Shown here one piece after another: positions 1-58,454 of a stretch of DNA of 58,454 nucleotides. Location of the stretch: positions 1 to 58,454 of the forward strand of contig VGXU01000010.1 of NCBI GenBank assembly GCA_016873215.1. Direction: 5' to 3'. Under the pieces are notes generated by a model. It was not told where the DNA came from, made no database searches, and worked only from the letters and a program-made list of their open reading frames with translations. The translations under genes and the position numbers were made by a program. This DNA is from Planctomycetota bacterium (lineage in GTDB: Bacteria; Planctomycetota; Phycisphaerae; Sedimentisphaerales; Anaerohalosphaeraceae). Positions within the stretch are counted from its first letter, which is position 1; each line of letters starts with the position of its first letter.

Positions 1-50
1 AAACTCTGTTTTTTTACTATTATTGTCGGCGTTTTCCCTGTTAGGTTTTG

Positions 51-59
51 TGTGGACAA
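51..59 (-). promoter_or_regulatory. DnaA box-like site
   Basis: Read on the minus strand this is TTGTCCACA, one mismatch from TTATNCACA. It is a second site in the possible origin region. Confidence 0.4.
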
Positions 60-162
60 CCTGTTGGTTGGGTTGTTTCTTTTGTGAGACCCTTCAGGAC
101 AACTGCCGCTATTTCAGCATTAATACTTCTTCTTTCGCTTTTCGCGCAGAAGCATACACAAG

Positions 163-171
163 TTATCCACA
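163..171 (+). promoter_or_regulatory. DnaA box (perfect consensus)
   Basis: TTATCCACA matches the DnaA box consensus TTATNCACA exactly. It lies 270 bases upstream of dnaN. The looser GCATACACA sits just before it. Confidence 0.6.
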
Positions 172-442
172 CAGGCGGCGTCTCTCTTTTTCGCCATAAC
201 CCCCTGTTTTTCCGCGTCTTGTTTTCCGCTCTGCCGCTCTTTTCACATATTCACCGTGTATATTACAAATACTAATAAAAAGATTTATACTATCCTTTAT
301 TAATTAACACAGGCGCCGCACACAAAAAGAGGGAAAAAATTCTCCGATGAGGAAATTAAAAACCGCTTTCCAAAAAGAGATTTATCGCTTACACTATAGG
401 CCAGAATAGAATAAACCCAGAAGTCCAAGACGGAGGTTTTAT

Positions 443-1540
443 ATGAAAGTAAAATTTAATCGGGTCGTACTGCAAGACGCATTGTCCATGGTGACGTCGG
501 TTATTCCTGGACGAACTCCAAAGCCGGTTCTGCAATGTATAAAAATCGCAGCGGAAAAAGACACAATCAGCCTCAGCGCCACAGACCTTGAAGCCGGGAT
601 AACATATACCCTTAATCAAGTTGAGGTTGACCAAGCAGGAACCGTTGTTGTGCCGGCGGACAAGTTTTCGTCGATTGTTCGGGAAAGCGTTGACGACGTC
701 GTCGAGCTGGAAACGGACGAAAATGCGGCGCATCTCCGCGGCTCTGACAGCTTCTTTACGATATACATACAAGACCCCGCGCAGTATCCGATGATTCCCG
801 GCTTTGACGGACGGGCAGACATAGAGCTAAGCCTGGCGCATCTGCAGGAGGCAGTAGGACAGACGCTCTTTTCTGCGGCCAGAGAAAGTACGCGGTATGC
901 GCTGAACGGCGTGCTGTGGGAAATCCACGGGAAAAAACTTTCTCTTGTCGCCACCGACGGCAGACGACTTGCCAAGAGCACGCTGTCGCTAGACAAGACC
1001 ACCAAGGAGCCGCAGGGCAAAGTCATTGTGCCCAGCAAAATGATGTCGCTGCTTGAGAAAATTCCAGTTTCGGATAAAGCGATTGTTTCCATTAAATTCG
1101 GCGACAATCAGATCGTCGCGTCCAGCGAGCCGGTTGTTATCAGCTCCAACCTGGTGGAGGGCAGTTTTCCCAAATACGAGGACATCATTCCGAAGGAATA
1201 TGAGAAAAAACTGACCCTGCCGACACATGCGTTTCACAGCGCCGTCAAACGAGCGGCGCTTCTGGCCGGCGACGACAGCAAAGGTATTAAGGTTGCGCTG
1301 ACAAAAGGAAAAATGGTTATTACCAGCCGAGCGCCGGAGACAGGAGATGCGCAGGTTGATATGGCGGTTGATTACGCGGATGAGCCGATGGAAATCGGCT
1401 TTAATCCGCAGTATCTCATCGACGTAATGCGAGTGCTGAAAGCGGATACTTTTGAACTGCACCTGGGACAGCCGGACCGTCCGGGCCTGATCAAGGGCGG
1501 CGCGAATTTTCTGTATATTGTGATGCCGGTAAATCTGTGA
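443..1540 (+). CDS. dnaN: DNA polymerase III subunit beta (sliding clamp)
   Basis: This is the ring-shaped processivity clamp that tethers DNA polymerase III to DNA. The 365-residue length is typical. The three clamp folds fall at about 1-120, 125-245 and 250-365. Family features include the early VIPGRTPKPVLQCI segment, LVATDGRRLA in the middle domain and the C-terminal YIVMPVNL that closes the protein-binding pocket. A Shine-Dalgarno-like GGAGG stands 6-7 bases before the ATG. The stop codon overlaps the GTG start of the next gene by four bases, so the two are probably translationally coupled. Confidence 0.97.
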   Translation: MKVKFNRVVLQDALSMVTSVIPGRTPKPVLQCIKIAAEKDTISLSATDLEAGITYTLNQVEVDQAGTVVVPADKFSSIVRESVDDVVELETDENAAHLRGSDSFFTIYIQDPAQYPMIPGFDGRADIELSLAHLQEAVGQTLFSAARESTRYALNGVLWEIHGKKLSLVATDGRRLAKSTLSLDKTTKEPQGKVIVPSKMMSLLEKIPVSDKAIVSIKFGDNQIVASSEPVVISSNLVEGSFPKYEDIIPKEYEKKLTLPTHAFHSAVKRAALLAGDDSKGIKVALTKGKMVITSRAPETGDAQVDMAVDYADEPMEIGFNPQYLIDVMRVLKADTFELHLGQPDRPGLIKGGANFLYIVMPVNL

Positions 1541-1917
1541 GCAGTGTGATTATGGCCGTCGAGTTCGCCAATAAAGAGCAGCAGGAGCAATGGCTGCGTT
1601 CAGCGACTGCCTGGCAGAGAAGGCCTTTTATGTCTTCCGAGCCAGTGGGCGCGATTGCAGTACGTTATCTTGAGCAGTATTTGGGCGTTTTTGAGAGGGG
1701 CAAATCGGCAGCGGCGGCGTTTGAAGAAGCCGTGGGCGGGCCGCTTCTGGAGTATTGCCGGCCGGATAAGTTCGAAAAGGGCGTCTTGTACGTTCACTGT
1801 TCGCCGGGACCTTATCTGCATCTGCTGAAAACAAGAGAAGCGGAATTAACGGAAAAAATAAGAGCGATGTGCCCAAAAGCAAGATTACGGGCCATTCGTT
1901 TCAGTGTTCATCGTTAG
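1537..1917 (+). CDS. dciA: DciA-type DUF721 protein (probable DnaB helicase loader or operator)
   Basis: The 126-residue protein matches the DUF721/DciA pattern. A short N-terminal region is followed by a KH-like fold with VGGPLLEYC, a GVLYVHC strand and a basic C-terminal strand ending AIRFSVHR. In bacteria without DnaC or DnaI, DciA helps load the replicative helicase DnaB; dnaB is also in this window, at 11917. The GTG start overlaps the dnaN stop (GTGA). An internal ATG at 1552 is an alternative start. Position between dnaN and gyrB is typical of the family. Function is inferred from family and context. Confidence 0.8.
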   Translation: MSSVIMAVEFANKEQQEQWLRSATAWQRRPFMSSEPVGAIAVRYLEQYLGVFERGKSAAAAFEEAVGGPLLEYCRPDKFEKGVLYVHCSPGPYLHLLKTREAELTEKIRAMCPKARLRAIRFSVHR

Positions 1918-4368
<2,451 letters not shown>

Positions 4369-4482
4369 GACGGCGGCTCAGCGTTTTGGCAGGTGGAATT
4401 TTCTTGAAAAAGACGCCGCGAAAGAGACAATAAAAGCACGAAGATAAAAAATCAGGCCCTCAATGAACGAAGGGAGTCAAAC

Positions 4483-5145
4483 ATGGCAATGATTTTCAGA
4501 ATACTGGCGGTTTTGGCGGTGGTTATGGTTGTTGGCTGCAAATCGCCGCAGCCTGTCGGCCCAGAGACGGAGCAAACGTTGCTGCAGCAAATCAACCTGA
4601 AATTTGAAAGTCCGGACGCTCATTACAAACTGGCCAGGCTGTATCATGCGCAGCAGGAGTGGCTCAAGGCGGAGTATGAATACAATATTGCGATAGGTTT
4701 CGCGCCGCTGAACAAATGGCCCGACGCGGGCTTAGTGAAGCTGTATGAAGACTGGGGCAGAAAAGAAAATGCCCAGGCGGCAGCCGAGAAATCCATGCAT
4801 AGCTGTTTCACGGATGAAGACCTGGTGATGCTGGCCAAGGCCTTTCAAAAAGAAGGGCTGTTGAAATATGCGGATAATTGTTATGAATACGCCCTGACCG
4901 TAGCCAAGAACAAGGGCGGGATTTATAAAGAAATGGTCTATTACTATTTAGCCATCGGCGACAAGGTACGCGCGGAGGAAGCATTCCGCAAAAGTCTGGA
5001 TATTCGACCTTATCAGCCGGACGTCTCGGCGGAACTGGGGCGGATGGGCGTCAAGGTTGTCGCGCCGGAGATTGTTCACAAGCCGGCCGTGTCGCCTTCG
5101 CCGGATACCGCGAAAGTGGAAGAAGAGATTGTCAATAAAAAATAG
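4483..5145 (+). CDS. Tetratricopeptide-repeat lipoprotein
   Basis: The 220-residue protein starts with a hydrophobic signal and a lipobox (VVGC, lipidation cysteine at residue 19), so it should be anchored in a membrane. Residues of about 40-185 show TPR-like helices, for example HYKLARLYHAQQEWLKAEYE and a later YYYLAIGDKVRAEEAFRKSL. The C-terminal tail is charged. TPR lipoproteins usually scaffold other envelope proteins; no specific partner is evident. GGGAG stands 7 bases before the ATG. It leads a small cluster with the next two genes. Confidence 0.8.
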   Translation: MAMIFRILAVLAVVMVVGCKSPQPVGPETEQTLLQQINLKFESPDAHYKLARLYHAQQEWLKAEYEYNIAIGFAPLNKWPDAGLVKLYEDWGRKENAQAAAEKSMHSCFTDEDLVMLAKAFQKEGLLKYADNCYEYALTVAKNKGGIYKEMVYYYLAIGDKVRAEEAFRKSLDIRPYQPDVSAELGRMGVKVVAPEIVHKPAVSPSPDTAKVEEEIVNKK

Positions 5146-5205
5146 CCCCGCCTCATCAGGCGATGACGGCGAATATTGTGATTCTATGGGCAGGGCGGAG
5201 TAATT

Positions 5206-6024
5206 ATGATTTCATTCTTTCGTGAACTGGCCGCCCTGCCGCTGAAACTTTTATTCTGGATATGTCATTTTTTGCATATACCGCGCAAGGCGTCGGCGGC
5301 CGCTCTGGTCTGGAAAATCAGCAGAGAGGTTTTCTGGGTTAATACATGGATTTTACAGGCGGCTCAGGAACAGGGAATAGAAAAGGCCCGCGACCTGGCC
5401 GGCCGGCTGCTGGAGCTTCACAAAGATGCCCGCATCGCCCTGCAAATGGGGGTGATGGAATACAGGTTCCTCAAAAACCCCGCCGCGGCCGGGGAGTGGA
5501 TACGCAGGGCCGAAGCGGCCAATTGCAATTTTCAAGAAGAGTTATTGTATTTGAAACTTATTTTGGCCGACCATATCCCATCTTATCGTCCCGAACGGAT
5601 TATCGATGAAATTCTTTTGCGCAATGATTTGTCGATGGAATATTCGCGTGCGGCCCGGCTGGTTCAGGCCGAATTGTGGATTCGCCGGCGCGAGTGGCAA
5701 AAGGCCGACGACCTGCTGAATGCAATGCTCCATATCGAAAGCGAGCCTCAGATTCATATCTATAAATGGATGACGTCTTTAGCGCTGAACCAGCCCGAAC
5801 AGGGACAAGAAGAGTTGTTGATAGCCCGAAAAGGTCTGCCCGACCATCGGTCGTTGTTTTTTGAGGCTTTAGGAATGTTTTATCTGGGTCGGCCGGCAGA
5901 GGCGCGGGAACTGCTGGCCCGGTCGATTCATCAGGGGATGGACGTGCGGGATATTTTGCTGGGTGAACCGGCATTAGCGTCGATATTGCCGCCGCCGGAA
6001 ACTGCAGGAGGGAACGGGCGATGA
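5206..6024 (+). CDS. Hypothetical protein with TPR-like helices
   Basis: This 272-residue protein has no family I can name. A hydrophobic N-terminal segment (about residues 8-25) could attach it to the membrane. The rest is rich in helices with TPR-like spacing, such as ARDLAGRLLELHKDARIALQ, a pair at about 150-190 and a motif near 225-245. A good GGAG lies before the ATG. Its stop overlaps the start of the M50 protease gene (ATGA), implying coupled translation and perhaps a shared role in envelope proteolysis or its regulation. That link is inference. Confidence 0.7.
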   Translation: MISFFRELAALPLKLLFWICHFLHIPRKASAAALVWKISREVFWVNTWILQAAQEQGIEKARDLAGRLLELHKDARIALQMGVMEYRFLKNPAAAGEWIRRAEAANCNFQEELLYLKLILADHIPSYRPERIIDEILLRNDLSMEYSRAARLVQAELWIRRREWQKADDLLNAMLHIESEPQIHIYKWMTSLALNQPEQGQEELLIARKGLPDHRSLFFEALGMFYLGRPAEARELLARSIHQGMDVRDILLGEPALASILPPPETAGGNGR

Positions 6025-7097
6025 AGTTTCTTTTGTTTTTGTCATTTTTTCCCGGCTTTCTGGTGGCGCTGACGATACACGAGGCGGCACACGCGCTGGT
6101 GAGTAAATGGCTGGGCGACCGCTACGCGGAAAAACAGGGACGCATCTCGCTCAACCCGATGCGTCATTTGTCGGTTGTCGGGACGCTGATGCTGTTTGTG
6201 CTCGGTTTCGGCTGGGGCAAACCCGTGCCGGTGAATTTGTATAATTATAAGCATCCGAAATTCTATTACCTGCTGAGCTCATTAGCGGGGCCTTTCAGCA
6301 ATATTTTATTGTTTGTTATAAGCATCGGGCTGATGTATGGGCTGAATTTTGTCTGTCAAACAGAGCCGGGCAAAACAAGTTTGACGACTTTGGGGCATAT
6401 AGCCTATTCTCTGTTGTGGACGTTTTTGTATTCACTGCTGTATATCAATATGATTCTGGCGGTCATCAATTTAATTCCGATTCCGCCGCTGGACGGCAGT
6501 AAAATCTGGCCGTGCCTGTTTCCCGGGATGCGTGCGGTATTTTCCGGCAGGGCGACATGGATTTGGATTGTGGTATTAATTATGGTAATGCGCGGCGATA
6601 TGCTGGATAAATATTTGCTTGGGCCGGTGATTCATTTTACCCAGCGTCTTGTACCTGCTATGCTTTATGAACAAGCCTCTCTGCCCTCCGATTTTCCCGC
6701 GGAGATGCAGGCTCCGAATGACGCTCACTATGTACATTATGGCCGTACAATGGATGCCAATGGCGAGCCGAATTCATTCACAACGTATTTTGGGCTTGAC
6801 CAGCCGTATCCGGCGGCGGAATACAGATGTCAGCTTGCCGAGCGATTGACGGCAAGAGGCTGGTCACGGCTTCGCAGGGCCGATAACAAAGACCCGAATG
6901 AGTGGAAAACAGGCGATATGACGGAAGGCGAAGACGGCAGTTACAGAACATTGATGTGGTCTGAGCAATGGGGAAAAGAAGGCCGCGAGTTTTGTTTTGA
7001 GATGGGGTACTACATTGACCCGAACAGCCATATTTTGAACGAAATGCCGTTTGTTGAATACAAATACGCCATAAATTGTCCGGAAATCACAAAATAG
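6021..7097 (+). CDS. M50 (site-2 protease type) membrane metalloprotease
   Basis: The first 215 residues form a polytopic membrane domain of peptidase family M50. The zinc-binding HEAAH motif is at about 20-24 and the second metal-ligand motif, within IPIPPLDGSKIW, is near 155. A GWGKPVPVN segment typical of the compact bacterial subfamily lies between them. Such enzymes cut within or next to the membrane. The last 140 residues are soluble and not usual for this subfamily; they include many aromatic and charged residues and may be a separate sensing or substrate-binding domain. GGAGG precedes the ATG, which overlaps the upstream stop. Confidence 0.85.
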   Translation: MKFLLFLSFFPGFLVALTIHEAAHALVSKWLGDRYAEKQGRISLNPMRHLSVVGTLMLFVLGFGWGKPVPVNLYNYKHPKFYYLLSSLAGPFSNILLFVISIGLMYGLNFVCQTEPGKTSLTTLGHIAYSLLWTFLYSLLYINMILAVINLIPIPPLDGSKIWPCLFPGMRAVFSGRATWIWIVVLIMVMRGDMLDKYLLGPVIHFTQRLVPAMLYEQASLPSDFPAEMQAPNDAHYVHYGRTMDANGEPNSFTTYFGLDQPYPAAEYRCQLAERLTARGWSRLRRADNKDPNEWKTGDMTEGEDGSYRTLMWSEQWGKEGREFCFEMGYYIDPNSHILNEMPFVEYKYAINCPEITK

Positions 7098-7160
7098 GCT
7101 GTTTTCATGGCTGATAAGGCCGATTTTTACCTTTTTTTCATCTTTTTGTAAAAATTAAGA

Positions 7161-7190
7161 TTGCAAAATTCCACAAGGTCTGTACATTAT
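7161..7190 (+). promoter_or_regulatory. Possible promoter of a structured RNA
   Basis: TTGCAA (7161-7166) is followed after 16 bases by TACATT (7183-7188), or after 18 bases by CATTAT. Either reading gives a start near 7195, just before the paired region and tRNA-Gln. Confidence 0.35.
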
Positions 7191-7194
7191 TCGA

Positions 7195-7335
7195 CATGAT
7201 GATGCCTATGTCGCACGGGGACGAGAGACGGGAAATATCCTGTGATGATGGGGCTGACAGATTCGCAGCATGGTCAGCTCAAGCCTCCGACAAGGCCCGG
7301 TCAATCCGCTTAGGTGCGGATTCTGCGACCAGCGA
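7195..7335 (+). ncRNA. Possible structured RNA upstream of tRNA-Gln
   Basis: No ORF fits this stretch, yet it folds compactly. GTCGCA (7210-7215) can pair with TGCGAC (7324-7329) and enclose three hairpins: ACGGGA/TCCTGT (7228-7243), GGGCTGAC/GTCAGCTC (7251-7258 with 7073+200, i.e. 7273-7280) and AATCCGC/GCGGATT (7303-7322, seven perfect pairs). I could not match it to RNase P, tmRNA, SRP, 6S or a riboswitch class. The ends are approximate. The gap of 341 bases between the M50 gene and the tRNA is otherwise unexplained. Confidence 0.4.
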
Positions 7336-7438
7336 AAAAATACCTTTTACAGCTTAGTGTTCTTTTTGATGCAACAATTGTCTTTGGTGCGGACTCGTTC
7401 GATTGAAAATTTACGGTTGTAAATCGGCAATTACAGAA

Positions 7439-7510
7439 TACCCGGTGGTGTAATTGGTAACACAGGAGTTTTTGGTACTCCCATTCCTGGTTCGAGTCCA
7501 GGCCGGGTAG
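7439..7510 (+). tRNA. tRNA-Gln (anticodon TTG)
   Basis: The cloverleaf can be read directly. The acceptor stem is TACCCGG with CCGGGTA and discriminator G. The anticodon stem is GGAGT/ACTCC around loop TTTTGGT, giving anticodon TTG. The T arm is CCTGG-TTCGAGT-CCAGG. A U1-A72 pair fits tRNA-Gln. CCA is not encoded. Confidence 0.95.
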
Positions 7511-7541
7511 TGGTTTGAAAGTAAAAAAGTAAAATTGAGGG

Positions 7542-7556
7542 CGACCCAGTGGGTCG
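7542..7556. repeat. Short palindrome before prs
   Basis: CGACCC-AGT-GGGTCG is followed by GGCT. The same style of element, a short G/C palindrome ending in GGGTCGGGCT or GGGCCGGGCT, recurs at 25957-25974. It lies only 9 bases before the prs start. Confidence 0.45.
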
Positions 7557-7565
7557 GGCTGGAAA

Positions 7566-8525
7566 ATGAAAAATCATCCAGTAGCGATATTTGGCGGTTC
7601 TGGAAATCCGCAGTTGACTGAGGCGATTTGCAGCTCTCTGGGCATGGAACAGGGTACGGCACGTATCTGGCGTTTTCCGGACGGCGAGAAGTGTATTCGT
7701 CTGGAGTCGGATGTGCGCGGACGCGATTGTTTTGTGGTGCAGCCGACGTGTATGCCGGTGGACGACAATCTGGTGGAGCTGCTGATATTTCTTGATTGTT
7801 TGAGGCGTGCCAGCGCCGCGCGGGTGACAGCGGTGGTGCCGTATTTCGGCTATGCCCGCCAGGACCGTAAAGATGCAGGTCGTGTTCCTATTACCGCCAA
7901 GATGGTGGCTAACCTGATGACGGCCGCGGGTTCTGAGCGTGTTTTGTCCGTCGATATGCACGCCAAGCAATTGCAGGGATTTTTTGATATACCGGTCGAT
8001 CATCTGACGGCTGAGCCGGTGATCATTGAATATCTGCGCAGCAAACATATCCCGGATTTGACGGTTGTGGCTCCGGATGTGGGCAATATGAAGACCGCCA
8101 GCCGGTATGCATCCGCGCTGGGGGCGGAGCTGGCGATCATTCACAAGCGTCGCATCAGCGGCAACGAAGTTATCTGCGGAGAGATTATCGGCCACGTTGA
8201 GGGCCGCAACATAGTGATGTGTGATGATATGATATCGACGGGCGGCACGATTGCCGGGGCCGCGGCGCTGGTCAAAAGCCGCGGGGCGAAGAAAATTTAT
8301 GTTGGCGCCACGCACGGCGTATTTTGCGAATCAGCGGCGGACAAGCTGAACCAATCGCCGCTGGAAGAAATAATTGTGACCGACACCATTCCTCTGGGTC
8401 AGGAAGGGGGGCGGTTGAAGAATATCAAGATATTGAGTGTGGCCAAGCTGTTGGGCGAGGCTATCTGCAGGATTCATAAAAATGAGTCGCTCAGTAAAAT
8501 GTTTGAGGAATTCAGCGGCACCTAA
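7566..8525 (+). CDS. prs: Ribose-phosphate pyrophosphokinase (PRPP synthetase)
   Basis: The enzyme makes phosphoribosyl pyrophosphate from ribose 5-phosphate and ATP, feeding purine, pyrimidine, histidine, tryptophan and NAD synthesis. Length (319) is typical of class I. Signature features are RFPDGEKCIRLESDVRG near the N-terminus, the YARQDRK flexible loop near 95, VVAPDVGN near 175 and the PRPP-binding motif DDMISTGGTIAGAA near 220. It is followed at once by rplY and pth, the common bacterial order prs-rplY-pth. The ribosome-binding site is weak. Confidence 0.96.
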   Translation: MKNHPVAIFGGSGNPQLTEAICSSLGMEQGTARIWRFPDGEKCIRLESDVRGRDCFVVQPTCMPVDDNLVELLIFLDCLRRASAARVTAVVPYFGYARQDRKDAGRVPITAKMVANLMTAAGSERVLSVDMHAKQLQGFFDIPVDHLTAEPVIIEYLRSKHIPDLTVVAPDVGNMKTASRYASALGAELAIIHKRRISGNEVICGEIIGHVEGRNIVMCDDMISTGGTIAGAAALVKSRGAKKIYVGATHGVFCESAADKLNQSPLEEIIVTDTIPLGQEGGRLKNIKILSVAKLLGEAICRIHKNESLSKMFEEFSGT

Positions 8526-8529
8526 AAGC

Positions 8530-8547
8530 TGGCCGGTGTTCCGGCCA
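8530..8547. other. Hairpin between prs and rplY
   Basis: TGGCCGG-TGTT-CCGGCCA is a perfect seven-pair hairpin 5 bases after the prs stop. No T-tract follows on the plus strand, so it is more likely an mRNA processing or stability element than a terminator. Confidence 0.4.
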
Positions 8548-8577
8548 AAAACACAGAAAGAATAGAGAGGTTTCGTT

Positions 8578-9294
8578 ATGTCTGAGATGATGTCATTGCA
8601 GGTGGAAGTCAGAGAAAAAGCCGGCTCCAGGCAGGCGGCTCGTCTGCGTGAAAACGGGAAAGTGCCGGCGGTCGTGTATGGACACAAAAAAGAGTCGATA
8701 GCGATCGCGCTGAACATTCACGAGTTTGTCGAGGCGCTGCATCACAGCCATCGACTTTTCACGGCTGAACTGCCGGGCGGCAAGCAAACGCTGCTGCTGA
8801 AAGCATTGCAGTATGATTATCTGGGCAAAGACGTGATTCACGTTGATTTTATCCGTGTCGATTTAACCGAGCGGGTGACCGTTAAAGTGCCGCTGGAGCT
8901 GCGTGGGACGGCCAAGGGCGCCGCACACGGCGGCATCCTCGACGAACTGCTGGCCAGCCTTGAAATCGAATGTCCGGTGGTGGAGATTCCCAAGTCGATA
9001 CCTGTAATTGTCCGTGAGCTGGAAGTGGGTGATTCGATCACGGCCGGTCAAATATCGCTTCCGTCCAATTGTGTTCTGAAGACCGACCCCAAGGCGCTGG
9101 TTATTATCTGTCACGAAGTGATGGAGATAAAGACGACCGAAGAGGTTGCGGCCGAGCAGCCTGTGGCCCCGGAAGTTATTACCGAGCGTGCTCCCAAGGA
9201 AGGCGAGGAGGGCGGCGAAGAAAGCAAGGAAGGCAAAGAGAGCAAAGGCGGCAAAGAAAGCAAAGGCAGCAAAGAAAGCAAAGAGAGCAAGTAA
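8578..9294 (+). CDS. rplY: 50S ribosomal protein bL25 (Ctc form, with low-complexity tail)
   Basis: This protein binds 5S rRNA in the large subunit. At 238 residues it is the long Ctc/TL5 form: an N-terminal L25 domain (about 1-95, with REKAGSRQAARLRENGKVPAVVYG) and a beta-rich C-terminal domain (about 100-185). The last 50 residues are low complexity, first Glu-rich and then repeats of GKESK and GSKESK. GAGAGG precedes the ATG. It sits between prs and pth, as in many bacteria. Confidence 0.93.
   Translation: MSEMMSLQVEVREKAGSRQAARLRENGKVPAVVYGHKKESIAIALNIHEFVEALHHSHRLFTAELPGGKQTLLLKALQYDYLGKDVIHVDFIRVDLTERVTVKVPLELRGTAKGAAHGGILDELLASLEIECPVVEIPKSIPVIVRELEVGDSITAGQISLPSNCVLKTDPKALVIICHEVMEIKTTEEVAAEQPVAPEVITERAPKEGEEGGEESKEGKESKGGKESKGSKESKESK
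9216..9291 (+). repeat. Lys/Ser/Glu/Gly codon repeat at the 3' end of rplY
   Basis: Imperfect units related to GGCAAAGAAAGC and AGCAAAGAAAGC are repeated in tandem and encode the GKESK-type tail. Such tracts change length easily by replication slippage. Confidence 0.6.
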
Positions 9295-9424
9295 GAAGAA
9301 TGCCAATGGGAATCGCGAGCGGGTCTGTTTTGTTTTTCGGCAAGCGGCCTGAGCGAGTTTCCCGGAGAATACCCGAGATTCGGAGTTTTGCCCCAAGCGG
9401 GCGGGTTTATGGGCAGCGAACGAT

Positions 9425-10039
9425 ATGGTCGGGATGAAAATGATTGTAGGCCTGGGCAATCCCGGGAAAGAATATATCGGAACGCGGCATAATGCCGGTT
9501 TCGAAGTGATTGATGAGCTGGCGCGAAAGCTGTCGACGACCGTCGAGCGAAGGAAGTTTGGAGCGTTGTTCGGCGAGGCGCTGCGAGGCGAGTTGCGGAT
9601 TATTTTGCTTAAGCCGCAGCAGTATATGAATCTGAGCGGTCTGGTGGTTGTCGCGGCGGTGGGATTTTATAAGCTGTCGCCGGCAGACCTGATGGTGGTT
9701 GCTGACGATATGGCTCTGGCGCCGGGGCTGATTCGAATTCGTCCCGGCGGTTCCAGCGGCGGGCACAATGGGTTGCGGGATATTATCTCGCAGCTTGGGA
9801 CGGATCAGTTTCCGCGGCTGCGGGTCGGTATCGGGTCGGAAAATGGCCCCGGGATGCGGGATTTTGTGTTGAGCAAGCCCGGCTCGCACGATGGTCCGCA
9901 GGTTCTGGAGGGCATCCGCAAGGCCCGCGAGGCGATTGAGTGCTGGATGCAGGACGGATTATCGATAGCGATGAACCGGTACAATGAAAAAAATCGTTCC
10001 GCCGACGCGGTTGACAAAAGCGACGGCGGGGAAAAATAA
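9425..10039 (+). CDS. pth: Peptidyl-tRNA hydrolase
   Basis: The enzyme frees tRNA from peptidyl-tRNAs that drop off the ribosome. Family signatures are present: IVGLGNPGKEYIGTRHNAGF at the N-terminus, with catalytic His in TRHNAG; LLKPQQYMNLSG near 60; and RPGGSSGGHNGLRDI near 105. Length (204) is typical. The start is uncertain: ATG codons at 9425, 9434 and 9440 are all in frame and none has a strong ribosome-binding site. The 130-base gap upstream contains no gene. Confidence 0.95.
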   Translation: MVGMKMIVGLGNPGKEYIGTRHNAGFEVIDELARKLSTTVERRKFGALFGEALRGELRIILLKPQQYMNLSGLVVVAAVGFYKLSPADLMVVADDMALAPGLIRIRPGGSSGGHNGLRDIISQLGTDQFPRLRVGIGSENGPGMRDFVLSKPGSHDGPQVLEGIRKAREAIECWMQDGLSIAMNRYNEKNRSADAVDKSDGGEK

Positions 10040-10052
10040 AAAGTGAAACCGT

Positions 10053-10069
10053 ATCCGTCCATTACGGAT
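10053..10069 (+). promoter_or_regulatory. Hairpin in the rpsF leader
   Basis: ATCCGT-CCATT-ACGGAT forms a six-pair hairpin 50 bases upstream of the preferred rpsF start. Leaders of rpsF in many bacteria carry an RNA motif with a conserved CCG that binds the S6:S18 complex; a CCG is present here, but the full motif was not demonstrated. Confidence 0.3.
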
Positions 10070-10121
10070 GGATTCCGACAGGAAAAAAACGAAAGTTCTG
10101 TTTGTCACGGGAGGTACAAGT

Positions 10122-10550
10122 TTGGAAACGAAACGAGTGTATGAAGCGTTGTTTCTGGTGGATTCGGGCCTTGCGGCGGCTCAATGGGACCATGTGATGG
10201 AGTTAATTCAAAAGATTCTGGATCGTGCGCAGTCCCGGGTCATTTCAATCCGCAAATGGGACGAGCGAAAGCTGGCTTACCCCGTGCAGGGCAAAGGCCG
10301 GGGCACGTATATCCTGGCGTACTTTGAATGCGTTTCGTCGATAATCCGGCAGATTGAACGCGACGTTCAGTTGTCCGAGGAAATTCTTCGCGTGCTGGTG
10401 ATTCGCACCGACCGGATGAATCCCGCGGATATGGACAAGCCGACGCCCGCGATGTTAGGCCGCAGCGACAGCGATGCGGAAAAAAGCGGCGGCAGTGAGC
10501 CGGCTGTGGAAGAGGTTCCGCTTCCGAACATAGCGATCGAAGATGTCTAA
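10122..10550 (+). CDS. rpsF: 30S ribosomal protein bS6
   Basis: This is a small-subunit protein that binds 16S rRNA with bS18. I prefer the TTG start at 10122: GGGAGG at 10109-10114 stands 7 bases before it, and the resulting N-terminus METKRVYEALFLVD matches the family. An in-frame ATG at 10068 would add 18 atypical residues, has no ribosome-binding site and lies in a hairpin. The core contains RVISIRKWDERKLAYPVQGK and the strand TYILAYFE. The C-terminal 45 residues are acidic and low complexity. It is followed by ssb and rpsR in the classic S6-SSB-S18 order. Confidence 0.93.
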   Translation: METKRVYEALFLVDSGLAAAQWDHVMELIQKILDRAQSRVISIRKWDERKLAYPVQGKGRGTYILAYFECVSSIIRQIERDVQLSEEILRVLVIRTDRMNPADMDKPTPAMLGRSDSDAEKSGGSEPAVEEVPLPNIAIEDV

Positions 10551-10612
10551 GACGGCGCAATAGCGTCTAATCCACAATCCGCGGCAGTTCGCGGCGATTT
10601 AGGGAGACGAAT

Positions 10613-11047
10613 ATGGCAAGTTTAAACAAGGTATTGCTGATGGGCAATATGACGCGCGACCCGCAGTTGTCGTATCTGCCCAGCCAGACGGCAGTGGTGG
10701 AATTCGGGCTGGCGATGACCCGGAAGTTCAAGAAGCAGGATGGTTCGATGGCCGAAGACACCTGCTTCGTAGATTGCCAGATATTCGGCAAGCGGGCTGA
10801 AGTGATTAATCAGTATTTCAAGAAAGGCAGTCCAATTTTTATTGAAGGCCGGCTCAAGCTGGACACTTGGGAGAAAGACGGGCAGAAGAGAAGCCGCTTA
10901 CGTGTGTTTGTGGAGAATTTTGAATTTATCGGCGGTCGCGGCGGCAAGCCCGCAGAGCATCAGGATGCGTCTGCGGAAGCCCCGGCCCCGGATGTGGAGC
11001 CGTCTTATGGCGGCGGCGCCGGCGGCGGGGATGAAATTCCATTCTAA
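10613..11047 (+). CDS. ssb: Single-stranded DNA-binding protein
   Basis: This protein coats and protects single-stranded DNA in replication and repair. The OB fold covers about residues 1-110, starting ASLNKVLLMGNMTRDPQL and including FIEGRLKLDTWEKDGQKRS. A Gly/Pro/Ala-rich linker follows. The tail ends DEIPF, the acidic tip that recruits partner proteins. Length (144) is typical. AGGGAGA lies before the ATG. It sits between rpsF and rpsR. Confidence 0.96.
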   Translation: MASLNKVLLMGNMTRDPQLSYLPSQTAVVEFGLAMTRKFKKQDGSMAEDTCFVDCQIFGKRAEVINQYFKKGSPIFIEGRLKLDTWEKDGQKRSRLRVFVENFEFIGGRGGKPAEHQDASAEAPAPDVEPSYGGGAGGGDEIPF

Positions 11048-11118
11048 AAGATACGAACGGTTCGAAAAAACAAATAACCGCGAAATTGTAAAATGAAATA
11101 AAGAAAACAGGAACGAAT

Positions 11119-11373
11119 ATGAGAAAAACAGCGCCTCCCAATCGGAAAAAGAAAGTGATGACAACCATCCGCGAGCAGACCCAATGCCGGTTCTGCCGGG
11201 ACAAAAAAAAGTATATTGATTATAAGGACATCGACGTTCTGCAGAAGCTGCTGACCAACCGGGGCAAGATTTTTTCCCGCAAGCGCAGCGGTAATTGTGC
11301 CGGTTGTCAGCGGAAAGTCAACCAGGCGATTAAGCGGGCGCGGTTTATGTCGCTGCTGCCGTTCACGGTTTAA
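11119..11373 (+). CDS. rpsR: 30S ribosomal protein bS18
   Basis: This small-subunit protein partners with bS6. The 84-residue protein has the conserved core YIDYKDIDVLQKLLTNRGKI, then a QRKVNQAIKRARFMSLLPF end. The N-terminal CRFCRDKK segment and a later CAGCQRK give four cysteines that could bind zinc (the C+ form of S18). AGGAACGA precedes the ATG. Confidence 0.96.
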   Translation: MRKTAPPNRKKKVMTTIREQTQCRFCRDKKKYIDYKDIDVLQKLLTNRGKIFSRKRSGNCAGCQRKVNQAIKRARFMSLLPFTV

Positions 11374-11441
11374 GCGTTTGGTCATCGGCGAATACTATTT
11401 TGGAAAAACCATTGGAAATATGGTGAAGCTGGAGAGACGAT

Positions 11442-11951
11442 ATGAAGGTATTGTTATGTGAAGACGTGGAAAATCTCGGCTGGTACGGCGATGTAGTGAG
11501 CGTCAAAGACGGTTATGCCCGCAATTATCTGCTGCCGCAGGGGTTAGCGGTCGTGCCGAGCGAGTCGAAGATTCGAGCGATGGCCGAAGAAAAGGCCCAT
11601 CGCGCCGAGCAGCGCAATCTGGTGCGTGCGCAACTGGAAAAACTGGCTGAGGCGGTCAATGACGCCGGCGTGGAAATGATGGTTACCGCCAATGAGCTGG
11701 GGCACCTGTTCGGTTCGGTCACGGAGCACGATATTGCCGAGAAGCTGCGTGAAAAAGGCTTTGAGATCAAGGATGCGATGGTTCGCCTCAGCGGCGGCCA
11801 TATCAAAGAACTTGGAACTTACGACGTGGGCCTTAAAATCGCCCAGGAGTTGCGGGCGACGGTTCATGTGCGGGTGATGACCGAGCAACAACAGCAGCAG
11901 CAACAGGAACAGACTGTTGAGTCCGTCGAGGAAAACAAACAGGAATCCTGA
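11442..11951 (+). CDS. rplI: 50S ribosomal protein bL9 with Gln-rich tail
   Basis: This large-subunit protein binds 23S rRNA near the L1 stalk. The N-terminal domain (1-50) shows VLLCEDVENLGWYGDVVSVK and YARNYLLPQGLA. A helix links it to the C-terminal domain (about 80-150). The tail contains a run of Gln (QQQQQQQQ) that is not usual. GGAGAGAC precedes the ATG. The coding region overlaps the dnaB start by 35 bases. Confidence 0.95.
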   Translation: MKVLLCEDVENLGWYGDVVSVKDGYARNYLLPQGLAVVPSESKIRAMAEEKAHRAEQRNLVRAQLEKLAEAVNDAGVEMMVTANELGHLFGSVTEHDIAEKLREKGFEIKDAMVRLSGGHIKELGTYDVGLKIAQELRATVHVRVMTEQQQQQQQEQTVESVEENKQES

Positions 11952-13317
11952 GTCCGGCGCTGCGGAGACCTTGTCTTCCGCACTGCAGGGCAGGGCATTG
12001 CCGGCCTCGATAGAAGCCGAAGCGGCGGTGTTGGGGTCTATGATTCTGGACCGGGAATGTATCGGGCAGGTGGTCGAGCAAATTGACACCGAGTCCTTTT
12101 CCCTTCCGGAGCATCGGCATATTTTTGAGGCGGTGGTCAAACTGTACGAGGCCAACAGCAAAATTGATCTTGTGCTGCTGCGCGATGAACTGGTTCATCA
12201 GGACCGTCTCAAGGCTGCCGGGGGTGTGGATTATCTGGTTCGTGTGGCCGAGTCGGTTCCCACGGCCGCCAATGTCGAGTACTATGTTCGCATCGTCAAG
12301 GAAAAAGCGATGCTGCGACAGTTGGTGCGGGTCAGTGAAGAAATTCTCCGCCAGGCCTGCGATGAAACCGGCGACGTTGGTGAAAAACTTGACATCGCGG
12401 AACAGCAGATTTTTGCCGTCACGGAAAAGAAAATTACCGGCTCAGCGGTGGCGATAAAACATCTGCTGACGGAGACGTTTGAGAATATTGAGTCCCGCAA
12501 AGGCTCGCATATCACGGGGCTTTCCACGGGTTTTACGGAATTAAATAATCTGCTGTGCGGGCTGCACAACGGGGAGATGGTTATTGTCGCCGGTCGGCCG
12601 AGTATGGGCAAAACCAGTTTTGCGCTGAATATCGCCGAACATCTGGGGGCGGATGAAAATGTGGCGGTGGCGGTTTTTTCCCTGGAAATGAGTCGTCAGC
12701 AATTAGTGGAGCGGATATTATGCAGCCGGGCGAAAGTGGATTCGCAGGGCGTGCGCAAGGGGATGATCAGCGCCGAGCAGCACGCCGAACTGCAGCGGGT
12801 CGGCGGCGAGTTGTATGAAAAGCCGATATTCATTGACGATACGCCCGGCCTGACGCCGCTGATGCTGCGGGCCAAATGCCGCCGGCTCAAGAGCCAGCAC
12901 AATATTCAATGTGTGTTTCTGGATTATCTGCAGTTGATGGCCCTGGGCGGACAGGTGGAATCCCGCCAGCAGGAAATCAGCGCTATTTCCCGTTACTTCA
13001 AGGCGCTGGCGCGGGAGCTGGAGGTGCCGGTGATCGTGCTCAGTCAGTTGAATCGTTCGCCGGAAGGGCGTGAAGACCACCGGCCGCGGATGAGCGATTT
13101 GCGGGAAAGCGGCAGTATTGAACAGGACGCGGATGTGGTTTTACTATTGCACCGCGAGGACTATTACAACAAAGGCAAGGATGACTTTGAAGAGACCAAC
13201 GTTGCCGAAGTTATCGTTGCCAAGCAGCGAAACGGCCCGACCGATACGGTCAAGCTGTATTTTGACGGACGTTTTACGCGGTTTGATAATTTGGCGCACA
13301 CAAGCAGTCCTTTTTAA
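11917..13317 (+). CDS. dnaB: Replicative DNA helicase DnaB
   Basis: This hexameric helicase unwinds DNA at the fork. The N-terminal domain (about 25-140, PASIEAEAAVLGSMI) is followed by a linker and a RecA-like domain. The Walker A motif GRPSMGKTSFAL is near 228, Walker B VFLDYLQLM near 330, and later LSQLNRSPEGR and SGSIEQDADVVLLLHR. Length (466) is typical. The assigned start is TTG inside the rplI gene; a shorter start is possible because the first 20 residues are not conserved. DciA, its likely loader, is encoded at 1537. Confidence 0.95.
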   Translation: MSPSRKTNRNPESGAAETLSSALQGRALPASIEAEAAVLGSMILDRECIGQVVEQIDTESFSLPEHRHIFEAVVKLYEANSKIDLVLLRDELVHQDRLKAAGGVDYLVRVAESVPTAANVEYYVRIVKEKAMLRQLVRVSEEILRQACDETGDVGEKLDIAEQQIFAVTEKKITGSAVAIKHLLTETFENIESRKGSHITGLSTGFTELNNLLCGLHNGEMVIVAGRPSMGKTSFALNIAEHLGADENVAVAVFSLEMSRQQLVERILCSRAKVDSQGVRKGMISAEQHAELQRVGGELYEKPIFIDDTPGLTPLMLRAKCRRLKSQHNIQCVFLDYLQLMALGGQVESRQQEISAISRYFKALARELEVPVIVLSQLNRSPEGREDHRPRMSDLRESGSIEQDADVVLLLHREDYYNKGKDDFEETNVAEVIVAKQRNGPTDTVKLYFDGRFTRFDNLAHTSSPF

Positions 13318-13332
13318 GGAGTGAATGAGCCG

Positions 13333-15765
13333 ATGTTTCATAAGGATGTGAAGACCAGGCTGGCGGCCGCAGTGATGGCGGTGTGGATGACGGGATTATC
13401 TTTGTGGATCTATGCCGAGAATGCTCAGTCGGCACAGCCGGCGTCAAAGCCAGCAGTGCAATCGGCGGAACAGGCCGAACCTGCCCCAACGCTGCCGCCG
13501 GTACAGCCATCACAGCCTGTGCCGCCGCCGCCAAAGACGGAAGATAAGCTGATTTCTTCGGTTGACATAACCGGCATGGTGACGGTGACCCGTGCCCAGG
13601 TATTTTCGGCGGTGCGAGCACGGACGGGGCAGATATTTTCCAAACAGACGGCTGCCGAGGATGCCGCCCGTATCGCCAGGCTGGAAGGCGTGGAGTCGGC
13701 GTATTATACAAGCCAGGAGGCGGACGGCAAAATCAAACTGACTTATGTCGTCGTTGAAAAGCAACTGGTTCGGGAATTGATTCTTGACGGCAACAAAAAA
13801 ATTTCCGACAGTAAACTGGTCAAGGAACTGAGTTTTAAGCCGGGAGATTATCTGGATATTCTGGCCGCCCGCGCGGGCGTGGACGCTTTTCAGAAACTAT
13901 ATCTCGAGAAAGGTTATGCCTGGGCGAAAATTACGCTCGATGAGGGAGGCCTGGTCATCGGCAAAGTAGCCTACCATATCGAAGAAGGTCCCCGGCCGAA
14001 AATCGTCTCCATCAAATTCAGAAACAACCGTGTCCTAAGCGACAGGCAATTAGCCCAAGCGATCAAAACCAAGAAAAAGAAATTTTTCTTCTGGTCGGTC
14101 TATTACAACGACGACCAGATTCAGAAGGATGTTCTGAAGATACAGGAGGTTTATCAGAAACGGTCTTATCTCGACGCGCGATTGAAGTCGAAAGTCGCCT
14201 TCAGCGACGACAAGAAAAAAGCGTATCTGGAATTTGATGTTTCCGAAGGCTCGTCCTACACGGTGGAGTCGATAACGATACTGAATAACCGGTTTTTCGA
14301 CGCCGCGACGCTGCGGGAAGGATTCAAACTGACGGAGAATAGTTTGTTCAGCAATGACCGGGCCGAGTTTGACGCTAAAAAAATCCGCAGTCGATACCAG
14401 GAACAGGGTTTTGTGGACGCCAAGGTGGAAATGAAGCGGACGTTCCTCGACGGCGCTCGAGTTCGCGTGGAGCATCAGGTTGCGGAAGGCGGCCGATTCC
14501 GCATCGGCCAGGTGACAATAACCGGCAACGCCGTCATGCACGACAACGTAATTCGACGGGTGCTGGATGAGGAGAAATTCACCCCCGGCCACTGGTATAA
14601 CGCCGATGTCGCTCGAGGCAATGGCGAAGGAGAACTGGAAAAAACGGTAAAAGGAACAGTCTATACAGAATCCGCCACAATTCAGCATGTTCCGTCCGCG
14701 GATCCCAACTGCAAGGATGCGATGGTAGCGGTCACGGAAGGCCAGACTGGCTCGATCATGCTCGGCGCCGGCATCGGCAGCGACAGCGGCGTCATCGGCC
14801 AGATCGTATTTGACCAGAGAAATTTTGACATTTCCGACACGCCGGAAAGCTGGAATGAACTGATTACCGGCAAGGCCTTTCGCGGCGCCGGCCAGCGGTT
14901 TCGCATTTCGCTGAATCCGGGGACGCTGCAAAGCAGCTATATGGTAAGTTTTACCGAGCCGTACTTGTATGATAAACCTGTCGGAATGGAAGTGGCGGCG
15001 ATGGGCTTTGAACGGGAATGGGAATCCTATACTGAAAAACGAATAGGAGCACGGCTGGGTTTTGAGAAGCGCTACAGCGATGACTGGCGGCGCGGCGTTT
15101 CGTTCCGGCTGGAAAATGTCGATGTCGCCAATCTCGAGAACGATGCACCCAAGGAAGTGACGGACGTCGAGGGCGGTAATTTGCTGGCCGGGACCAGATT
15201 CTATGTCGGCAAAGACACCACCGACAGCCGATTCCGTCCGACCAAGGGATACAATTTTGATTTTGGCTATGAACAGGTCGGCGGCGACCACACCTTTGGC
15301 GTCGTCAGCGGAACCCAGCGGTGGTATCGTACGCTGTATGAGGATTTGTCGGAGCTGAAGACGGTGCTGGAAACCAAAGTTCATGGCGGGGTGATAGTAG
15401 GGGATGCGCCGCTATTTGAAAAGTTTTATGCCGGCGGCACCAGCACCTGCCGCGGTTTCGATTATCGCGGTATCAGCCCGCGGGCCAAAACCAACGACGA
15501 CCCCGTCGGCAGTGACTGGATTGTCAACGGCAGTTCTGAAGTGGCAGTTCCGCTGGGCAGCGACACGTTTTCGTGGCTGTTTTTTGTGGATGCGGCGATG
15601 GTGGAGACCGGCGGAATACGTTCGGCCATCGGTACCGGTATTCAGATTCAGATTCCGCAATGGTTTGGCCCGGTGCCGATGCGGTTCGAAATTGCCGCCC
15701 CGATAACCAAAGACGGCAAAGACGATACCCGCATCTTCAGTTTCTCGGTCGGAGCATTGTTCTAA
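13333..15765 (+). CDS. bamA: Outer membrane protein assembly factor BamA
   Basis: BamA is the barrel that folds outer-membrane proteins. A signal sequence (about 10-30) is followed by a Pro/Ala-rich linker, then POTRA domains (about 65-420) and a C-terminal barrel. The barrel starts near 440, contains the conserved GGTSTCRGF motif (the lid-lock VRGF-like loop) and ends with a terminal Phe. Start choice: AAGGAG at 13316-13321 is 11 bases before ATG 13333, while the in-frame GTG at 13321 overlaps that AAGGAG. It heads a block with the Skp-like and lpx genes, as in many Gram-negative genomes. Confidence 0.93.
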   Translation: MFHKDVKTRLAAAVMAVWMTGLSLWIYAENAQSAQPASKPAVQSAEQAEPAPTLPPVQPSQPVPPPPKTEDKLISSVDITGMVTVTRAQVFSAVRARTGQIFSKQTAAEDAARIARLEGVESAYYTSQEADGKIKLTYVVVEKQLVRELILDGNKKISDSKLVKELSFKPGDYLDILAARAGVDAFQKLYLEKGYAWAKITLDEGGLVIGKVAYHIEEGPRPKIVSIKFRNNRVLSDRQLAQAIKTKKKKFFFWSVYYNDDQIQKDVLKIQEVYQKRSYLDARLKSKVAFSDDKKKAYLEFDVSEGSSYTVESITILNNRFFDAATLREGFKLTENSLFSNDRAEFDAKKIRSRYQEQGFVDAKVEMKRTFLDGARVRVEHQVAEGGRFRIGQVTITGNAVMHDNVIRRVLDEEKFTPGHWYNADVARGNGEGELEKTVKGTVYTESATIQHVPSADPNCKDAMVAVTEGQTGSIMLGAGIGSDSGVIGQIVFDQRNFDISDTPESWNELITGKAFRGAGQRFRISLNPGTLQSSYMVSFTEPYLYDKPVGMEVAAMGFEREWESYTEKRIGARLGFEKRYSDDWRRGVSFRLENVDVANLENDAPKEVTDVEGGNLLAGTRFYVGKDTTDSRFRPTKGYNFDFGYEQVGGDHTFGVVSGTQRWYRTLYEDLSELKTVLETKVHGGVIVGDAPLFEKFYAGGTSTCRGFDYRGISPRAKTNDDPVGSDWIVNGSSEVAVPLGSDTFSWLFFVDAAMVETGGIRSAIGTGIQIQIPQWFGPVPMRFEIAAPITKDGKDDTRIFSFSVGALF

Positions 15766-15830
15766 GGTGGAAAGCAAAGGGAAAAATTAAGGCTGGCCCC
15801 GTGGGCCGCAAAAAGAAAGGATTGGAACGT

Positions 15831-16421
15831 ATGAGACTCAGCAGAATTTTGTTTATCGGTATTGCAATTGCGGTTCTGGGAATTTCACTGGGTTATCGGC
15901 AGGGTATCGCGGCCGGTGAAAAACAGATAGCGCCGGCGAAAGTGGCAATTGTGGATGTGACCAAGGTCCTGCAGAACAGCCAGAAACACAAACAATGGCA
16001 GGACAAAATGACCCAGGATGAAACACAAATGAAAGCGGAATTTCAAAAAGCCCAGAAAGACCTGGAGGCCCTGCAGGCCAATCTCAACCTGCTCAAAGTC
16101 GGCAGCAAGGATTATGTTGATACGATGAAAAAATTTCTGGACGATAAAAGCCTGTTGGACGCCAAGGACAAGTTTTACCAGGCAAAAGTGGATATGGAAA
16201 TGCAGCAGTGGACGGAAAGTCTTTACACCAAGATGCTGGACATCACAGCCAAAATCGCCCAGAAAAAGGGCGTGGATATTGTACTGGCCCAGGAGAACGA
16301 TTTGCCTTCGTCGAGTCTGCGGGATTTTATGCTGAATATCCGCACCAAAAAGGTGCTGTATAACAATGCACAGTTGGATATAACCAACGAAGTATTAGCG
16401 GCGCTGGACGAGGCACAGTAA
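15831..16421 (+). CDS. OmpH/Skp family periplasmic chaperone
   Basis: The 196-residue protein begins with a signal peptide (about 1-25), followed by KVAIVDVTKVLQNSQKHKQW, the conserved start of the OmpH/Skp domain. A long coiled coil (about 50-135) and a C-terminal segment DIVLAQENDLP then follow. Skp holds unfolded outer-membrane proteins in the periplasm on their way to BamA. ATG 15831 has AAAGGA upstream; an in-frame extension further upstream would overlap bamA and is rejected. The position between bamA and lpxD supports the call. Confidence 0.9.
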   Translation: MRLSRILFIGIAIAVLGISLGYRQGIAAGEKQIAPAKVAIVDVTKVLQNSQKHKQWQDKMTQDETQMKAEFQKAQKDLEALQANLNLLKVGSKDYVDTMKKFLDDKSLLDAKDKFYQAKVDMEMQQWTESLYTKMLDITAKIAQKKGVDIVLAQENDLPSSSLRDFMLNIRTKKVLYNNAQLDITNEVLAALDEAQ

Positions 16422-16444
16422 GGAAACATCGGCAAAATATAAAG

Positions 16445-17491
16445 ATGGCTGCCGAAAAAATACAAATTTGTCTGGGCGACCTGGCGCAAAAACTCGGCGC
16501 ACAACTGATTGGAGACGAAGCGGTTCAAATCCGCGGCGTCAACACGATTCAGGACGCTGAGGCGGAGGAAGTCTGTTTTCTGTCTTCGGAAAAGCATGTG
16601 GGCAAATTGAAGTCCTCTCGTGCCGGCGCAGTCCTGACGCAAAAGCCGATTGCCGACTGTCCGATGGCGCAATTGGTTGTCGCGAATGTCGATAAAGCTC
16701 TGATTGCAGTGATGACCATGTTTGCGCCGACGCTGACACGGCAAAAAGGGATTCATCCTTCGGCGGCCGTGGAATCCGATGCGCAGCTTGACCCGACGGT
16801 ATCTGTGGGGCCCGGCGCGTATATTGGGCATCATGTGAAAATCGGCGCCCGTACCGTCATCGGTCCGAATAGTTCTATCGGCGAAAATACAATAATCGGG
16901 ACCGACAGCCGGCTCGATGCCAACGTCGTGGTCTATCACAATTGTAAAATCGGCAATTTCTGTATTCTTCAGGCCAATACGACGATTGGTTCCACGGGTT
17001 TTGGATACTCGTTTATCGACGGCCGGCATCAGTTGATTCCGCATAACGGCGGCGTGATTCTTGAAGACGGCGTGGAAATCGGCGCTAACACTTCTGTGGA
17101 CCGGGCCAAATTCGGCAGCACAGTTATCGGCGCGGGAACGAAGATTGATAACCAGGTGCAAATCGCGCATAATGTAGTCATTGGCAAAGCGTGTCTGCTG
17201 GCCGGTCAGGTTGCCATTGCCGGCAGTACGCGACTGGGTGACGGGGTCATTATGGCGGGGCGATCCGGCACATCCGACAACCTGACGATTGGCAATGGCG
17301 CCATTGTCGGCGGAGTATCGGCTGCTTTTGACGACGTTGCCCCCGGCCAAAAAGTCTGGGGTGTACCGGCGATAGAGATGAACGCCCAGATGAGAAGCGT
17401 TGCGATTTTTAAGAAATTGCCGGAACTGGCAAAAGAACTGAAAAACCTTTCCAGGCGGATGGAACAGCTTGAAGCTGCAAAAGACGATTAA
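16445..17491 (+). CDS. lpxD: UDP-3-O-acylglucosamine N-acyltransferase
   Basis: LpxD adds the second acyl chain in lipid A synthesis, at the 2-amino position. The N-terminal uridine-binding domain covers about 1-100. A left-handed beta helix of hexapeptide repeats runs from about 105 to 300 (for example GARTVIGPNSSIGENTIIG). NVVVYHNCKIGNFC and the later IAHNVVIGKACLLAGQ contain the active-site His region. A short helical tail follows. Length (348) is typical. Its 3' end overlaps lpxC by 23 bases. Confidence 0.95.
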   Translation: MAAEKIQICLGDLAQKLGAQLIGDEAVQIRGVNTIQDAEAEEVCFLSSEKHVGKLKSSRAGAVLTQKPIADCPMAQLVVANVDKALIAVMTMFAPTLTRQKGIHPSAAVESDAQLDPTVSVGPGAYIGHHVKIGARTVIGPNSSIGENTIIGTDSRLDANVVVYHNCKIGNFCILQANTTIGSTGFGYSFIDGRHQLIPHNGGVILEDGVEIGANTSVDRAKFGSTVIGAGTKIDNQVQIAHNVVIGKACLLAGQVAIAGSTRLGDGVIMAGRSGTSDNLTIGNGAIVGGVSAAFDDVAPGQKVWGVPAIEMNAQMRSVAIFKKLPELAKELKNLSRRMEQLEAAKDD

Positions 17492-18779
17492 ATCCGAATT
17501 TAAACTGTCCGGCCGGGGCCTGTTCGGCGGCAAAGACGCCAAAGTGGTGTTTAAGCCCGCCGAGGAGGAACGGGGGATAGTCTTTATTCGCACTGACCTT
17601 GATTCACCGATGGAAATTCCCGTTGGGCCGCGCTATATTACGCAGCGCGACCGTCGGTCGGCGCTGCAGAACGGCACGGCGTTTGTGGAAACGCCGGAGC
17701 ACTGCATGGCGGCGATTCACGCGCTGGGAATCGACAACTTGATTATTGAAATCGACGGCCCGGAACTGCCGGGATTTGATGGAAGCGCGGAGGAATATTT
17801 CAAGGCGTTTCAAAAAAGCGGCATTGTCGAACAAGCCACGCCGCGCAAAGAAATCATTGTTGCCGAGCCGATTTGCGTCACCGAGGGGGATAAATCCATT
17901 TATGCGCTGCCCGGCGGTGATGAAAAACTCAGCATCACCTACGACCTCGATTATACTCAGTTTACCGGTATCGGCAGACAATTGTATTCCTGCGAGCTTG
18001 GCGAATCGCATTTCGGACAGAACCTGTCACGGGCGCGGACGTTTGTTCTGGAAGCCGAGGCCCGGCAGATGCAGGCGATGGGCATCGGCGCCCATTTAAG
18101 CCCCAAAGACATCTTGGTTATCAGCTCGGACGGCCCGATTAAAAACAGCTACCGCTATGATGACGAATGCGTGCGTCATAAAGTGGTGGATTTAATCGGC
18201 GATTTGCGGCTGGCGGGCTGTTCGATTCTGGGCCGAATCGTTGCCTATAAGACGGGGCATTCTCTCAATCAGAAACTGGTTCAAAAAATTGTTGAGCAGG
18301 CCGGGCGGCGGGAACAAAAAAGCACCGTTTCAGCCAAGCCTTTGCTGGACATCCGGCGGATTCAGAAAATCCTGCCGCATCGCTACCCGTTTCTGCTGGT
18401 GGACAAGGTCGTGGAAATCGAAAGCGACCATTGGATTAAAGGGATTAAGAACGTCACCATTAACGAGCAGTTTTTTCAGGGGCATTTTCCCGGCACGCCT
18501 GTAATGCCCGGCGTTTTGATTATTGAAGCGATGGCGCAGGTGTCGGGTCTGTTATTTGCGCAGCGGCTGGAAAATACCGGCAAGCTGGCGCTGCTGCTGA
18601 CGATAGACCACGTCAAGATTCGCCGGCCCGTGGTTCCCGGCGACCAGTTGATATTAATTGCCGAGGCCGACAAAGTTCGAAGCCGGGCTGCCAAGTGTAC
18701 TTGTAGTGCGATGGTCGGCGACGAAATCGCCGCCGAAGCGCAGTTGAAATTTATGCTCGTCGATGACGAGACGATGTAA
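17469..18779 (+). CDS. lpxC-fabZ: Bifunctional UDP-3-O-acyl-GlcNAc deacetylase / 3-hydroxyacyl-ACP dehydratase
   Basis: Two complete enzymes are fused. Residues of about 1-285 are LpxC, the zinc deacetylase that commits the cell to lipid A; metal ligands appear in TPEHCMAAIHALG and RHKVVDLIGDL, and GHSLN holds the catalytic His. Residues of about 295-436 are FabZ, with HRYPFLLVDKV, FQGHFPGTPVMPGVLIIEAMAQ (catalytic His and Glu). Such fusions are known in Bacteroidetes and some other phyla. The start is TTG inside lpxD. The fusion may help balance lipid A and fatty acid synthesis, which compete for hydroxyacyl-ACP. Confidence 0.95.
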   Translation: MKLQKTIKSEFKLSGRGLFGGKDAKVVFKPAEEERGIVFIRTDLDSPMEIPVGPRYITQRDRRSALQNGTAFVETPEHCMAAIHALGIDNLIIEIDGPELPGFDGSAEEYFKAFQKSGIVEQATPRKEIIVAEPICVTEGDKSIYALPGGDEKLSITYDLDYTQFTGIGRQLYSCELGESHFGQNLSRARTFVLEAEARQMQAMGIGAHLSPKDILVISSDGPIKNSYRYDDECVRHKVVDLIGDLRLAGCSILGRIVAYKTGHSLNQKLVQKIVEQAGRREQKSTVSAKPLLDIRRIQKILPHRYPFLLVDKVVEIESDHWIKGIKNVTINEQFFQGHFPGTPVMPGVLIIEAMAQVSGLLFAQRLENTGKLALLLTIDHVKIRRPVVPGDQLILIAEADKVRSRAAKCTCSAMVGDEIAAEAQLKFMLVDDETM

Positions 18780-18822
18780 ACATTCGTTTTATCTATTATT
18801 TTTCGGAGGTAAAAATCAGAAT

Positions 18823-19632
18823 ATGGGTTCAGTAATCCATCCCAGCGCCGTCGTCGATAAGACCGCAAAGCTGGGCAGCGACATTGTAATCGGTCCGTTT
18901 TCCGTCGTTGAGGCGGGTGTGGAAATCGGGGACGGTACGGTTCTTGATACGCACGTCATTGTGGGCAAAAACGTCAAACTCGGTAAAAATAATCGTCTGT
19001 TTGCAAATTGCGTGATAGGCCGTCCGCCGCAGGTGCTGAATTTCAACAAGCCCGCCGGCGGCCTGATTATCGGCGACAATAATGTGATTCGGGAATTTGC
19101 CACGATTCATCCGAGTATGCATTCCGACCAGAACACAATTATCGGCAATAATAACCTGCTGATGATCGGCATTCATCTGGGTCACGACTGCATCCTCGGC
19201 GATCAGATTGTGATGAGCAATTATACGCAAATCAGCGGCCATTGCCACATCCAGACCGGCGTCTGGCTTTCGGGCATGGTGGCGGTTCATCAGTTCTGCA
19301 CCATCGGCAAGTGGTGCTATGCCGCCGGCTATACCGGCATCGCGCACGACATCCCGCCGTTCATGATTGTCAGCGGTCATTATCCGTCCGAAGTGCGCGG
19401 TGTCAATAAACGCGGCGTCAAACGCGCCGGCCTCAACGAACAGCAGCTCGAGCAAATTGAAAAGGCTTACCGATTCATCTGGCGGTCGAAAAATAGAAAA
19501 TCCGTGCTGGAACAGGTCAAGACACTGGCCGAAAAAGACGGCCTCGACGAAAACGTCCGCGCCATCATCGAGCTGGTGATGAATATGAGCAAGCAGCGCT
19601 TTGGCCGGCATCTGGAACTGTTTAGAGATTAA
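18823..19632 (+). CDS. lpxA: Acyl-ACP--UDP-N-acetylglucosamine O-acyltransferase
   Basis: LpxA carries out the first acylation in lipid A synthesis. The 269-residue protein starts MGSVIHPSAVVDKTAKLG and has hexapeptide repeats to about 190, then a helical tail. The catalytic His lies in VAVHQFCTIG, and IAHDIPPFMIVSG matches the family. ATG 18823 is preceded by CGGAGGT at 12 bases; an in-frame extension into lpxC is rejected. The next gene encodes a Gfo/Idh dehydrogenase, so the substrate may be the 3-amino sugar (see findings). Confidence 0.95.
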   Translation: MGSVIHPSAVVDKTAKLGSDIVIGPFSVVEAGVEIGDGTVLDTHVIVGKNVKLGKNNRLFANCVIGRPPQVLNFNKPAGGLIIGDNNVIREFATIHPSMHSDQNTIIGNNNLLMIGIHLGHDCILGDQIVMSNYTQISGHCHIQTGVWLSGMVAVHQFCTIGKWCYAAGYTGIAHDIPPFMIVSGHYPSEVRGVNKRGVKRAGLNEQQLEQIEKAYRFIWRSKNRKSVLEQVKTLAEKDGLDENVRAIIELVMNMSKQRFGRHLELFRD

Positions 19633-19640
19633 CCTGTAGG

Positions 19641-19661
19641 GTGTGCAGCTTTGCTGCACAC
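19641..19661. repeat. Palindromic element between lpxA and the dehydrogenase gene
   Basis: GTGTGCAGC-TTT-GCTGCACAC is a perfect nine-pair palindrome. A second imperfect one, with GGTGG and CCACC, follows at about 19671-19691. These fit the dispersed palindromic repeats seen elsewhere in the window. There is no T-tract. Confidence 0.5.
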
Positions 19662-19701
19662 GTGGGATTTAGGTGGTAGCCACCGAAGGTGGATGGTGTT
19701 T

Positions 19702-20706
19702 ATGAAAAAAATTCGCACTGCAATAGTCGGCGCCGGCAAAATGGGCGGCATTCACGCCAAGGTCTATAGCAAATTAGATTCCGCTCAGCTTGTCGCCGTC
19801 GCGGATATGGATTTGGCGCGGGCGCAAAATCTGGCGCAGCAGTACAACTGCCTGGCCCTGTCCGATCCCAAAGAACTCATCGGCAAAGTCGATGCAGTGA
19901 CGATTTCCGCGCCCACGGCGGCCCATAAGACGCTTGCAGAGCTGTTCATTTCCAAACGGATTCCCGTGCTGATTGAAAAACCGCTGGCTTCGAGTGTCGA
20001 AGAAGGCCGGCGGATTGTCGAACTGTCGAAGAAATACAACGCCGTTGTCGCTGTCGGGCATTCCGAGCGGTGCAACCCGGTGGTGCAGGCGATGAAACGG
20101 CTGAAGATTGAGCCGATGTTTATCGAATCCACGCGCGTCAGCCCGTACCCGTTTCGGTCGATGGATATCGGCGTGGTGCTGGATGTGATGATTCACGATA
20201 TTGATATCATCTTGTCGCTGGCCAACAGCCCCGTCAAGAAAGTCGAAGCCGTTGGCGTCAATGTCATCGCCGACCACGAAGATATCTGCAACGCCCGCGT
20301 GACGTTTGAAAACGGCTGCATCGCCAACATTACCGCGTCGCGTCTGGCGATGAAGACCGAACGCAAGGTGCGGATTTTCAGCCGGCAGGCGTATCTGTCG
20401 CTGGATTATCACAAAAAAGAAGGCATTGTCATCAAAACCGACCCCAACATTGATATGGTCAAATGGATTCGGGAACATCAGGAAAAGCAGGATTTCGATT
20501 TCTCCACGGTCAACTGGACCGAGATGCTGCATATCGAACAATTGGACATCACCGAGGCCGAGCCGCTCAAGGTCGAGCAGCAGGCATTTTTGAAAGCCGT
20601 GTCCGATTCATCCGCCCGGCCGGAAGTGACCGCCGAAGAAGGTCTGGCCGCCCTCGAGTGCGCCGAAAAAATTCTCGCCTGCGTCCGCCAGCACAAGTGG
20701 CGCTAA
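19702..20706 (+). CDS. Gfo/Idh/MocA family oxidoreductase (possibly GnnA-like)
   Basis: The N-terminal NAD-binding fold starts KIRTAIVGAGKMGGIHAKVY (about 1-120) and has the family EKPLA motif near 93, with the catalytic Lys. The C-terminal alpha/beta domain completes the family pattern, including MIHDIDIILSL. Length is 334. It directly follows lpxA. In Acidithiobacillus and Leptospira, GnnA of this family oxidises UDP-GlcNAc for conversion to the 3-amino sugar used by LpxA; GnnB, the aminotransferase partner, is not in the window. The role here is therefore inference. ATG 19702 is preferred; upstream sequence is repeat DNA. Confidence 0.85.
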   Translation: MKKIRTAIVGAGKMGGIHAKVYSKLDSAQLVAVADMDLARAQNLAQQYNCLALSDPKELIGKVDAVTISAPTAAHKTLAELFISKRIPVLIEKPLASSVEEGRRIVELSKKYNAVVAVGHSERCNPVVQAMKRLKIEPMFIESTRVSPYPFRSMDIGVVLDVMIHDIDIILSLANSPVKKVEAVGVNVIADHEDICNARVTFENGCIANITASRLAMKTERKVRIFSRQAYLSLDYHKKEGIVIKTDPNIDMVKWIREHQEKQDFDFSTVNWTEMLHIEQLDITEAEPLKVEQQAFLKAVSDSSARPEVTAEEGLAALECAEKILACVRQHKWR

Positions 20707-20742
20707 TGTCTTTCCTGAGAGTTCGCCGTACAGCGGAAGCGA

Positions 20743-20967
20743 TTATTTGCCGAGTTTTACGGCGTTTCCGTTGGCGTCTTTGAAAGAACCTGTCAGCAGT
20801 ATAATCAGGTCGATAAGCCACCAGATACCCAGTCCGCCGATGGTCAGCAGGAACAGGATGCCGGAGCCGATCTTGCCTACATAAAACCGGTGCAACCCAA
20901 TGGGCCCAAGAAGCAGCAGGAACAATAAACAAGCAATACCGCTTTTCTCAGATGTACCGTTAGCCAT
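20743..20967 (-). CDS. TM2 domain membrane protein
   Basis: The 74-residue protein has the TM2 signature: a hydrophobic segment, then GPIGLHRFYVGKIGSGILFL and GGLGIWWLIDLIILLTG. The two helices are linked by a short loop. The function of bacterial TM2 proteins is largely unknown. AAAGGGA precedes the ATG. It lies on the opposite strand to its left neighbour, with only 36 bases between the convergent stops. Confidence 0.85.
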   Translation of the reverse strand: MANGTSEKSGIACLLFLLLLGPIGLHRFYVGKIGSGILFLLTIGGLGIWWLIDLIILLTGSFKDANGNAVKLGK

Positions 20968-21100
20968 CGCAAATCCCTTTCAATTTTACCTGCAGCGTTT
21001 ATGGTTAATACGCTCACATTGTTTTATCATAAGTCCTGCATCGGCCTAAGACAAGAGAATAATCAGAGGCGGGCAAAATCAGAAATCCATTTCTATTTCT

Positions 21101-22144
21101 TCAGTTGCCAATTGCCCCGGCGAAGTGGCGAATCAGCTCGGCGGTGCCTTTCCAGCCCAGACAGGAGTCCGTCAGCGACACGCCGAATTTTAATTGCCCC
21201 GCGGCGCCGATACTCTGCCGGCCTTCTTCGAGGAAACTTTCGAGCATTACGCCGGCAATCACCGTTGTTCCGCCGCGAATCTGGTCGGCGACATCATAGA
21301 GCGAATCTTTCTGCCGCTTATAATCCTTGTGCGAATTGGCATGGCTGCAATCAATAATGATGCCGTTGGCGATATGCGCTTTTTGCAGCAGTACTTCGGC
21401 GAAGGCCACAAATTCACTGGCGTAATTCGGCCCGTCGGTGCCGCCGCGCATTACAAGATGTCCGTATTTATTGCCTTTAGTCTCGGCGATAATCGCCTGG
21501 CCGTTGCTGTCGATGCCGAGGAAGGAATGCGGGCTGGCCGCGGCCTTGATGGCGTCCATCGCCACGGTCAGATTGCCGTCGGTCGCGTTTTTAAAGCCGA
21601 TAGGCATTGACAGACCACTGGCCATCTGCCGATGGATTTGCGATTCGCTGGTGCGTGCGCCGATGGCCGCCCAACTGACGAGGTCCGACAAATACTGCGG
21701 GACGATGGGGTCGAGAAATTCCGTCGCGGCGGGCAATCCCAGCCGGGCTATTTCCAGCAGGATGCCGCGCGACTGTCGCAGGCCGCATTCGATGTCGTAC
21801 GAGCCGTCCAGATGCGGGTCGTAGAGCATCCCCTTCCAACCCAGCGTCGTTCGCGGTTTTTCAAAATAAGCCCGCATGACCAGCAGGACTTTCTCGGATA
21901 ACTCCGTCTGCAGCTCGTTGAGCCGTCTTGCGTATTCGAGGGTCGCGTCGCGGTCATGCAGGCTGCAAGGCCCTGTAATGACAAGCCTGCGTTTGTCTTT
22001 ATTTGTCAGAATATTCTGGATAGTTTTGCGTGAAGCGGCCACGACGTGCGCAGCCTGCTCGTCGGCCGGTAAGTCTTTTTTGACCTCTTCCGGCGTTACC
22101 AGCGGCCGAAACCGCTTGATATTGAGATTGTCTGTGCGTTCCAT
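21101..22144 (-). CDS. 3-deoxy-7-phosphoheptulonate synthase (class I, AroFGH type)
   Basis: This is the first enzyme of the shikimate pathway, which joins phosphoenolpyruvate and erythrose 4-phosphate. The 347-residue protein is of the E. coli AroF/G/H class. Motifs include LVITGPCSLHD, MRAYFEKPRTTLGWKG, GARTSESQIHRQMASGLSMP and IIDCSHANSHKD. These contain the metal-binding Cys and His and the substrate-binding Arg/Lys. Feedback type (Phe, Tyr or Trp) cannot be told by eye. It appears to be a single-gene unit. No clear ribosome-binding site is seen. Confidence 0.94.
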   Translation of the reverse strand: MERTDNLNIKRFRPLVTPEEVKKDLPADEQAAHVVAASRKTIQNILTNKDKRRLVITGPCSLHDRDATLEYARRLNELQTELSEKVLLVMRAYFEKPRTTLGWKGMLYDPHLDGSYDIECGLRQSRGILLEIARLGLPAATEFLDPIVPQYLSDLVSWAAIGARTSESQIHRQMASGLSMPIGFKNATDGNLTVAMDAIKAAASPHSFLGIDSNGQAIIAETKGNKYGHLVMRGGTDGPNYASEFVAFAEVLLQKAHIANGIIIDCSHANSHKDYKRQKDSLYDVADQIRGGTTVIAGVMLESFLEEGRQSIGAAGQLKFGVSLTDSCLGWKGTAELIRHFAGAIGN

Positions 22145-22201
22145 AGGTTAAGCATTATAACAATATATCGCAAAAAAAGCAAAGGCTGGCGGCCGGGTGA
22201 G

Positions 22202-22236
22202 CAAAAAATAAAATAGGACAAGCAGGCCCTGTCCTG
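22202..22236 (-). terminator. Terminator after the dockerin-like gene
   Basis: Read on the minus strand, AGGACA-GGGCCTGCT-TGTCCT is followed by ATTTTATTTTTT. It lies about 30 bases after the stop of the minus-strand gene. The plus strand also has a short T run after the stem. Confidence 0.6.
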
Positions 22237-22266
22237 TTTTTCCGGGTTAATGCAAAAAGCCGTTTT

Positions 22267-23973
22267 TTAGAGGATAAGCGGTTCTCCTGAGCAATAGGAC
22301 TCCGGCACGAGATTGCAGTTGAGCCATTCGGAGGCAAATATCACAAAGTCTGCCAGGTCAACCACGCAATCCTTGTTAATGTCGGCCAGGGGATACTTCG
22401 GGCAGGCCGGCTCCGTGCTGTAATGCGTAAGAACGACCGAATCGGTGTTGTAAATGACATCAAAACTACCGTCTTCAAAGACATATTTTGTCACGGCGTT
22501 GCTGAATGTGCCGTTGATTGTTCCGGCCGAGATGATGGTAAACTCGTCATCATAACCCGGCACGAAATCATTCGTCAATGTCACATCAAGCATACCATCC
22601 AGAGACACAACCCCGTAGCCATTGGATGAATTATTGACCTGTAACTGTGAATGCTGGCTGACCATATCGCGTCCACCGATTTCTATTTTCAGTGTGCCAT
22701 TGGAGTCCTGCGTATAGTTGTATCCGATTTCGAGCAGCTTCCAGCCTTGGTCATCGCCCGGCGCGACAAGACCGCCATGATTTTCCACATGAGCCCAGAT
22801 CATCCCATGACCCTCAAGCGTCCCGCCCTGCAAAATGATTGGGTTGGCCAGCCAGGAATCATATTCTAATTCAATAACGCCGCCGTCCATGGTGATTGTC
22901 CCTTGCGGCCAGACCAGCATATATTGCCCTTCCGCGGACGTTGGCGTAAAGTCAATGCCAAATCCGTTATCGCGATCGTCGTCAATAATACTCAAATGCC
23001 CGACGCCGCCGGCTTTTTCAAACGTTCCGCCGATGGCGACCGATCCCCAGCAATCAACCCACGAGCCTTCATGTACTTCCAGCAGGCCTGAGCTGCCGGG
23101 CTCTGCGGCAATGACCATCCTGCCGGCATTGAATAATTTTGAACCTTCGATGTGAACAACACCCGCGCCGTGCAGTCCCAGCGTCAGGCTGTCTTCTTGT
23201 GAACTTTCCAGTGACAATTCAGATTCCTGATTTTCGCCGATGATATTGATTTGTGCTGATGAGCCGGACTCGTCCGCCATGTTAAGTAAATTGGCTCGCA
23301 CACGGCCGCCATTGGTAATATTCACGGTCGTCTTTCCATAGACCGACATATCAAATTGTCCATCGACGTACCATTCGGAATCAAGCCCGTTGACATCGAC
23401 TACAACGTTGCTGTTTTCCCCAAAGGCGCTGAGGCCGTGACCGTGGCGGAACCATGCGTTATCCAGAATTGATAGGTTTGCATCACCGTCTTCGCCAATC
23501 CAGGCGCCATGCCAGCCATCATCCTGCCATGCCGTCCAGGACGTGTTTGAGCCGGAAACGATAAGACTGCCCACGGCATCACTGAATTGTCCGAAGGAGA
23601 CGTCTTTGCTATAGACACCACCGTTGATTACCGACAAACCGCCCTGACCATATTCTCCGACGATCGCCGCCCGGCCGCCGGCTTCTGAGGAATACACAAG
23701 AAAATACTCATAACCGTCCAGGTTCAATGTCACATTGGAACCATCGACGCCAATCCTGCTGTTATATCGCGGCCCATCGAGCGTGACGGCATAAGTCGCC
23801 GGCAGCGTAAATAATGCGGCGTCATAAAGCTCCGGCACGCTTTCCGGAATCCAGTTGTTCGGGTCGCCGAAAATGCCGCCGCTGGGGTTGTTCCAGGAAT
23901 AATCATCGGCAAATCCGGAGCAGTTTAGAATGGTGAAAAGCAAACCCATGAGAACCAATGCGCTGATTTTCAT
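22267..23973 (-). CDS. Exported beta-rich protein with C-terminal dockerin-like motif
   Basis: The 568-residue protein starts with a clear signal peptide (about 1-22). The body is made of repeated short strands with many Gly, Asn and Asp residues (for example GGLSVINGGVYS and GSLIVSGSNTSW), as in right-handed beta-helix or autotransporter-like passengers. The end has ADINKDCVVDLADFVIFASEWL, a dockerin type I-like calcium motif common at the C-termini of secreted Phycisphaerae proteins. The ATG at 23973 has GGAGGGTG 6 bases before it; an in-frame start 33 bases upstream lacks that. No enzyme domain was recognised. Confidence 0.8.
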   Translation of the reverse strand: MKISALVLMGLLFTILNCSGFADDYSWNNPSGGIFGDPNNWIPESVPELYDAALFTLPATYAVTLDGPRYNSRIGVDGSNVTLNLDGYEYFLVYSSEAGGRAAIVGEYGQGGLSVINGGVYSKDVSFGQFSDAVGSLIVSGSNTSWTAWQDDGWHGAWIGEDGDANLSILDNAWFRHGHGLSAFGENSNVVVDVNGLDSEWYVDGQFDMSVYGKTTVNITNGGRVRANLLNMADESGSSAQINIIGENQESELSLESSQEDSLTLGLHGAGVVHIEGSKLFNAGRMVIAAEPGSSGLLEVHEGSWVDCWGSVAIGGTFEKAGGVGHLSIIDDDRDNGFGIDFTPTSAEGQYMLVWPQGTITMDGGVIELEYDSWLANPIILQGGTLEGHGMIWAHVENHGGLVAPGDDQGWKLLEIGYNYTQDSNGTLKIEIGGRDMVSQHSQLQVNNSSNGYGVVSLDGMLDVTLTNDFVPGYDDEFTIISAGTINGTFSNAVTKYVFEDGSFDVIYNTDSVVLTHYSTEPACPKYPLADINKDCVVDLADFVIFASEWLNCNLVPESYCSGEPLIL

Positions 23974-24145
23974 AATCACCCTCCGCACAAATTGTTTGTT
24001 TGACAACCTTTGAATTTATGACACAAAACGTCGAAAATGCCTCCAATAAAGCAGACAAATTATACCAAAACGGGGGGTGGTTATGCGAGAAAAAAATGCG
24101 AGGGAGAGGGTTTCTCGGCGTCGAAGCGTTCCGCGAAAAGAGAGA

Positions 24146-24850
24146 TTATTGTATGCCGTTCCAGATTTTTTTGATGCCCGGGGGCTGTTTGAGTCCGCCG
24201 CGGCTGTTGGATTTGTGGAAATCGACGATAATTTTTACCGCCTCATCCGGGTCATCGCTCAGGGCAAAGACATCCATATCCGGCGGGTCGATATAGCCAT
24301 GTTTATCCAGCATCACTTTTTTGAGCCAGTCCAGCAGACCTTTCCAATATTCACTGCCCATGCAGATCACGGGGAAGTACGCCTGCTTGAGCGTTTGAAT
24401 CAGCACAAGAGACTCGAAAAATTCATCCATTGTGCCGTAACCGCCGGGCATGACGATAAAGCCGTGAGCGTACTTTAGAAACATCACTTTACGGCAGAAA
24501 AAGTACCGGAAATGCAGCGACAGATTTTGATAGTCGTTTGGAATCTGTTCATGCGGCAGTTCGATGTTGAGACCAATGCTTTTGACGCCGGCCTCGGCGG
24601 CGCCTTTGTTTGCGGCTTCCATAATGCCGCCGCCGCCGCCGGTGATGACGGCATAGCCGGCCTTGCCGACAGCGCGAGCGGTCGTCACCGCCAGCTCATA
24701 ATACTTATCTCCCGGTTTAGTGCGGGCAGAGCCGAAAATCGACACCGCCGGCCCAACCTTTGAAAGTTCTTCAAAGCCTTCCACGAATTCCGCCATAATG
24801 CGGAAAACCCGCCAGGTTTCCTCAGCCGCGATTTTCGAATAATCGGTCAT
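24146..24850 (-). CDS. LOG family protein (TIGR00730-like Rossmann fold)
   Basis: The 234-residue protein has the LOG signature PGGYGTMDEFFE, preceded by VITGGGGGIMEAANKGA, which together form the nucleotide-binding site. Members are phosphoribohydrolases that release cytokinin-type bases from nucleoside 5'-monophosphates; many bacterial ones have an unproven role and are often misnamed lysine decarboxylase. AAGG stands before the ATG. The gene is 75 bases from the nth stop on the same strand. Confidence 0.85.
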   Translation of the reverse strand: MTDYSKIAAEETWRVFRIMAEFVEGFEELSKVGPAVSIFGSARTKPGDKYYELAVTTARAVGKAGYAVITGGGGGIMEAANKGAAEAGVKSIGLNIELPHEQIPNDYQNLSLHFRYFFCRKVMFLKYAHGFIVMPGGYGTMDEFFESLVLIQTLKQAYFPVICMGSEYWKGLLDWLKKVMLDKHGYIDPPDMDVFALSDDPDEAVKIIVDFHKSNSRGGLKQPPGIKKIWNGIQ

Positions 24851-24925
24851 AAAAACCTTATAGGACGTAAAACAACCAGATATTCCAACTGTATAAGATT
24901 ATATCGTCCAGACTGCGGTGAATGT

Positions 24926-25606
24926 TCACCATAATTCGGGTTCGTTGGCCGAGGGACAGTATTCGGCGATAGTACAATTCGGGCAATCGGGCTTGCGGGC
25001 TTTGCAGCAGGCCCGTCCGTGAAAGACGATGCAATGACTGAACAGCGTCCAGCCGCCGAATTTTTCTTTGGGTACAATCTCCATCAGGTCGAATTCAAGT
25101 TTCGCAGGGTCGCTGTTTTGCGACAGCCCCAGCCGGCGCGACAGACGAATCATGTGCGTATCGCAAATAATAGCGGGCCGGCCGAAACAGTTGCCGAGAA
25201 TGACATTGGCGGTCTTGCGTCCCACGCCGGCAAGCTGTAATAATTCCTCCATCGTCTGCGGCACCTTGCCGCCGAATTTCTCAATCAGAGTCCGGCACGC
25301 TTTTTGAATGTTTGCGGCCTTGTTGCGGTAAAAGCCCGTTGAGCGAATATCCTGTTCGAGTTCGGCCTGCGGCACCTTAATCCAGTCTTCGACGCCGCGG
25401 TATTTTTTGAACAGGTCTTGGGTGACGATATTGACCCGCGCGTCGGTGCATTGCGCCGCCAGAATCGTCGCAATCATCAGCTCCAGCGGCGACATATAAT
25501 CCAGCGACACTTTGGCTTCCGGATAGGTCTTTCGCAAAATCGGGAAGAATTTCAGCACCCGCCGTTTCGCGTCGTCTTTATCAATCGTCATCCTTTTTTT
25601 GTCCAT
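24926..25606 (-). CDS. nth: Endonuclease III
   Basis: This base-excision repair glycosylase/lyase removes oxidised pyrimidines. The helix-hairpin-helix LLQLAGVGRKTANVILG holds the catalytic Lys, and CDTHMIRLSRRLGL the catalytic Asp. The iron-sulfur ligands are at the end (C-X6-C-X2-C-X5-C, as in CCKARKPDCPNC and later Cys). I chose ATG 25606 because upstream sequence is a palindromic repeat; ATG 25591 is also possible. Length is 226, close to the family norm of 210. Confidence 0.94.
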   Translation of the reverse strand: MDKKRMTIDKDDAKRRVLKFFPILRKTYPEAKVSLDYMSPLELMIATILAAQCTDARVNIVTQDLFKKYRGVEDWIKVPQAELEQDIRSTGFYRNKAANIQKACRTLIEKFGGKVPQTMEELLQLAGVGRKTANVILGNCFGRPAIICDTHMIRLSRRLGLSQNSDPAKLEFDLMEIVPKEKFGGWTLFSHCIVFHGRACCKARKPDCPNCTIAEYCPSANEPELW

Positions 25607-25625
25607 CGCCTGTTGACCTCTCTGT

Positions 25626-25652
25626 GTCATTCCCGCGCAGGCGGGAATCCAG
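25626..25652. repeat. Palindromic repeat ATTCCCGC-GCAG-GCGGGAAT, copy 1
   Basis: GTCATTCCCGCG-CAGGCGGGAAT-CCAG is an eight-pair inverted repeat around a 4-base loop. A near-identical copy is at 39833-39859, differing at one loop base and one flank base. It sits 20 bases upstream of the nth start. Confidence 0.7.
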
Positions 25653-26224
25653 AATGTTTTCTTTTGCCTTGTATTATACCAGCCCGGCCGGAAAAGGCCA
25701 TTGGCGATTGCAGTTTTTCGATGGACGATTGGAGCCACCGTTTTAACAGATTTTCACAGATTATATTTCTGCCACAGAGCGGCACCTCCGATAAAGATGT
25801 TCGAGGGCAAGCAGAGGACACCGAGAAATAGAAAAAAAGGTAAAAGGGCGAAGGCGAAGACCTCGGGCGATTTAAGGAATCGACAAAATAATTTTGCCAC
25901 ACAGAGATATAATCCATGTTAAAAAAGGAGTCTGGAGTCAGGGGGCAGAATGTGGACAGCCCGATGGGCCGGGCTAAATGAAACAGATTCACCCGCAAAT
26001 GGTTCGGAATGACGCACAGGGGAAAAGTGAATAGTCCCTCTTCGTTGAAACTCCGGAGGGCAAGCGTTAGTGAGTAGTGAATAAGGGGCGGGGAAGTAAT
26101 TGACAATTCCCAATGGATGATTGATAATTGGAACAAAAGAGAGAAATGAGAAAGTGAATAGCCGATGGTTCGACTTCACTCGTCATTGGTAGTGAATAAT
26201 GAGTAGAGCACAGGAGAAATCCTT
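25653..26224. other. Repeat-rich spacer without a gene
   Basis: About 570 bases hold no convincing gene. The stretch is a mosaic of short repeats: a GCCCGATGGGCCGGGCT palindrome (25957-25974), a unit shared with the window end (25985-26014) and AT-rich filler. ORFs here have low-complexity translations typical of such DNA. Nothing identifiable as a decayed gene was seen. Confidence 0.6.
25985..26014. repeat. Dispersed repeat unit, copy 1
   Basis: The segment ending GGTTCGGAATGACG closely matches 58391-58425 near the window end (both have ATTC, CACCCGCAA, GGTTCGGAATGACG). The two differ by a small indel and a few bases. Confidence 0.6.
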
Positions 26225-26476
26225 ATGGGCAAAAAATTATATGTTGGAAATTTAGGTCCTGAAGCAAACGAAGCAAGTCTGAAAGTTTTGTTTTCCATGT
26301 TTGGGACCGTTGAAAAAGCATATATCATTCCTGACCCGCAGACGGGCAAGAACAAGGGGTATGGTTTTGTTGTCATGAGCAGCGATGCCGAGGCCCAGGC
26401 AGCTATTAAGGCGCTGGACGGGAAAAAATGCGGCGATTACACCGTTAAGGTTCAGGAAACCAAAGGTAAGGATTAA
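26225..26476 (+). CDS. RNA-binding protein (single RRM)
   Basis: This 83-residue protein is a single RNA-recognition motif. RNP2 is LYVGNL at residues 5-10 and RNP1 is KGYGFVVM near 44-51. Bacterial proteins of this kind (Rbp type) are often cold-induced or bind mRNA; the target is unknown. AGGAG precedes the ATG at 9 bases. Confidence 0.92.
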   Translation: MGKKLYVGNLGPEANEASLKVLFSMFGTVEKAYIIPDPQTGKNKGYGFVVMSSDAEAQAAIKALDGKKCGDYTVKVQETKGKD

Positions 26477-26616
26477 AAGTACGGGACGAGATTCGGGCGT
26501 TTGTGAAACACTACCGGGGATTTTAGAAAAATAACATCTGATAGAGAGCGAAATCCATCGACCGGCGTTATTTGGATATGGGGGATACAGAATAAAAGTT
26601 ATTATAAAAATTTTGT

Positions 26617-26645
26617 TTGACACACTATATATAGTTGAGCATAAT
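26617..26645 (+). promoter_or_regulatory. nrdR promoter
   Basis: TTGACA (26617-26622) and CATAAT (26640-26645) are 17 bases apart, close to the sigma-70 consensus. The expected start near 26652 leaves about 30 bases before the nrdR GTG. Confidence 0.65.
26622..26637 (+). promoter_or_regulatory. NrdR box
   Basis: ACACTATATATAGTTG matches the NrdR consensus acaCWATATWGtgt at the core and 14 of 16 positions. It fills the spacer between -35 and -10 of the nrdR promoter, so bound NrdR should block its own transcription. No clear second box one helical step away was found. Confidence 0.65.
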
Positions 26646-26682
26646 GCTCTTGGCTACAGATTGATAGTCACAGGGTGATGCC

Positions 26683-27186
26683 GTGAGATGCCCGTACTGT
26701 AAAGAAGATAAAGATAAAGTAATCGACTCCCGTTCGAGCGAGGGCGGGCGAATCATTCGTCGTCGTCGGCACTGTTTAGCCTGCAGCCGGCGGTTCACCA
26801 CATACGAAAAAATCGGCGAGAGCGTCAAGCTCAGCGTGATTAAAAAAGACGGCGCGCGTGTGCCTTACGACCGCGGCAAAGTGATCGCGGGTCTTCAAAA
26901 GGCGTGTTATAAGCGGGCGGTTCCGGCGGAGAAAATTCAGGAAATCGCGGATAAAATCGAAGAAGATATTTTTCACAGTTTTGACAAGGAAGTCTCTTCT
27001 CACTTTGTCGGTGAAGCCGCGATGCGTCATTTGCGTTCTGTGGACAAGGTTGCGTATATCCGGTTTGCCAGCGTGTACCGGGAATTTACCGACGCCGGCG
27101 CCCTGATAGACGAGGTTCGGCAGGCAATACTTGAGCCTGAGTCGCCGAGCGAGCCGGATTTGTTCAGCAGCGACGGTTCCGATTAA
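26683..27186 (+). CDS. nrdR: Transcriptional repressor NrdR
   Basis: NrdR represses ribonucleotide reductase genes when dATP is high. The N-terminal zinc ribbon is RCPYCKEDKDKVIDSR and RRRRHCLACSRRFTTYE. An ATP-cone (about 48-138) follows, starting VIKKDGARVPYDRGKV. The C-terminal tail is acidic. Length (167) is typical of NrdR (150-160). The GTG start is preceded by AGGGTGAT. A protein with two further ATP-cones is encoded immediately downstream. Confidence 0.95.
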   Translation: MRCPYCKEDKDKVIDSRSSEGGRIIRRRRHCLACSRRFTTYEKIGESVKLSVIKKDGARVPYDRGKVIAGLQKACYKRAVPAEKIQEIADKIEEDIFHSFDKEVSSHFVGEAAMRHLRSVDKVAYIRFASVYREFTDAGALIDEVRQAILEPESPSEPDLFSSDGSD

Positions 27187-27229
27187 GTCCGATTGAGACG
27201 CAAAATCTATTTCTACGGAGAGAATAGAG

Positions 27230-27778
27230 ATGAAGATTCGAGTGCTCAAATCCGATGGGATTATTGAGCCGTACCTGCATACCAAGGTTCTGGGAACATT
27301 TCATAACGCACTGACAGCGGTGGATGAAAATGATTTGACGGCGGCGGAACAATTGGCCGAGGCCGTGACGTTTTATCTTTACCGGGCGGACGGTTCGCAT
27401 ACGATTTCCGTTGACCAGATTCACCTGCTGATTCAATCGGCGCTGGTATCCACGGGTTTTGATCGCGCGGCGGAGGCGCTGAACGAGCACCGCCTGCAGC
27501 GGAAACTTCATCGCCGGCGCGTGGTGGTTCTGACGGCCGAAGAGGAGCAGGCCCAGGAGCCGCAGTATTCGTTATGGAATAAATCCCGCATTGTCGATAC
27601 CCTGATGAAAGACAAGAAGATGGATCGGCCGACGGCGCGTGCGATTGCGGCGGCGGTTGAGGACAAAGTGCTCAGAATGGGCGTCTCGAAGGTGCGAAGC
27701 AGCCTGATCCGGGAGCTGGTGAATGAGGACGCCGAGGCGATTCTGCGTGCGGAACAGCAAATGCAGGCGGTGCCGTAA
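27230..27778 (+). CDS. Stand-alone protein with two ATP-cone-like domains
   Basis: The 182-residue protein has an N-terminal ATP-cone-like segment (about 1-95, starting KIRVLKSDGIIEPYLHTKVL) and a second, weaker one (about 118-180, with WNKSRIVDTLMKDKKMDRPTA). No zinc ribbon or catalytic domain is present. ATP-cones sense ATP or dATP in ribonucleotide reductases and NrdR. It follows nrdR by 43 bases and has GGAGAGAA before the ATG, so it is likely cotranscribed. A role as an NrdR partner is inference. Confidence 0.75.
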   Translation: MKIRVLKSDGIIEPYLHTKVLGTFHNALTAVDENDLTAAEQLAEAVTFYLYRADGSHTISVDQIHLLIQSALVSTGFDRAAEALNEHRLQRKLHRRRVVVLTAEEEQAQEPQYSLWNKSRIVDTLMKDKKMDRPTARAIAAAVEDKVLRMGVSKVRSSLIRELVNEDAEAILRAEQQMQAVP

Positions 27779-27851
27779 AAAAGTCAAAAGTTAAAACTTA
27801 AAAGGCAAAATTAAGAAATCGCCCTCGGAAGATGGTTGAACGGACGGATTC

Positions 27852-27876
27852 TTCATCCTTTCGACAGGCTCAGGAC
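27852..27876. repeat. Dispersed repeat-like unit (TTCATCC-TTTCGACAGGCTCAGGAC)
   Basis: This short sequence resembles an interspersed repeat seen in many environmental bacterial genomes. Only one copy occurs in the window, in the gap between the ATP-cone gene and marC, so the call rests on recall and not on an alignment. Confidence 0.3.
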
Positions 27877-27956
27877 AAAGTTTTCTCGTTTCGCAGAGCT
27901 AATCGGCAGGCTAATATCCTGTAATTCCCGTGGAGTTATCATTTCCTGTGTTCGAT

Positions 27957-28565
27957 TTATTTTGTGATAGGCCAGTAGGTGCCGATGCCGGTGATGAGCA
28001 TGCGGACGCCGATGGCGGCCAGGAAGACGAGCATCACTTTGGAGATGGCGGTGATGATGAGTCTGCCGAAAAGGCGGTTGATGTCTTCGACGTAATACAT
28101 CAGCACGCGAAACAGCGCCAGCACGACAATGATGGCCAGCAAGGCCGCGAAGGGGCCGGTGTTTGGATTTTTCCAGATGGTCAGCGTGGTGACGATGGCG
28201 CCGGGGCCGGCCAAAAGCGGGCAGCCCAGCGGTACGCAGCCGACTTCTTCGGCGGAGAGCGTTTCTTCGGCGGAGTTGTGCCGGCGGCGGGAGCCGAAGA
28301 CGAGGTCGTCGATGGCCATCACCAGCAGCAGGGCGCCTCCGGCAATTTGCAGGTCGGCGATTTCGATTTGAAAAACTTTGCGCAAAATCAGGTCGCCGGT
28401 GAATGAAAACAGCAGAAGGATGCCTGCGGCGACCATCACCGAGACGGTAAAGGCGCGCTGGCGTTTCTCTTCGGCAATATCGGCGGTGACGCCCAGAAAG
28501 GTCGGTATATTGCCGATGGGGTCAACAATTACCATCAGTGAAAGAATCGCTTCCAGCCAATACAT
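27957..28565 (-). CDS. MarC family integral membrane protein
   Basis: The 202-residue protein has about six hydrophobic segments and the family pattern: IVDPIGNIPTFLGVT near residue 15, then GGALLLVMAIDDL and PLLAGPGAIVTTLT near 105. MarC proteins were once linked to multidrug resistance but their function is not established. AGGAAAT precedes the ATG. It is divergent to addB, with a gap of 147 bases. Confidence 0.9.
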   Translation of the reverse strand: MYWLEAILSLMVIVDPIGNIPTFLGVTADIAEEKRQRAFTVSVMVAAGILLLFSFTGDLILRKVFQIEIADLQIAGGALLLVMAIDDLVFGSRRRHNSAEETLSAEEVGCVPLGCPLLAGPGAIVTTLTIWKNPNTGPFAALLAIIVVLALFRVLMYYVEDINRLFGRLIITAISKVMLVFLAAIGVRMLITGIGTYWPITK

Positions 28566-28712
28566 AAGTATTTCCTATTTTGACACGGGAACAGGGATAT
28601 CCTGATTTATCCTATTATCGGCAAAAAGGGCGGCAGTCAAAGAGAGAATCTTTCGGACGTTGAAAGCGGCGGGTTTATGTGGTAAAAGGAGGGCCTGCAA
28701 GGGAGTATAGAC

Positions 28713-31700
28713 ATGGCGATACGTTTTATCCTCGGCACAAGCGGTTCTGGCAAGACACGGCGGTGTGTTGACGCCATTGCCGCCGCTCTGCGCGATGGAG
28801 GGACGGATCCGCTGGTATTTCTGGTTCCCGAACAAGCAACATTTCAGGCGGAACGGGCGATATTGTCGTGTGCGGGGGTGTCGGGGTACAGCCGGTTGCA
28901 GGTGCTGTCGTTTAACCGGCTGCAATTTCGGTTGTGCCGGGGCGGGGTGCGGAGTGAATTGACTCCGCTGGGCCGGCAAATGCTGGTTCGGCAGGCATTG
29001 TCGTCTTGTGCGGACAGCTTGCAGGTATTACGGCCCAGCGCGGCGACGGCGGGAATGGCGGCGGCGCTGGCAAATTTGATTCGCCGGCTGCACGAAGATA
29101 ATTGTGCGCCCGACGGACTTGAGGCGGCGGCACGCGAGATATTGGCCAAAGACGCGGACAATCCGACGGGCCGGAAACTGGCGGATATCGCCCTTGTTTT
29201 TCGGCGTTATGTGGAATTATTGTCCCGGCCGGGACGCGAGTTTCTCAACCCCGATGCGCTGCTGACAGAGGCAAGGGCGAAAGTCAAGGACACGGCATTT
29301 CTGAAAGGCGCCCGGCTGTGGATAGACGGGTTTTCCGGATTTACTTTGCAGCAGCGGGATTTGCTTTTTGAGATGCTGTCGGTATGCCGGGGGGCGGATA
29401 TCGCGTTGTGTCTGGACGGGCAGTCCATAGATTTGAATGATGCCGACCCGGAGAAATTGGACCCGGCGTCGCTGTTTGCGCCGACGGAGCGGACTTATGT
29501 CGATTTGCTGGCGATACTGCGAAATCGTAAAATGCCTATGGCGGAACCGATGATTTTATCCCGGCATCCGCGTTTTAAATCGGCTGCGGCGCTGGAACAT
29601 ATCGAGCGGAATTTCTTTTCGCCGGAGGCGAAGGCTGTGTCGGCGGGTGACGCGATTGAAATTCGCGGGTTGGCGGATATTCGCGCGGAAGCGTTTTTTG
29701 TCGCGGGACATATCCGCCGGCTTGTGCGCCAACAAAAATTGCGCTACCGCGACATCGCTGTTATTGCGCCGGATATTCATCTTTATGCACATTACTTGGC
29801 GGGGGCGTTTGAGCAATATAAGATACCGTATTTTCTCGACCGGCCGCAGGAACTGCAAAGTCATCCGCTGATGGAATTATTAATCGGCGCGCTGCGAGCG
29901 GTGCAGTCCGGCTTTGCGTTGTCATCGATGTCGGCGCTGCTGAAGATTGACTGGAACGGGCTGGATTCCCTGGAGGCTGATACGCTCGATAATTACTGCC
30001 GGGCTTTTGGTGTGGGAGAGGAAGACTGGATTTCGGATGCGCCGTGGGATTTAGGCGGTGAGGAACCGTCGTTTGCGCCCCAGCGTATAAATACGCTGCG
30101 AAAGAAATTCTTTGTGCCATTCGGGGCATTGGCCGGGCGATTGCAGGGTTTGATTACCGCGCGGCAGGGTGTTGAAGCGATTGGGGAATTGCTCGAAAAG
30201 CTGAATATCCGGAACAAACTTGCCAACGAATCACAAAATGACCCGCAGGATAATCAATTCGCGCATCGGCGTGTGTGGAAAAAGATGCAGGAGACATTTG
30301 AGGAATTGACGGGCGTTTTCGGTGATGACACAATGAACGCTTCGGAGATGACGGCGGTGCTGCTGGAGGTTTTTTCGTCGCTGACGCTCAAGCAGATACC
30401 GCCGGCGGCGGATGAGGTTTTGATCGGTTCGATTGAACGCAGTCGGCATCCGGAAATCAAGGTTGCGTTTTTGCCGGGGGCGACGCAAAAGCTGTTTCCC
30501 GTTCCGCTGGTGCAGGATGCGCTGTTGACGGAAGAAGATACGCAATTGGCGGCTAAAGCAAACCTGCCGCTAACGCAGCCGCTGGAGCAGGCGCTTTCGG
30601 CGAGGCGGTATCTGGCTTATATTGCGCTGACCCGCGCTTCGGAGCGGCTGTATATCACGTTTCCGCTGACGGACGAGAAAGAATCGGCGACGGCGCCGTG
30701 GCCGGGGCTGGAACGGCTTTGTGAATTGTGCGATGGGCTGCACATTCACTATGGAATCCCGGCGGAGTTGTCTCGGCCCGAAAATATCTCCACTCCCGCG
30801 CTGACAGAGTGGTTCTGTGCTGCGCTTGGGCCGGAAAGCGATTGCGACGAAAAGACAAAGTCGCAGGCGCGAAATCTGCTGTCTTGCTGCAAGGCGTCGG
30901 AGGATGCGACATTAGTAAATCTGTGCGGCGATGTGGAATATGCGTTAAGCTATCGCAACGAAGCGAAACTGGAGCAAACAATTATTTCGCAAATGTCGAA
31001 CGGGCCGCTGAAGACCTCGGCCAGCAAATTGACTTCGTTTGCGACGTGTCCGTATCAGTATTTTGCGAAGTATGGTTTGCGGCTGAAGAAACGTGACTTG
31101 ACGGGGCTAAAGCCCATTGATATCGGGGATTTTTATCACGCCATTCTCCAGCGGCTATTTATGGAGTTGTACGGCCGGGGGCTTGACTGGACGAATGTCG
31201 CCGAAACGGAGCTGGCGGAAAGCTGCCAGCGTGTCGCGGAAGAAATTTTGCAGACCAATAGTCGGCTGTCGGCGTTTATGCGCGGTGGGGCGTATAATGC
31301 TTATATTATTCAACAGGCGGTAAGCGGACTGGCGGAGTTTCTGCCGAACCTGGCGGCGATGAGCGCCGCCGGACAATTCCGGCAGAAAGCGGCGGAGGTG
31401 GAATTCGGTAAAGAAGGGCCTGCGGTGGCGATTGAAATTGAAAAAGGCAAATCCATTCATCTTCGCGGAAAAATCGACCGTATCGATTGCGCGGATATCG
31501 ACGGGCGGTGGACGGGAATTGTATTTGATTACAAGACCGGCAGTTCGACGACACGATTAAAATGGGCGAAATTTTATCACGGACTGGATTTGCAGTTGGC
31601 GGCGTATCTGCTTGCGCTGCGGCACCAGGTGATTGCGAACCGGCCGATGGAGTGGGTGGCGGGGGCGTTTTATCTGCCGATAGAGAGACCGCTGGATAAG

Positions 31701-32126
31701 GCGGATTTGGCAAAGCTCAGTGAGGAGAAAATATCGGTCGTAAAAGCGCGCGGCGTATTTGACGGGCATTTCGCTTTTGATTTGGAAGAGGTGCCTGCAG
31801 GAGAATACAGCCGATTTTACGGTTTCAGCGTCGATAGCAAAGAAAATCAGCCATACTCCCGTTATTCAACCAGCGACGCAGTCAAACCTGAAGAATTTTC
31901 CGCGGTGCTGCGATTTGCCGAAGAAAAAATTCGCACGCTGGGTAAGGGAATTGTGTCGGGCGATATTCGCGCGTTTCCGTATCGGCTGGGGACGCAAAGT
32001 CCGTGTGCGCATTGCGATTACAAGCCCGTGTGCAAATTCGACTGGCAGTTAAACGAGTATCATTTTCTGTCGTCGATGAATAAAGAGGGTGTTTTGAATG
32101 CCGCCGGCGGGGGGGGCGCGCGATGA
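28713..32126 (+). CDS. addB: AddB-type helicase-nuclease subunit
   Basis: AddB is the partner of AddA in double-strand break processing for recombination. A Walker A motif, GTSGSGKT, lies at residues 8-15. The C-terminal nuclease shows KIDRID and VFDYKTG (RecB-like PD-(D/E)XK fold). A cysteine in FATCPYQYF and a cluster CAHCDYKPVC near the end form the family's iron-sulfur site. At 1137 residues it is within the family range. GGGAG precedes the ATG. The gene overlaps addA by four bases. Confidence 0.9.
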   Translation: MAIRFILGTSGSGKTRRCVDAIAAALRDGGTDPLVFLVPEQATFQAERAILSCAGVSGYSRLQVLSFNRLQFRLCRGGVRSELTPLGRQMLVRQALSSCADSLQVLRPSAATAGMAAALANLIRRLHEDNCAPDGLEAAAREILAKDADNPTGRKLADIALVFRRYVELLSRPGREFLNPDALLTEARAKVKDTAFLKGARLWIDGFSGFTLQQRDLLFEMLSVCRGADIALCLDGQSIDLNDADPEKLDPASLFAPTERTYVDLLAILRNRKMPMAEPMILSRHPRFKSAAALEHIERNFFSPEAKAVSAGDAIEIRGLADIRAEAFFVAGHIRRLVRQQKLRYRDIAVIAPDIHLYAHYLAGAFEQYKIPYFLDRPQELQSHPLMELLIGALRAVQSGFALSSMSALLKIDWNGLDSLEADTLDNYCRAFGVGEEDWISDAPWDLGGEEPSFAPQRINTLRKKFFVPFGALAGRLQGLITARQGVEAIGELLEKLNIRNKLANESQNDPQDNQFAHRRVWKKMQETFEELTGVFGDDTMNASEMTAVLLEVFSSLTLKQIPPAADEVLIGSIERSRHPEIKVAFLPGATQKLFPVPLVQDALLTEEDTQLAAKANLPLTQPLEQALSARRYLAYIALTRASERLYITFPLTDEKESATAPWPGLERLCELCDGLHIHYGIPAELSRPENISTPALTEWFCAALGPESDCDEKTKSQARNLLSCCKASEDATLVNLCGDVEYALSYRNEAKLEQTIISQMSNGPLKTSASKLTSFATCPYQYFAKYGLRLKKRDLTGLKPIDIGDFYHAILQRLFMELYGRGLDWTNVAETELAESCQRVAEEILQTNSRLSAFMRGGAYNAYIIQQAVSGLAEFLPNLAAMSAAGQFRQKAAEVEFGKEGPAVAIEIEKGKSIHLRGKIDRIDCADIDGRWTGIVFDYKTGSSTTRLKWAKFYHGLDLQLAAYLLALRHQVIANRPMEWVAGAFYLPIERPLDKADLAKLSEEKISVVKARGVFDGHFAFDLEEVPAGEYSRFYGFSVDSKENQPYSRYSTSDAVKPEEFSAVLRFAEEKIRTLGKGIVSGDIRAFPYRLGTQSPCAHCDYKPVCKFDWQLNEYHFLSSMNKEGVLNAAGGGGAR

Positions 32127-35100
32127 GAAAGATTAACTGGAAACCCGCGCAGCGGCGTGCGATAGAGACAATCGGTCGGAATGTGCTGGTGACGGCCTCG
32201 GCGGGCACAGGTAAGACGGCCGTGCTGAGTGAACGCTGCGTGCTGCGCATCTGCGACGGCGAACGCCCGATTGATGTTGAGCAGGTGCTGGTATTGACCT
32301 TTACCGACTCAGCGGCGGAAGAAATGAAAGGCCGCATCGCGAAAAAGCTGTATGAAGTTTATCTGCAAAACCCCGGCGATGCGCATCTGCGAAAACAGAT
32401 GGTACGCTTAGACGCGGCGGCCATCGGCACGATTCATTCATTTTGCAAACGCATTTTGACGGAGCATTTTTACCTGGCGGGGCTGGGCCCGCGATTTGGC
32501 ATCCTCGACGAAGACCAGCAGAAACTTGTTCGTGCGCGGGCGGTGACGGCGGCGATTGAAGCGGCATGGAACGACCCGGCGTTAACCGGCGGAATGCAGG
32601 CGCTTTTTGAAGGGCGCGTCGCGGGCGGCCGGCAAACGTTTGCCGATGCGCTTCTGCGTCTGGCGGGTTTTTTAGACAGCGTGTCCGACCGAAACGCATT
32701 TTATGAGTCAGCGACGCGTTTGGCGGCGGACAGTCCTGAGTCCTACGATATTTTGGCGCAGTTCCAGTTTGAGCATCTGCGGCGGCGGCTTTATCTGTGC
32801 CGGGATATGCTGATTTATGCTCGCTCGCTCGATAATACGCTGGCGGCGGGGCAATACCTGACGGCCTATATTGAGGAAATTCTTGCGTCGCTGGAAAGCT
32901 GTCTTGAGGCGATACGGCGGGATGATTTAGACACGACGGCGGAAATGATACGGCAGTGGGAGTTTTCGAGGATGCCGTCGCTGTCGAAAAAACTGGAAAT
33001 AGACAAAGAAGACGCCGAGCGGATTAAAGAGCTGGTGGATTGGGCCAGAAAAAAAATCAGGGCACTCAAAGAGCTGGTTTTGTTTGAGCCGGAGTATCTG
33101 CGGCTTGTCGCGCCGCTTGCGGATGCACAGACACGGACATTGATATCACTGCTGCGCGTCTTTGACGGCGAATACGCGGCGGCCAAGCGGGCGATGGGCG
33201 TGCTGGATTTCGCCGACCTCGAACACAAGACACTTGAATTATTTAAAATGCATCCGGCGGTGGCGGAAAAACTGTGTCAGCGGTTCGCGTATGTTTTTGT
33301 GGATGAATATCAGGATATCAACGACGTGCAGCAGCGGATTCTGGAGGCGGTCAGCCGGGGCGATAATGTGTTTGTCGTCGGCGACGTCAAGCAGAGTATT
33401 TACGCATTTCGTCAGAGCCGGCCGGAGATTTTTCTGCAGCGGCTGTCGGCGGCGACGGATAAACCGAAATCAGCCGGCGAGGCGATGCGGGTCGATATGA
33501 ATGATAATTTCCGTTCCCGGCGGGAAATTCTGGCATTTGTCAACCGCGTGTTCGGGCGGATTATGACGCAATCCGTCGCGGGTGTGGATTACTTCGGCCG
33601 CGCGGAATTGGAGGCGGGGCTGGATTACCCGCCGCTCAAAGGCGATACGCCGATAGATCGCAAGGCCGTGGAGTTTTATCTGCTTGATGAACAAAGTCCG
33701 GAGTACGAAGACTCCGCCGATGAATCGGAAGAAGCGGATGAAAATGAAATGGTCCCGTTCAATCATTTCGCCACCGCCGTGCAGCGTCAGGCGGCGTTTA
33801 TCGCGCAGCGTATCCGACGGATGGTCGGGGCGGCCTCGGGCCGGGCGGAATTTGAAGTGATGGATAAATACACCGGACAGATGCGGCCGGTGGAGTATCG
33901 CGATATCGTGATTCTGATGCGCGCGACGTCCGGGCGTGCGCCGCAATACGTGGAGTTGTTGCGGCTGGCGGGGATTCCGGTCAGCTCGCAGAGTCCGTGC
34001 GGCTATTTCGCTGCGACGGAAGTGACGGATTTTCTGGCGCTGCTGCGGGTTCTTGATAATCCATTGCAGGATATTGAACTGGCGGCGGTATTGCGCAGTG
34101 TGCTGTTTCGATTCACGGATTCGGAATTGGCGGCGGTTCGATTCTTTGCCGACGGCAGCGGCGACAATAAATGTGCGTTTTATGAAATAGCATGGCGTTA
34201 TGGTGAAAATGGGCCGGATGTGAAGCTGCGGCAAAAGACGGACGAGACCCTGCGAATGCTTCAGGCGTGGCGTGTGGAGGCCCGTCGGAAACCCCTGTCG
34301 GAATTGATTTGGCGGATTCTGGAGGAACGAAATTTTCTGGCGTTTGTGTCGGCGCTGCCCAACGGGCCGCAGCGTCGCGCCAATCTGCTTAAACTTCACG
34401 GCCGGGCGGTACAGTTTGAATCGTTCACCGCCGCAGGCGAGGGGAACAACCTGGCGGCCTTTGTGGCGTTTCTGGAAAAACTGCTCGAGGAAGAATCGGA
34501 CTGGGCGGCGGCGCAGCCACAAACGGGCGTGGAGAATGCCGTGCGCATCATGAGCGTTCATAAAAGCAAGGGGCTGGAATTTCCGGTGGTGTTTGCGGCG
34601 GAATTGAACCGGCCGTTCCGCAATACCGACGGCGGCGGAGCGTGCGAGATTGACAGCAGGATGCTTGGCCTTGAAGTGCCGGACCGCAGGCATGGCGTCA
34701 GGCTGACCAGCCCGGCGCATCAGCTTATTCGGCAAAGCGCCCGGCAAAGCGCGATTGCCGAAGAAATGCGGATTTTGTACGTGGCGATGACGCGGGCGCG
34801 CGACCGGCTTATTTTAACCGCGTCACGAGAGGCCCGGGACTGTCGGAAAATTTTAAGTCGTCTGCCCCGACTGGAAATCGTGCCGGATTGGATATTGCTC
34901 GACGCGGCCAGTCATCTCGACTGGGTGCTGGCGGCATTGGCCGGTTCGGATGCGGTCGGTCAAATGGTGGATTCGGATACGCAGGAGGTTTTCGAGGACG
35001 ATTTGTTTGTCGCGTCGCGCATCGGCAAAGACCAGCTCAACGTACTGACGGCGGAGATGCTCAACCGCAAGGGCCGACGCGGTAAAACGTATGAACCGGT

Positions 35101-35842
35101 GACGGCCGGAAGCGATGAGCCTGAGGCGCGGCGATTGTTTGAGCAAATCCGCAATGCGCAGCAATGGCGGTATCCTTATGAGGGATTGACGGGACTGAAC
35201 GCCAAGTTTTCCGTCAGCGCATTGACGCATCGCGATGACGAATTCGCGCGGACGGCAATCGAATTTTCTTTTACTGAAACAAAATCATCCAGCGACAACG
35301 GCGACGCCCTTGCGCTGGGCAGCGCGGCGCACTTGGTTTTTCAACATCTGCCCTTAGCGAAAGCGATGGATGAGACGGTCATTCGAGAGACGATTGCCGG
35401 CCTGTTGGCGCAAAATCAAATATCGGCCGGGCAGGTGGAAAAAATAGATATCGCAGCCATCGCATCGTTTTTCCGAACGGACATGGGGCGGAGAGTGCTT
35501 GAGCATAGCGGCGAGGTGCTGCGGGAATGGCCGTTCACGATGGCGCTGCCTGTCAGCAAACTGGGTATTGATCGCCCCGGCGAATCGGTGGTCGTACAGG
35601 GTATCGTTGATCTCATTATTCCCGCCGAGGAAGGACTGATTCTGGTGGACTTCAAGACTGACAGAATTTCATCGGAAGGTGTTGCCCGGCGGGCCGAACA
35701 GTATCAATCGCAGCTTGCATTGTATGCCTGCGCCGCCGGGACCATTTTGAAAAAGCCCATCGTTGCGGCGTATTTGTATTTTCTCCATCCTCGAACGCTT
35801 TATCCGGTGCCGTTTCATCAAATTGCACTTACGAATATTTAA
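32123..35842 (+). CDS. addA: AddA-type helicase-nuclease subunit
   Basis: The 1239-residue protein is a UvrD-like superfamily 1 helicase with a C-terminal nuclease. Walker A is TASAGTGKTAVL near 29, motif II VDEYQDIN near 393, motif III VGDVKQSIYAFR near 420, and later VMSVHKSKGLEFPVVF-like sequence and LYVAMTRARDRL. The nuclease domain ends with VDLIIPAEEGLILVDFKTD. Together with AddB it resects DNA ends. The start overlaps addB (ATGA). Confidence 0.92.
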   Translation: MRKINWKPAQRRAIETIGRNVLVTASAGTGKTAVLSERCVLRICDGERPIDVEQVLVLTFTDSAAEEMKGRIAKKLYEVYLQNPGDAHLRKQMVRLDAAAIGTIHSFCKRILTEHFYLAGLGPRFGILDEDQQKLVRARAVTAAIEAAWNDPALTGGMQALFEGRVAGGRQTFADALLRLAGFLDSVSDRNAFYESATRLAADSPESYDILAQFQFEHLRRRLYLCRDMLIYARSLDNTLAAGQYLTAYIEEILASLESCLEAIRRDDLDTTAEMIRQWEFSRMPSLSKKLEIDKEDAERIKELVDWARKKIRALKELVLFEPEYLRLVAPLADAQTRTLISLLRVFDGEYAAAKRAMGVLDFADLEHKTLELFKMHPAVAEKLCQRFAYVFVDEYQDINDVQQRILEAVSRGDNVFVVGDVKQSIYAFRQSRPEIFLQRLSAATDKPKSAGEAMRVDMNDNFRSRREILAFVNRVFGRIMTQSVAGVDYFGRAELEAGLDYPPLKGDTPIDRKAVEFYLLDEQSPEYEDSADESEEADENEMVPFNHFATAVQRQAAFIAQRIRRMVGAASGRAEFEVMDKYTGQMRPVEYRDIVILMRATSGRAPQYVELLRLAGIPVSSQSPCGYFAATEVTDFLALLRVLDNPLQDIELAAVLRSVLFRFTDSELAAVRFFADGSGDNKCAFYEIAWRYGENGPDVKLRQKTDETLRMLQAWRVEARRKPLSELIWRILEERNFLAFVSALPNGPQRRANLLKLHGRAVQFESFTAAGEGNNLAAFVAFLEKLLEEESDWAAAQPQTGVENAVRIMSVHKSKGLEFPVVFAAELNRPFRNTDGGGACEIDSRMLGLEVPDRRHGVRLTSPAHQLIRQSARQSAIAEEMRILYVAMTRARDRLILTASREARDCRKILSRLPRLEIVPDWILLDAASHLDWVLAALAGSDAVGQMVDSDTQEVFEDDLFVASRIGKDQLNVLTAEMLNRKGRRGKTYEPVTAGSDEPEARRLFEQIRNAQQWRYPYEGLTGLNAKFSVSALTHRDDEFARTAIEFSFTETKSSSDNGDALALGSAAHLVFQHLPLAKAMDETVIRETIAGLLAQNQISAGQVEKIDIAAIASFFRTDMGRRVLEHSGEVLREWPFTMALPVSKLGIDRPGESVVVQGIVDLIIPAEEGLILVDFKTDRISSEGVARRAEQYQSQLALYACAAGTILKKPIVAAYLYFLHPRTLYPVPFHQIALTNI

Positions 35843-35970
35843 TTCGAGGGTTTATCGGACGTTGCTTTTCGGCGGCGGAAATTTTTTGTACGGAGAAGGC
35901 CGATTTACAAAAATTTATTTTTATAATCTCATTTTGAGCAATATCTTGTGGCGAAAAACACAGTTTTGGC

Positions 35971-35999
35971 TTGAGTGGAAATCCGCAATATTATATAAT
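35971..35999 (+). promoter_or_regulatory. Promoter of the small transcription unit
   Basis: TTGAGT (35971-35976) and a perfect TATAAT (35994-35999) are spaced by 17 bases. Transcription would begin near 36006, just before two tiny ORFs and a terminator. Confidence 0.6.
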
Positions 36000-36008
36000 A
36001 CGGAAGTG

Positions 36009-36074
36009 ATGAAAGTTATGGCTTCGGCTGCGGGGGGTTTGAAAGAAAAGAACACTATTTTTTGGGGAGATTAA
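36009..36074 (+). CDS. Possible 21-residue leader ORF
   Basis: ATG 36009 opens a 21-codon frame (starts MKVMASAAGG, ends FWGD) whose stop precedes the next ATG by one base. The next gene's ribosome-binding site lies within its end. Lack of a clear own ribosome-binding site makes translation uncertain. Confidence 0.3.
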   Translation: MKVMASAAGGLKEKNTIFWGD

Positions 36075-36075
36075 A

Positions 36076-36171
36076 ATGGCTCGCTTTTATGCAAAGGTGT
36101 GGCTGCCGTTTATGGAGCCGAAAAAGAGAATTCTGCTTCTTGCTTTAGCTGCGTACATTGCGATGTGTTAA
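36076..36171 (+). CDS. Small hydrophobic protein (31 residues)
   Basis: The ORF encodes 31 residues starting MARFYAKVWLPF, then a KKR turn and a hydrophobic stretch ending ALAAYIAMC, which may insert in a membrane. GGGGAG lies 6 bases before the ATG. A promoter with consensus -10 is upstream and a strong terminator follows, so it looks like an independent unit of about 220 bases. I know no family for it. It may also be a small RNA that carries a short ORF. Confidence 0.45.
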   Translation: MARFYAKVWLPFMEPKKRILLLALAAYIAMC

Positions 36172-36194
36172 TCTGACAGTTGTCTTTTGAAGTG

Positions 36195-36227
36195 AAAAGG
36201 CCGACCTGGGTCGGCCTTTTTTTATGC
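36195..36227. terminator. Bidirectional terminator
   Basis: AAAAGGCCGAC-CTGG-GTCGGCCTTTT is an eleven-pair hairpin followed by TTT on the plus strand. It ends the small plus-strand unit and, read in reverse, could end the histidine kinase gene at 36251. Confidence 0.85.
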
Positions 36228-36250
36228 GCCGAAAAAGACTCCCGGCCCTT

Positions 36251-39200
36251 TTAATTCTCTGGAGTTTTTGGTGCCGGGGCGGTTGGCGGTTGCGCAGGCT
36301 GTGCGGGCGTCTGGAGCGAATCCGCCAGTTGCTGCGTTTCATTGCGCAGCTTTTCGACCTGCTCGGTCAGGGGATCGGCGTTCTTTGAGGATATTAAGTA
36401 GGTCTGCAATACTTCCGCCAGCTTGATTTTATTGATGGGCTTGGTTATGTGGTCATCGCATCCGGCCTCGATACATTTCTGGCGGTCTCCTTCCATTGCG
36501 TGGGCCGTCAGGGCGACAATCGGCGTTTTAAGGCCTTTTTCCCGTAACATCCGCGTGGCCTCATAGCCATTCATATTGGGCATTTGAATGTCCATAAAAA
36601 TCAAATCAAACGACTCTTCCGCAGCTTTTTTGACCGCTTCCGCGCCGTCGCAGGCCAGCACAAATTGCAGCCCAAACTTTGTCAGCAGAGTTTCAATCAA
36701 AAGCTGGTTGTTGGGGTTGTCTTCCACGACGAGGATGCGCCCCGAACCTTTTTTTGGGGGTTCATATTTTTTCTCCGATTCCGGCAGAGCGAAGGACGGC
36801 TTTTGTTCGGGAACATCTAAACCGGTCGGGATGACCAGCGAGAAAACAGAACCCATTCCTTCTTCGCTGGTTAAAGTCAGCTCGCCGCCCAGAAGCCTTG
36901 CCAATTGTTTCGTGATGGTCAGTCCCAATCCTGTTCCGCCATACTTGCGAGTGGTGTCGCCATTGGCCTGGACGAACGGCTCGAAAATCTTCTGCTGTTT
37001 ATCGGCGGGGATACCAATGCCTGTGTCTTCAACGTCAAAGCGGATACAAGACTGATCGTTTTTATTTTCGAGAGAAACACGAATGTTTACCTGTCCTTTT
37101 TCGGTGAATTTAATGGCGTTATTGACCAGGTTGATCAGACATTGCTGCACACGGGCGCCGTCGGTGTATATGTCCATGGGCAGGTCGCTGCTTGTCAGAA
37201 TCTCGAATTTCAGGCCTTTTTTGACGACCGCAGGATGGATCATGGATCCAATCGCGGCCAGCAGATTTTTGAGGGAGCACTCATTTTTCTCAACGTCCAG
37301 CTTGCCGGCCTCAATCTTGGAAAAATCCAGAATATCATTGATGACCTGCAGCAGATGTCTGCCGCTGTTGCTGATGGTGTTGACGTACTCTCTCTGCTGG
37401 TCCGTCAGGTCTTCGTCCAGTAAAATGTCGCCGAAGCCTATAATGGCGTTCATCGGGGTGCGGATTTCGTGACTCATATTGGCCAAAAACTGGCTCTTGG
37501 CCGTATTGGCGGAATCCGCCTGAATTTTGGCCTCTATCAATTCTTTTTCCGCATTTTTGCGGTCGGTGATGTCGGTGATGATATTGCCGACCATCTGAGG
37601 CGTTCCCTGCTCATCGCGGATAAGGAAAATATTCTGCTCGGTAAGAATCAGGTTTCCTTTGGCAGAAAGAAGCGGGAGTTCTCCTGTCCATTGCCCCTGC
37701 TCGATTACGATCGGAAGAATCTCTTTTGTCAGTCGCTCAGCATCCTGCGGAATATAGTATTGGTAAAATGTCTTGCGGAGGAAATCCTCCTCACGCTCTT
37801 CTTCGACGATACGGAGCGTGGCGGCGTTGACGAAGATTAACTGGCCGGTCAAATTGCCCATCGCAAAGCCGTAATTCGATGCTACGGCGAACCGACGGAA
37901 TCGTTCCTCGCTTTTCTGCACCGTCGCAAAGGCCGTACCGAGTTGTCGTTCCGCCGTACCGGTAACAGACCAGAGCAGAATCAGCACGCCGCCAAACAGC
38001 ACAATGGATAAGCTCAGATTCAGTAGCAGGTTGCTTCGAGCCACGCTGTTCCCGATGGCTACATCCCGCATAACGACGAGATCCGCCACATTGCGGCCTG
38101 CGGCATCGGGCAGATGGATAATCCCGCAGGAAAATCTTTTTTCACCCTGTCGAGCGTCGAATGCCTTGTCTCCTGAGTTCGTCTTGAGGTTATTTTCAAG
38201 GCGGCGCACCACTTCATTGGGCAGGTCTGGAATGGCCTGATTGACCACTACGAAATCGGGATAGGCATCCCATTGTCCGGCATAGCCAAATGTTTTTTTC
38301 CCCGCCTCGAATTTGTCCCGCGAGATATATTCTTTCCGGATGACGTTCAGTAAATTGACATCTATATTCTCGGCCAGTTTAGTTACCAGATGCTCAATCT
38401 CCATGCCCAGTTCCAGGTAGCCGATCGTTTTGCCATCCTGCTTCCACGGTTTCACATACCGAAGCGTAAAAGTTCCCAGCGGGCCCAACTCAAGGCCCCA
38501 TGTGTCCTCCCCCGTCTTCTCCGCCGCGAGCAGTGTAAAGCGGTCGATACGGTCACCGTAACGCTCGGGCTGATGCGCCCGCAGAAAACATATCCGGTCG
38601 GGCGATATGAAGGTGCAGTGGGTTATTTTATAGTCCCGCTTCAACTGCTCATGGGCCGGTTTCGCCAGAGCCGTAAGCGAAGAAAGTTCCCTGTCCTGCC
38701 ATGCCTTCAGCATTGCCGAATTGACGGCGATGTGGTCTATCTGTGCCTTGAGAAGCCCAACTTCCGAGACGATGCTTTGAGTCCATCCCGCCTCGACCTG
38801 TCCTGTGACGCGGAGCATGTTCCGTTTGGATTCCTCGCAGGTATTCTTATACTCATACGCCCCAAAGAGTATCAATACGATGAGTACGGCACAGGCGGTC
38901 GGAGCAACGATCCACACCCTGTATTTCAGCGTGTCTGATTTCATCCACCGGTTACGCAGATGGACGACTACCGCTCCGCCTGCAAGAATTAGAATCAGGG
39001 CAAACGTAATAAGAATCGGCTCTCTGCGGACGGCGTTGAGCTGCGCCTGCCAGTCGCTGGCCAGAAAATCCACGCAAACCGCCATCAGGACTTCGCCGCT
39101 ATACGGATCGAGAACAGGGATAAGCGCCGAAATGAAAGTTCCATATTCGTCCGTGAGAGGTCCAACTGTGGCCGGATGTTTGTCTTTGAAAATCCGGAAG

Positions 39201-39634
39201 TCTTCCGGCGTCGGCTGCTCGTATTCCGTCCCCGGCGGGCTGGCCATTGGGTCATCCTCAGGATAGTTTTCCGGCCCGAAGAATATCTTTCCATCACGCA
39301 GAAATTCGCTGTAAACGCCGCGCTGCGAAAAACCTTTACCCGCGGCAGTCATCTGTTCTCTGATCTGCTCAAAAGCCGGCGTACCCTTGTCCGCCGCCGT
39401 GAAGGTAAGTTTTTTCGCCAATTGAGGATTGACGGCGAAGGCAATCTCCTTTGTCTTGTCAAGCAGATGCTTCCGCATCTCGGCATCCCTGCCTGCCGCC
39501 CGCCGATTGCCGACCTGCCAGCTCAAGGCAAGCAGCAACCCTATCATCGCCACAGCCAGCGTCCCGGCCGTAATCTTCGAGCGGCGCGGTCGAAACAGCG
39601 ACATTTTCAGTGAATACGGTCTTAATTTTTGCAT
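36251..39634 (-). CDS. Hybrid sensor histidine kinase with receiver domain
   Basis: The 1127-residue protein has four hydrophobic segments (about 21-42, 205-225, 238-260, 540-560) flanking two extracytoplasmic regions. A PAS domain (about 580-695) follows, then HisKA with phosphoacceptor His722 in SHEIRTPMNAI, a HATPase domain (about 830-950, DVEDTGIGIP) and a receiver domain with Asp1015 in FMDIQMPN. A Pro/Ala-rich tail ends it. The ligand is unknown and no response regulator is adjacent. AAGGA stands 9 bases before ATG 39634, so I prefer it to an upstream in-frame ATG. Confidence 0.92.
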   Translation of the reverse strand: MQKLRPYSLKMSLFRPRRSKITAGTLAVAMIGLLLALSWQVGNRRAAGRDAEMRKHLLDKTKEIAFAVNPQLAKKLTFTAADKGTPAFEQIREQMTAAGKGFSQRGVYSEFLRDGKIFFGPENYPEDDPMASPPGTEYEQPTPEDFRIFKDKHPATVGPLTDEYGTFISALIPVLDPYSGEVLMAVCVDFLASDWQAQLNAVRREPILITFALILILAGGAVVVHLRNRWMKSDTLKYRVWIVAPTACAVLIVLILFGAYEYKNTCEESKRNMLRVTGQVEAGWTQSIVSEVGLLKAQIDHIAVNSAMLKAWQDRELSSLTALAKPAHEQLKRDYKITHCTFISPDRICFLRAHQPERYGDRIDRFTLLAAEKTGEDTWGLELGPLGTFTLRYVKPWKQDGKTIGYLELGMEIEHLVTKLAENIDVNLLNVIRKEYISRDKFEAGKKTFGYAGQWDAYPDFVVVNQAIPDLPNEVVRRLENNLKTNSGDKAFDARQGEKRFSCGIIHLPDAAGRNVADLVVMRDVAIGNSVARSNLLLNLSLSIVLFGGVLILLWSVTGTAERQLGTAFATVQKSEERFRRFAVASNYGFAMGNLTGQLIFVNAATLRIVEEEREEDFLRKTFYQYYIPQDAERLTKEILPIVIEQGQWTGELPLLSAKGNLILTEQNIFLIRDEQGTPQMVGNIITDITDRKNAEKELIEAKIQADSANTAKSQFLANMSHEIRTPMNAIIGFGDILLDEDLTDQQREYVNTISNSGRHLLQVINDILDFSKIEAGKLDVEKNECSLKNLLAAIGSMIHPAVVKKGLKFEILTSSDLPMDIYTDGARVQQCLINLVNNAIKFTEKGQVNIRVSLENKNDQSCIRFDVEDTGIGIPADKQQKIFEPFVQANGDTTRKYGGTGLGLTITKQLARLLGGELTLTSEEGMGSVFSLVIPTGLDVPEQKPSFALPESEKKYEPPKKGSGRILVVEDNPNNQLLIETLLTKFGLQFVLACDGAEAVKKAAEESFDLIFMDIQMPNMNGYEATRMLREKGLKTPIVALTAHAMEGDRQKCIEAGCDDHITKPINKIKLAEVLQTYLISSKNADPLTEQVEKLRNETQQLADSLQTPAQPAQPPTAPAPKTPEN

Positions 39635-39832
39635 TGTTGCAGTTCCTTGCAGGTTCACAGATTGGATTTTTTCAGAACGGGAATGTTGAATTATCCAGCC
39701 GATCAACACATTCGAGCCGTCCCGAAATACCCAAACTCAATCACTTTGAATCGCTTCTAAACAAGCGAGCTATGTTCATTATTGTTCCTTAAATAAAGCG
39801 CTAACTAATTTCTGTTGCGGATACGTGTCCGT

Positions 39833-39859
39833 GTCATTCCCGCGAAGGCGGGAATACAG
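39833..39859. repeat. Palindromic repeat ATTCCCGC-GAAG-GCGGGAAT, copy 2
   Basis: GTCATTCCCGCG-AAGGCGGGAAT-ACAG matches copy 1 (25626-25652) except for one loop base and one flank base. It lies in the 499-base gap between the kinase and hldD, with no other clear feature except a doubtful short ORF. Confidence 0.7.
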
Positions 39860-39862
39860 TTT

Positions 39863-40051
39863 TTAGGCCACTACGCCTGTTTTTTCTGTACGCAATTTTC
39901 GTTTTTGTCTTTCCGCTCGGGTTGTCTGTTTACTGGCCGCTTTTTCATCGGGATAAAAAGAGTACAGAATAACCATGGCTTCGTCAAAATCAGCGATTTT
40001 CCGGATGCCGGGGACAAAGGGTGGGATGCAAGTCCGATAATCGGCGGCCAT
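39863..40051 (-). CDS. Doubtful 62-residue ORF
   Basis: The translation looks protein-like, with an acidic patch and YSFYPDEKAASKQTTRAERQ near the end, then a basic tail. There is no ribosome-binding site and no family match by eye. It may be a remnant or chance ORF. It lies between the kinase and hldD on the kinase strand. Confidence 0.3.
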   Translation of the reverse strand: MAADYRTCIPPFVPGIRKIADFDEAMVILYSFYPDEKAASKQTTRAERQKRKLRTEKTGVVA

Positions 40052-40133
40052 TGAGGACTTTTGCGATTGACAAGTCGTGGGTGGATATGTAATGTTATGG
40101 ACAAAGGAATGAAAATCAGGCAGGGAGATCAGT

Positions 40134-41108
40134 ATGATTATTATTACCGGCGGGGCGGGATTTATTGGTTCGGCGCTGGCGGCCCAATTGAATGCCCGCG
40201 GCGCCGACGACATTTTGATTGTCGATTTGCTCGGCACAAACGAACGATGGAAAAATCTTCGCAAACTTCGCTTTGTGGATTATATGGAGGCCGACGATTT
40301 CGCGCAGGCGCTGGATTCGGACCAGATCGAATGGGATGTCGAGGCGATTCTGCACCTCGGGGCCTGTTCGGATACCACGGAAACGGACGCGAGCTTCCTG
40401 ATTCGCAATAACTATGAATACAGCAAAATGCTGGCGCAATGGGCCGTCGAACACCAGGTGCGTTTTGTTTACGCTTCCAGCGCGGCGACCTATGGCGACG
40501 GCTCGGCGGGATTTTCCGACAGCGAGCCGATTGAACAACTGATACCGCTGAATATGTACGGCTACAGCAAGCAGCTTTTTGACCTGTGGGCCAAACGCAC
40601 GGGCGTGGCGGAACAGATCGCGGGACTGAAATACTTCAACGTCTTCGGCCCCAACGAATATCACAAGGGCGAGATGCGGAGTTTTGTCCACAAGGCCTTT
40701 GAGCAAATCAACGCCGGCGGCAAAGTCCGGCTGTTCGAATCGCACCGGCCGGAGTATGCCAACGGGATGCAGCTTCGCGATTTCCTGTATATCAAGGACG
40801 CCGTGGATATGACGCTGTTTTTCCTTGGGAATCCCGACATTAATGGCATTTTCAATATCGGCACCGGCCAGGCACGATCGTGGCTGGATTTGGCCAATGC
40901 CGTTTTTGCCGCGATGGGCAAAACGCCGAATATCGAGTTTATCCCGATGCCCGAAAAGCTGCGCGACAAGTACCAGTATTTCACACAGGCAGACATTTCT
41001 AAACTCCGTCAGGTGGGCTATCGCAAAAACACCACCGACCTCGAATCCGCCGTCGCCGACTATGTGCAGAATTATTTAATGAAGGATGAATACCTCGGAG
41101 CGGAATAG
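40134..41108 (+). CDS. hldD: ADP-L-glycero-D-manno-heptose 6-epimerase
   Basis: The enzyme makes the heptose donor for the lipopolysaccharide inner core. The 324-residue extended SDR protein starts MIIITGGAGFIGSALAAQLN with the NADP-binding Gly motif. The YGYSK sequence near 142-146 holds the catalytic Tyr and Lys, and SSAATYGDG precedes it. FNVFGPNEYHKGEMRS is characteristic of HldD. GGGAG stands before the ATG. The other heptose genes are not in the window. Confidence 0.93.
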   Translation: MIIITGGAGFIGSALAAQLNARGADDILIVDLLGTNERWKNLRKLRFVDYMEADDFAQALDSDQIEWDVEAILHLGACSDTTETDASFLIRNNYEYSKMLAQWAVEHQVRFVYASSAATYGDGSAGFSDSEPIEQLIPLNMYGYSKQLFDLWAKRTGVAEQIAGLKYFNVFGPNEYHKGEMRSFVHKAFEQINAGGKVRLFESHRPEYANGMQLRDFLYIKDAVDMTLFFLGNPDINGIFNIGTGQARSWLDLANAVFAAMGKTPNIEFIPMPEKLRDKYQYFTQADISKLRQVGYRKNTTDLESAVADYVQNYLMKDEYLGAE

Positions 41109-41167
41109 AGTTTTTAGTTCGTGTTCTTAGTTTTGAGTTTGTCAAGCGGGATGGCGAATAATACACA

Positions 41168-41192
41168 GGGTGGGTCAATGACCCGCTTTTTT
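41168..41192 (+). terminator. Possible terminator after hldD
   Basis: GGGTC-AAT-GACCC is a short hairpin followed by GCTTTTTT. It lies between the convergent hldD and the minus-strand gene at 41202. The stem is only five pairs. Confidence 0.4.
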
Positions 41193-41201
41193 AATTTACT
41201 C

Positions 41202-41708
41202 TTACGGCCAGATTTTTCTTCGGGGTTTGGTTTTTGGGGAGCTGCCGAAGAGCATAAAGGTAATCAAAATCAATCCCGCGCCGGACATAAACAGGGCGGA
41301 ACGTATTTTCGGCCTGGCACATCGCCCAACCCATGCCGGCGTCCACGCGTTCGGGTCGGTCGGTTCGGCTTCATCGAGTACCTGCCGGGTGGCGGCGGTC
41401 AATTGGGGATTATAGCCGCTGGGGTAAACAACGTCCGCATGCTGTTCGGGTATCCGGCCCATCGCCACGTCCTGAAGCCGGCTTAGAACATTCGGCTCTC
41501 GCTCGATCAGTGTAATCTGGTCCTGATACTGACTGATAAGATTCTGAATTTTTTCGTTGTCTTTAAGGGTTTTATCCAGCGCGGCCCGGCTCCGAAAATA
41601 AGCGGTCATCTCGGAGTCGGCCAGGAGCGACAATGCTATTGCGCCGGCCCCGGCGGCGAAAAAAACGCAAAATACGATATAGCGAATGAATCGCATTAAA
41701 TTACTCAT
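41202..41708 (-). CDS. Hypothetical membrane protein with coiled coil (FtsB-like layout)
   Basis: The 168-residue protein has an N-terminal membrane helix (about 8-30), a short coiled coil (about 40-75, TLKDNEKIQNLISQYQDQI) and a second membrane helix near 138-155. The first half resembles septum-formation initiator proteins (FtsB/DivIC) in layout, but the second helix is unusual, and I do not see a family motif. No strong ribosome-binding site is visible. Function is unknown. Confidence 0.65.
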   Translation of the reverse strand: MSNLMRFIRYIVFCVFFAAGAGAIALSLLADSEMTAYFRSRAALDKTLKDNEKIQNLISQYQDQITLIEREPNVLSRLQDVAMGRIPEQHADVVYPSGYNPQLTAATRQVLDEAEPTDPNAWTPAWVGRCARPKIRSALFMSGAGLILITFMLFGSSPKTKPRRKIWP

Positions 41709-41823
41709 TCAGGACAATCCCTGTCTTTACGAATTTTCCACGGTCAAACCAGTTTTTCGCTCTGCTCAAAACAGGCTTGGCCGCGCCGCCCGATGCCGGG
41801 GGAGATTTTGCTTTTTACAGCCA

Positions 41824-41867
41824 TAAAAAAACGGCAGAGACGCCGGGATAAAAGACGCCTCTGCCGT
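41824..41867 (-). terminator. Terminator after enolase
   Basis: On the minus strand ACGGCAGAG and CTCTGCCGT pair across 19 bases and a TTTTTTT tract follows. It lies about 15 bases past the eno stop. Confidence 0.85.
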
Positions 41868-41881
41868 AAAAATCGACCAAA

Positions 41882-43367
<1,486 letters not shown>

Positions 43368-43395
43368 AGCACCGTATTTAATGGAAAGGAACAAC

Positions 43396-45156
43396 ATGCG
43401 GTTCAAGAGTAAACAAGTCGCATTGCTGATTATGGTTTTGGGGATTGCTGCAGGTTCTTCAGTCGGTCAGCGGCAGATTGAAAAAATCGACCGCGGGATG
43501 GTTGCCATTGCTCAGTCCGACGGCACCGTCTATCTCGGATGGCGGCTGTTAAACACCGACCCGCAAACAGTCGGATTTAACCTCTATCGGCAGACGGCCG
43601 GTTCTGAAGCGGTCAAACTGAACGAATATCCGATTACCCGGACGACGGATTATGTGGATACCAAAGCGCCCAAAGACCGTGCGAACAACTGGTGGGTTTG
43701 TCCCGTGATGGACGGCAAAGAACAGGCCATCGGCGGCAAGACATCGCTGCCCGCCAATCCCCCTGCCATGCAATATATAGGGATTCCTTTTCAGGGCAAA
43801 TACGTCTGCAACAAAGTCGCCATTGCCGACCTCAACGGCGACGGCCAATATGATTATGTCATCAAGCAGCCTAAACAGATAACCGACCCCGGCGTCTGGT
43901 TTCCCAGCACGGATACATGGAAAGTCGAAGCCTATCTGCATGATGGAACATTTTTATGGCGCAAAGACCTCGGCTGGAATATCGAACAGGGCATCTGGTA
44001 TTCGCCGATGATTGTCTATGATTTTGACGGCGACGGCAAAGCCGAAATCGCCCTGAAAACCGCACCCACCGATGTCGATTACCGCAATCAGGAAGATGAG
44101 CTGCTGAAAGGGAAAGTAGCTGCCGGGCCGGAGTATTGTTCGATTCTCGATGGAATGACCGGCAAAGAAATCGACCGCGTGGACTGGATTGCGCGCGGCA
44201 AGATAGAAGACTGGGGTGATGCCAAAACCAACCGCGCCTCCCGGCATTTAATGGGCATTGCTTTTCTCGACGGCAAGCGTCCAAGCCTGCTGGTCCTTCG
44301 CGGGACTTATATGCTGATGCGGGCGGATGCGTACAATCTCGACAATAAAAAACTCAAAGCTGTCTGGAACTGGAGTGGCGACGATGAAAATCCGCCCGTC
44401 CGCGGACAGGGGATGCACGGCATGCACGCCGCCGATATTGATGGCGATGGCAAAGATGAAATCATCCTCGGCTCGGCGGTTCTGGATGACAATGGGAAAA
44501 TCCTGTGGAATGTCGGGCTGGGACATCCGGACGCCTGTTACGTGACGGATATTCTGCCCGACAGGCCGGGGCTGGAGATAATGTACGGCATTGAGCCGGA
44601 ACAGGAGAAAAACGGTATCTGCCTGGCGGATGCGCGGACGGGAAAACTTATCTGGGGACGACAGGAGCCGACCAACCATGTTCATTCGCAGGGATTGCTT
44701 GGGGATTTTGACCCGAATAATCCCGGTGTGGAATTTTACTCCTACGAAAAATTTACACCTCAATCTTATTATACGTACAGTATGAACGGCAAACTGCTAT
44801 CGGATAAACCTGTCGGTGTCGGAAAACCCAACGTGCTGTATTGGACTGCCGGTGTTGTCAAACTGTGTTCATCCGGCGGACAAATCCGGCATTATAACGG
44901 CTCAGCCGTAACACCTTATGAAGGAACTGTTTTAGCGATTGCCGATTGCCTCGGAGACTGGCGCGAGGAATTGATTACCGTCGTTGAAGGCGAATTGCGG
45001 ATTTACACAACAACCATCCCGGCCAAAGACCGGCACGTGACATTGATGCAGGACCCGATTTATCGCAATGATGTGGCACTGGTTTCGATGGGCTACTTCT
45101 ATCCCCCGCAGTTGAGCTATTACTTGACTCAGGATTCCGCCAAAACAATCCCATAA
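43396..45156 (+). CDS. Rhamnogalacturonan lyase (PL11 family)
   Basis: The 586-residue exported protein has a signal peptide (about 1-24) followed by an N-terminal beta domain with YLGWRLLNTDP and FNLYRQ, and an eight-bladed propeller with calcium-binding loops such as ADLNGDGQYDYV, DFDGDGKAEIAL and DIDGDGKDEIIL. These are hallmarks of PL11 lyases, which cut the rhamnogalacturonan I backbone of pectin. AAAGGA precedes ATG 43396; ATG 43381 is a weaker alternative. It may act with the exported glycosidase at 49974. Confidence 0.88.
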   Translation: MRFKSKQVALLIMVLGIAAGSSVGQRQIEKIDRGMVAIAQSDGTVYLGWRLLNTDPQTVGFNLYRQTAGSEAVKLNEYPITRTTDYVDTKAPKDRANNWWVCPVMDGKEQAIGGKTSLPANPPAMQYIGIPFQGKYVCNKVAIADLNGDGQYDYVIKQPKQITDPGVWFPSTDTWKVEAYLHDGTFLWRKDLGWNIEQGIWYSPMIVYDFDGDGKAEIALKTAPTDVDYRNQEDELLKGKVAAGPEYCSILDGMTGKEIDRVDWIARGKIEDWGDAKTNRASRHLMGIAFLDGKRPSLLVLRGTYMLMRADAYNLDNKKLKAVWNWSGDDENPPVRGQGMHGMHAADIDGDGKDEIILGSAVLDDNGKILWNVGLGHPDACYVTDILPDRPGLEIMYGIEPEQEKNGICLADARTGKLIWGRQEPTNHVHSQGLLGDFDPNNPGVEFYSYEKFTPQSYYTYSMNGKLLSDKPVGVGKPNVLYWTAGVVKLCSSGGQIRHYNGSAVTPYEGTVLAIADCLGDWREELITVVEGELRIYTTTIPAKDRHVTLMQDPIYRNDVALVSMGYFYPPQLSYYLTQDSAKTIP

Positions 45157-45176
45157 TTTGTCGATGTCGCCGTTTT

Positions 45177-46448
45177 CTAACTCTGCCGCAGCCAGCGGAA
45201 GATTTCACGGAATGACGGGCGTTTGCCGTACATCAGGATTCCCGCGCGAAATACTTTAGCGGCGACCCACACGGCCACAAGCACGGAAACCGCCATCAGC
45301 ACAATCGAAACAACGATTTCCACAATGGGAATATTCGACGCCGCCGACAGCCGCAGCATCATCACCAGCGGCGTAATGGGAGGAATGAATGAAAGCACTC
45401 GCGCGAATAATCCGTTGGGACTCTGGACCAGGTTAAACCACGATATCATGGGGACAATGCAAATCATCACTGCCGGTGTCATCAAGCTCTGGGATTCCTT
45501 GAGGGTATTGCAGACAGCGCCGATGCCCGCCAGCAGCGCCCCGAAGAAAACAAACCCGAGGATATAATACACGACGAGATAAAAAAACATCATGCCGCTG
45601 ATATCGACGGCCAGTCCCTGCCATCGCGCCGTGCCGTAAGCCGTCGCCGTCCATAGTGCCATCACCGCCAGCCCGATGCCTGTCAACCCAAGAATTTTGC
45701 CGGCCATCAGTTCAAACGGGCTGACCGCCGAAAGCAGAATTTCGATAATCCGCGAGCTTTTTTCCTCGATAACGCTGCTGAGGATTTGCTGGCCGATGAC
45801 CATAATACCCATATAAATCATAAACATAAAGAAAAACGGCACCATCATCCGCGTAATCATCTCCGCCTGCTTCTGCACCCGCTGCTGGTTGGCGGACTCG
45901 CCGATTTCGACGTGTTCCGTCGGCACGTAGCGGATTTCCCGCAGCAGGGACGAAGAAATATTTTTCGCATTGCATCGCTGCTCGACCGCCGCGCCGGTCA
46001 TCATATTTTCCGCCGTCTGGAAGATATCCATATCTGACGGTTTGGTCTTGTAGGTATAAAGAGACATTTTGCCGGCGCCGGAGATAATATCCTTGTCTAT
46101 GACGGCATAAGCATTGATTCCGCCGGCGCGCAAGTCCGCTTTACCCTGTTTCTGCGCCGCATTGGGGTCATTGGCATTTTCTATCGCCCGAAACAGAATT
46201 TGCCGGTCGGAATTTTTTTTACTGTACTCGGCAAATCGTCCCTCGATATCCCCGGCCAGCCCGCCGGACAAGTCCGTTACTCCCACGATAAACGGCGCCC
46301 GCGCCCCGGGCGGCTGCGTGACTAACTTGCTCGAAAAGTACATAATCCCGCCCATAATCAGCGGGGCAAACAGTGTGCTGATGACAAATGTCTTGGTCTT
46401 CAGCATCTCGATGAATTCACACCGGGCGATAACGAGGATATTACGCAT
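45177..46448 (-). CDS. ABC transporter permease (NatB/ABC-2 type)
   Basis: The 423-residue protein starts MRNILVIARCEFIEMLKTKTF, with one N-terminal membrane helix, a large extracytoplasmic region (about 45-200) and about five more helices. This is the ABC-2 layout of sodium/drug exporter NatB. SSVIEEKSSRIIEILLS is the typical family motif. The ATG overlaps the end of the ATPase gene by eight bases. The substrate is not known. Confidence 0.87.
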   Translation of the reverse strand: MRNILVIARCEFIEMLKTKTFVISTLFAPLIMGGIMYFSSKLVTQPPGARAPFIVGVTDLSGGLAGDIEGRFAEYSKKNSDRQILFRAIENANDPNAAQKQGKADLRAGGINAYAVIDKDIISGAGKMSLYTYKTKPSDMDIFQTAENMMTGAAVEQRCNAKNISSSLLREIRYVPTEHVEIGESANQQRVQKQAEMITRMMVPFFFMFMIYMGIMVIGQQILSSVIEEKSSRIIEILLSAVSPFELMAGKILGLTGIGLAVMALWTATAYGTARWQGLAVDISGMMFFYLVVYYILGFVFFGALLAGIGAVCNTLKESQSLMTPAVMICIVPMISWFNLVQSPNGLFARVLSFIPPITPLVMMLRLSAASNIPIVEIVVSIVLMAVSVLVAVWVAAKVFRAGILMYGKRPSFREIFRWLRQS

Positions 46449-47343
46449 TGTCCGCCCCCACCAGTTGAATGAAAATTTCATGCAGGGAATGCGTTTTTAT
46501 CTCGAACCGCCTGATTCGCACCTTGCCCGCCAGCGCCGCGAGCAATTCCTGCGGGTCGCCGCCCTGTTTCAGCGTGATTTCCATTTGATTCTGTCGTGGC
46601 CGGACTCCGGCAGCCATCGGCAGCGTCCCAAGAATCCCGGCGTCGCCGTCCAGCTCCACCAGCACCGAATCGGAATGATTGCGGCTGCGGATATCACTGA
46701 GCCGGCCGTCTAAAATATTTTTCCCCTTGTTAATCAGCAGTATCGAATCGCACAGCGTCTCGGCCTCGTGCATGATATGCGTGGAAAAGAGAATGGTCTT
46801 GCCCGCGTCGCGCATTTCGAGAATGATATTTTTCATCATCTCGTAATTCAGCGGGTCCAGCCCCGCGAACGGCTCGTCAAGAATCACCAGTGACGGCGCG
46901 TTGATGACCGTCACGGCAAATTGCAGTTTCTGGTGCATCCCCCGCGAGAGGTCTTCGACTTTTTTATCCGCCCACTTGCCCAGTTCGATGCGTTCGAGCC
47001 ACTGGGAGACATTGCGGGAAATTTCATTGGCCGGGACACCTTTGAGCGACGCGAAATAAGTCAGCGTTTTGCGAACCGTCATTTTGCGATACAGGCCGCG
47101 CTCCTCCGGCATATACCCGACGTGATTGCGGGTTTGTTTTTCAGTGCCGTTTTCAAACAGGGTAATCGAGCCGCTGTCGGGGCGAAGGATGTTGACAACC
47201 ATTCGCAGAGTGGTGGTCTTGCCGGCCCCATTGGGACCGAGGAAGCCATAAATACTCCCGACCGGGACTTTGACGCTCAGGCCTTCCACGGCATGGACTT
47301 GTCCGAATGATTTGCATACGTTGTTCAGTTCGAGGGCGTACAT
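46441..47343 (-). CDS. ABC transporter ATP-binding protein (NatA-like)
   Basis: The 300-residue protein has Walker A GPNGAGKTTT near 37-46, a signature DLSRGMHQKLQ near 142, Walker B LVILDEPFAGLDPL near 160 and a switch His in STHIMHEAE. A C-terminal extension (about 215-300) is typical of NatA/CcmA-like exporters. It forms a pair with the overlapping permease. No strong ribosome-binding site is seen. Confidence 0.93.
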   Translation of the reverse strand: MYALELNNVCKSFGQVHAVEGLSVKVPVGSIYGFLGPNGAGKTTTLRMVVNILRPDSGSITLFENGTEKQTRNHVGYMPEERGLYRKMTVRKTLTYFASLKGVPANEISRNVSQWLERIELGKWADKKVEDLSRGMHQKLQFAVTVINAPSLVILDEPFAGLDPLNYEMMKNIILEMRDAGKTILFSTHIMHEAETLCDSILLINKGKNILDGRLSDIRSRNHSDSVLVELDGDAGILGTLPMAAGVRPRQNQMEITLKQGGDPQELLAALAGKVRIRRFEIKTHSLHEIFIQLVGADNA

Positions 47344-47453
47344 ATTAACTAAATTCCGAATAATAACGAATTTGCCCGCATTGTATCAGGCATTAAGGAT
47401 ATGTCAATGCGACACCTCCGAAGGCACAAGAAGTGGGCTTCGTCAGGAATGAT

Positions 47454-47726
47454 TTAGAAATCAGGCCGATGTTTTTCAACGGCACGGTTGGCCTGGTTGA
47501 TTAAAAGGCAATCTATAACGCCCTGCAATCGCTTGGCGGCGGCCGGCGCCAGTTTGCCGCTGTCCCGGAGTTTGGCGATGGCGTTAAACGCCTTGCAGCC
47601 GTAAAAATCGGTGTTTTCTATGCTCTCAATTTCGATAACGCCGATGGTGTCGTCTTTGGTATGTTCCACATACAGCGCATAGATAAAACAAATTTCCGTC
47701 CGCGGACACTGCAATAACTTATTCAT
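47454..47726 (-). CDS. Hypothetical protein (90 residues)
   Basis: The protein has three potential helices and a conserved-looking core, FYGCKAFNAIAKLRDSGKL. It has no signal peptide or known motif. I do not recognise the family. A weak AGAAAGA lies before the ATG. It stands alone between the ABC genes and a gap of about 160 bases before the short ORFs. Confidence 0.6.
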   Translation of the reverse strand: MNKLLQCPRTEICFIYALYVEHTKDDTIGVIEIESIENTDFYGCKAFNAIAKLRDSGKLAPAAAKRLQGVIDCLLINQANRAVEKHRPDF

Positions 47727-47889
47727 TTCTGCATCTTTCTGTTTTTGTCTGAATTTGTCGCTTTTAACCCCTCATCGTAATTTGTATCATTCTACATTAC
47801 ACCAAAAACGCGAAAGCGTCAAGGATAGAATTTGAAAAAAGGTTTCGGCTGATCTTGTCCTTCTTGTGTCAGGTGTTGAGGGGAGGTCA

Positions 47890-48000
47890 ATGAACATTTC
47901 CGAAGACCTGAAAACCGCGAATCTGATGAAAATTATCTCCAAAAAAGATCGGCGAACGACCGCCCTTACGAAGACAGCCATTCGCCGTATCCATTGCTGA
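47890..48000 (+). CDS. Possible 36-residue basic protein
   Basis: A 36-codon ORF (starts MNISEDLKTANL, then a Lys/Arg-rich tail ending RRIHC) is preceded by GGGGAGG only three bases before the ATG, which is close for a ribosome-binding site. No promoter or family was recognised. It converges on the cysteine-rich gene at 48013. Confidence 0.3.
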   Translation: MNISEDLKTANLMKIISKKDRRTTALTKTAIRRIHC

Positions 48001-48012
48001 AACCAGATGCTT

Positions 48013-48123
48013 TTACTTCTTGCACGTGCACTCGTCAGATTTCTTTCCGCAACCGCTGCATTTGCCTTTTTCAATAGGCTTTCCGCATTTCTTACATGGG
48101 GTACATCCACAGCTCTGGCACAT
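48013..48123 (-). CDS. Cysteine-rich microprotein (36 residues, possible metal binding)
   Basis: The 36-residue protein has nine cysteines, at 2, 5, 7, 10, 13, 22, 25, 32 and 34, arranged as CXXCXCXXCXXC, CXXC and CXC, with Lys and Gly between them. This suggests a zinc or other metal-binding knuckle or a metallothionein-like role. AAGGAAGG lies 6-7 bases before the ATG and a promoter is at 48272-48300. It has no catalytic domain and I do not recognise the family. No close neighbour suggests a pathway. Confidence 0.7.
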   Translation of the reverse strand: MCQSCGCTPCKKCGKPIEKGKCSGCGKKSDECTCKK

Positions 48124-48271
48124 TTTGCACCTTCCTTTCTTTTCCGCGCGTCCATCGTATCTTTTTTAACGGTTTACTCTTTTTTAGTATTAATTTTCGA
48201 GGTTTCCCGTTGCGTATCATGATAACTATACGACCACTTTTTGCCGGCGTTCGACGGATTTTAGCCTCTAT

Positions 48272-48300
48272 ATTATATGTAACCCAAACGGCACAGGCAA
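48272..48300 (-). promoter_or_regulatory. Promoter of the cysteine-rich microprotein
   Basis: On the minus strand TTGCCT (48300-48295) and TATAAT (48277-48272) are 17 bases apart. The leader to the ATG would be about 140 bases, which is long. Confidence 0.5.
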
Positions 48301-48399
48301 TAAGGATTTTGCTTATCTTTAAAAGCGGATTTCGCCTTTTTTGGCGCCAAACAGACGAAATGTCTCGGGCGGGGTCGATTAAAAAATCCAGCTTCTATT

Positions 48400-48428
48400 T
48401 TGACTGCCGGTGACAAATCCCGTATAAT
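48400..48428 (+). promoter_or_regulatory. thiC promoter
   Basis: TTGACT (48400-48405) and TATAAT (48423-48428) are 17 bases apart. The start would be just upstream of the TPP riboswitch. Confidence 0.75.
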
Positions 48429-48441
48429 ACCAACCAATGAT

Positions 48442-48543
48442 TCGCTCAGGGGTGGTTTGCCGGGCGGTAAAACCGGCGAACCTGAGAAAGACCCTTTGAA
48501 CCTGATCAGGCAAGCCGTAAGGCGTACCTGCGGAGGGAAGCGA
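48442..48543 (+). promoter_or_regulatory. TPP riboswitch aptamer (THI element)
   Basis: The conserved core is present: GGGG near the 5' end, then CTGAGA, ACCCTTTGAACCTGATC and finally a GGAGGGAAGCGA 3' part. P1 is TCGCT (48442-48446) with AGCGA (48539-48543). Thiamine pyrophosphate binding controls the thiC gene downstream. Confidence 0.95.
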
Positions 48544-48565
48544 GAGACAACCTTTGTCATCCACA

Positions 48566-48602
48566 AAGAATCGCTTCCCATTTCCAGTGCGATTCTTTTT
48601 TT
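48566..48602 (+). terminator. Riboswitch terminator upstream of thiC
   Basis: AAGAATCGC and GCGATTCTT (48566-48574 with 48589-48597) form the stem, followed by a seven-T tract. GGGAAGCGA at 48535-48543 is perfectly complementary to 48571-48579 and can act as an antiterminator. The same 5' strand forms P1, so TPP binding should favour termination. Confidence 0.88.
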
Positions 48603-48631
48603 ATAACCACAAACAGAATATGGGATTGAAA

Positions 48632-49939
48632 ATGAAAATTACACAAGCAGTACAACTGGAACTGGCAAGACAAAACAAGCTGACCGACATTATCCGGCAG
48701 GCGGCGACGAATGAAAATGTTGACGCCGAACTGTTGCGAACAGAAATAGCGGCCGGGCGGGCGGTTGTTCCTGCCAATACGATTCACCTTGCCCACGGCC
48801 TCAAACCCTGCGCCATCGGCCGATGCGTCTCGACCAAAATTAACGCCAATATCGGCCTCTCGGCCGTGCGGTCGTCCTTAGATGATGAAATCGAAAAAAT
48901 GCACGTCGCGCTGGATGCCGGCGCGGATGCGATTATGGATTTAAGCACCGGCGGCGACCTCGACGCCATTCGTCAGCGCCTGTTAAGCGAATGTCCCGTG
49001 CCGTTCGGTACCGTGCCGATTTATGAAGTCATCATCGGCCGGTCGGTCGAGGAGATTGACCACGACGCGATTTTAAAAATCATCGAAAAGCAGGCACAGC
49101 AGGGCGTGGACTTTTTCACCATTCATGCCGGCCTGCTTAAAGAACATCTCGAATTAGTCAAGCCGCGCGTCATGGGAATTGTCAGCCGGGGCGGCGCGTT
49201 ATTAGCCCGCTGGATGATATATCATAACCGACAAAATCCGCTCTATGAATTATTCGACGACATCTGCGCGATTATGTCGCAATACGACGTCTGCTTTTCG
49301 CTCGGCGACGGCCTGCGTCCAGGCTGCGGCGCCGATGCGACGGATGCGGCACAGCTTGCGGAGTTGAAGACGCTCGGCGAATTGACGCAGCGGGCATGGG
49401 ACAAGGGCCTGCAGGTGATGGTCGAAGGGCCGGGCCACGTGCCGTTCAACCAGATTCAATATAATATGGAGATTCAGCAAAAAATCTGTCACGGCGCGCC
49501 GTTTTATGTCCTGGGGCCGCTGGTGACGGATATCGCGCCCGGCTACGACCATATCACCAGCGCCATCGGCGGAACCGCCGCCGCATACTGGGGCGCATCA
49601 TTTTTATGCTATGTCACACCGCGCGAGCATCTGGGTTTGCCCGATGCCGAAGACGTCCGGCAGGGCGTCATCGCCTCCAAAATCGCCGCCCACGCCGGAG
49701 ATGTTGCGCGAGGATTCGGCAATGCAGCGGCGTGCGATAAGGAACTGAGCATCGCCCGCGCCAATCTGGACTGGAAAAAACATCTCGAATTATCCATCGA
49801 CCCGGCCACGGCAAAAAATATGTACGAAGAAGCCTGCCGGCAAAGTGCGCTCGGCGAGGGGCGGCACAACCAGGACTTCTGCACGATGTGCGGCAAGGAA
49901 TGGTGCAGTGTACGGATCAGTAAGGAGTTACGGCGATAA
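48632..49939 (+). CDS. thiC: Phosphomethylpyrimidine synthase ThiC
   Basis: The radical SAM enzyme rearranges aminoimidazole ribotide into the thiamine pyrimidine. The 435-residue protein has conserved MDLSTGGDL, VPIYEVI, DFFTIHAGLL, SRGGALLARWM, MVEGPGHVP and ending DFCTMCGKEWCSVRISKE with the iron-sulfur CX2CX4C. ATG 48632 is preferred, as homologues begin near KITQA; ATG 48620 is in frame. The gene is regulated by the TPP riboswitch. It ends 34 bases before the GH92 gene, so the two might share a transcript. Confidence 0.96.
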   Translation: MKITQAVQLELARQNKLTDIIRQAATNENVDAELLRTEIAAGRAVVPANTIHLAHGLKPCAIGRCVSTKINANIGLSAVRSSLDDEIEKMHVALDAGADAIMDLSTGGDLDAIRQRLLSECPVPFGTVPIYEVIIGRSVEEIDHDAILKIIEKQAQQGVDFFTIHAGLLKEHLELVKPRVMGIVSRGGALLARWMIYHNRQNPLYELFDDICAIMSQYDVCFSLGDGLRPGCGADATDAAQLAELKTLGELTQRAWDKGLQVMVEGPGHVPFNQIQYNMEIQQKICHGAPFYVLGPLVTDIAPGYDHITSAIGGTAAAYWGASFLCYVTPREHLGLPDAEDVRQGVIASKIAAHAGDVARGFGNAAACDKELSIARANLDWKKHLELSIDPATAKNMYEEACRQSALGEGRHNQDFCTMCGKEWCSVRISKELRR

Positions 49940-49973
49940 TTATTGAAGAGTTGTGTTCAGGAGGTTTAACGAA

Positions 49974-52322
49974 ATGATGAAAAGCAGTGTTATGGTGTTA
50001 ATCATCGTGTTTTTCGTAGGGCTTGCTCCCTGTCAATGTCAGACAGCAGGCGCCTCTGCCGCTTCCCGTCGTCCTGTAGAATGGGTTAAACCTGTTATCG
50101 ACACCGTACACTCGCGATGGATATTTTTTTCGTCGGCGTGCCGTCCCTTCGGCATGGTCAATCTCAGTCCGGATACGACAACCAAAGGCGACTGGGGATC
50201 GGGGTATCTCTACACGGATAAAACCATTCGTTGTTTCAGTCATATCCACGACTGGCAGCTGGCCGGGCTGGCCGTGATGCCCGTCAGCGGGAATTGCAGC
50301 GGTCATTTAGGAATGGATAGCTATCAGTCCGATTTTTCCCACGACGATGAAGTGGTTCAAGCGGGCTATCACAAAGTCGTACTGAATAAATATGGGATTA
50401 CCGCTGAATTGACTTCCACGACAAGGGTTGGATTTCATCGCTACCGGTTTAGTCCCGGACAGGTCGGGCGGGTGTTGATCGATACCGCTTCTCCATTAAT
50501 GGATTGCTCAATGATCGCCTCGGAAGTGAAATTTCATCCTGACAAAAAGGAGCTGGAAGGATTTGTCACGCTGAGCAAAACTATGCGTCGTCCAAAACCG
50601 GTGACTGTTTATTTTGTTATTCAATTCAACCGTCCGTTTGATGCCTGTGGCGGCTGGAAAGACGGCAAACTCCTTGCCGGTCAGCCGGCCGAAATCATCG
50701 GCCCCAATGCCGGCGAATTTGTCGAATTCAAGCCTTCGGACGAACCGGTTCTGATGAAAGTGGCGATTTCCTATACCAGGATCGAAGGCGCCCGCAAAAA
50801 CCTCAATGCGGAATTAGCGCATTGGGATTTTGACCGGGTGCGAAGAGAATCCGCCGATGAATGGAATTCGTGGCTCGGACGAATTGAAGTCCAGGGCGGT
50901 ACAGATGATCAGAAGACTAAGTTTTATACGGATCTGTGGCATGCGCTGCTGGGACGCCGTATGGTCAGCGATGTGGATGGCAGTTACATCGACAATACCG
51001 GTTCTTCGCCGATGATTCGCAGGGTTACGCCGACGGCATCCGGCGACCTGTTTCCACACTATGGTTTTGACGCATGGTGGGGATCGCATTGGAATCTGAA
51101 TATTCTGTGGCCGATGGCCTGGCCGGAAGTGATGGATGGTTTCTGCACAACCATGGTGGATATGTATCGAAATGGCGGACTTATTCCCCGCGGGCCATCC
51201 GGCGGCAATTATACGTTTGTGATGATTGGCGACCCGGCCGTCTCTTTCTTTGCGGCAGCCTGCCATTTGGGCATTCGTTCCTGGGATATCCAAAAGGCGT
51301 ATGAAGGTTTGCGTAAAAATGCTTTCCCGGGAGGCATTCGCGATCACGCTGGCTATGAACACGATGCCAAGGCATCTGCAGGCGGGATGAGTTATTATGT
51401 CCAGCGGGGCTATGTGCCCGAAGGAATACCAGGCAAGGGCATGCACCGGGACGGAGCATCCATGACACTCGAGTATGCGTACCAGGACTGGTGCCTGGCT
51501 CAACTGGCGCTGTCTCTGGGAAAAACTCAGGATGCCGAGTTATTCACGAAGCGTTCACAAAACTATCGCCATCTCTGGAATCCCGAATCTTCATGGATGC
51601 ACCCTCGGACACTGGACGGAGATTGGATAGCCGATTTTTCCCCGATTGGCAGCGGGAGCAGCACGAGGGGTTTTACGGAGGCTAATTCCGCTATTTATAC
51701 GTATTTTGTACCGCAGGACCCCCAGGGCTTAATTGCATTATTCGGCGGGGCGGACCCTTTTATTCGGCGCCTTGACACCCAGTTTTCGAAAGCCCGTCCG
51801 TTTCGTTTTATTGTGCCGCACGGTAAGCATGCCGAAGGCTGGACGGATTATGAAAATCAACCCAGCCTGGGCATGGCTTACTGGTTTAGCTATGCCGGTT
51901 CGCCGTGGCTTACCCAGCAGTGGGTGCGTTGCATTCATGATGCGGCATTCAGCGATGTGTCGCCCATGGCCGGCTATAACGGCGATGAAGACCAGGGACA
52001 AATGGGAGCTTACAGCGCCTTGGCCTCCATGGGGCTTTTTGCTCTTGACGGCTGTGCGTCAGCCGATCCGCACTATGAAATAACCTGTCCGATTTTCGAT
52101 ACGATAACGATTCATCTTAATCCGAAGTATCATCCCGGAAAAACTTTCGTTATTAAAACAAAAAATAACGCCAAAGAGAATCTGTATATCCAGTCGGCCA
52201 AACTCAACGGCAAAGACCTGAATACTTTTCAATTCCCCTGCCGGGCGCTGACTGCCGGCGGTACACTGGAGATTGTCGCCGGTCCCGACCCCAACAAGCA
52301 ATGGGGTGTTTCTGGAAAGTAA
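49974..52322 (+). CDS. Exported GH92 family glycosidase (probable alpha-mannosidase)
   Basis: GH92 enzymes are calcium-dependent exo-alpha-mannosidases. The 782-residue protein has a signal peptide (about 1-24), then CRPFGMVNLSPDT, SHIHDWQLAGLAVMPVSG and later YNGDEDQGQMGAYSAL, which correspond to the sugar- and calcium-binding parts of the family. The C-terminal beta domain ends in GGTLEIVAGPDPN. GGAGG stands 6-7 bases before ATG 49974; an in-frame ATG upstream lacks that. Substrates such as mannose-capped plant or algal glycans fit with the PL11 lyase. Confidence 0.88.
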   Translation: MMKSSVMVLIIVFFVGLAPCQCQTAGASAASRRPVEWVKPVIDTVHSRWIFFSSACRPFGMVNLSPDTTTKGDWGSGYLYTDKTIRCFSHIHDWQLAGLAVMPVSGNCSGHLGMDSYQSDFSHDDEVVQAGYHKVVLNKYGITAELTSTTRVGFHRYRFSPGQVGRVLIDTASPLMDCSMIASEVKFHPDKKELEGFVTLSKTMRRPKPVTVYFVIQFNRPFDACGGWKDGKLLAGQPAEIIGPNAGEFVEFKPSDEPVLMKVAISYTRIEGARKNLNAELAHWDFDRVRRESADEWNSWLGRIEVQGGTDDQKTKFYTDLWHALLGRRMVSDVDGSYIDNTGSSPMIRRVTPTASGDLFPHYGFDAWWGSHWNLNILWPMAWPEVMDGFCTTMVDMYRNGGLIPRGPSGGNYTFVMIGDPAVSFFAAACHLGIRSWDIQKAYEGLRKNAFPGGIRDHAGYEHDAKASAGGMSYYVQRGYVPEGIPGKGMHRDGASMTLEYAYQDWCLAQLALSLGKTQDAELFTKRSQNYRHLWNPESSWMHPRTLDGDWIADFSPIGSGSSTRGFTEANSAIYTYFVPQDPQGLIALFGGADPFIRRLDTQFSKARPFRFIVPHGKHAEGWTDYENQPSLGMAYWFSYAGSPWLTQQWVRCIHDAAFSDVSPMAGYNGDEDQGQMGAYSALASMGLFALDGCASADPHYEITCPIFDTITIHLNPKYHPGKTFVIKTKNNAKENLYIQSAKLNGKDLNTFQFPCRALTAGGTLEIVAGPDPNKQWGVSGK

Positions 52323-52395
52323 AGATGGCAGGCTCAGGCAAAGCTGAGATGTTAAACAATTCGACAAATTTTTGTCGAGGAGATATACTGTTTTC

Positions 52396-53526
52396 ATGCC
52401 GAGCATTAAAACGCTGATATGGAAGACCGTAGTTCGTCCGATGCGGACGACATTCGCCACGTCGCTGGGTTCCAAAACCTGCGCGACCAGCGTCATTATT
52501 TCCGTCCATTGCAACGACGGCTCCGTCGGCGTCGGCGAAATACCCACCAGTTTTGTCCTGCCCAATGAAACCGTTAAGGCCATTGAAACAGTTCTTGCAG
52601 AAATAAAACCGCTGCTTTGCGGCAGACCAATTGATGATTACCCGGCGTCGATTCAGCGATTGCGAAAACGCCGCCCCGATTTTCACATGACGATATCCGG
52701 GCTGGAAGTCGCATTGTTTCGCGCCGCTCTGGCCTGTCAGAATAAAAATGAATGGGCCTATTGGGCCGGCGGGAGCAAAACCATCGAAACCGATATCACG
52801 ATTCCATTTGTGCCGAACCTCAAAATAATCGAGCCGTGGATAAGAAAATCCATCCGCAAAGAATTCCGCATCTATAAAGTCAAAGTCAGCGGTGATGTCG
52901 ACAGCGACCTCAAATTCTGCCGGGCAGTGCATAAAATTCTAACTGAATCAATACTGGGCGGCGCAGTCACTCAATGGGTGCCCTGCCCACGCTTGCGTGG
53001 GCTGGACAAATCCGGTCATGACAGAGTGCCGTTTGTTATTCGCATCGACGGCAATCAGGGCTTTACAGCCAAATCCGCGATGAGCCTTCTGGGGAAACTG
53101 GCCGGGGATTCAATCGCGGTGGAATTATTCGAACAGCCGCTCAAACGCGACGACTATAAAGGAATGAAAATGCTGTATAAAAATTCACCCGTGCCGATTA
53201 TCGCCGACGAGACGGTTTTCTGCGCCGATGACTGCAAACGGGTCATCAGCGATAAACTCGCTCACGGCGTCAATATCAAAATCGCCAAAAGCGGCATCAG
53301 CGAATCATTGAAAATTTTACAGCTTGCCAAACGCGCCAAACTCAAATTGATGATTGGCTGTATGACGGAAACGTTTGTCGGCCTTTCCGCTGGCGTTTAT
53401 CTGGCCGCCGGCACCGGCGCATTCGACTATATCGATCTGGACTCTATCCATTTTCTGCACCATCGCGGACGATACAAGGATATCGCCATTGACGGACGAT
53501 TTTATCACATCGGGAAGAGAAAATGA
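52396..53526 (+). CDS. Dipeptide epimerase (enolase superfamily)
   Basis: The protein resembles L-Ala-D/L-Glu epimerases. The N-terminal capping domain covers about 1-110. The barrel has KVKVSG (catalytic Lys), RIDGNQGF, VELFEQPL and IIADETV (metal ligands) and IKIAKSG (second catalytic Lys). Residues of about 189-209 are encoded by a palindromic element that looks inserted in frame, before VPFVIRIDGNQGF. The reaction helps recycle peptidoglycan peptides or degrade dipeptides. GAGGAG is 14 bases upstream, farther than usual. The end overlaps the DUF819 gene by four bases. Confidence 0.85.
   Translation: MPSIKTLIWKTVVRPMRTTFATSLGSKTCATSVIISVHCNDGSVGVGEIPTSFVLPNETVKAIETVLAEIKPLLCGRPIDDYPASIQRLRKRRPDFHMTISGLEVALFRAALACQNKNEWAYWAGGSKTIETDITIPFVPNLKIIEPWIRKSIRKEFRIYKVKVSGDVDSDLKFCRAVHKILTESILGGAVTQWVPCPRLRGLDKSGHDRVPFVIRIDGNQGFTAKSAMSLLGKLAGDSIAVELFEQPLKRDDYKGMKMLYKNSPVPIIADETVFCADDCKRVISDKLAHGVNIKIAKSGISESLKILQLAKRAKLKLMIGCMTETFVGLSAGVYLAAGTGAFDYIDLDSIHFLHHRGRYKDIAIDGRFYHIGKRK
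52985..53002. repeat. Palindrome inside the epimerase gene
   Basis: GCCCACGC-TT-GCGTGGGC is a perfect eight-pair inverted repeat within a coding region. The surrounding 50 bases add about 20 residues to the protein without breaking frame. Confidence 0.7.
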
Positions 53527-54683
53527 CCCGCCATCCCGTTTATATTATTATCGTTCTGCTGCTGATCGAAGGCGCGATTCTGTCGCTGGCCGACGGTGCT
53601 GTCGGCAAAAAGCTGTTTAAGTTTTTGCCGTCGATGTTCTGGATTTATTTTCTTCCGATGCTGGCCAATACGACCGGCGTTTTGCCCGCCGAAAGCCCGC
53701 TTTACTCGGAAATCACGCGATGGGTCCTGCCCGCAGCGCTGATTGTACTGCTGCTGTCGGCGGATATTCGCGGCATCCTTCGTCTGGGGCCGACCGCGCT
53801 GGGAATGATGACCGCCGGCGTCGCGGGTATTGTCATCGGCGCTCCAATTGTCACATTATTGTATCGGGCGTGGCTGCCCCCGGAAGCATGGAAAGGAATT
53901 GGCGCACTGAGCGCATCCTGGATCGGCGGCTCGGCCAATATGATTGCCGTCCGGGAAGCCATCGGCACGCCGGACAATGTTTTTCTCCCCGCTGTCATCG
54001 TCGATACTATCATCCCTTATTTTTGGATGGGCCTGCTGATTGCCGCCTCTGCGTATCAGTCATCCTTCGACCGCTGGAACAAATCGAACCTCCGCCTCCT
54101 CGATGACCTGGCCCGTCGCACGGCGGCGAATCATACAAAACACAAATGGACAATCTCCGGCGTATGCCTGATTGCGGCACTGGCTATCGGCGGCTCATTC
54201 GTCACGGTACGCATCGGCCGGTTTTTGCCGACGGTCAAAAATGGATTTGGCGCGAACGCCTGGGTGGTGATTCTGGCGACGCTGCTGGGCGTCATACTTT
54301 CCTTTACCCCGGCCAGAAAACTTGAATCCCGCGGCTCCAATAGTATCGGCTTTGCGCTGCTTTATTTTGTACTCGCCTCAATTGGCGCAAAGACGAATCT
54401 GTCGCATATCCGTGCCGTGCCGATTTTGCTTGCCGCCGGTGCAACATGGATTGTCATTCACGCGATTTTTCTTTTGATTGCCGCCCGGCTGCTGCGCGCC
54501 CCGCTGTCGCTGGCGGCCTCGGCCAGTCAGGCCGGTATCGGCGGCCCCGCCTCCGCGCCGGTCGTCGCCGGTATTTACCGCCCCCAACTCGCCCCTGTCG
54601 GCCTGCTGCTGGCGGTGCTGGGTAACATCCTCGGCACCTTCCTTGGCCTTTTCGCCGCCCGCCTGTGCCAATGGGTCTGGTAA
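53523..54683 (+). CDS. DUF819 family membrane protein
   Basis: The 386-residue protein has about ten hydrophobic segments and the DUF819 pattern: SASWIGGSANMIAVREA near 140, SFTPARKLES and QAGIGGPASAPVVAGIY near the C-terminus. The transport activity of this family is not established. The gene overlaps the epimerase gene (ATGA), a pairing I recall from other genomes, which suggests transport or handling of dipeptides or cell-wall peptides. Confidence 0.88.
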   Translation: MTRHPVYIIIVLLLIEGAILSLADGAVGKKLFKFLPSMFWIYFLPMLANTTGVLPAESPLYSEITRWVLPAALIVLLLSADIRGILRLGPTALGMMTAGVAGIVIGAPIVTLLYRAWLPPEAWKGIGALSASWIGGSANMIAVREAIGTPDNVFLPAVIVDTIIPYFWMGLLIAASAYQSSFDRWNKSNLRLLDDLARRTAANHTKHKWTISGVCLIAALAIGGSFVTVRIGRFLPTVKNGFGANAWVVILATLLGVILSFTPARKLESRGSNSIGFALLYFVLASIGAKTNLSHIRAVPILLAAGATWIVIHAIFLLIAARLLRAPLSLAASASQAGIGGPASAPVVAGIYRPQLAPVGLLLAVLGNILGTFLGLFAARLCQWVW

Positions 54684-54743
54684 ATGAATCTAAATATGTT
54701 TTTTATTGAAAAAATTGGGTTTTATGCCACAATGGTAACGTAG

Positions 54744-54828
54744 CTCAAGCGTCTCGCTTGAGATTAAACAGCTTTCCCGACGATAGTCGGGAGTCGAATA
54801 GATTGGATCCGAAGCGGGGACGCTTCGG
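54744..54828. repeat. Three palindromes in tandem before lptF
   Basis: Three hairpins are packed in 85 bases: CTCAAGCG-TCT-CGCTTGAG (54744-54762), TCCCGAC-GATA-GTCGGGA (54775-54792) and CCGAAGCG-GGGA-CGCTTCGG (54809-54828). They end 9 bases before the lptF ATG. None has a T-tract. Confidence 0.7.
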
Positions 54829-54837
54829 CTGTGTTTT

Positions 54838-56442
54838 ATGATTCTGACGCTGCACCGATACATTTTCAGAGAGTTATTAAAAATCTTCGTGCTGTCAACA
54901 GTCGCGATGTCGCTGATTCTCAGCCTCGGCTTCCTGCTCAAGCCCATTCAGAATTACGGCATCAGCCCGGGGCAGATATTCCATCTTCTCGGGTATCTCC
55001 TGCCGATTACGCTGACGTTTGTACTCCCGATGGGGGCGTTATTTGCCGCCTCGATGGTCTATGGCCGATTTGCTGCCGACCGGGAGCTGGATGCCTGCCG
55101 GGCCAGCGGCATCAGCCTCTGGACGCTGGTCTATCCGGCACTGTGCCTGGCCATTCTCGTGGCGATGGCAAACCTGATTTTAAGTTTTCATGTCGCTCCG
55201 TCCTTTGTTCAACGCAGCGAGAAAAGCGTCAAGGCAAACGCCGAGCAGATACTCTTCCGCAATCTTCAGCGAAAAGGGTATTACACCCTGCCTAAGTCCA
55301 CCTATAAAATTTACGCAGAAAAAGCCGACCCCCAGAGAAAACTGCTGGAGGGCGTGATTATCGTTGATACCAAAAATGATAATATTCAGCGGATGATTAC
55401 CGCCGGCAGCGCCAAAGTGGATATTCAGGCAAATGCCGATTACAACCAGGCGACCATCACAGCCCTCGATACCTACCGCGTGGACGACCTGGCGCCGGTA
55501 TATATGGAAGAACTGGTGGTGTCAAGCCAGTTTGAGTCGCTGTTGTCGGACAGTATCAAATTTCAGAAACTCGACCGGCTCAAAAGCATCCGCGCCGACA
55601 AAATGAAATTTTTCCCAGTTCGCCAGCTTGCCCAGCAGGCCTGCGCCCAATTGACCATCGAAGCGGCGGGGGAATATTTCAACCATGTGATTAGCGCTTC
55701 CGACAAGCCGATTCAACTGGAGGATGCCGAAGGCATACGAACGTATCTGATCCGGGCCAAAGGCTGCCGCATGGTCGAAACAAAAGATTATACGCTCGAA
55801 TTTCTGCCGCCGATTCAACTGACGGAATTGGATAAAATCCGCAACGAAGTGATCTGCAAATACGAAAGCCAACAGGGGATATGCCGACTGCCGGACGACG
55901 CTATTGGCGCCAGACTCGAAATCGACCTCGAAAGCCCCGCCTGGGACCGTCGTGAAGGTATTCACGGCGTTGCGCTGCGAAAGTTTATCAACAATGTACT
56001 TGTCCCTGAACCCATACGAAGCAAACTGGCCGATAAACCTCTCCTGCAGACGCTGCAGCAGGTCGGCGAGGACTCGATATTGGTGTCACGGCCCAGTGCA
56101 AAATTGATGAATTACCGGAAAAGCCTAATGATAAAGCTGGCGAGTGTCAATGATGAAATCGACGCCGAACTCCATTCACGTCTCGTGCTGGGCCTGGGGT
56201 GCGTGTCGCTGATTCTGACGGGGACGGCGCTGGGCATTTATCTTCGCGGAGGCCATTTGCTCAGCGCGTTCGGAGCCAGCGCCATCCCGGCCGGCCTGTT
56301 GATTGTATTTATTATGGCGGGCAAACAAATCACAAAAAACCCGTCCACTTCCGCCGCGATGGGCGTGACCGTGATGTGGATTGGCTTTGTGACGCTGGCG
56401 GCCCTGACGCTGTTTTTGTATCGACGATTGCTGAAAACCTGA
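54838..56442 (+). CDS. lptF: LptF/LptG family permease (first copy)
   Basis: LptF and LptG form the inner-membrane core of the LPS transporter with the ATPase LptB. This 534-residue protein is longer than usual. It has three N-terminal helices, starting MILTLHRYIFRELLKIF and including LPMGALFAASMVYGR, then a large periplasmic domain (about 120-430) and three C-terminal helices. AACRASG-like DACRASGISLW is conserved. The start lacks a ribosome-binding site and follows a repeat, so an alternative start is possible. lptG lies 10 bases downstream. Confidence 0.87.
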   Translation: MILTLHRYIFRELLKIFVLSTVAMSLILSLGFLLKPIQNYGISPGQIFHLLGYLLPITLTFVLPMGALFAASMVYGRFAADRELDACRASGISLWTLVYPALCLAILVAMANLILSFHVAPSFVQRSEKSVKANAEQILFRNLQRKGYYTLPKSTYKIYAEKADPQRKLLEGVIIVDTKNDNIQRMITAGSAKVDIQANADYNQATITALDTYRVDDLAPVYMEELVVSSQFESLLSDSIKFQKLDRLKSIRADKMKFFPVRQLAQQACAQLTIEAAGEYFNHVISASDKPIQLEDAEGIRTYLIRAKGCRMVETKDYTLEFLPPIQLTELDKIRNEVICKYESQQGICRLPDDAIGARLEIDLESPAWDRREGIHGVALRKFINNVLVPEPIRSKLADKPLLQTLQQVGEDSILVSRPSAKLMNYRKSLMIKLASVNDEIDAELHSRLVLGLGCVSLILTGTALGIYLRGGHLLSAFGASAIPAGLLIVFIMAGKQITKNPSTSAAMGVTVMWIGFVTLAALTLFLYRRLLKT

Positions 56443-56452
56443 GGAAAAACCC

Positions 56453-57574
56453 GTGAAAATTCTCGACCGTTATGTCGTAAAACAATTTCTCATCGGATAT
56501 GCCATCGCCCTGCTGGTGATGCTCGGGATGTTTATTACGGTGGATTTATTTTTGAATCTGGATGAATTTGCCGAACACGCCAACCTCGGCGCCGGGGCGG
56601 TCTTGTGGAATATCGCAAGCTACTACGGCGCCCACATCGTTTTGTGGTTCCGCGACCTGGCGGGAGTCATTACCGTCGTTGCCGCGGTTTTTTCACTGGC
56701 GCGAATGACCAAAAACAACGAACTCATTGCCGTGATGGCCTCGGGGATGAGCCTCAAACGGTTTATCGCTCCGATTATTGTTCTGGCGGCACTGCTGACC
56801 GGCCTGCAGGTGCTCGATCAGGAAATCCTGATTCCCCGCCTGGTACAGCAGCTTACACGCGGACACGACGACATGCCCGGAACAAAACAGTATGACCTGT
56901 GGTTTGCGGCGGATTCCAACGGCAACCTCATCAGCACGTTCCGTTTTAATGAACAGACGCAAAGGATGGAAAATGCGTTTTTCATCCTGCGCAAAGACAT
57001 TACAGGCACAGATCGGAAAGCGGTCATTGGACGCATCAAAGCCGGACAGGCGGTCTATGATTTTACCCGAAAAGGCTGGCTGCTGATCGACGGACAAATG
57101 ATGCGGGTACCCCAATCCAAAGACACAGCGCTGGTCGGGCCGCAAACTGTACCGGCGGATTTTTTCGCCAGCGATTTAACGCCTCAGCAGATCCCCATGC
57201 GTCGTCAGGAAGGATACAAATCACTGCTTAGCTCGGCGCAATTGCTCCACATGGCCAACAGCAAGGGAACGCGCCAAAGCGACCTGGCCGAACTGTACCT
57301 CCAGAAACATTCCCGCGTCACCGACCCCATTTTGAATCTGATCATGCTGCTGGTAACGCTGCCGGTGCTGGTCTGCCGGGACCCGCGGAATATGAAAACC
57401 GCGATTATGATTAGTTTTGCCGCCTCCACAGGCTGCTTCGCGCTGACATTTATCTGCAAAATGTTCGCCACCGAAGTCTTCTTTAACCAGGTTCGTCCCG
57501 AACTGTGGGCCTGGGCCCCGATTTTCCTGTTTGTCCCCATCGCGTTTATCCAATTGGACTCAATGAAAACGTGA
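56453..57574 (+). CDS. lptG: LptF/LptG family permease (second copy)
   Basis: The 373-residue protein has the family layout: three N-terminal helices (about 10-120, KILDRYVVKQFLIGYAIALL), a periplasmic domain (about 125-270) and three C-terminal helices. MASGMSLKRFI matches the conserved motif. It should pair with the product of the gene upstream. The start is GTG with GAGGA before it. Which of the two is LptF and which LptG is assigned by gene order. Confidence 0.9.
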   Translation: MKILDRYVVKQFLIGYAIALLVMLGMFITVDLFLNLDEFAEHANLGAGAVLWNIASYYGAHIVLWFRDLAGVITVVAAVFSLARMTKNNELIAVMASGMSLKRFIAPIIVLAALLTGLQVLDQEILIPRLVQQLTRGHDDMPGTKQYDLWFAADSNGNLISTFRFNEQTQRMENAFFILRKDITGTDRKAVIGRIKAGQAVYDFTRKGWLLIDGQMMRVPQSKDTALVGPQTVPADFFASDLTPQQIPMRRQEGYKSLLSSAQLLHMANSKGTRQSDLAELYLQKHSRVTDPILNLIMLLVTLPVLVCRDPRNMKTAIMISFAASTGCFALTFICKMFATEVFFNQVRPELWAWAPIFLFVPIAFIQLDSMKT

Positions 57575-57774
57575 TCCATCGGAAAAACAGGCATTTTTCA
57601 ATTTGTTAAATCACCCAAGGTCACATAATAAGCCTCTTTTTTTTAACCGCCTTGACATTTGAAATCGTTTAAAAATAAAAAAGTATTTTCCAAATCCCCC
57701 AAAACTCCCATTTTGATATTGCCGATGATTATAACGGTTGTTAACTCTTTACCATATTAAATGGAGTTCTTGCT

Positions 57775-58095
57775 ATGGAAAGTATGGCGGTAGAACAGCG
57801 GAAAGACGTCAGGTCGGAATTGTCCTGGCCTGTAAGTGTCTGGCTTCCGGAGGCAAACCGGTTTTTTACGGGAAGAAGTATCAACATCAGCCGGGGCGGT
57901 GCGTATGTGACGGTTCCGATGGCCACGCCGGTCAGGCCGGGCCACGAGGTGGAGGTCAACTTCCCCCGTACGATGTCGCTGGCTAAACAAAAGGGACAAT
58001 ATGCCCGCATCAAGATGGGCAAAGTGATTCGCGTGGAGCGTTCCGCGATGCTCAGCAACGGCACGATTGGAATCGCGATACAGTTTTTGTCCTGA
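57775..58095 (+). CDS. PilZ domain protein
   Basis: The 106-residue protein is almost entirely a PilZ domain. RKDVRSELSW near residue 9 corresponds to the RxxxR c-di-GMP motif region and SINISRGGAYV to the D/NxSxxG motif. PilZ proteins bind cyclic di-GMP and affect motility, polysaccharides or adhesion; a target is not visible. GGAG stands upstream of the ATG and a strong terminator follows. Confidence 0.82.
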   Translation: MESMAVEQRKDVRSELSWPVSVWLPEANRFFTGRSINISRGGAYVTVPMATPVRPGHEVEVNFPRTMSLAKQKGQYARIKMGKVIRVERSAMLSNGTIGIAIQFLS

Positions 58096-58130
58096 ACCGG
58101 CACAACTGACAGGAGAGGAAAAGCAAACTA

Positions 58131-58167
58131 AAACGCCGGGCGCATCATTCGCCTCCGGCGTTTTTTT
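58131..58167 (+). terminator. Terminator after the PilZ gene
   Basis: AAACGCCGG and CCGGCGTTT (58131-58139 with 58155-58163) pair across a 15-base loop and a seven-T tract follows. It is a strong intrinsic terminator. Confidence 0.9.
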
Positions 58168-58189
58168 ATTGCGCGGTGACAAGCGAAAG

Positions 58190-58198
58190 TTATCCACA
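58190..58198 (+). promoter_or_regulatory. Isolated DnaA box sequence
   Basis: TTATCCACA is a perfect DnaA box in the repeat-rich end. It stands alone, so chance or a titration site is more likely than an origin. Confidence 0.3.
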
Positions 58199-58390
58199 AT
58201 TGGGTTCGTTTCGTTTTTTTGGGTTGTTTTTTGACCTCCATTTCTGCGATTTTGATATTGATAACGCCTATTTGGTCGTGAAAAAATTGGGTTCGTTCTG
58301 CGAAAATGTCTGAAAGACATTTTCGAAATCAAAAATCAAAGTGCAAAAATCAAAATTAAGGAGTCGGCAGGGCCGACGGCTGAAATAAGC

Positions 58391-58425
58391 GGATTCCTCA
58401 CCCGCAAGGGGTTCGGAATGACGGG
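58391..58425. repeat. Dispersed repeat unit, copy 2
   Basis: GGATTC, CACCCGCAA and GGTTCGGAATGACG match the unit at 25985-26014 in order, with small differences. The copy lies close to the window end. Confidence 0.6.
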
Positions 58426-58454
58426 CAAGATGCGGAGTTTTGCTGCGCGAGTTC

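Follow-up and report, generated by a model that had tools for sequence, protein, structure and literature searches.

The DNA analysed here (the window, a 58,454-nt stretch of a planctomycetal contig) carries addB-addA at 28713-35842 and, downstream, a convergent gene for a hybrid histidine kinase on the minus strand (36251-39709). In the short interval between the two, the initial annotation had recognized a promoter, two very small open reading frames (ORFs) and a terminator, and the question is whether this interval holds a real gene and, if so, what its product might do.

All elements of the unit lie on the plus strand. A -35 box TTGAGT (35971-35976) and a -10 box TATAAT (35994-35999), recovered by a scan of the window and separated by 17 bases as had been proposed, together match the consensus at 10 of 12 positions; promoter-like matches of this quality are not rare in the window alone (2 found versus 0.8 expected). 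The promoter is followed by a 21-codon ORF (36009-36074), which spans the heptamer GGCTTCG (36020-36026), and by a ribosome-binding site GGGGAG (36064-36069) located 6 bases 5' of the ATG of a 31-codon ORF (36076-36171, stop codon included), the product of which is MARFYAKVWLPFMEPKKRILLLALAAYIAMC. An intrinsic terminator (36194-36223) closes the unit, with a predicted 12-bp hairpin (36194-36221) running into seven T residues and the T-run ending at 36223, in agreement with the initial annotation; the hairpin was seen by folding and was omitted by a consensus scan, probably since A and T runs pair. A similar arrangement is found at homologous loci in related genomes. Upstream of the ORFs, the best sigma-70-like scores have a mean of 9.4 out of 12 (shuffled sequences, 7.8), a TATAAT-like box is present at 84 of 84 loci versus 46% of shuffles, purine-rich sites precede many of the homologous ORFs, and 65 of 85 ORFs are followed by a hairpin with a T-run, an arrangement seen in 1.2% of shuffles. 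Because the anatomy recurs at homologous loci, we judge it to be more than chance and the unit to be real.

With MARFYAKVWLPFMEPKKRILLLALAAYIAMC as a single query, 73 of 98 related genomes gave homologues (E 0.001 or better). A 17-row profile (A1) extended the count to 136 of 161 genomes of the Sedimentisphaerales (Planctomycetota), nearly always with one copy per genome; one of the 136 matches, that in G160, is partial and does not have the terminal cysteine and stop codon. The same profile matches 59 of the 66 good-quality genomes in Sedimentisphaerales. Several good genomes, the complete G041, G046 and G050 among them, yielded no match, and the gene is therefore not essential in every member of the order. 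What is conserved in the 31-codon ORF is the protein, and the conservation follows codons, which the initial annotation had named as a check on its proposal: when 85 distinct coding sequences are compared, synonymous changes make up 78.5% of the codon differences that involve one base, versus 24.9% expected for random changes. Pairs drawn from related sequences are not independent, but this effect is a large one. Codon positions 1, 2 and 3 hold 26, 16 and 58% of the differences, respectively, and compared with its two nearest distinct relatives, the window sequence shows 11 and 12 synonymous and 6 and 6 non-synonymous codons. This pattern indicates that selection acts on the encoded peptide, and the 31-codon ORF is a real gene, the 31-residue product of which is probably membrane-bound.

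A shared feature of the family is a cysteine directly before the stop codon (Cys-stop), which is found in the homologues save for a few partial or spurious matches and which ends all of the first 20 loci, read without a pattern filter. In the 17-row alignment, also made without such a filter, Y5, W9, P11, F12, K16, R18, L22, A23, Y27, A29 and C31 are invariant. Family f5 of the Sedimentisphaerales encodes divergent versions, mostly still with a basic, hydrophobic, Cys-stop tail, and when these are added, K16, L22 and C31 remain invariant.

The family extends beyond the order. Profile A2 (35 rows; E 0.05 or better) matched 180 of 397 genomes of the class Phycisphaerae, including members of other orders, and 39 of the 40 out-of-order matches inspected are short ORFs with a cysteine right before the stop; the remaining one (L180) was rejected as spurious. 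A third profile, A3 (42 rows), matched 24 genomes in a phylum sample of 392, all but one within Phycisphaerae; the sole out-of-class match (L209) does not have the Cys-stop, whereas 15 of 15 out-of-order matches within the class inspected with this profile have it. In total, 54 of the 56 out-of-order matches inspected carry the Cys-stop, a feature that the profiles do not encode, and the homologues in other orders are short ORFs ending A-[LM]-Cys-stop. No valid homologue was seen outside Phycisphaerae in the phylum sample, in the family libraries or in pattern-limited searches of genomes and viral contigs. Overall, the alignments indicate that the microprotein is conserved as a protein across Sedimentisphaerales and that its C-terminal half is conserved across the class.

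The explanation that we consider likely is that the locus is a stand-alone gene, present in single copy and flanked by a promoter and a terminator of its own, for a 31-residue membrane microprotein that acts in trans. The KKR cluster (residues 16-18) would lie at the cytoplasmic face, with residues 19-31 in the membrane and the chain ending in Cys31. Less certainly, the microprotein might serve in trans as a small accessory or regulatory component of a membrane complex with a housekeeping role, to which it could bind via the W-x-P-F segment, the KKR cluster and Cys31. A bolder version, which we hold only tentatively, is that this is a class-defining microprotein of Phycisphaerae, the terminal cysteine of which is a functional site (for docking, or for metal, thiol or lipid chemistry) in a so far unrecognised component of a membrane machine that is widespread in these bacteria.

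The region ahead of the microprotein gene raises the possibility that the transcript is also a regulatory RNA, with GGCUUCG near its 5' end as the active element. The heptamer GGCTTCG occurs close to the 5' end of the mRNA in 26 of 85 loci versus 0.4% expected in shuffles, and in 21 aligned leaders, it is invariant while the flanks and the reading frame vary; these leaders were picked for GGCTTCG before alignment, so that the invariance is partly by construction. The motif is limited to the window's family and a few other loci, such as that of G043 in family f6, whereas the peptide is found class-wide. Furthermore, no consensus RNA structure was found around the motif, for which RNAalifold predicts no pairs, and the motif is equally compatible with translation control. 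A dual function of the RNA thus appears unlikely, and GGCTTCG may serve in translation control or as the binding site of a partner, either RNA or protein. Two more specific proposals were rejected: a 6-bp stem at the motif pairs in 70.6% of cells versus 67.0% in shuffles, and counts of GGCTTCG after TATAAT, as expected of a genome-wide regulon element, were not consistently above those of a reversed-pattern control. As for the 21-codon ORF that spans the motif, it is present in the window as initially annotated but is not conserved as a protein among relatives: in sister species, the frame either runs on into that of the microprotein or is closed by a stop only a few codons along, and several relatives do not have its ATG. 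Assuming that transcription starts about 7 bases past the -10 box, this ORF would begin only a few bases from the RNA 5' end, without a ribosome site.

The peptide itself resembles, in part, a signal peptide, so that one alternative is a precursor whose end is processed to a short signalling peptide or to a lipid-modified cysteine. The KKR cluster, the following stretch of about 12 hydrophobic residues and the cysteine are all reminiscent of lipoprotein signal peptides. Lipoboxes, however, require a small residue before the cysteine, and position 30 is leucine or methionine in all 95 sequences tallied, which were gathered by a Cys-stop pattern that left this position free; the residue preceding the cysteine is thus not a small one, and nothing follows the cysteine. 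We therefore regard a processed precursor as quite improbable. The 13 hydrophobic residues after the KKR cluster (19-31) have a mean hydropathy of 2.65. Following the positive-inside rule, by which basic residues ahead of a hydrophobic end place the N-terminus in the cytoplasm, the basic cluster suggests a cytoplasmic N-terminus of the microprotein. AlphaFold2, run with 51 rows, yielded one helix (residues 2-30) with a mean pLDDT of 77.9, about 92 for residues 21-30, and a low pTM of 0.32, although a lone helix says little. Given that 13 hydrophobic residues are few for a complete crossing of the membrane, the topology is uncertain, and the peptide may rest in the interface, or may span the membrane only if its aromatic N-terminal part also is inserted. 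Accordingly, of the membrane microprotein missed by conventional annotation that had been suggested for this locus, the microprotein is borne out by order-wide conservation and a strong synonymous bias, whereas its membrane insertion is a prediction.

Small hydrophobic proteins also occur as toxins of type I toxin-antitoxin systems, in which they are held in check by antisense RNA, and the size, charge and hydrophobicity of the microprotein are like those of known small membrane toxins. Against a toxin, the gene is present order-wide and mostly in single copy; antisense promoter-like sites show no excess (7.4 versus 7.9 in shuffles), defence models gave no match beyond one weak one, and no viral relatives were found in pattern-limited searches. 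A toxin is accordingly disfavoured, and we consider it very improbable.

The surroundings of the gene bear on yet another possibility, namely, that translating the ORF determines whether transcription ends at the hairpin and hence whether the next gene is expressed, as in a leader-peptide system. The terminator indeed lies close behind a short ORF, and in 39 of 78 Sedimentisphaerales loci, the next gene in the same direction is hldD, which encodes ADP-heptose epimerase (TIGR02197). However, in 35 of 37 loci followed by hldD, versus 3.5 expected, a TTGAC core is found no more than 75 bases past the chosen T-run (in some loci, the T-run chosen by the script precedes the hairpin, and there TTGAC still follows the hairpin). 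Because this element comes after the microprotein terminator, hldD is apparently transcribed separately, and because in nearly all cases hldD comes with a TTGAC element of its own, its attenuation is unlikely. Furthermore, in the window, a convergent gene comes next and hldD lies 4 kb off, and loci without an adjacent hldD conserve the peptide just as well. Whereas a leader peptide calls for a controlled gene downstream in the same transcript, the sequences point to a unit that ends at its own terminator, and we find the leader-peptide proposal of the initial annotation highly improbable. The other proposal made there, a purely non-coding small RNA, is not supported, given that conservation follows codons and no Rfam family matches at the unit at the gathering level.

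The microprotein gene thus looks like a separate transcription unit, and it is kept as its neighbours vary among hldD, a Fur-family gene or, as in the window, addA and the histidine kinase gene. In the window, the latter separates the microprotein gene from hldD (40134-41108), the two being adjacent in many relatives. Of the 35 loci from other orders of the class, 10 (L182, L188, L191-L197 and L199) have a Fur-family gene directly beside the microprotein gene in convergent orientation, and tatC- and tatA-like genes are located upstream, on the opposite strand, in about 20 Sedimentisphaerales loci. None of these genes, nor tyrS, ftsY or others, was retained as a partner suggested by neighbourhood, given that the neighbours change with the clade. 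A synteny-guided pattern search for the microprotein beside hldD in four genomes in which only hldD had been found gave no candidate.

To place the microprotein among known families, we searched several libraries. Across the whole window, Rfam recognized only a tRNA at the gathering level, and phage records gave no DNA match. Neither viral contigs, searched with pattern-limited sensitivity, nor Pfam, NCBIfam, PHROGs, PADLOC and PDB sequences yielded a relative of the microprotein or anything convincing for it, respectively. Two of 17 members show a weak profile similarity to the CVP-CTERM putative sorting domain (NF058574; E 0.11), far from significance, and whereas NF058574 is by name a C-terminal sorting domain, the microprotein gene comprises 31 codons in all. 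Similarly, 2 of 42 class-wide members match Pfam DUF2964 (PF11177; best E 0.00044), whereas the window protein and the others do not, and these matches most likely reflect chance similarity of short hydrophobic sequences. Among the open-access papers that we searched, none describes the microprotein, although an earlier, unnamed listing in small-protein catalogues is possible.

The closest analogues in kind are small bacterial membrane proteins such as AcrZ, CydX, MgtS and YohP, which have fewer than 50 residues and bind larger membrane proteins. AcrZ is reported to bind the transmembrane part of AcrB (PMC7267776), and YohP is described as a small membrane protein (PMC12719787). The parallels are the length and a small gene of its own, of the sort that is often missed by annotation, and a single hydrophobic helix like theirs is predicted for the microprotein. 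As in that group, a conserved coding ORF of fewer than 50 codons is found here, with a synonymous fraction of 0.785 versus 0.249 expected. Unlike those proteins, to which no sequence relation was found, the microprotein has a shorter hydrophobic part and a conserved C-terminal cysteine, and it is conserved through a class. Because no family match was found, the microprotein appears to represent a new family of this kind rather than a member of a named one. A widespread, constrained gene that is absent from the searched family libraries is a concrete example of what genome annotation overlooks, and the microprotein offers a directly testable entry point to membrane biology in a class that has been little studied, being sharply defined and having conserved residues to mutate.

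The terminator of the unit has a further feature. Its T-run is followed by ATGCGC (36224-36229), which is present at most homologous terminators and also at other terminators of these genomes, where the succession of hairpin, T-run and ATGCGC is common (in the window, 36217-36229, as well as in related genomes). The 11-mer TTTTTATGCGC is commoner than its reversed control in all five genomes counted, and many other TTTTTATGCGC sites inspected likewise consist of a hairpin and a T-run.
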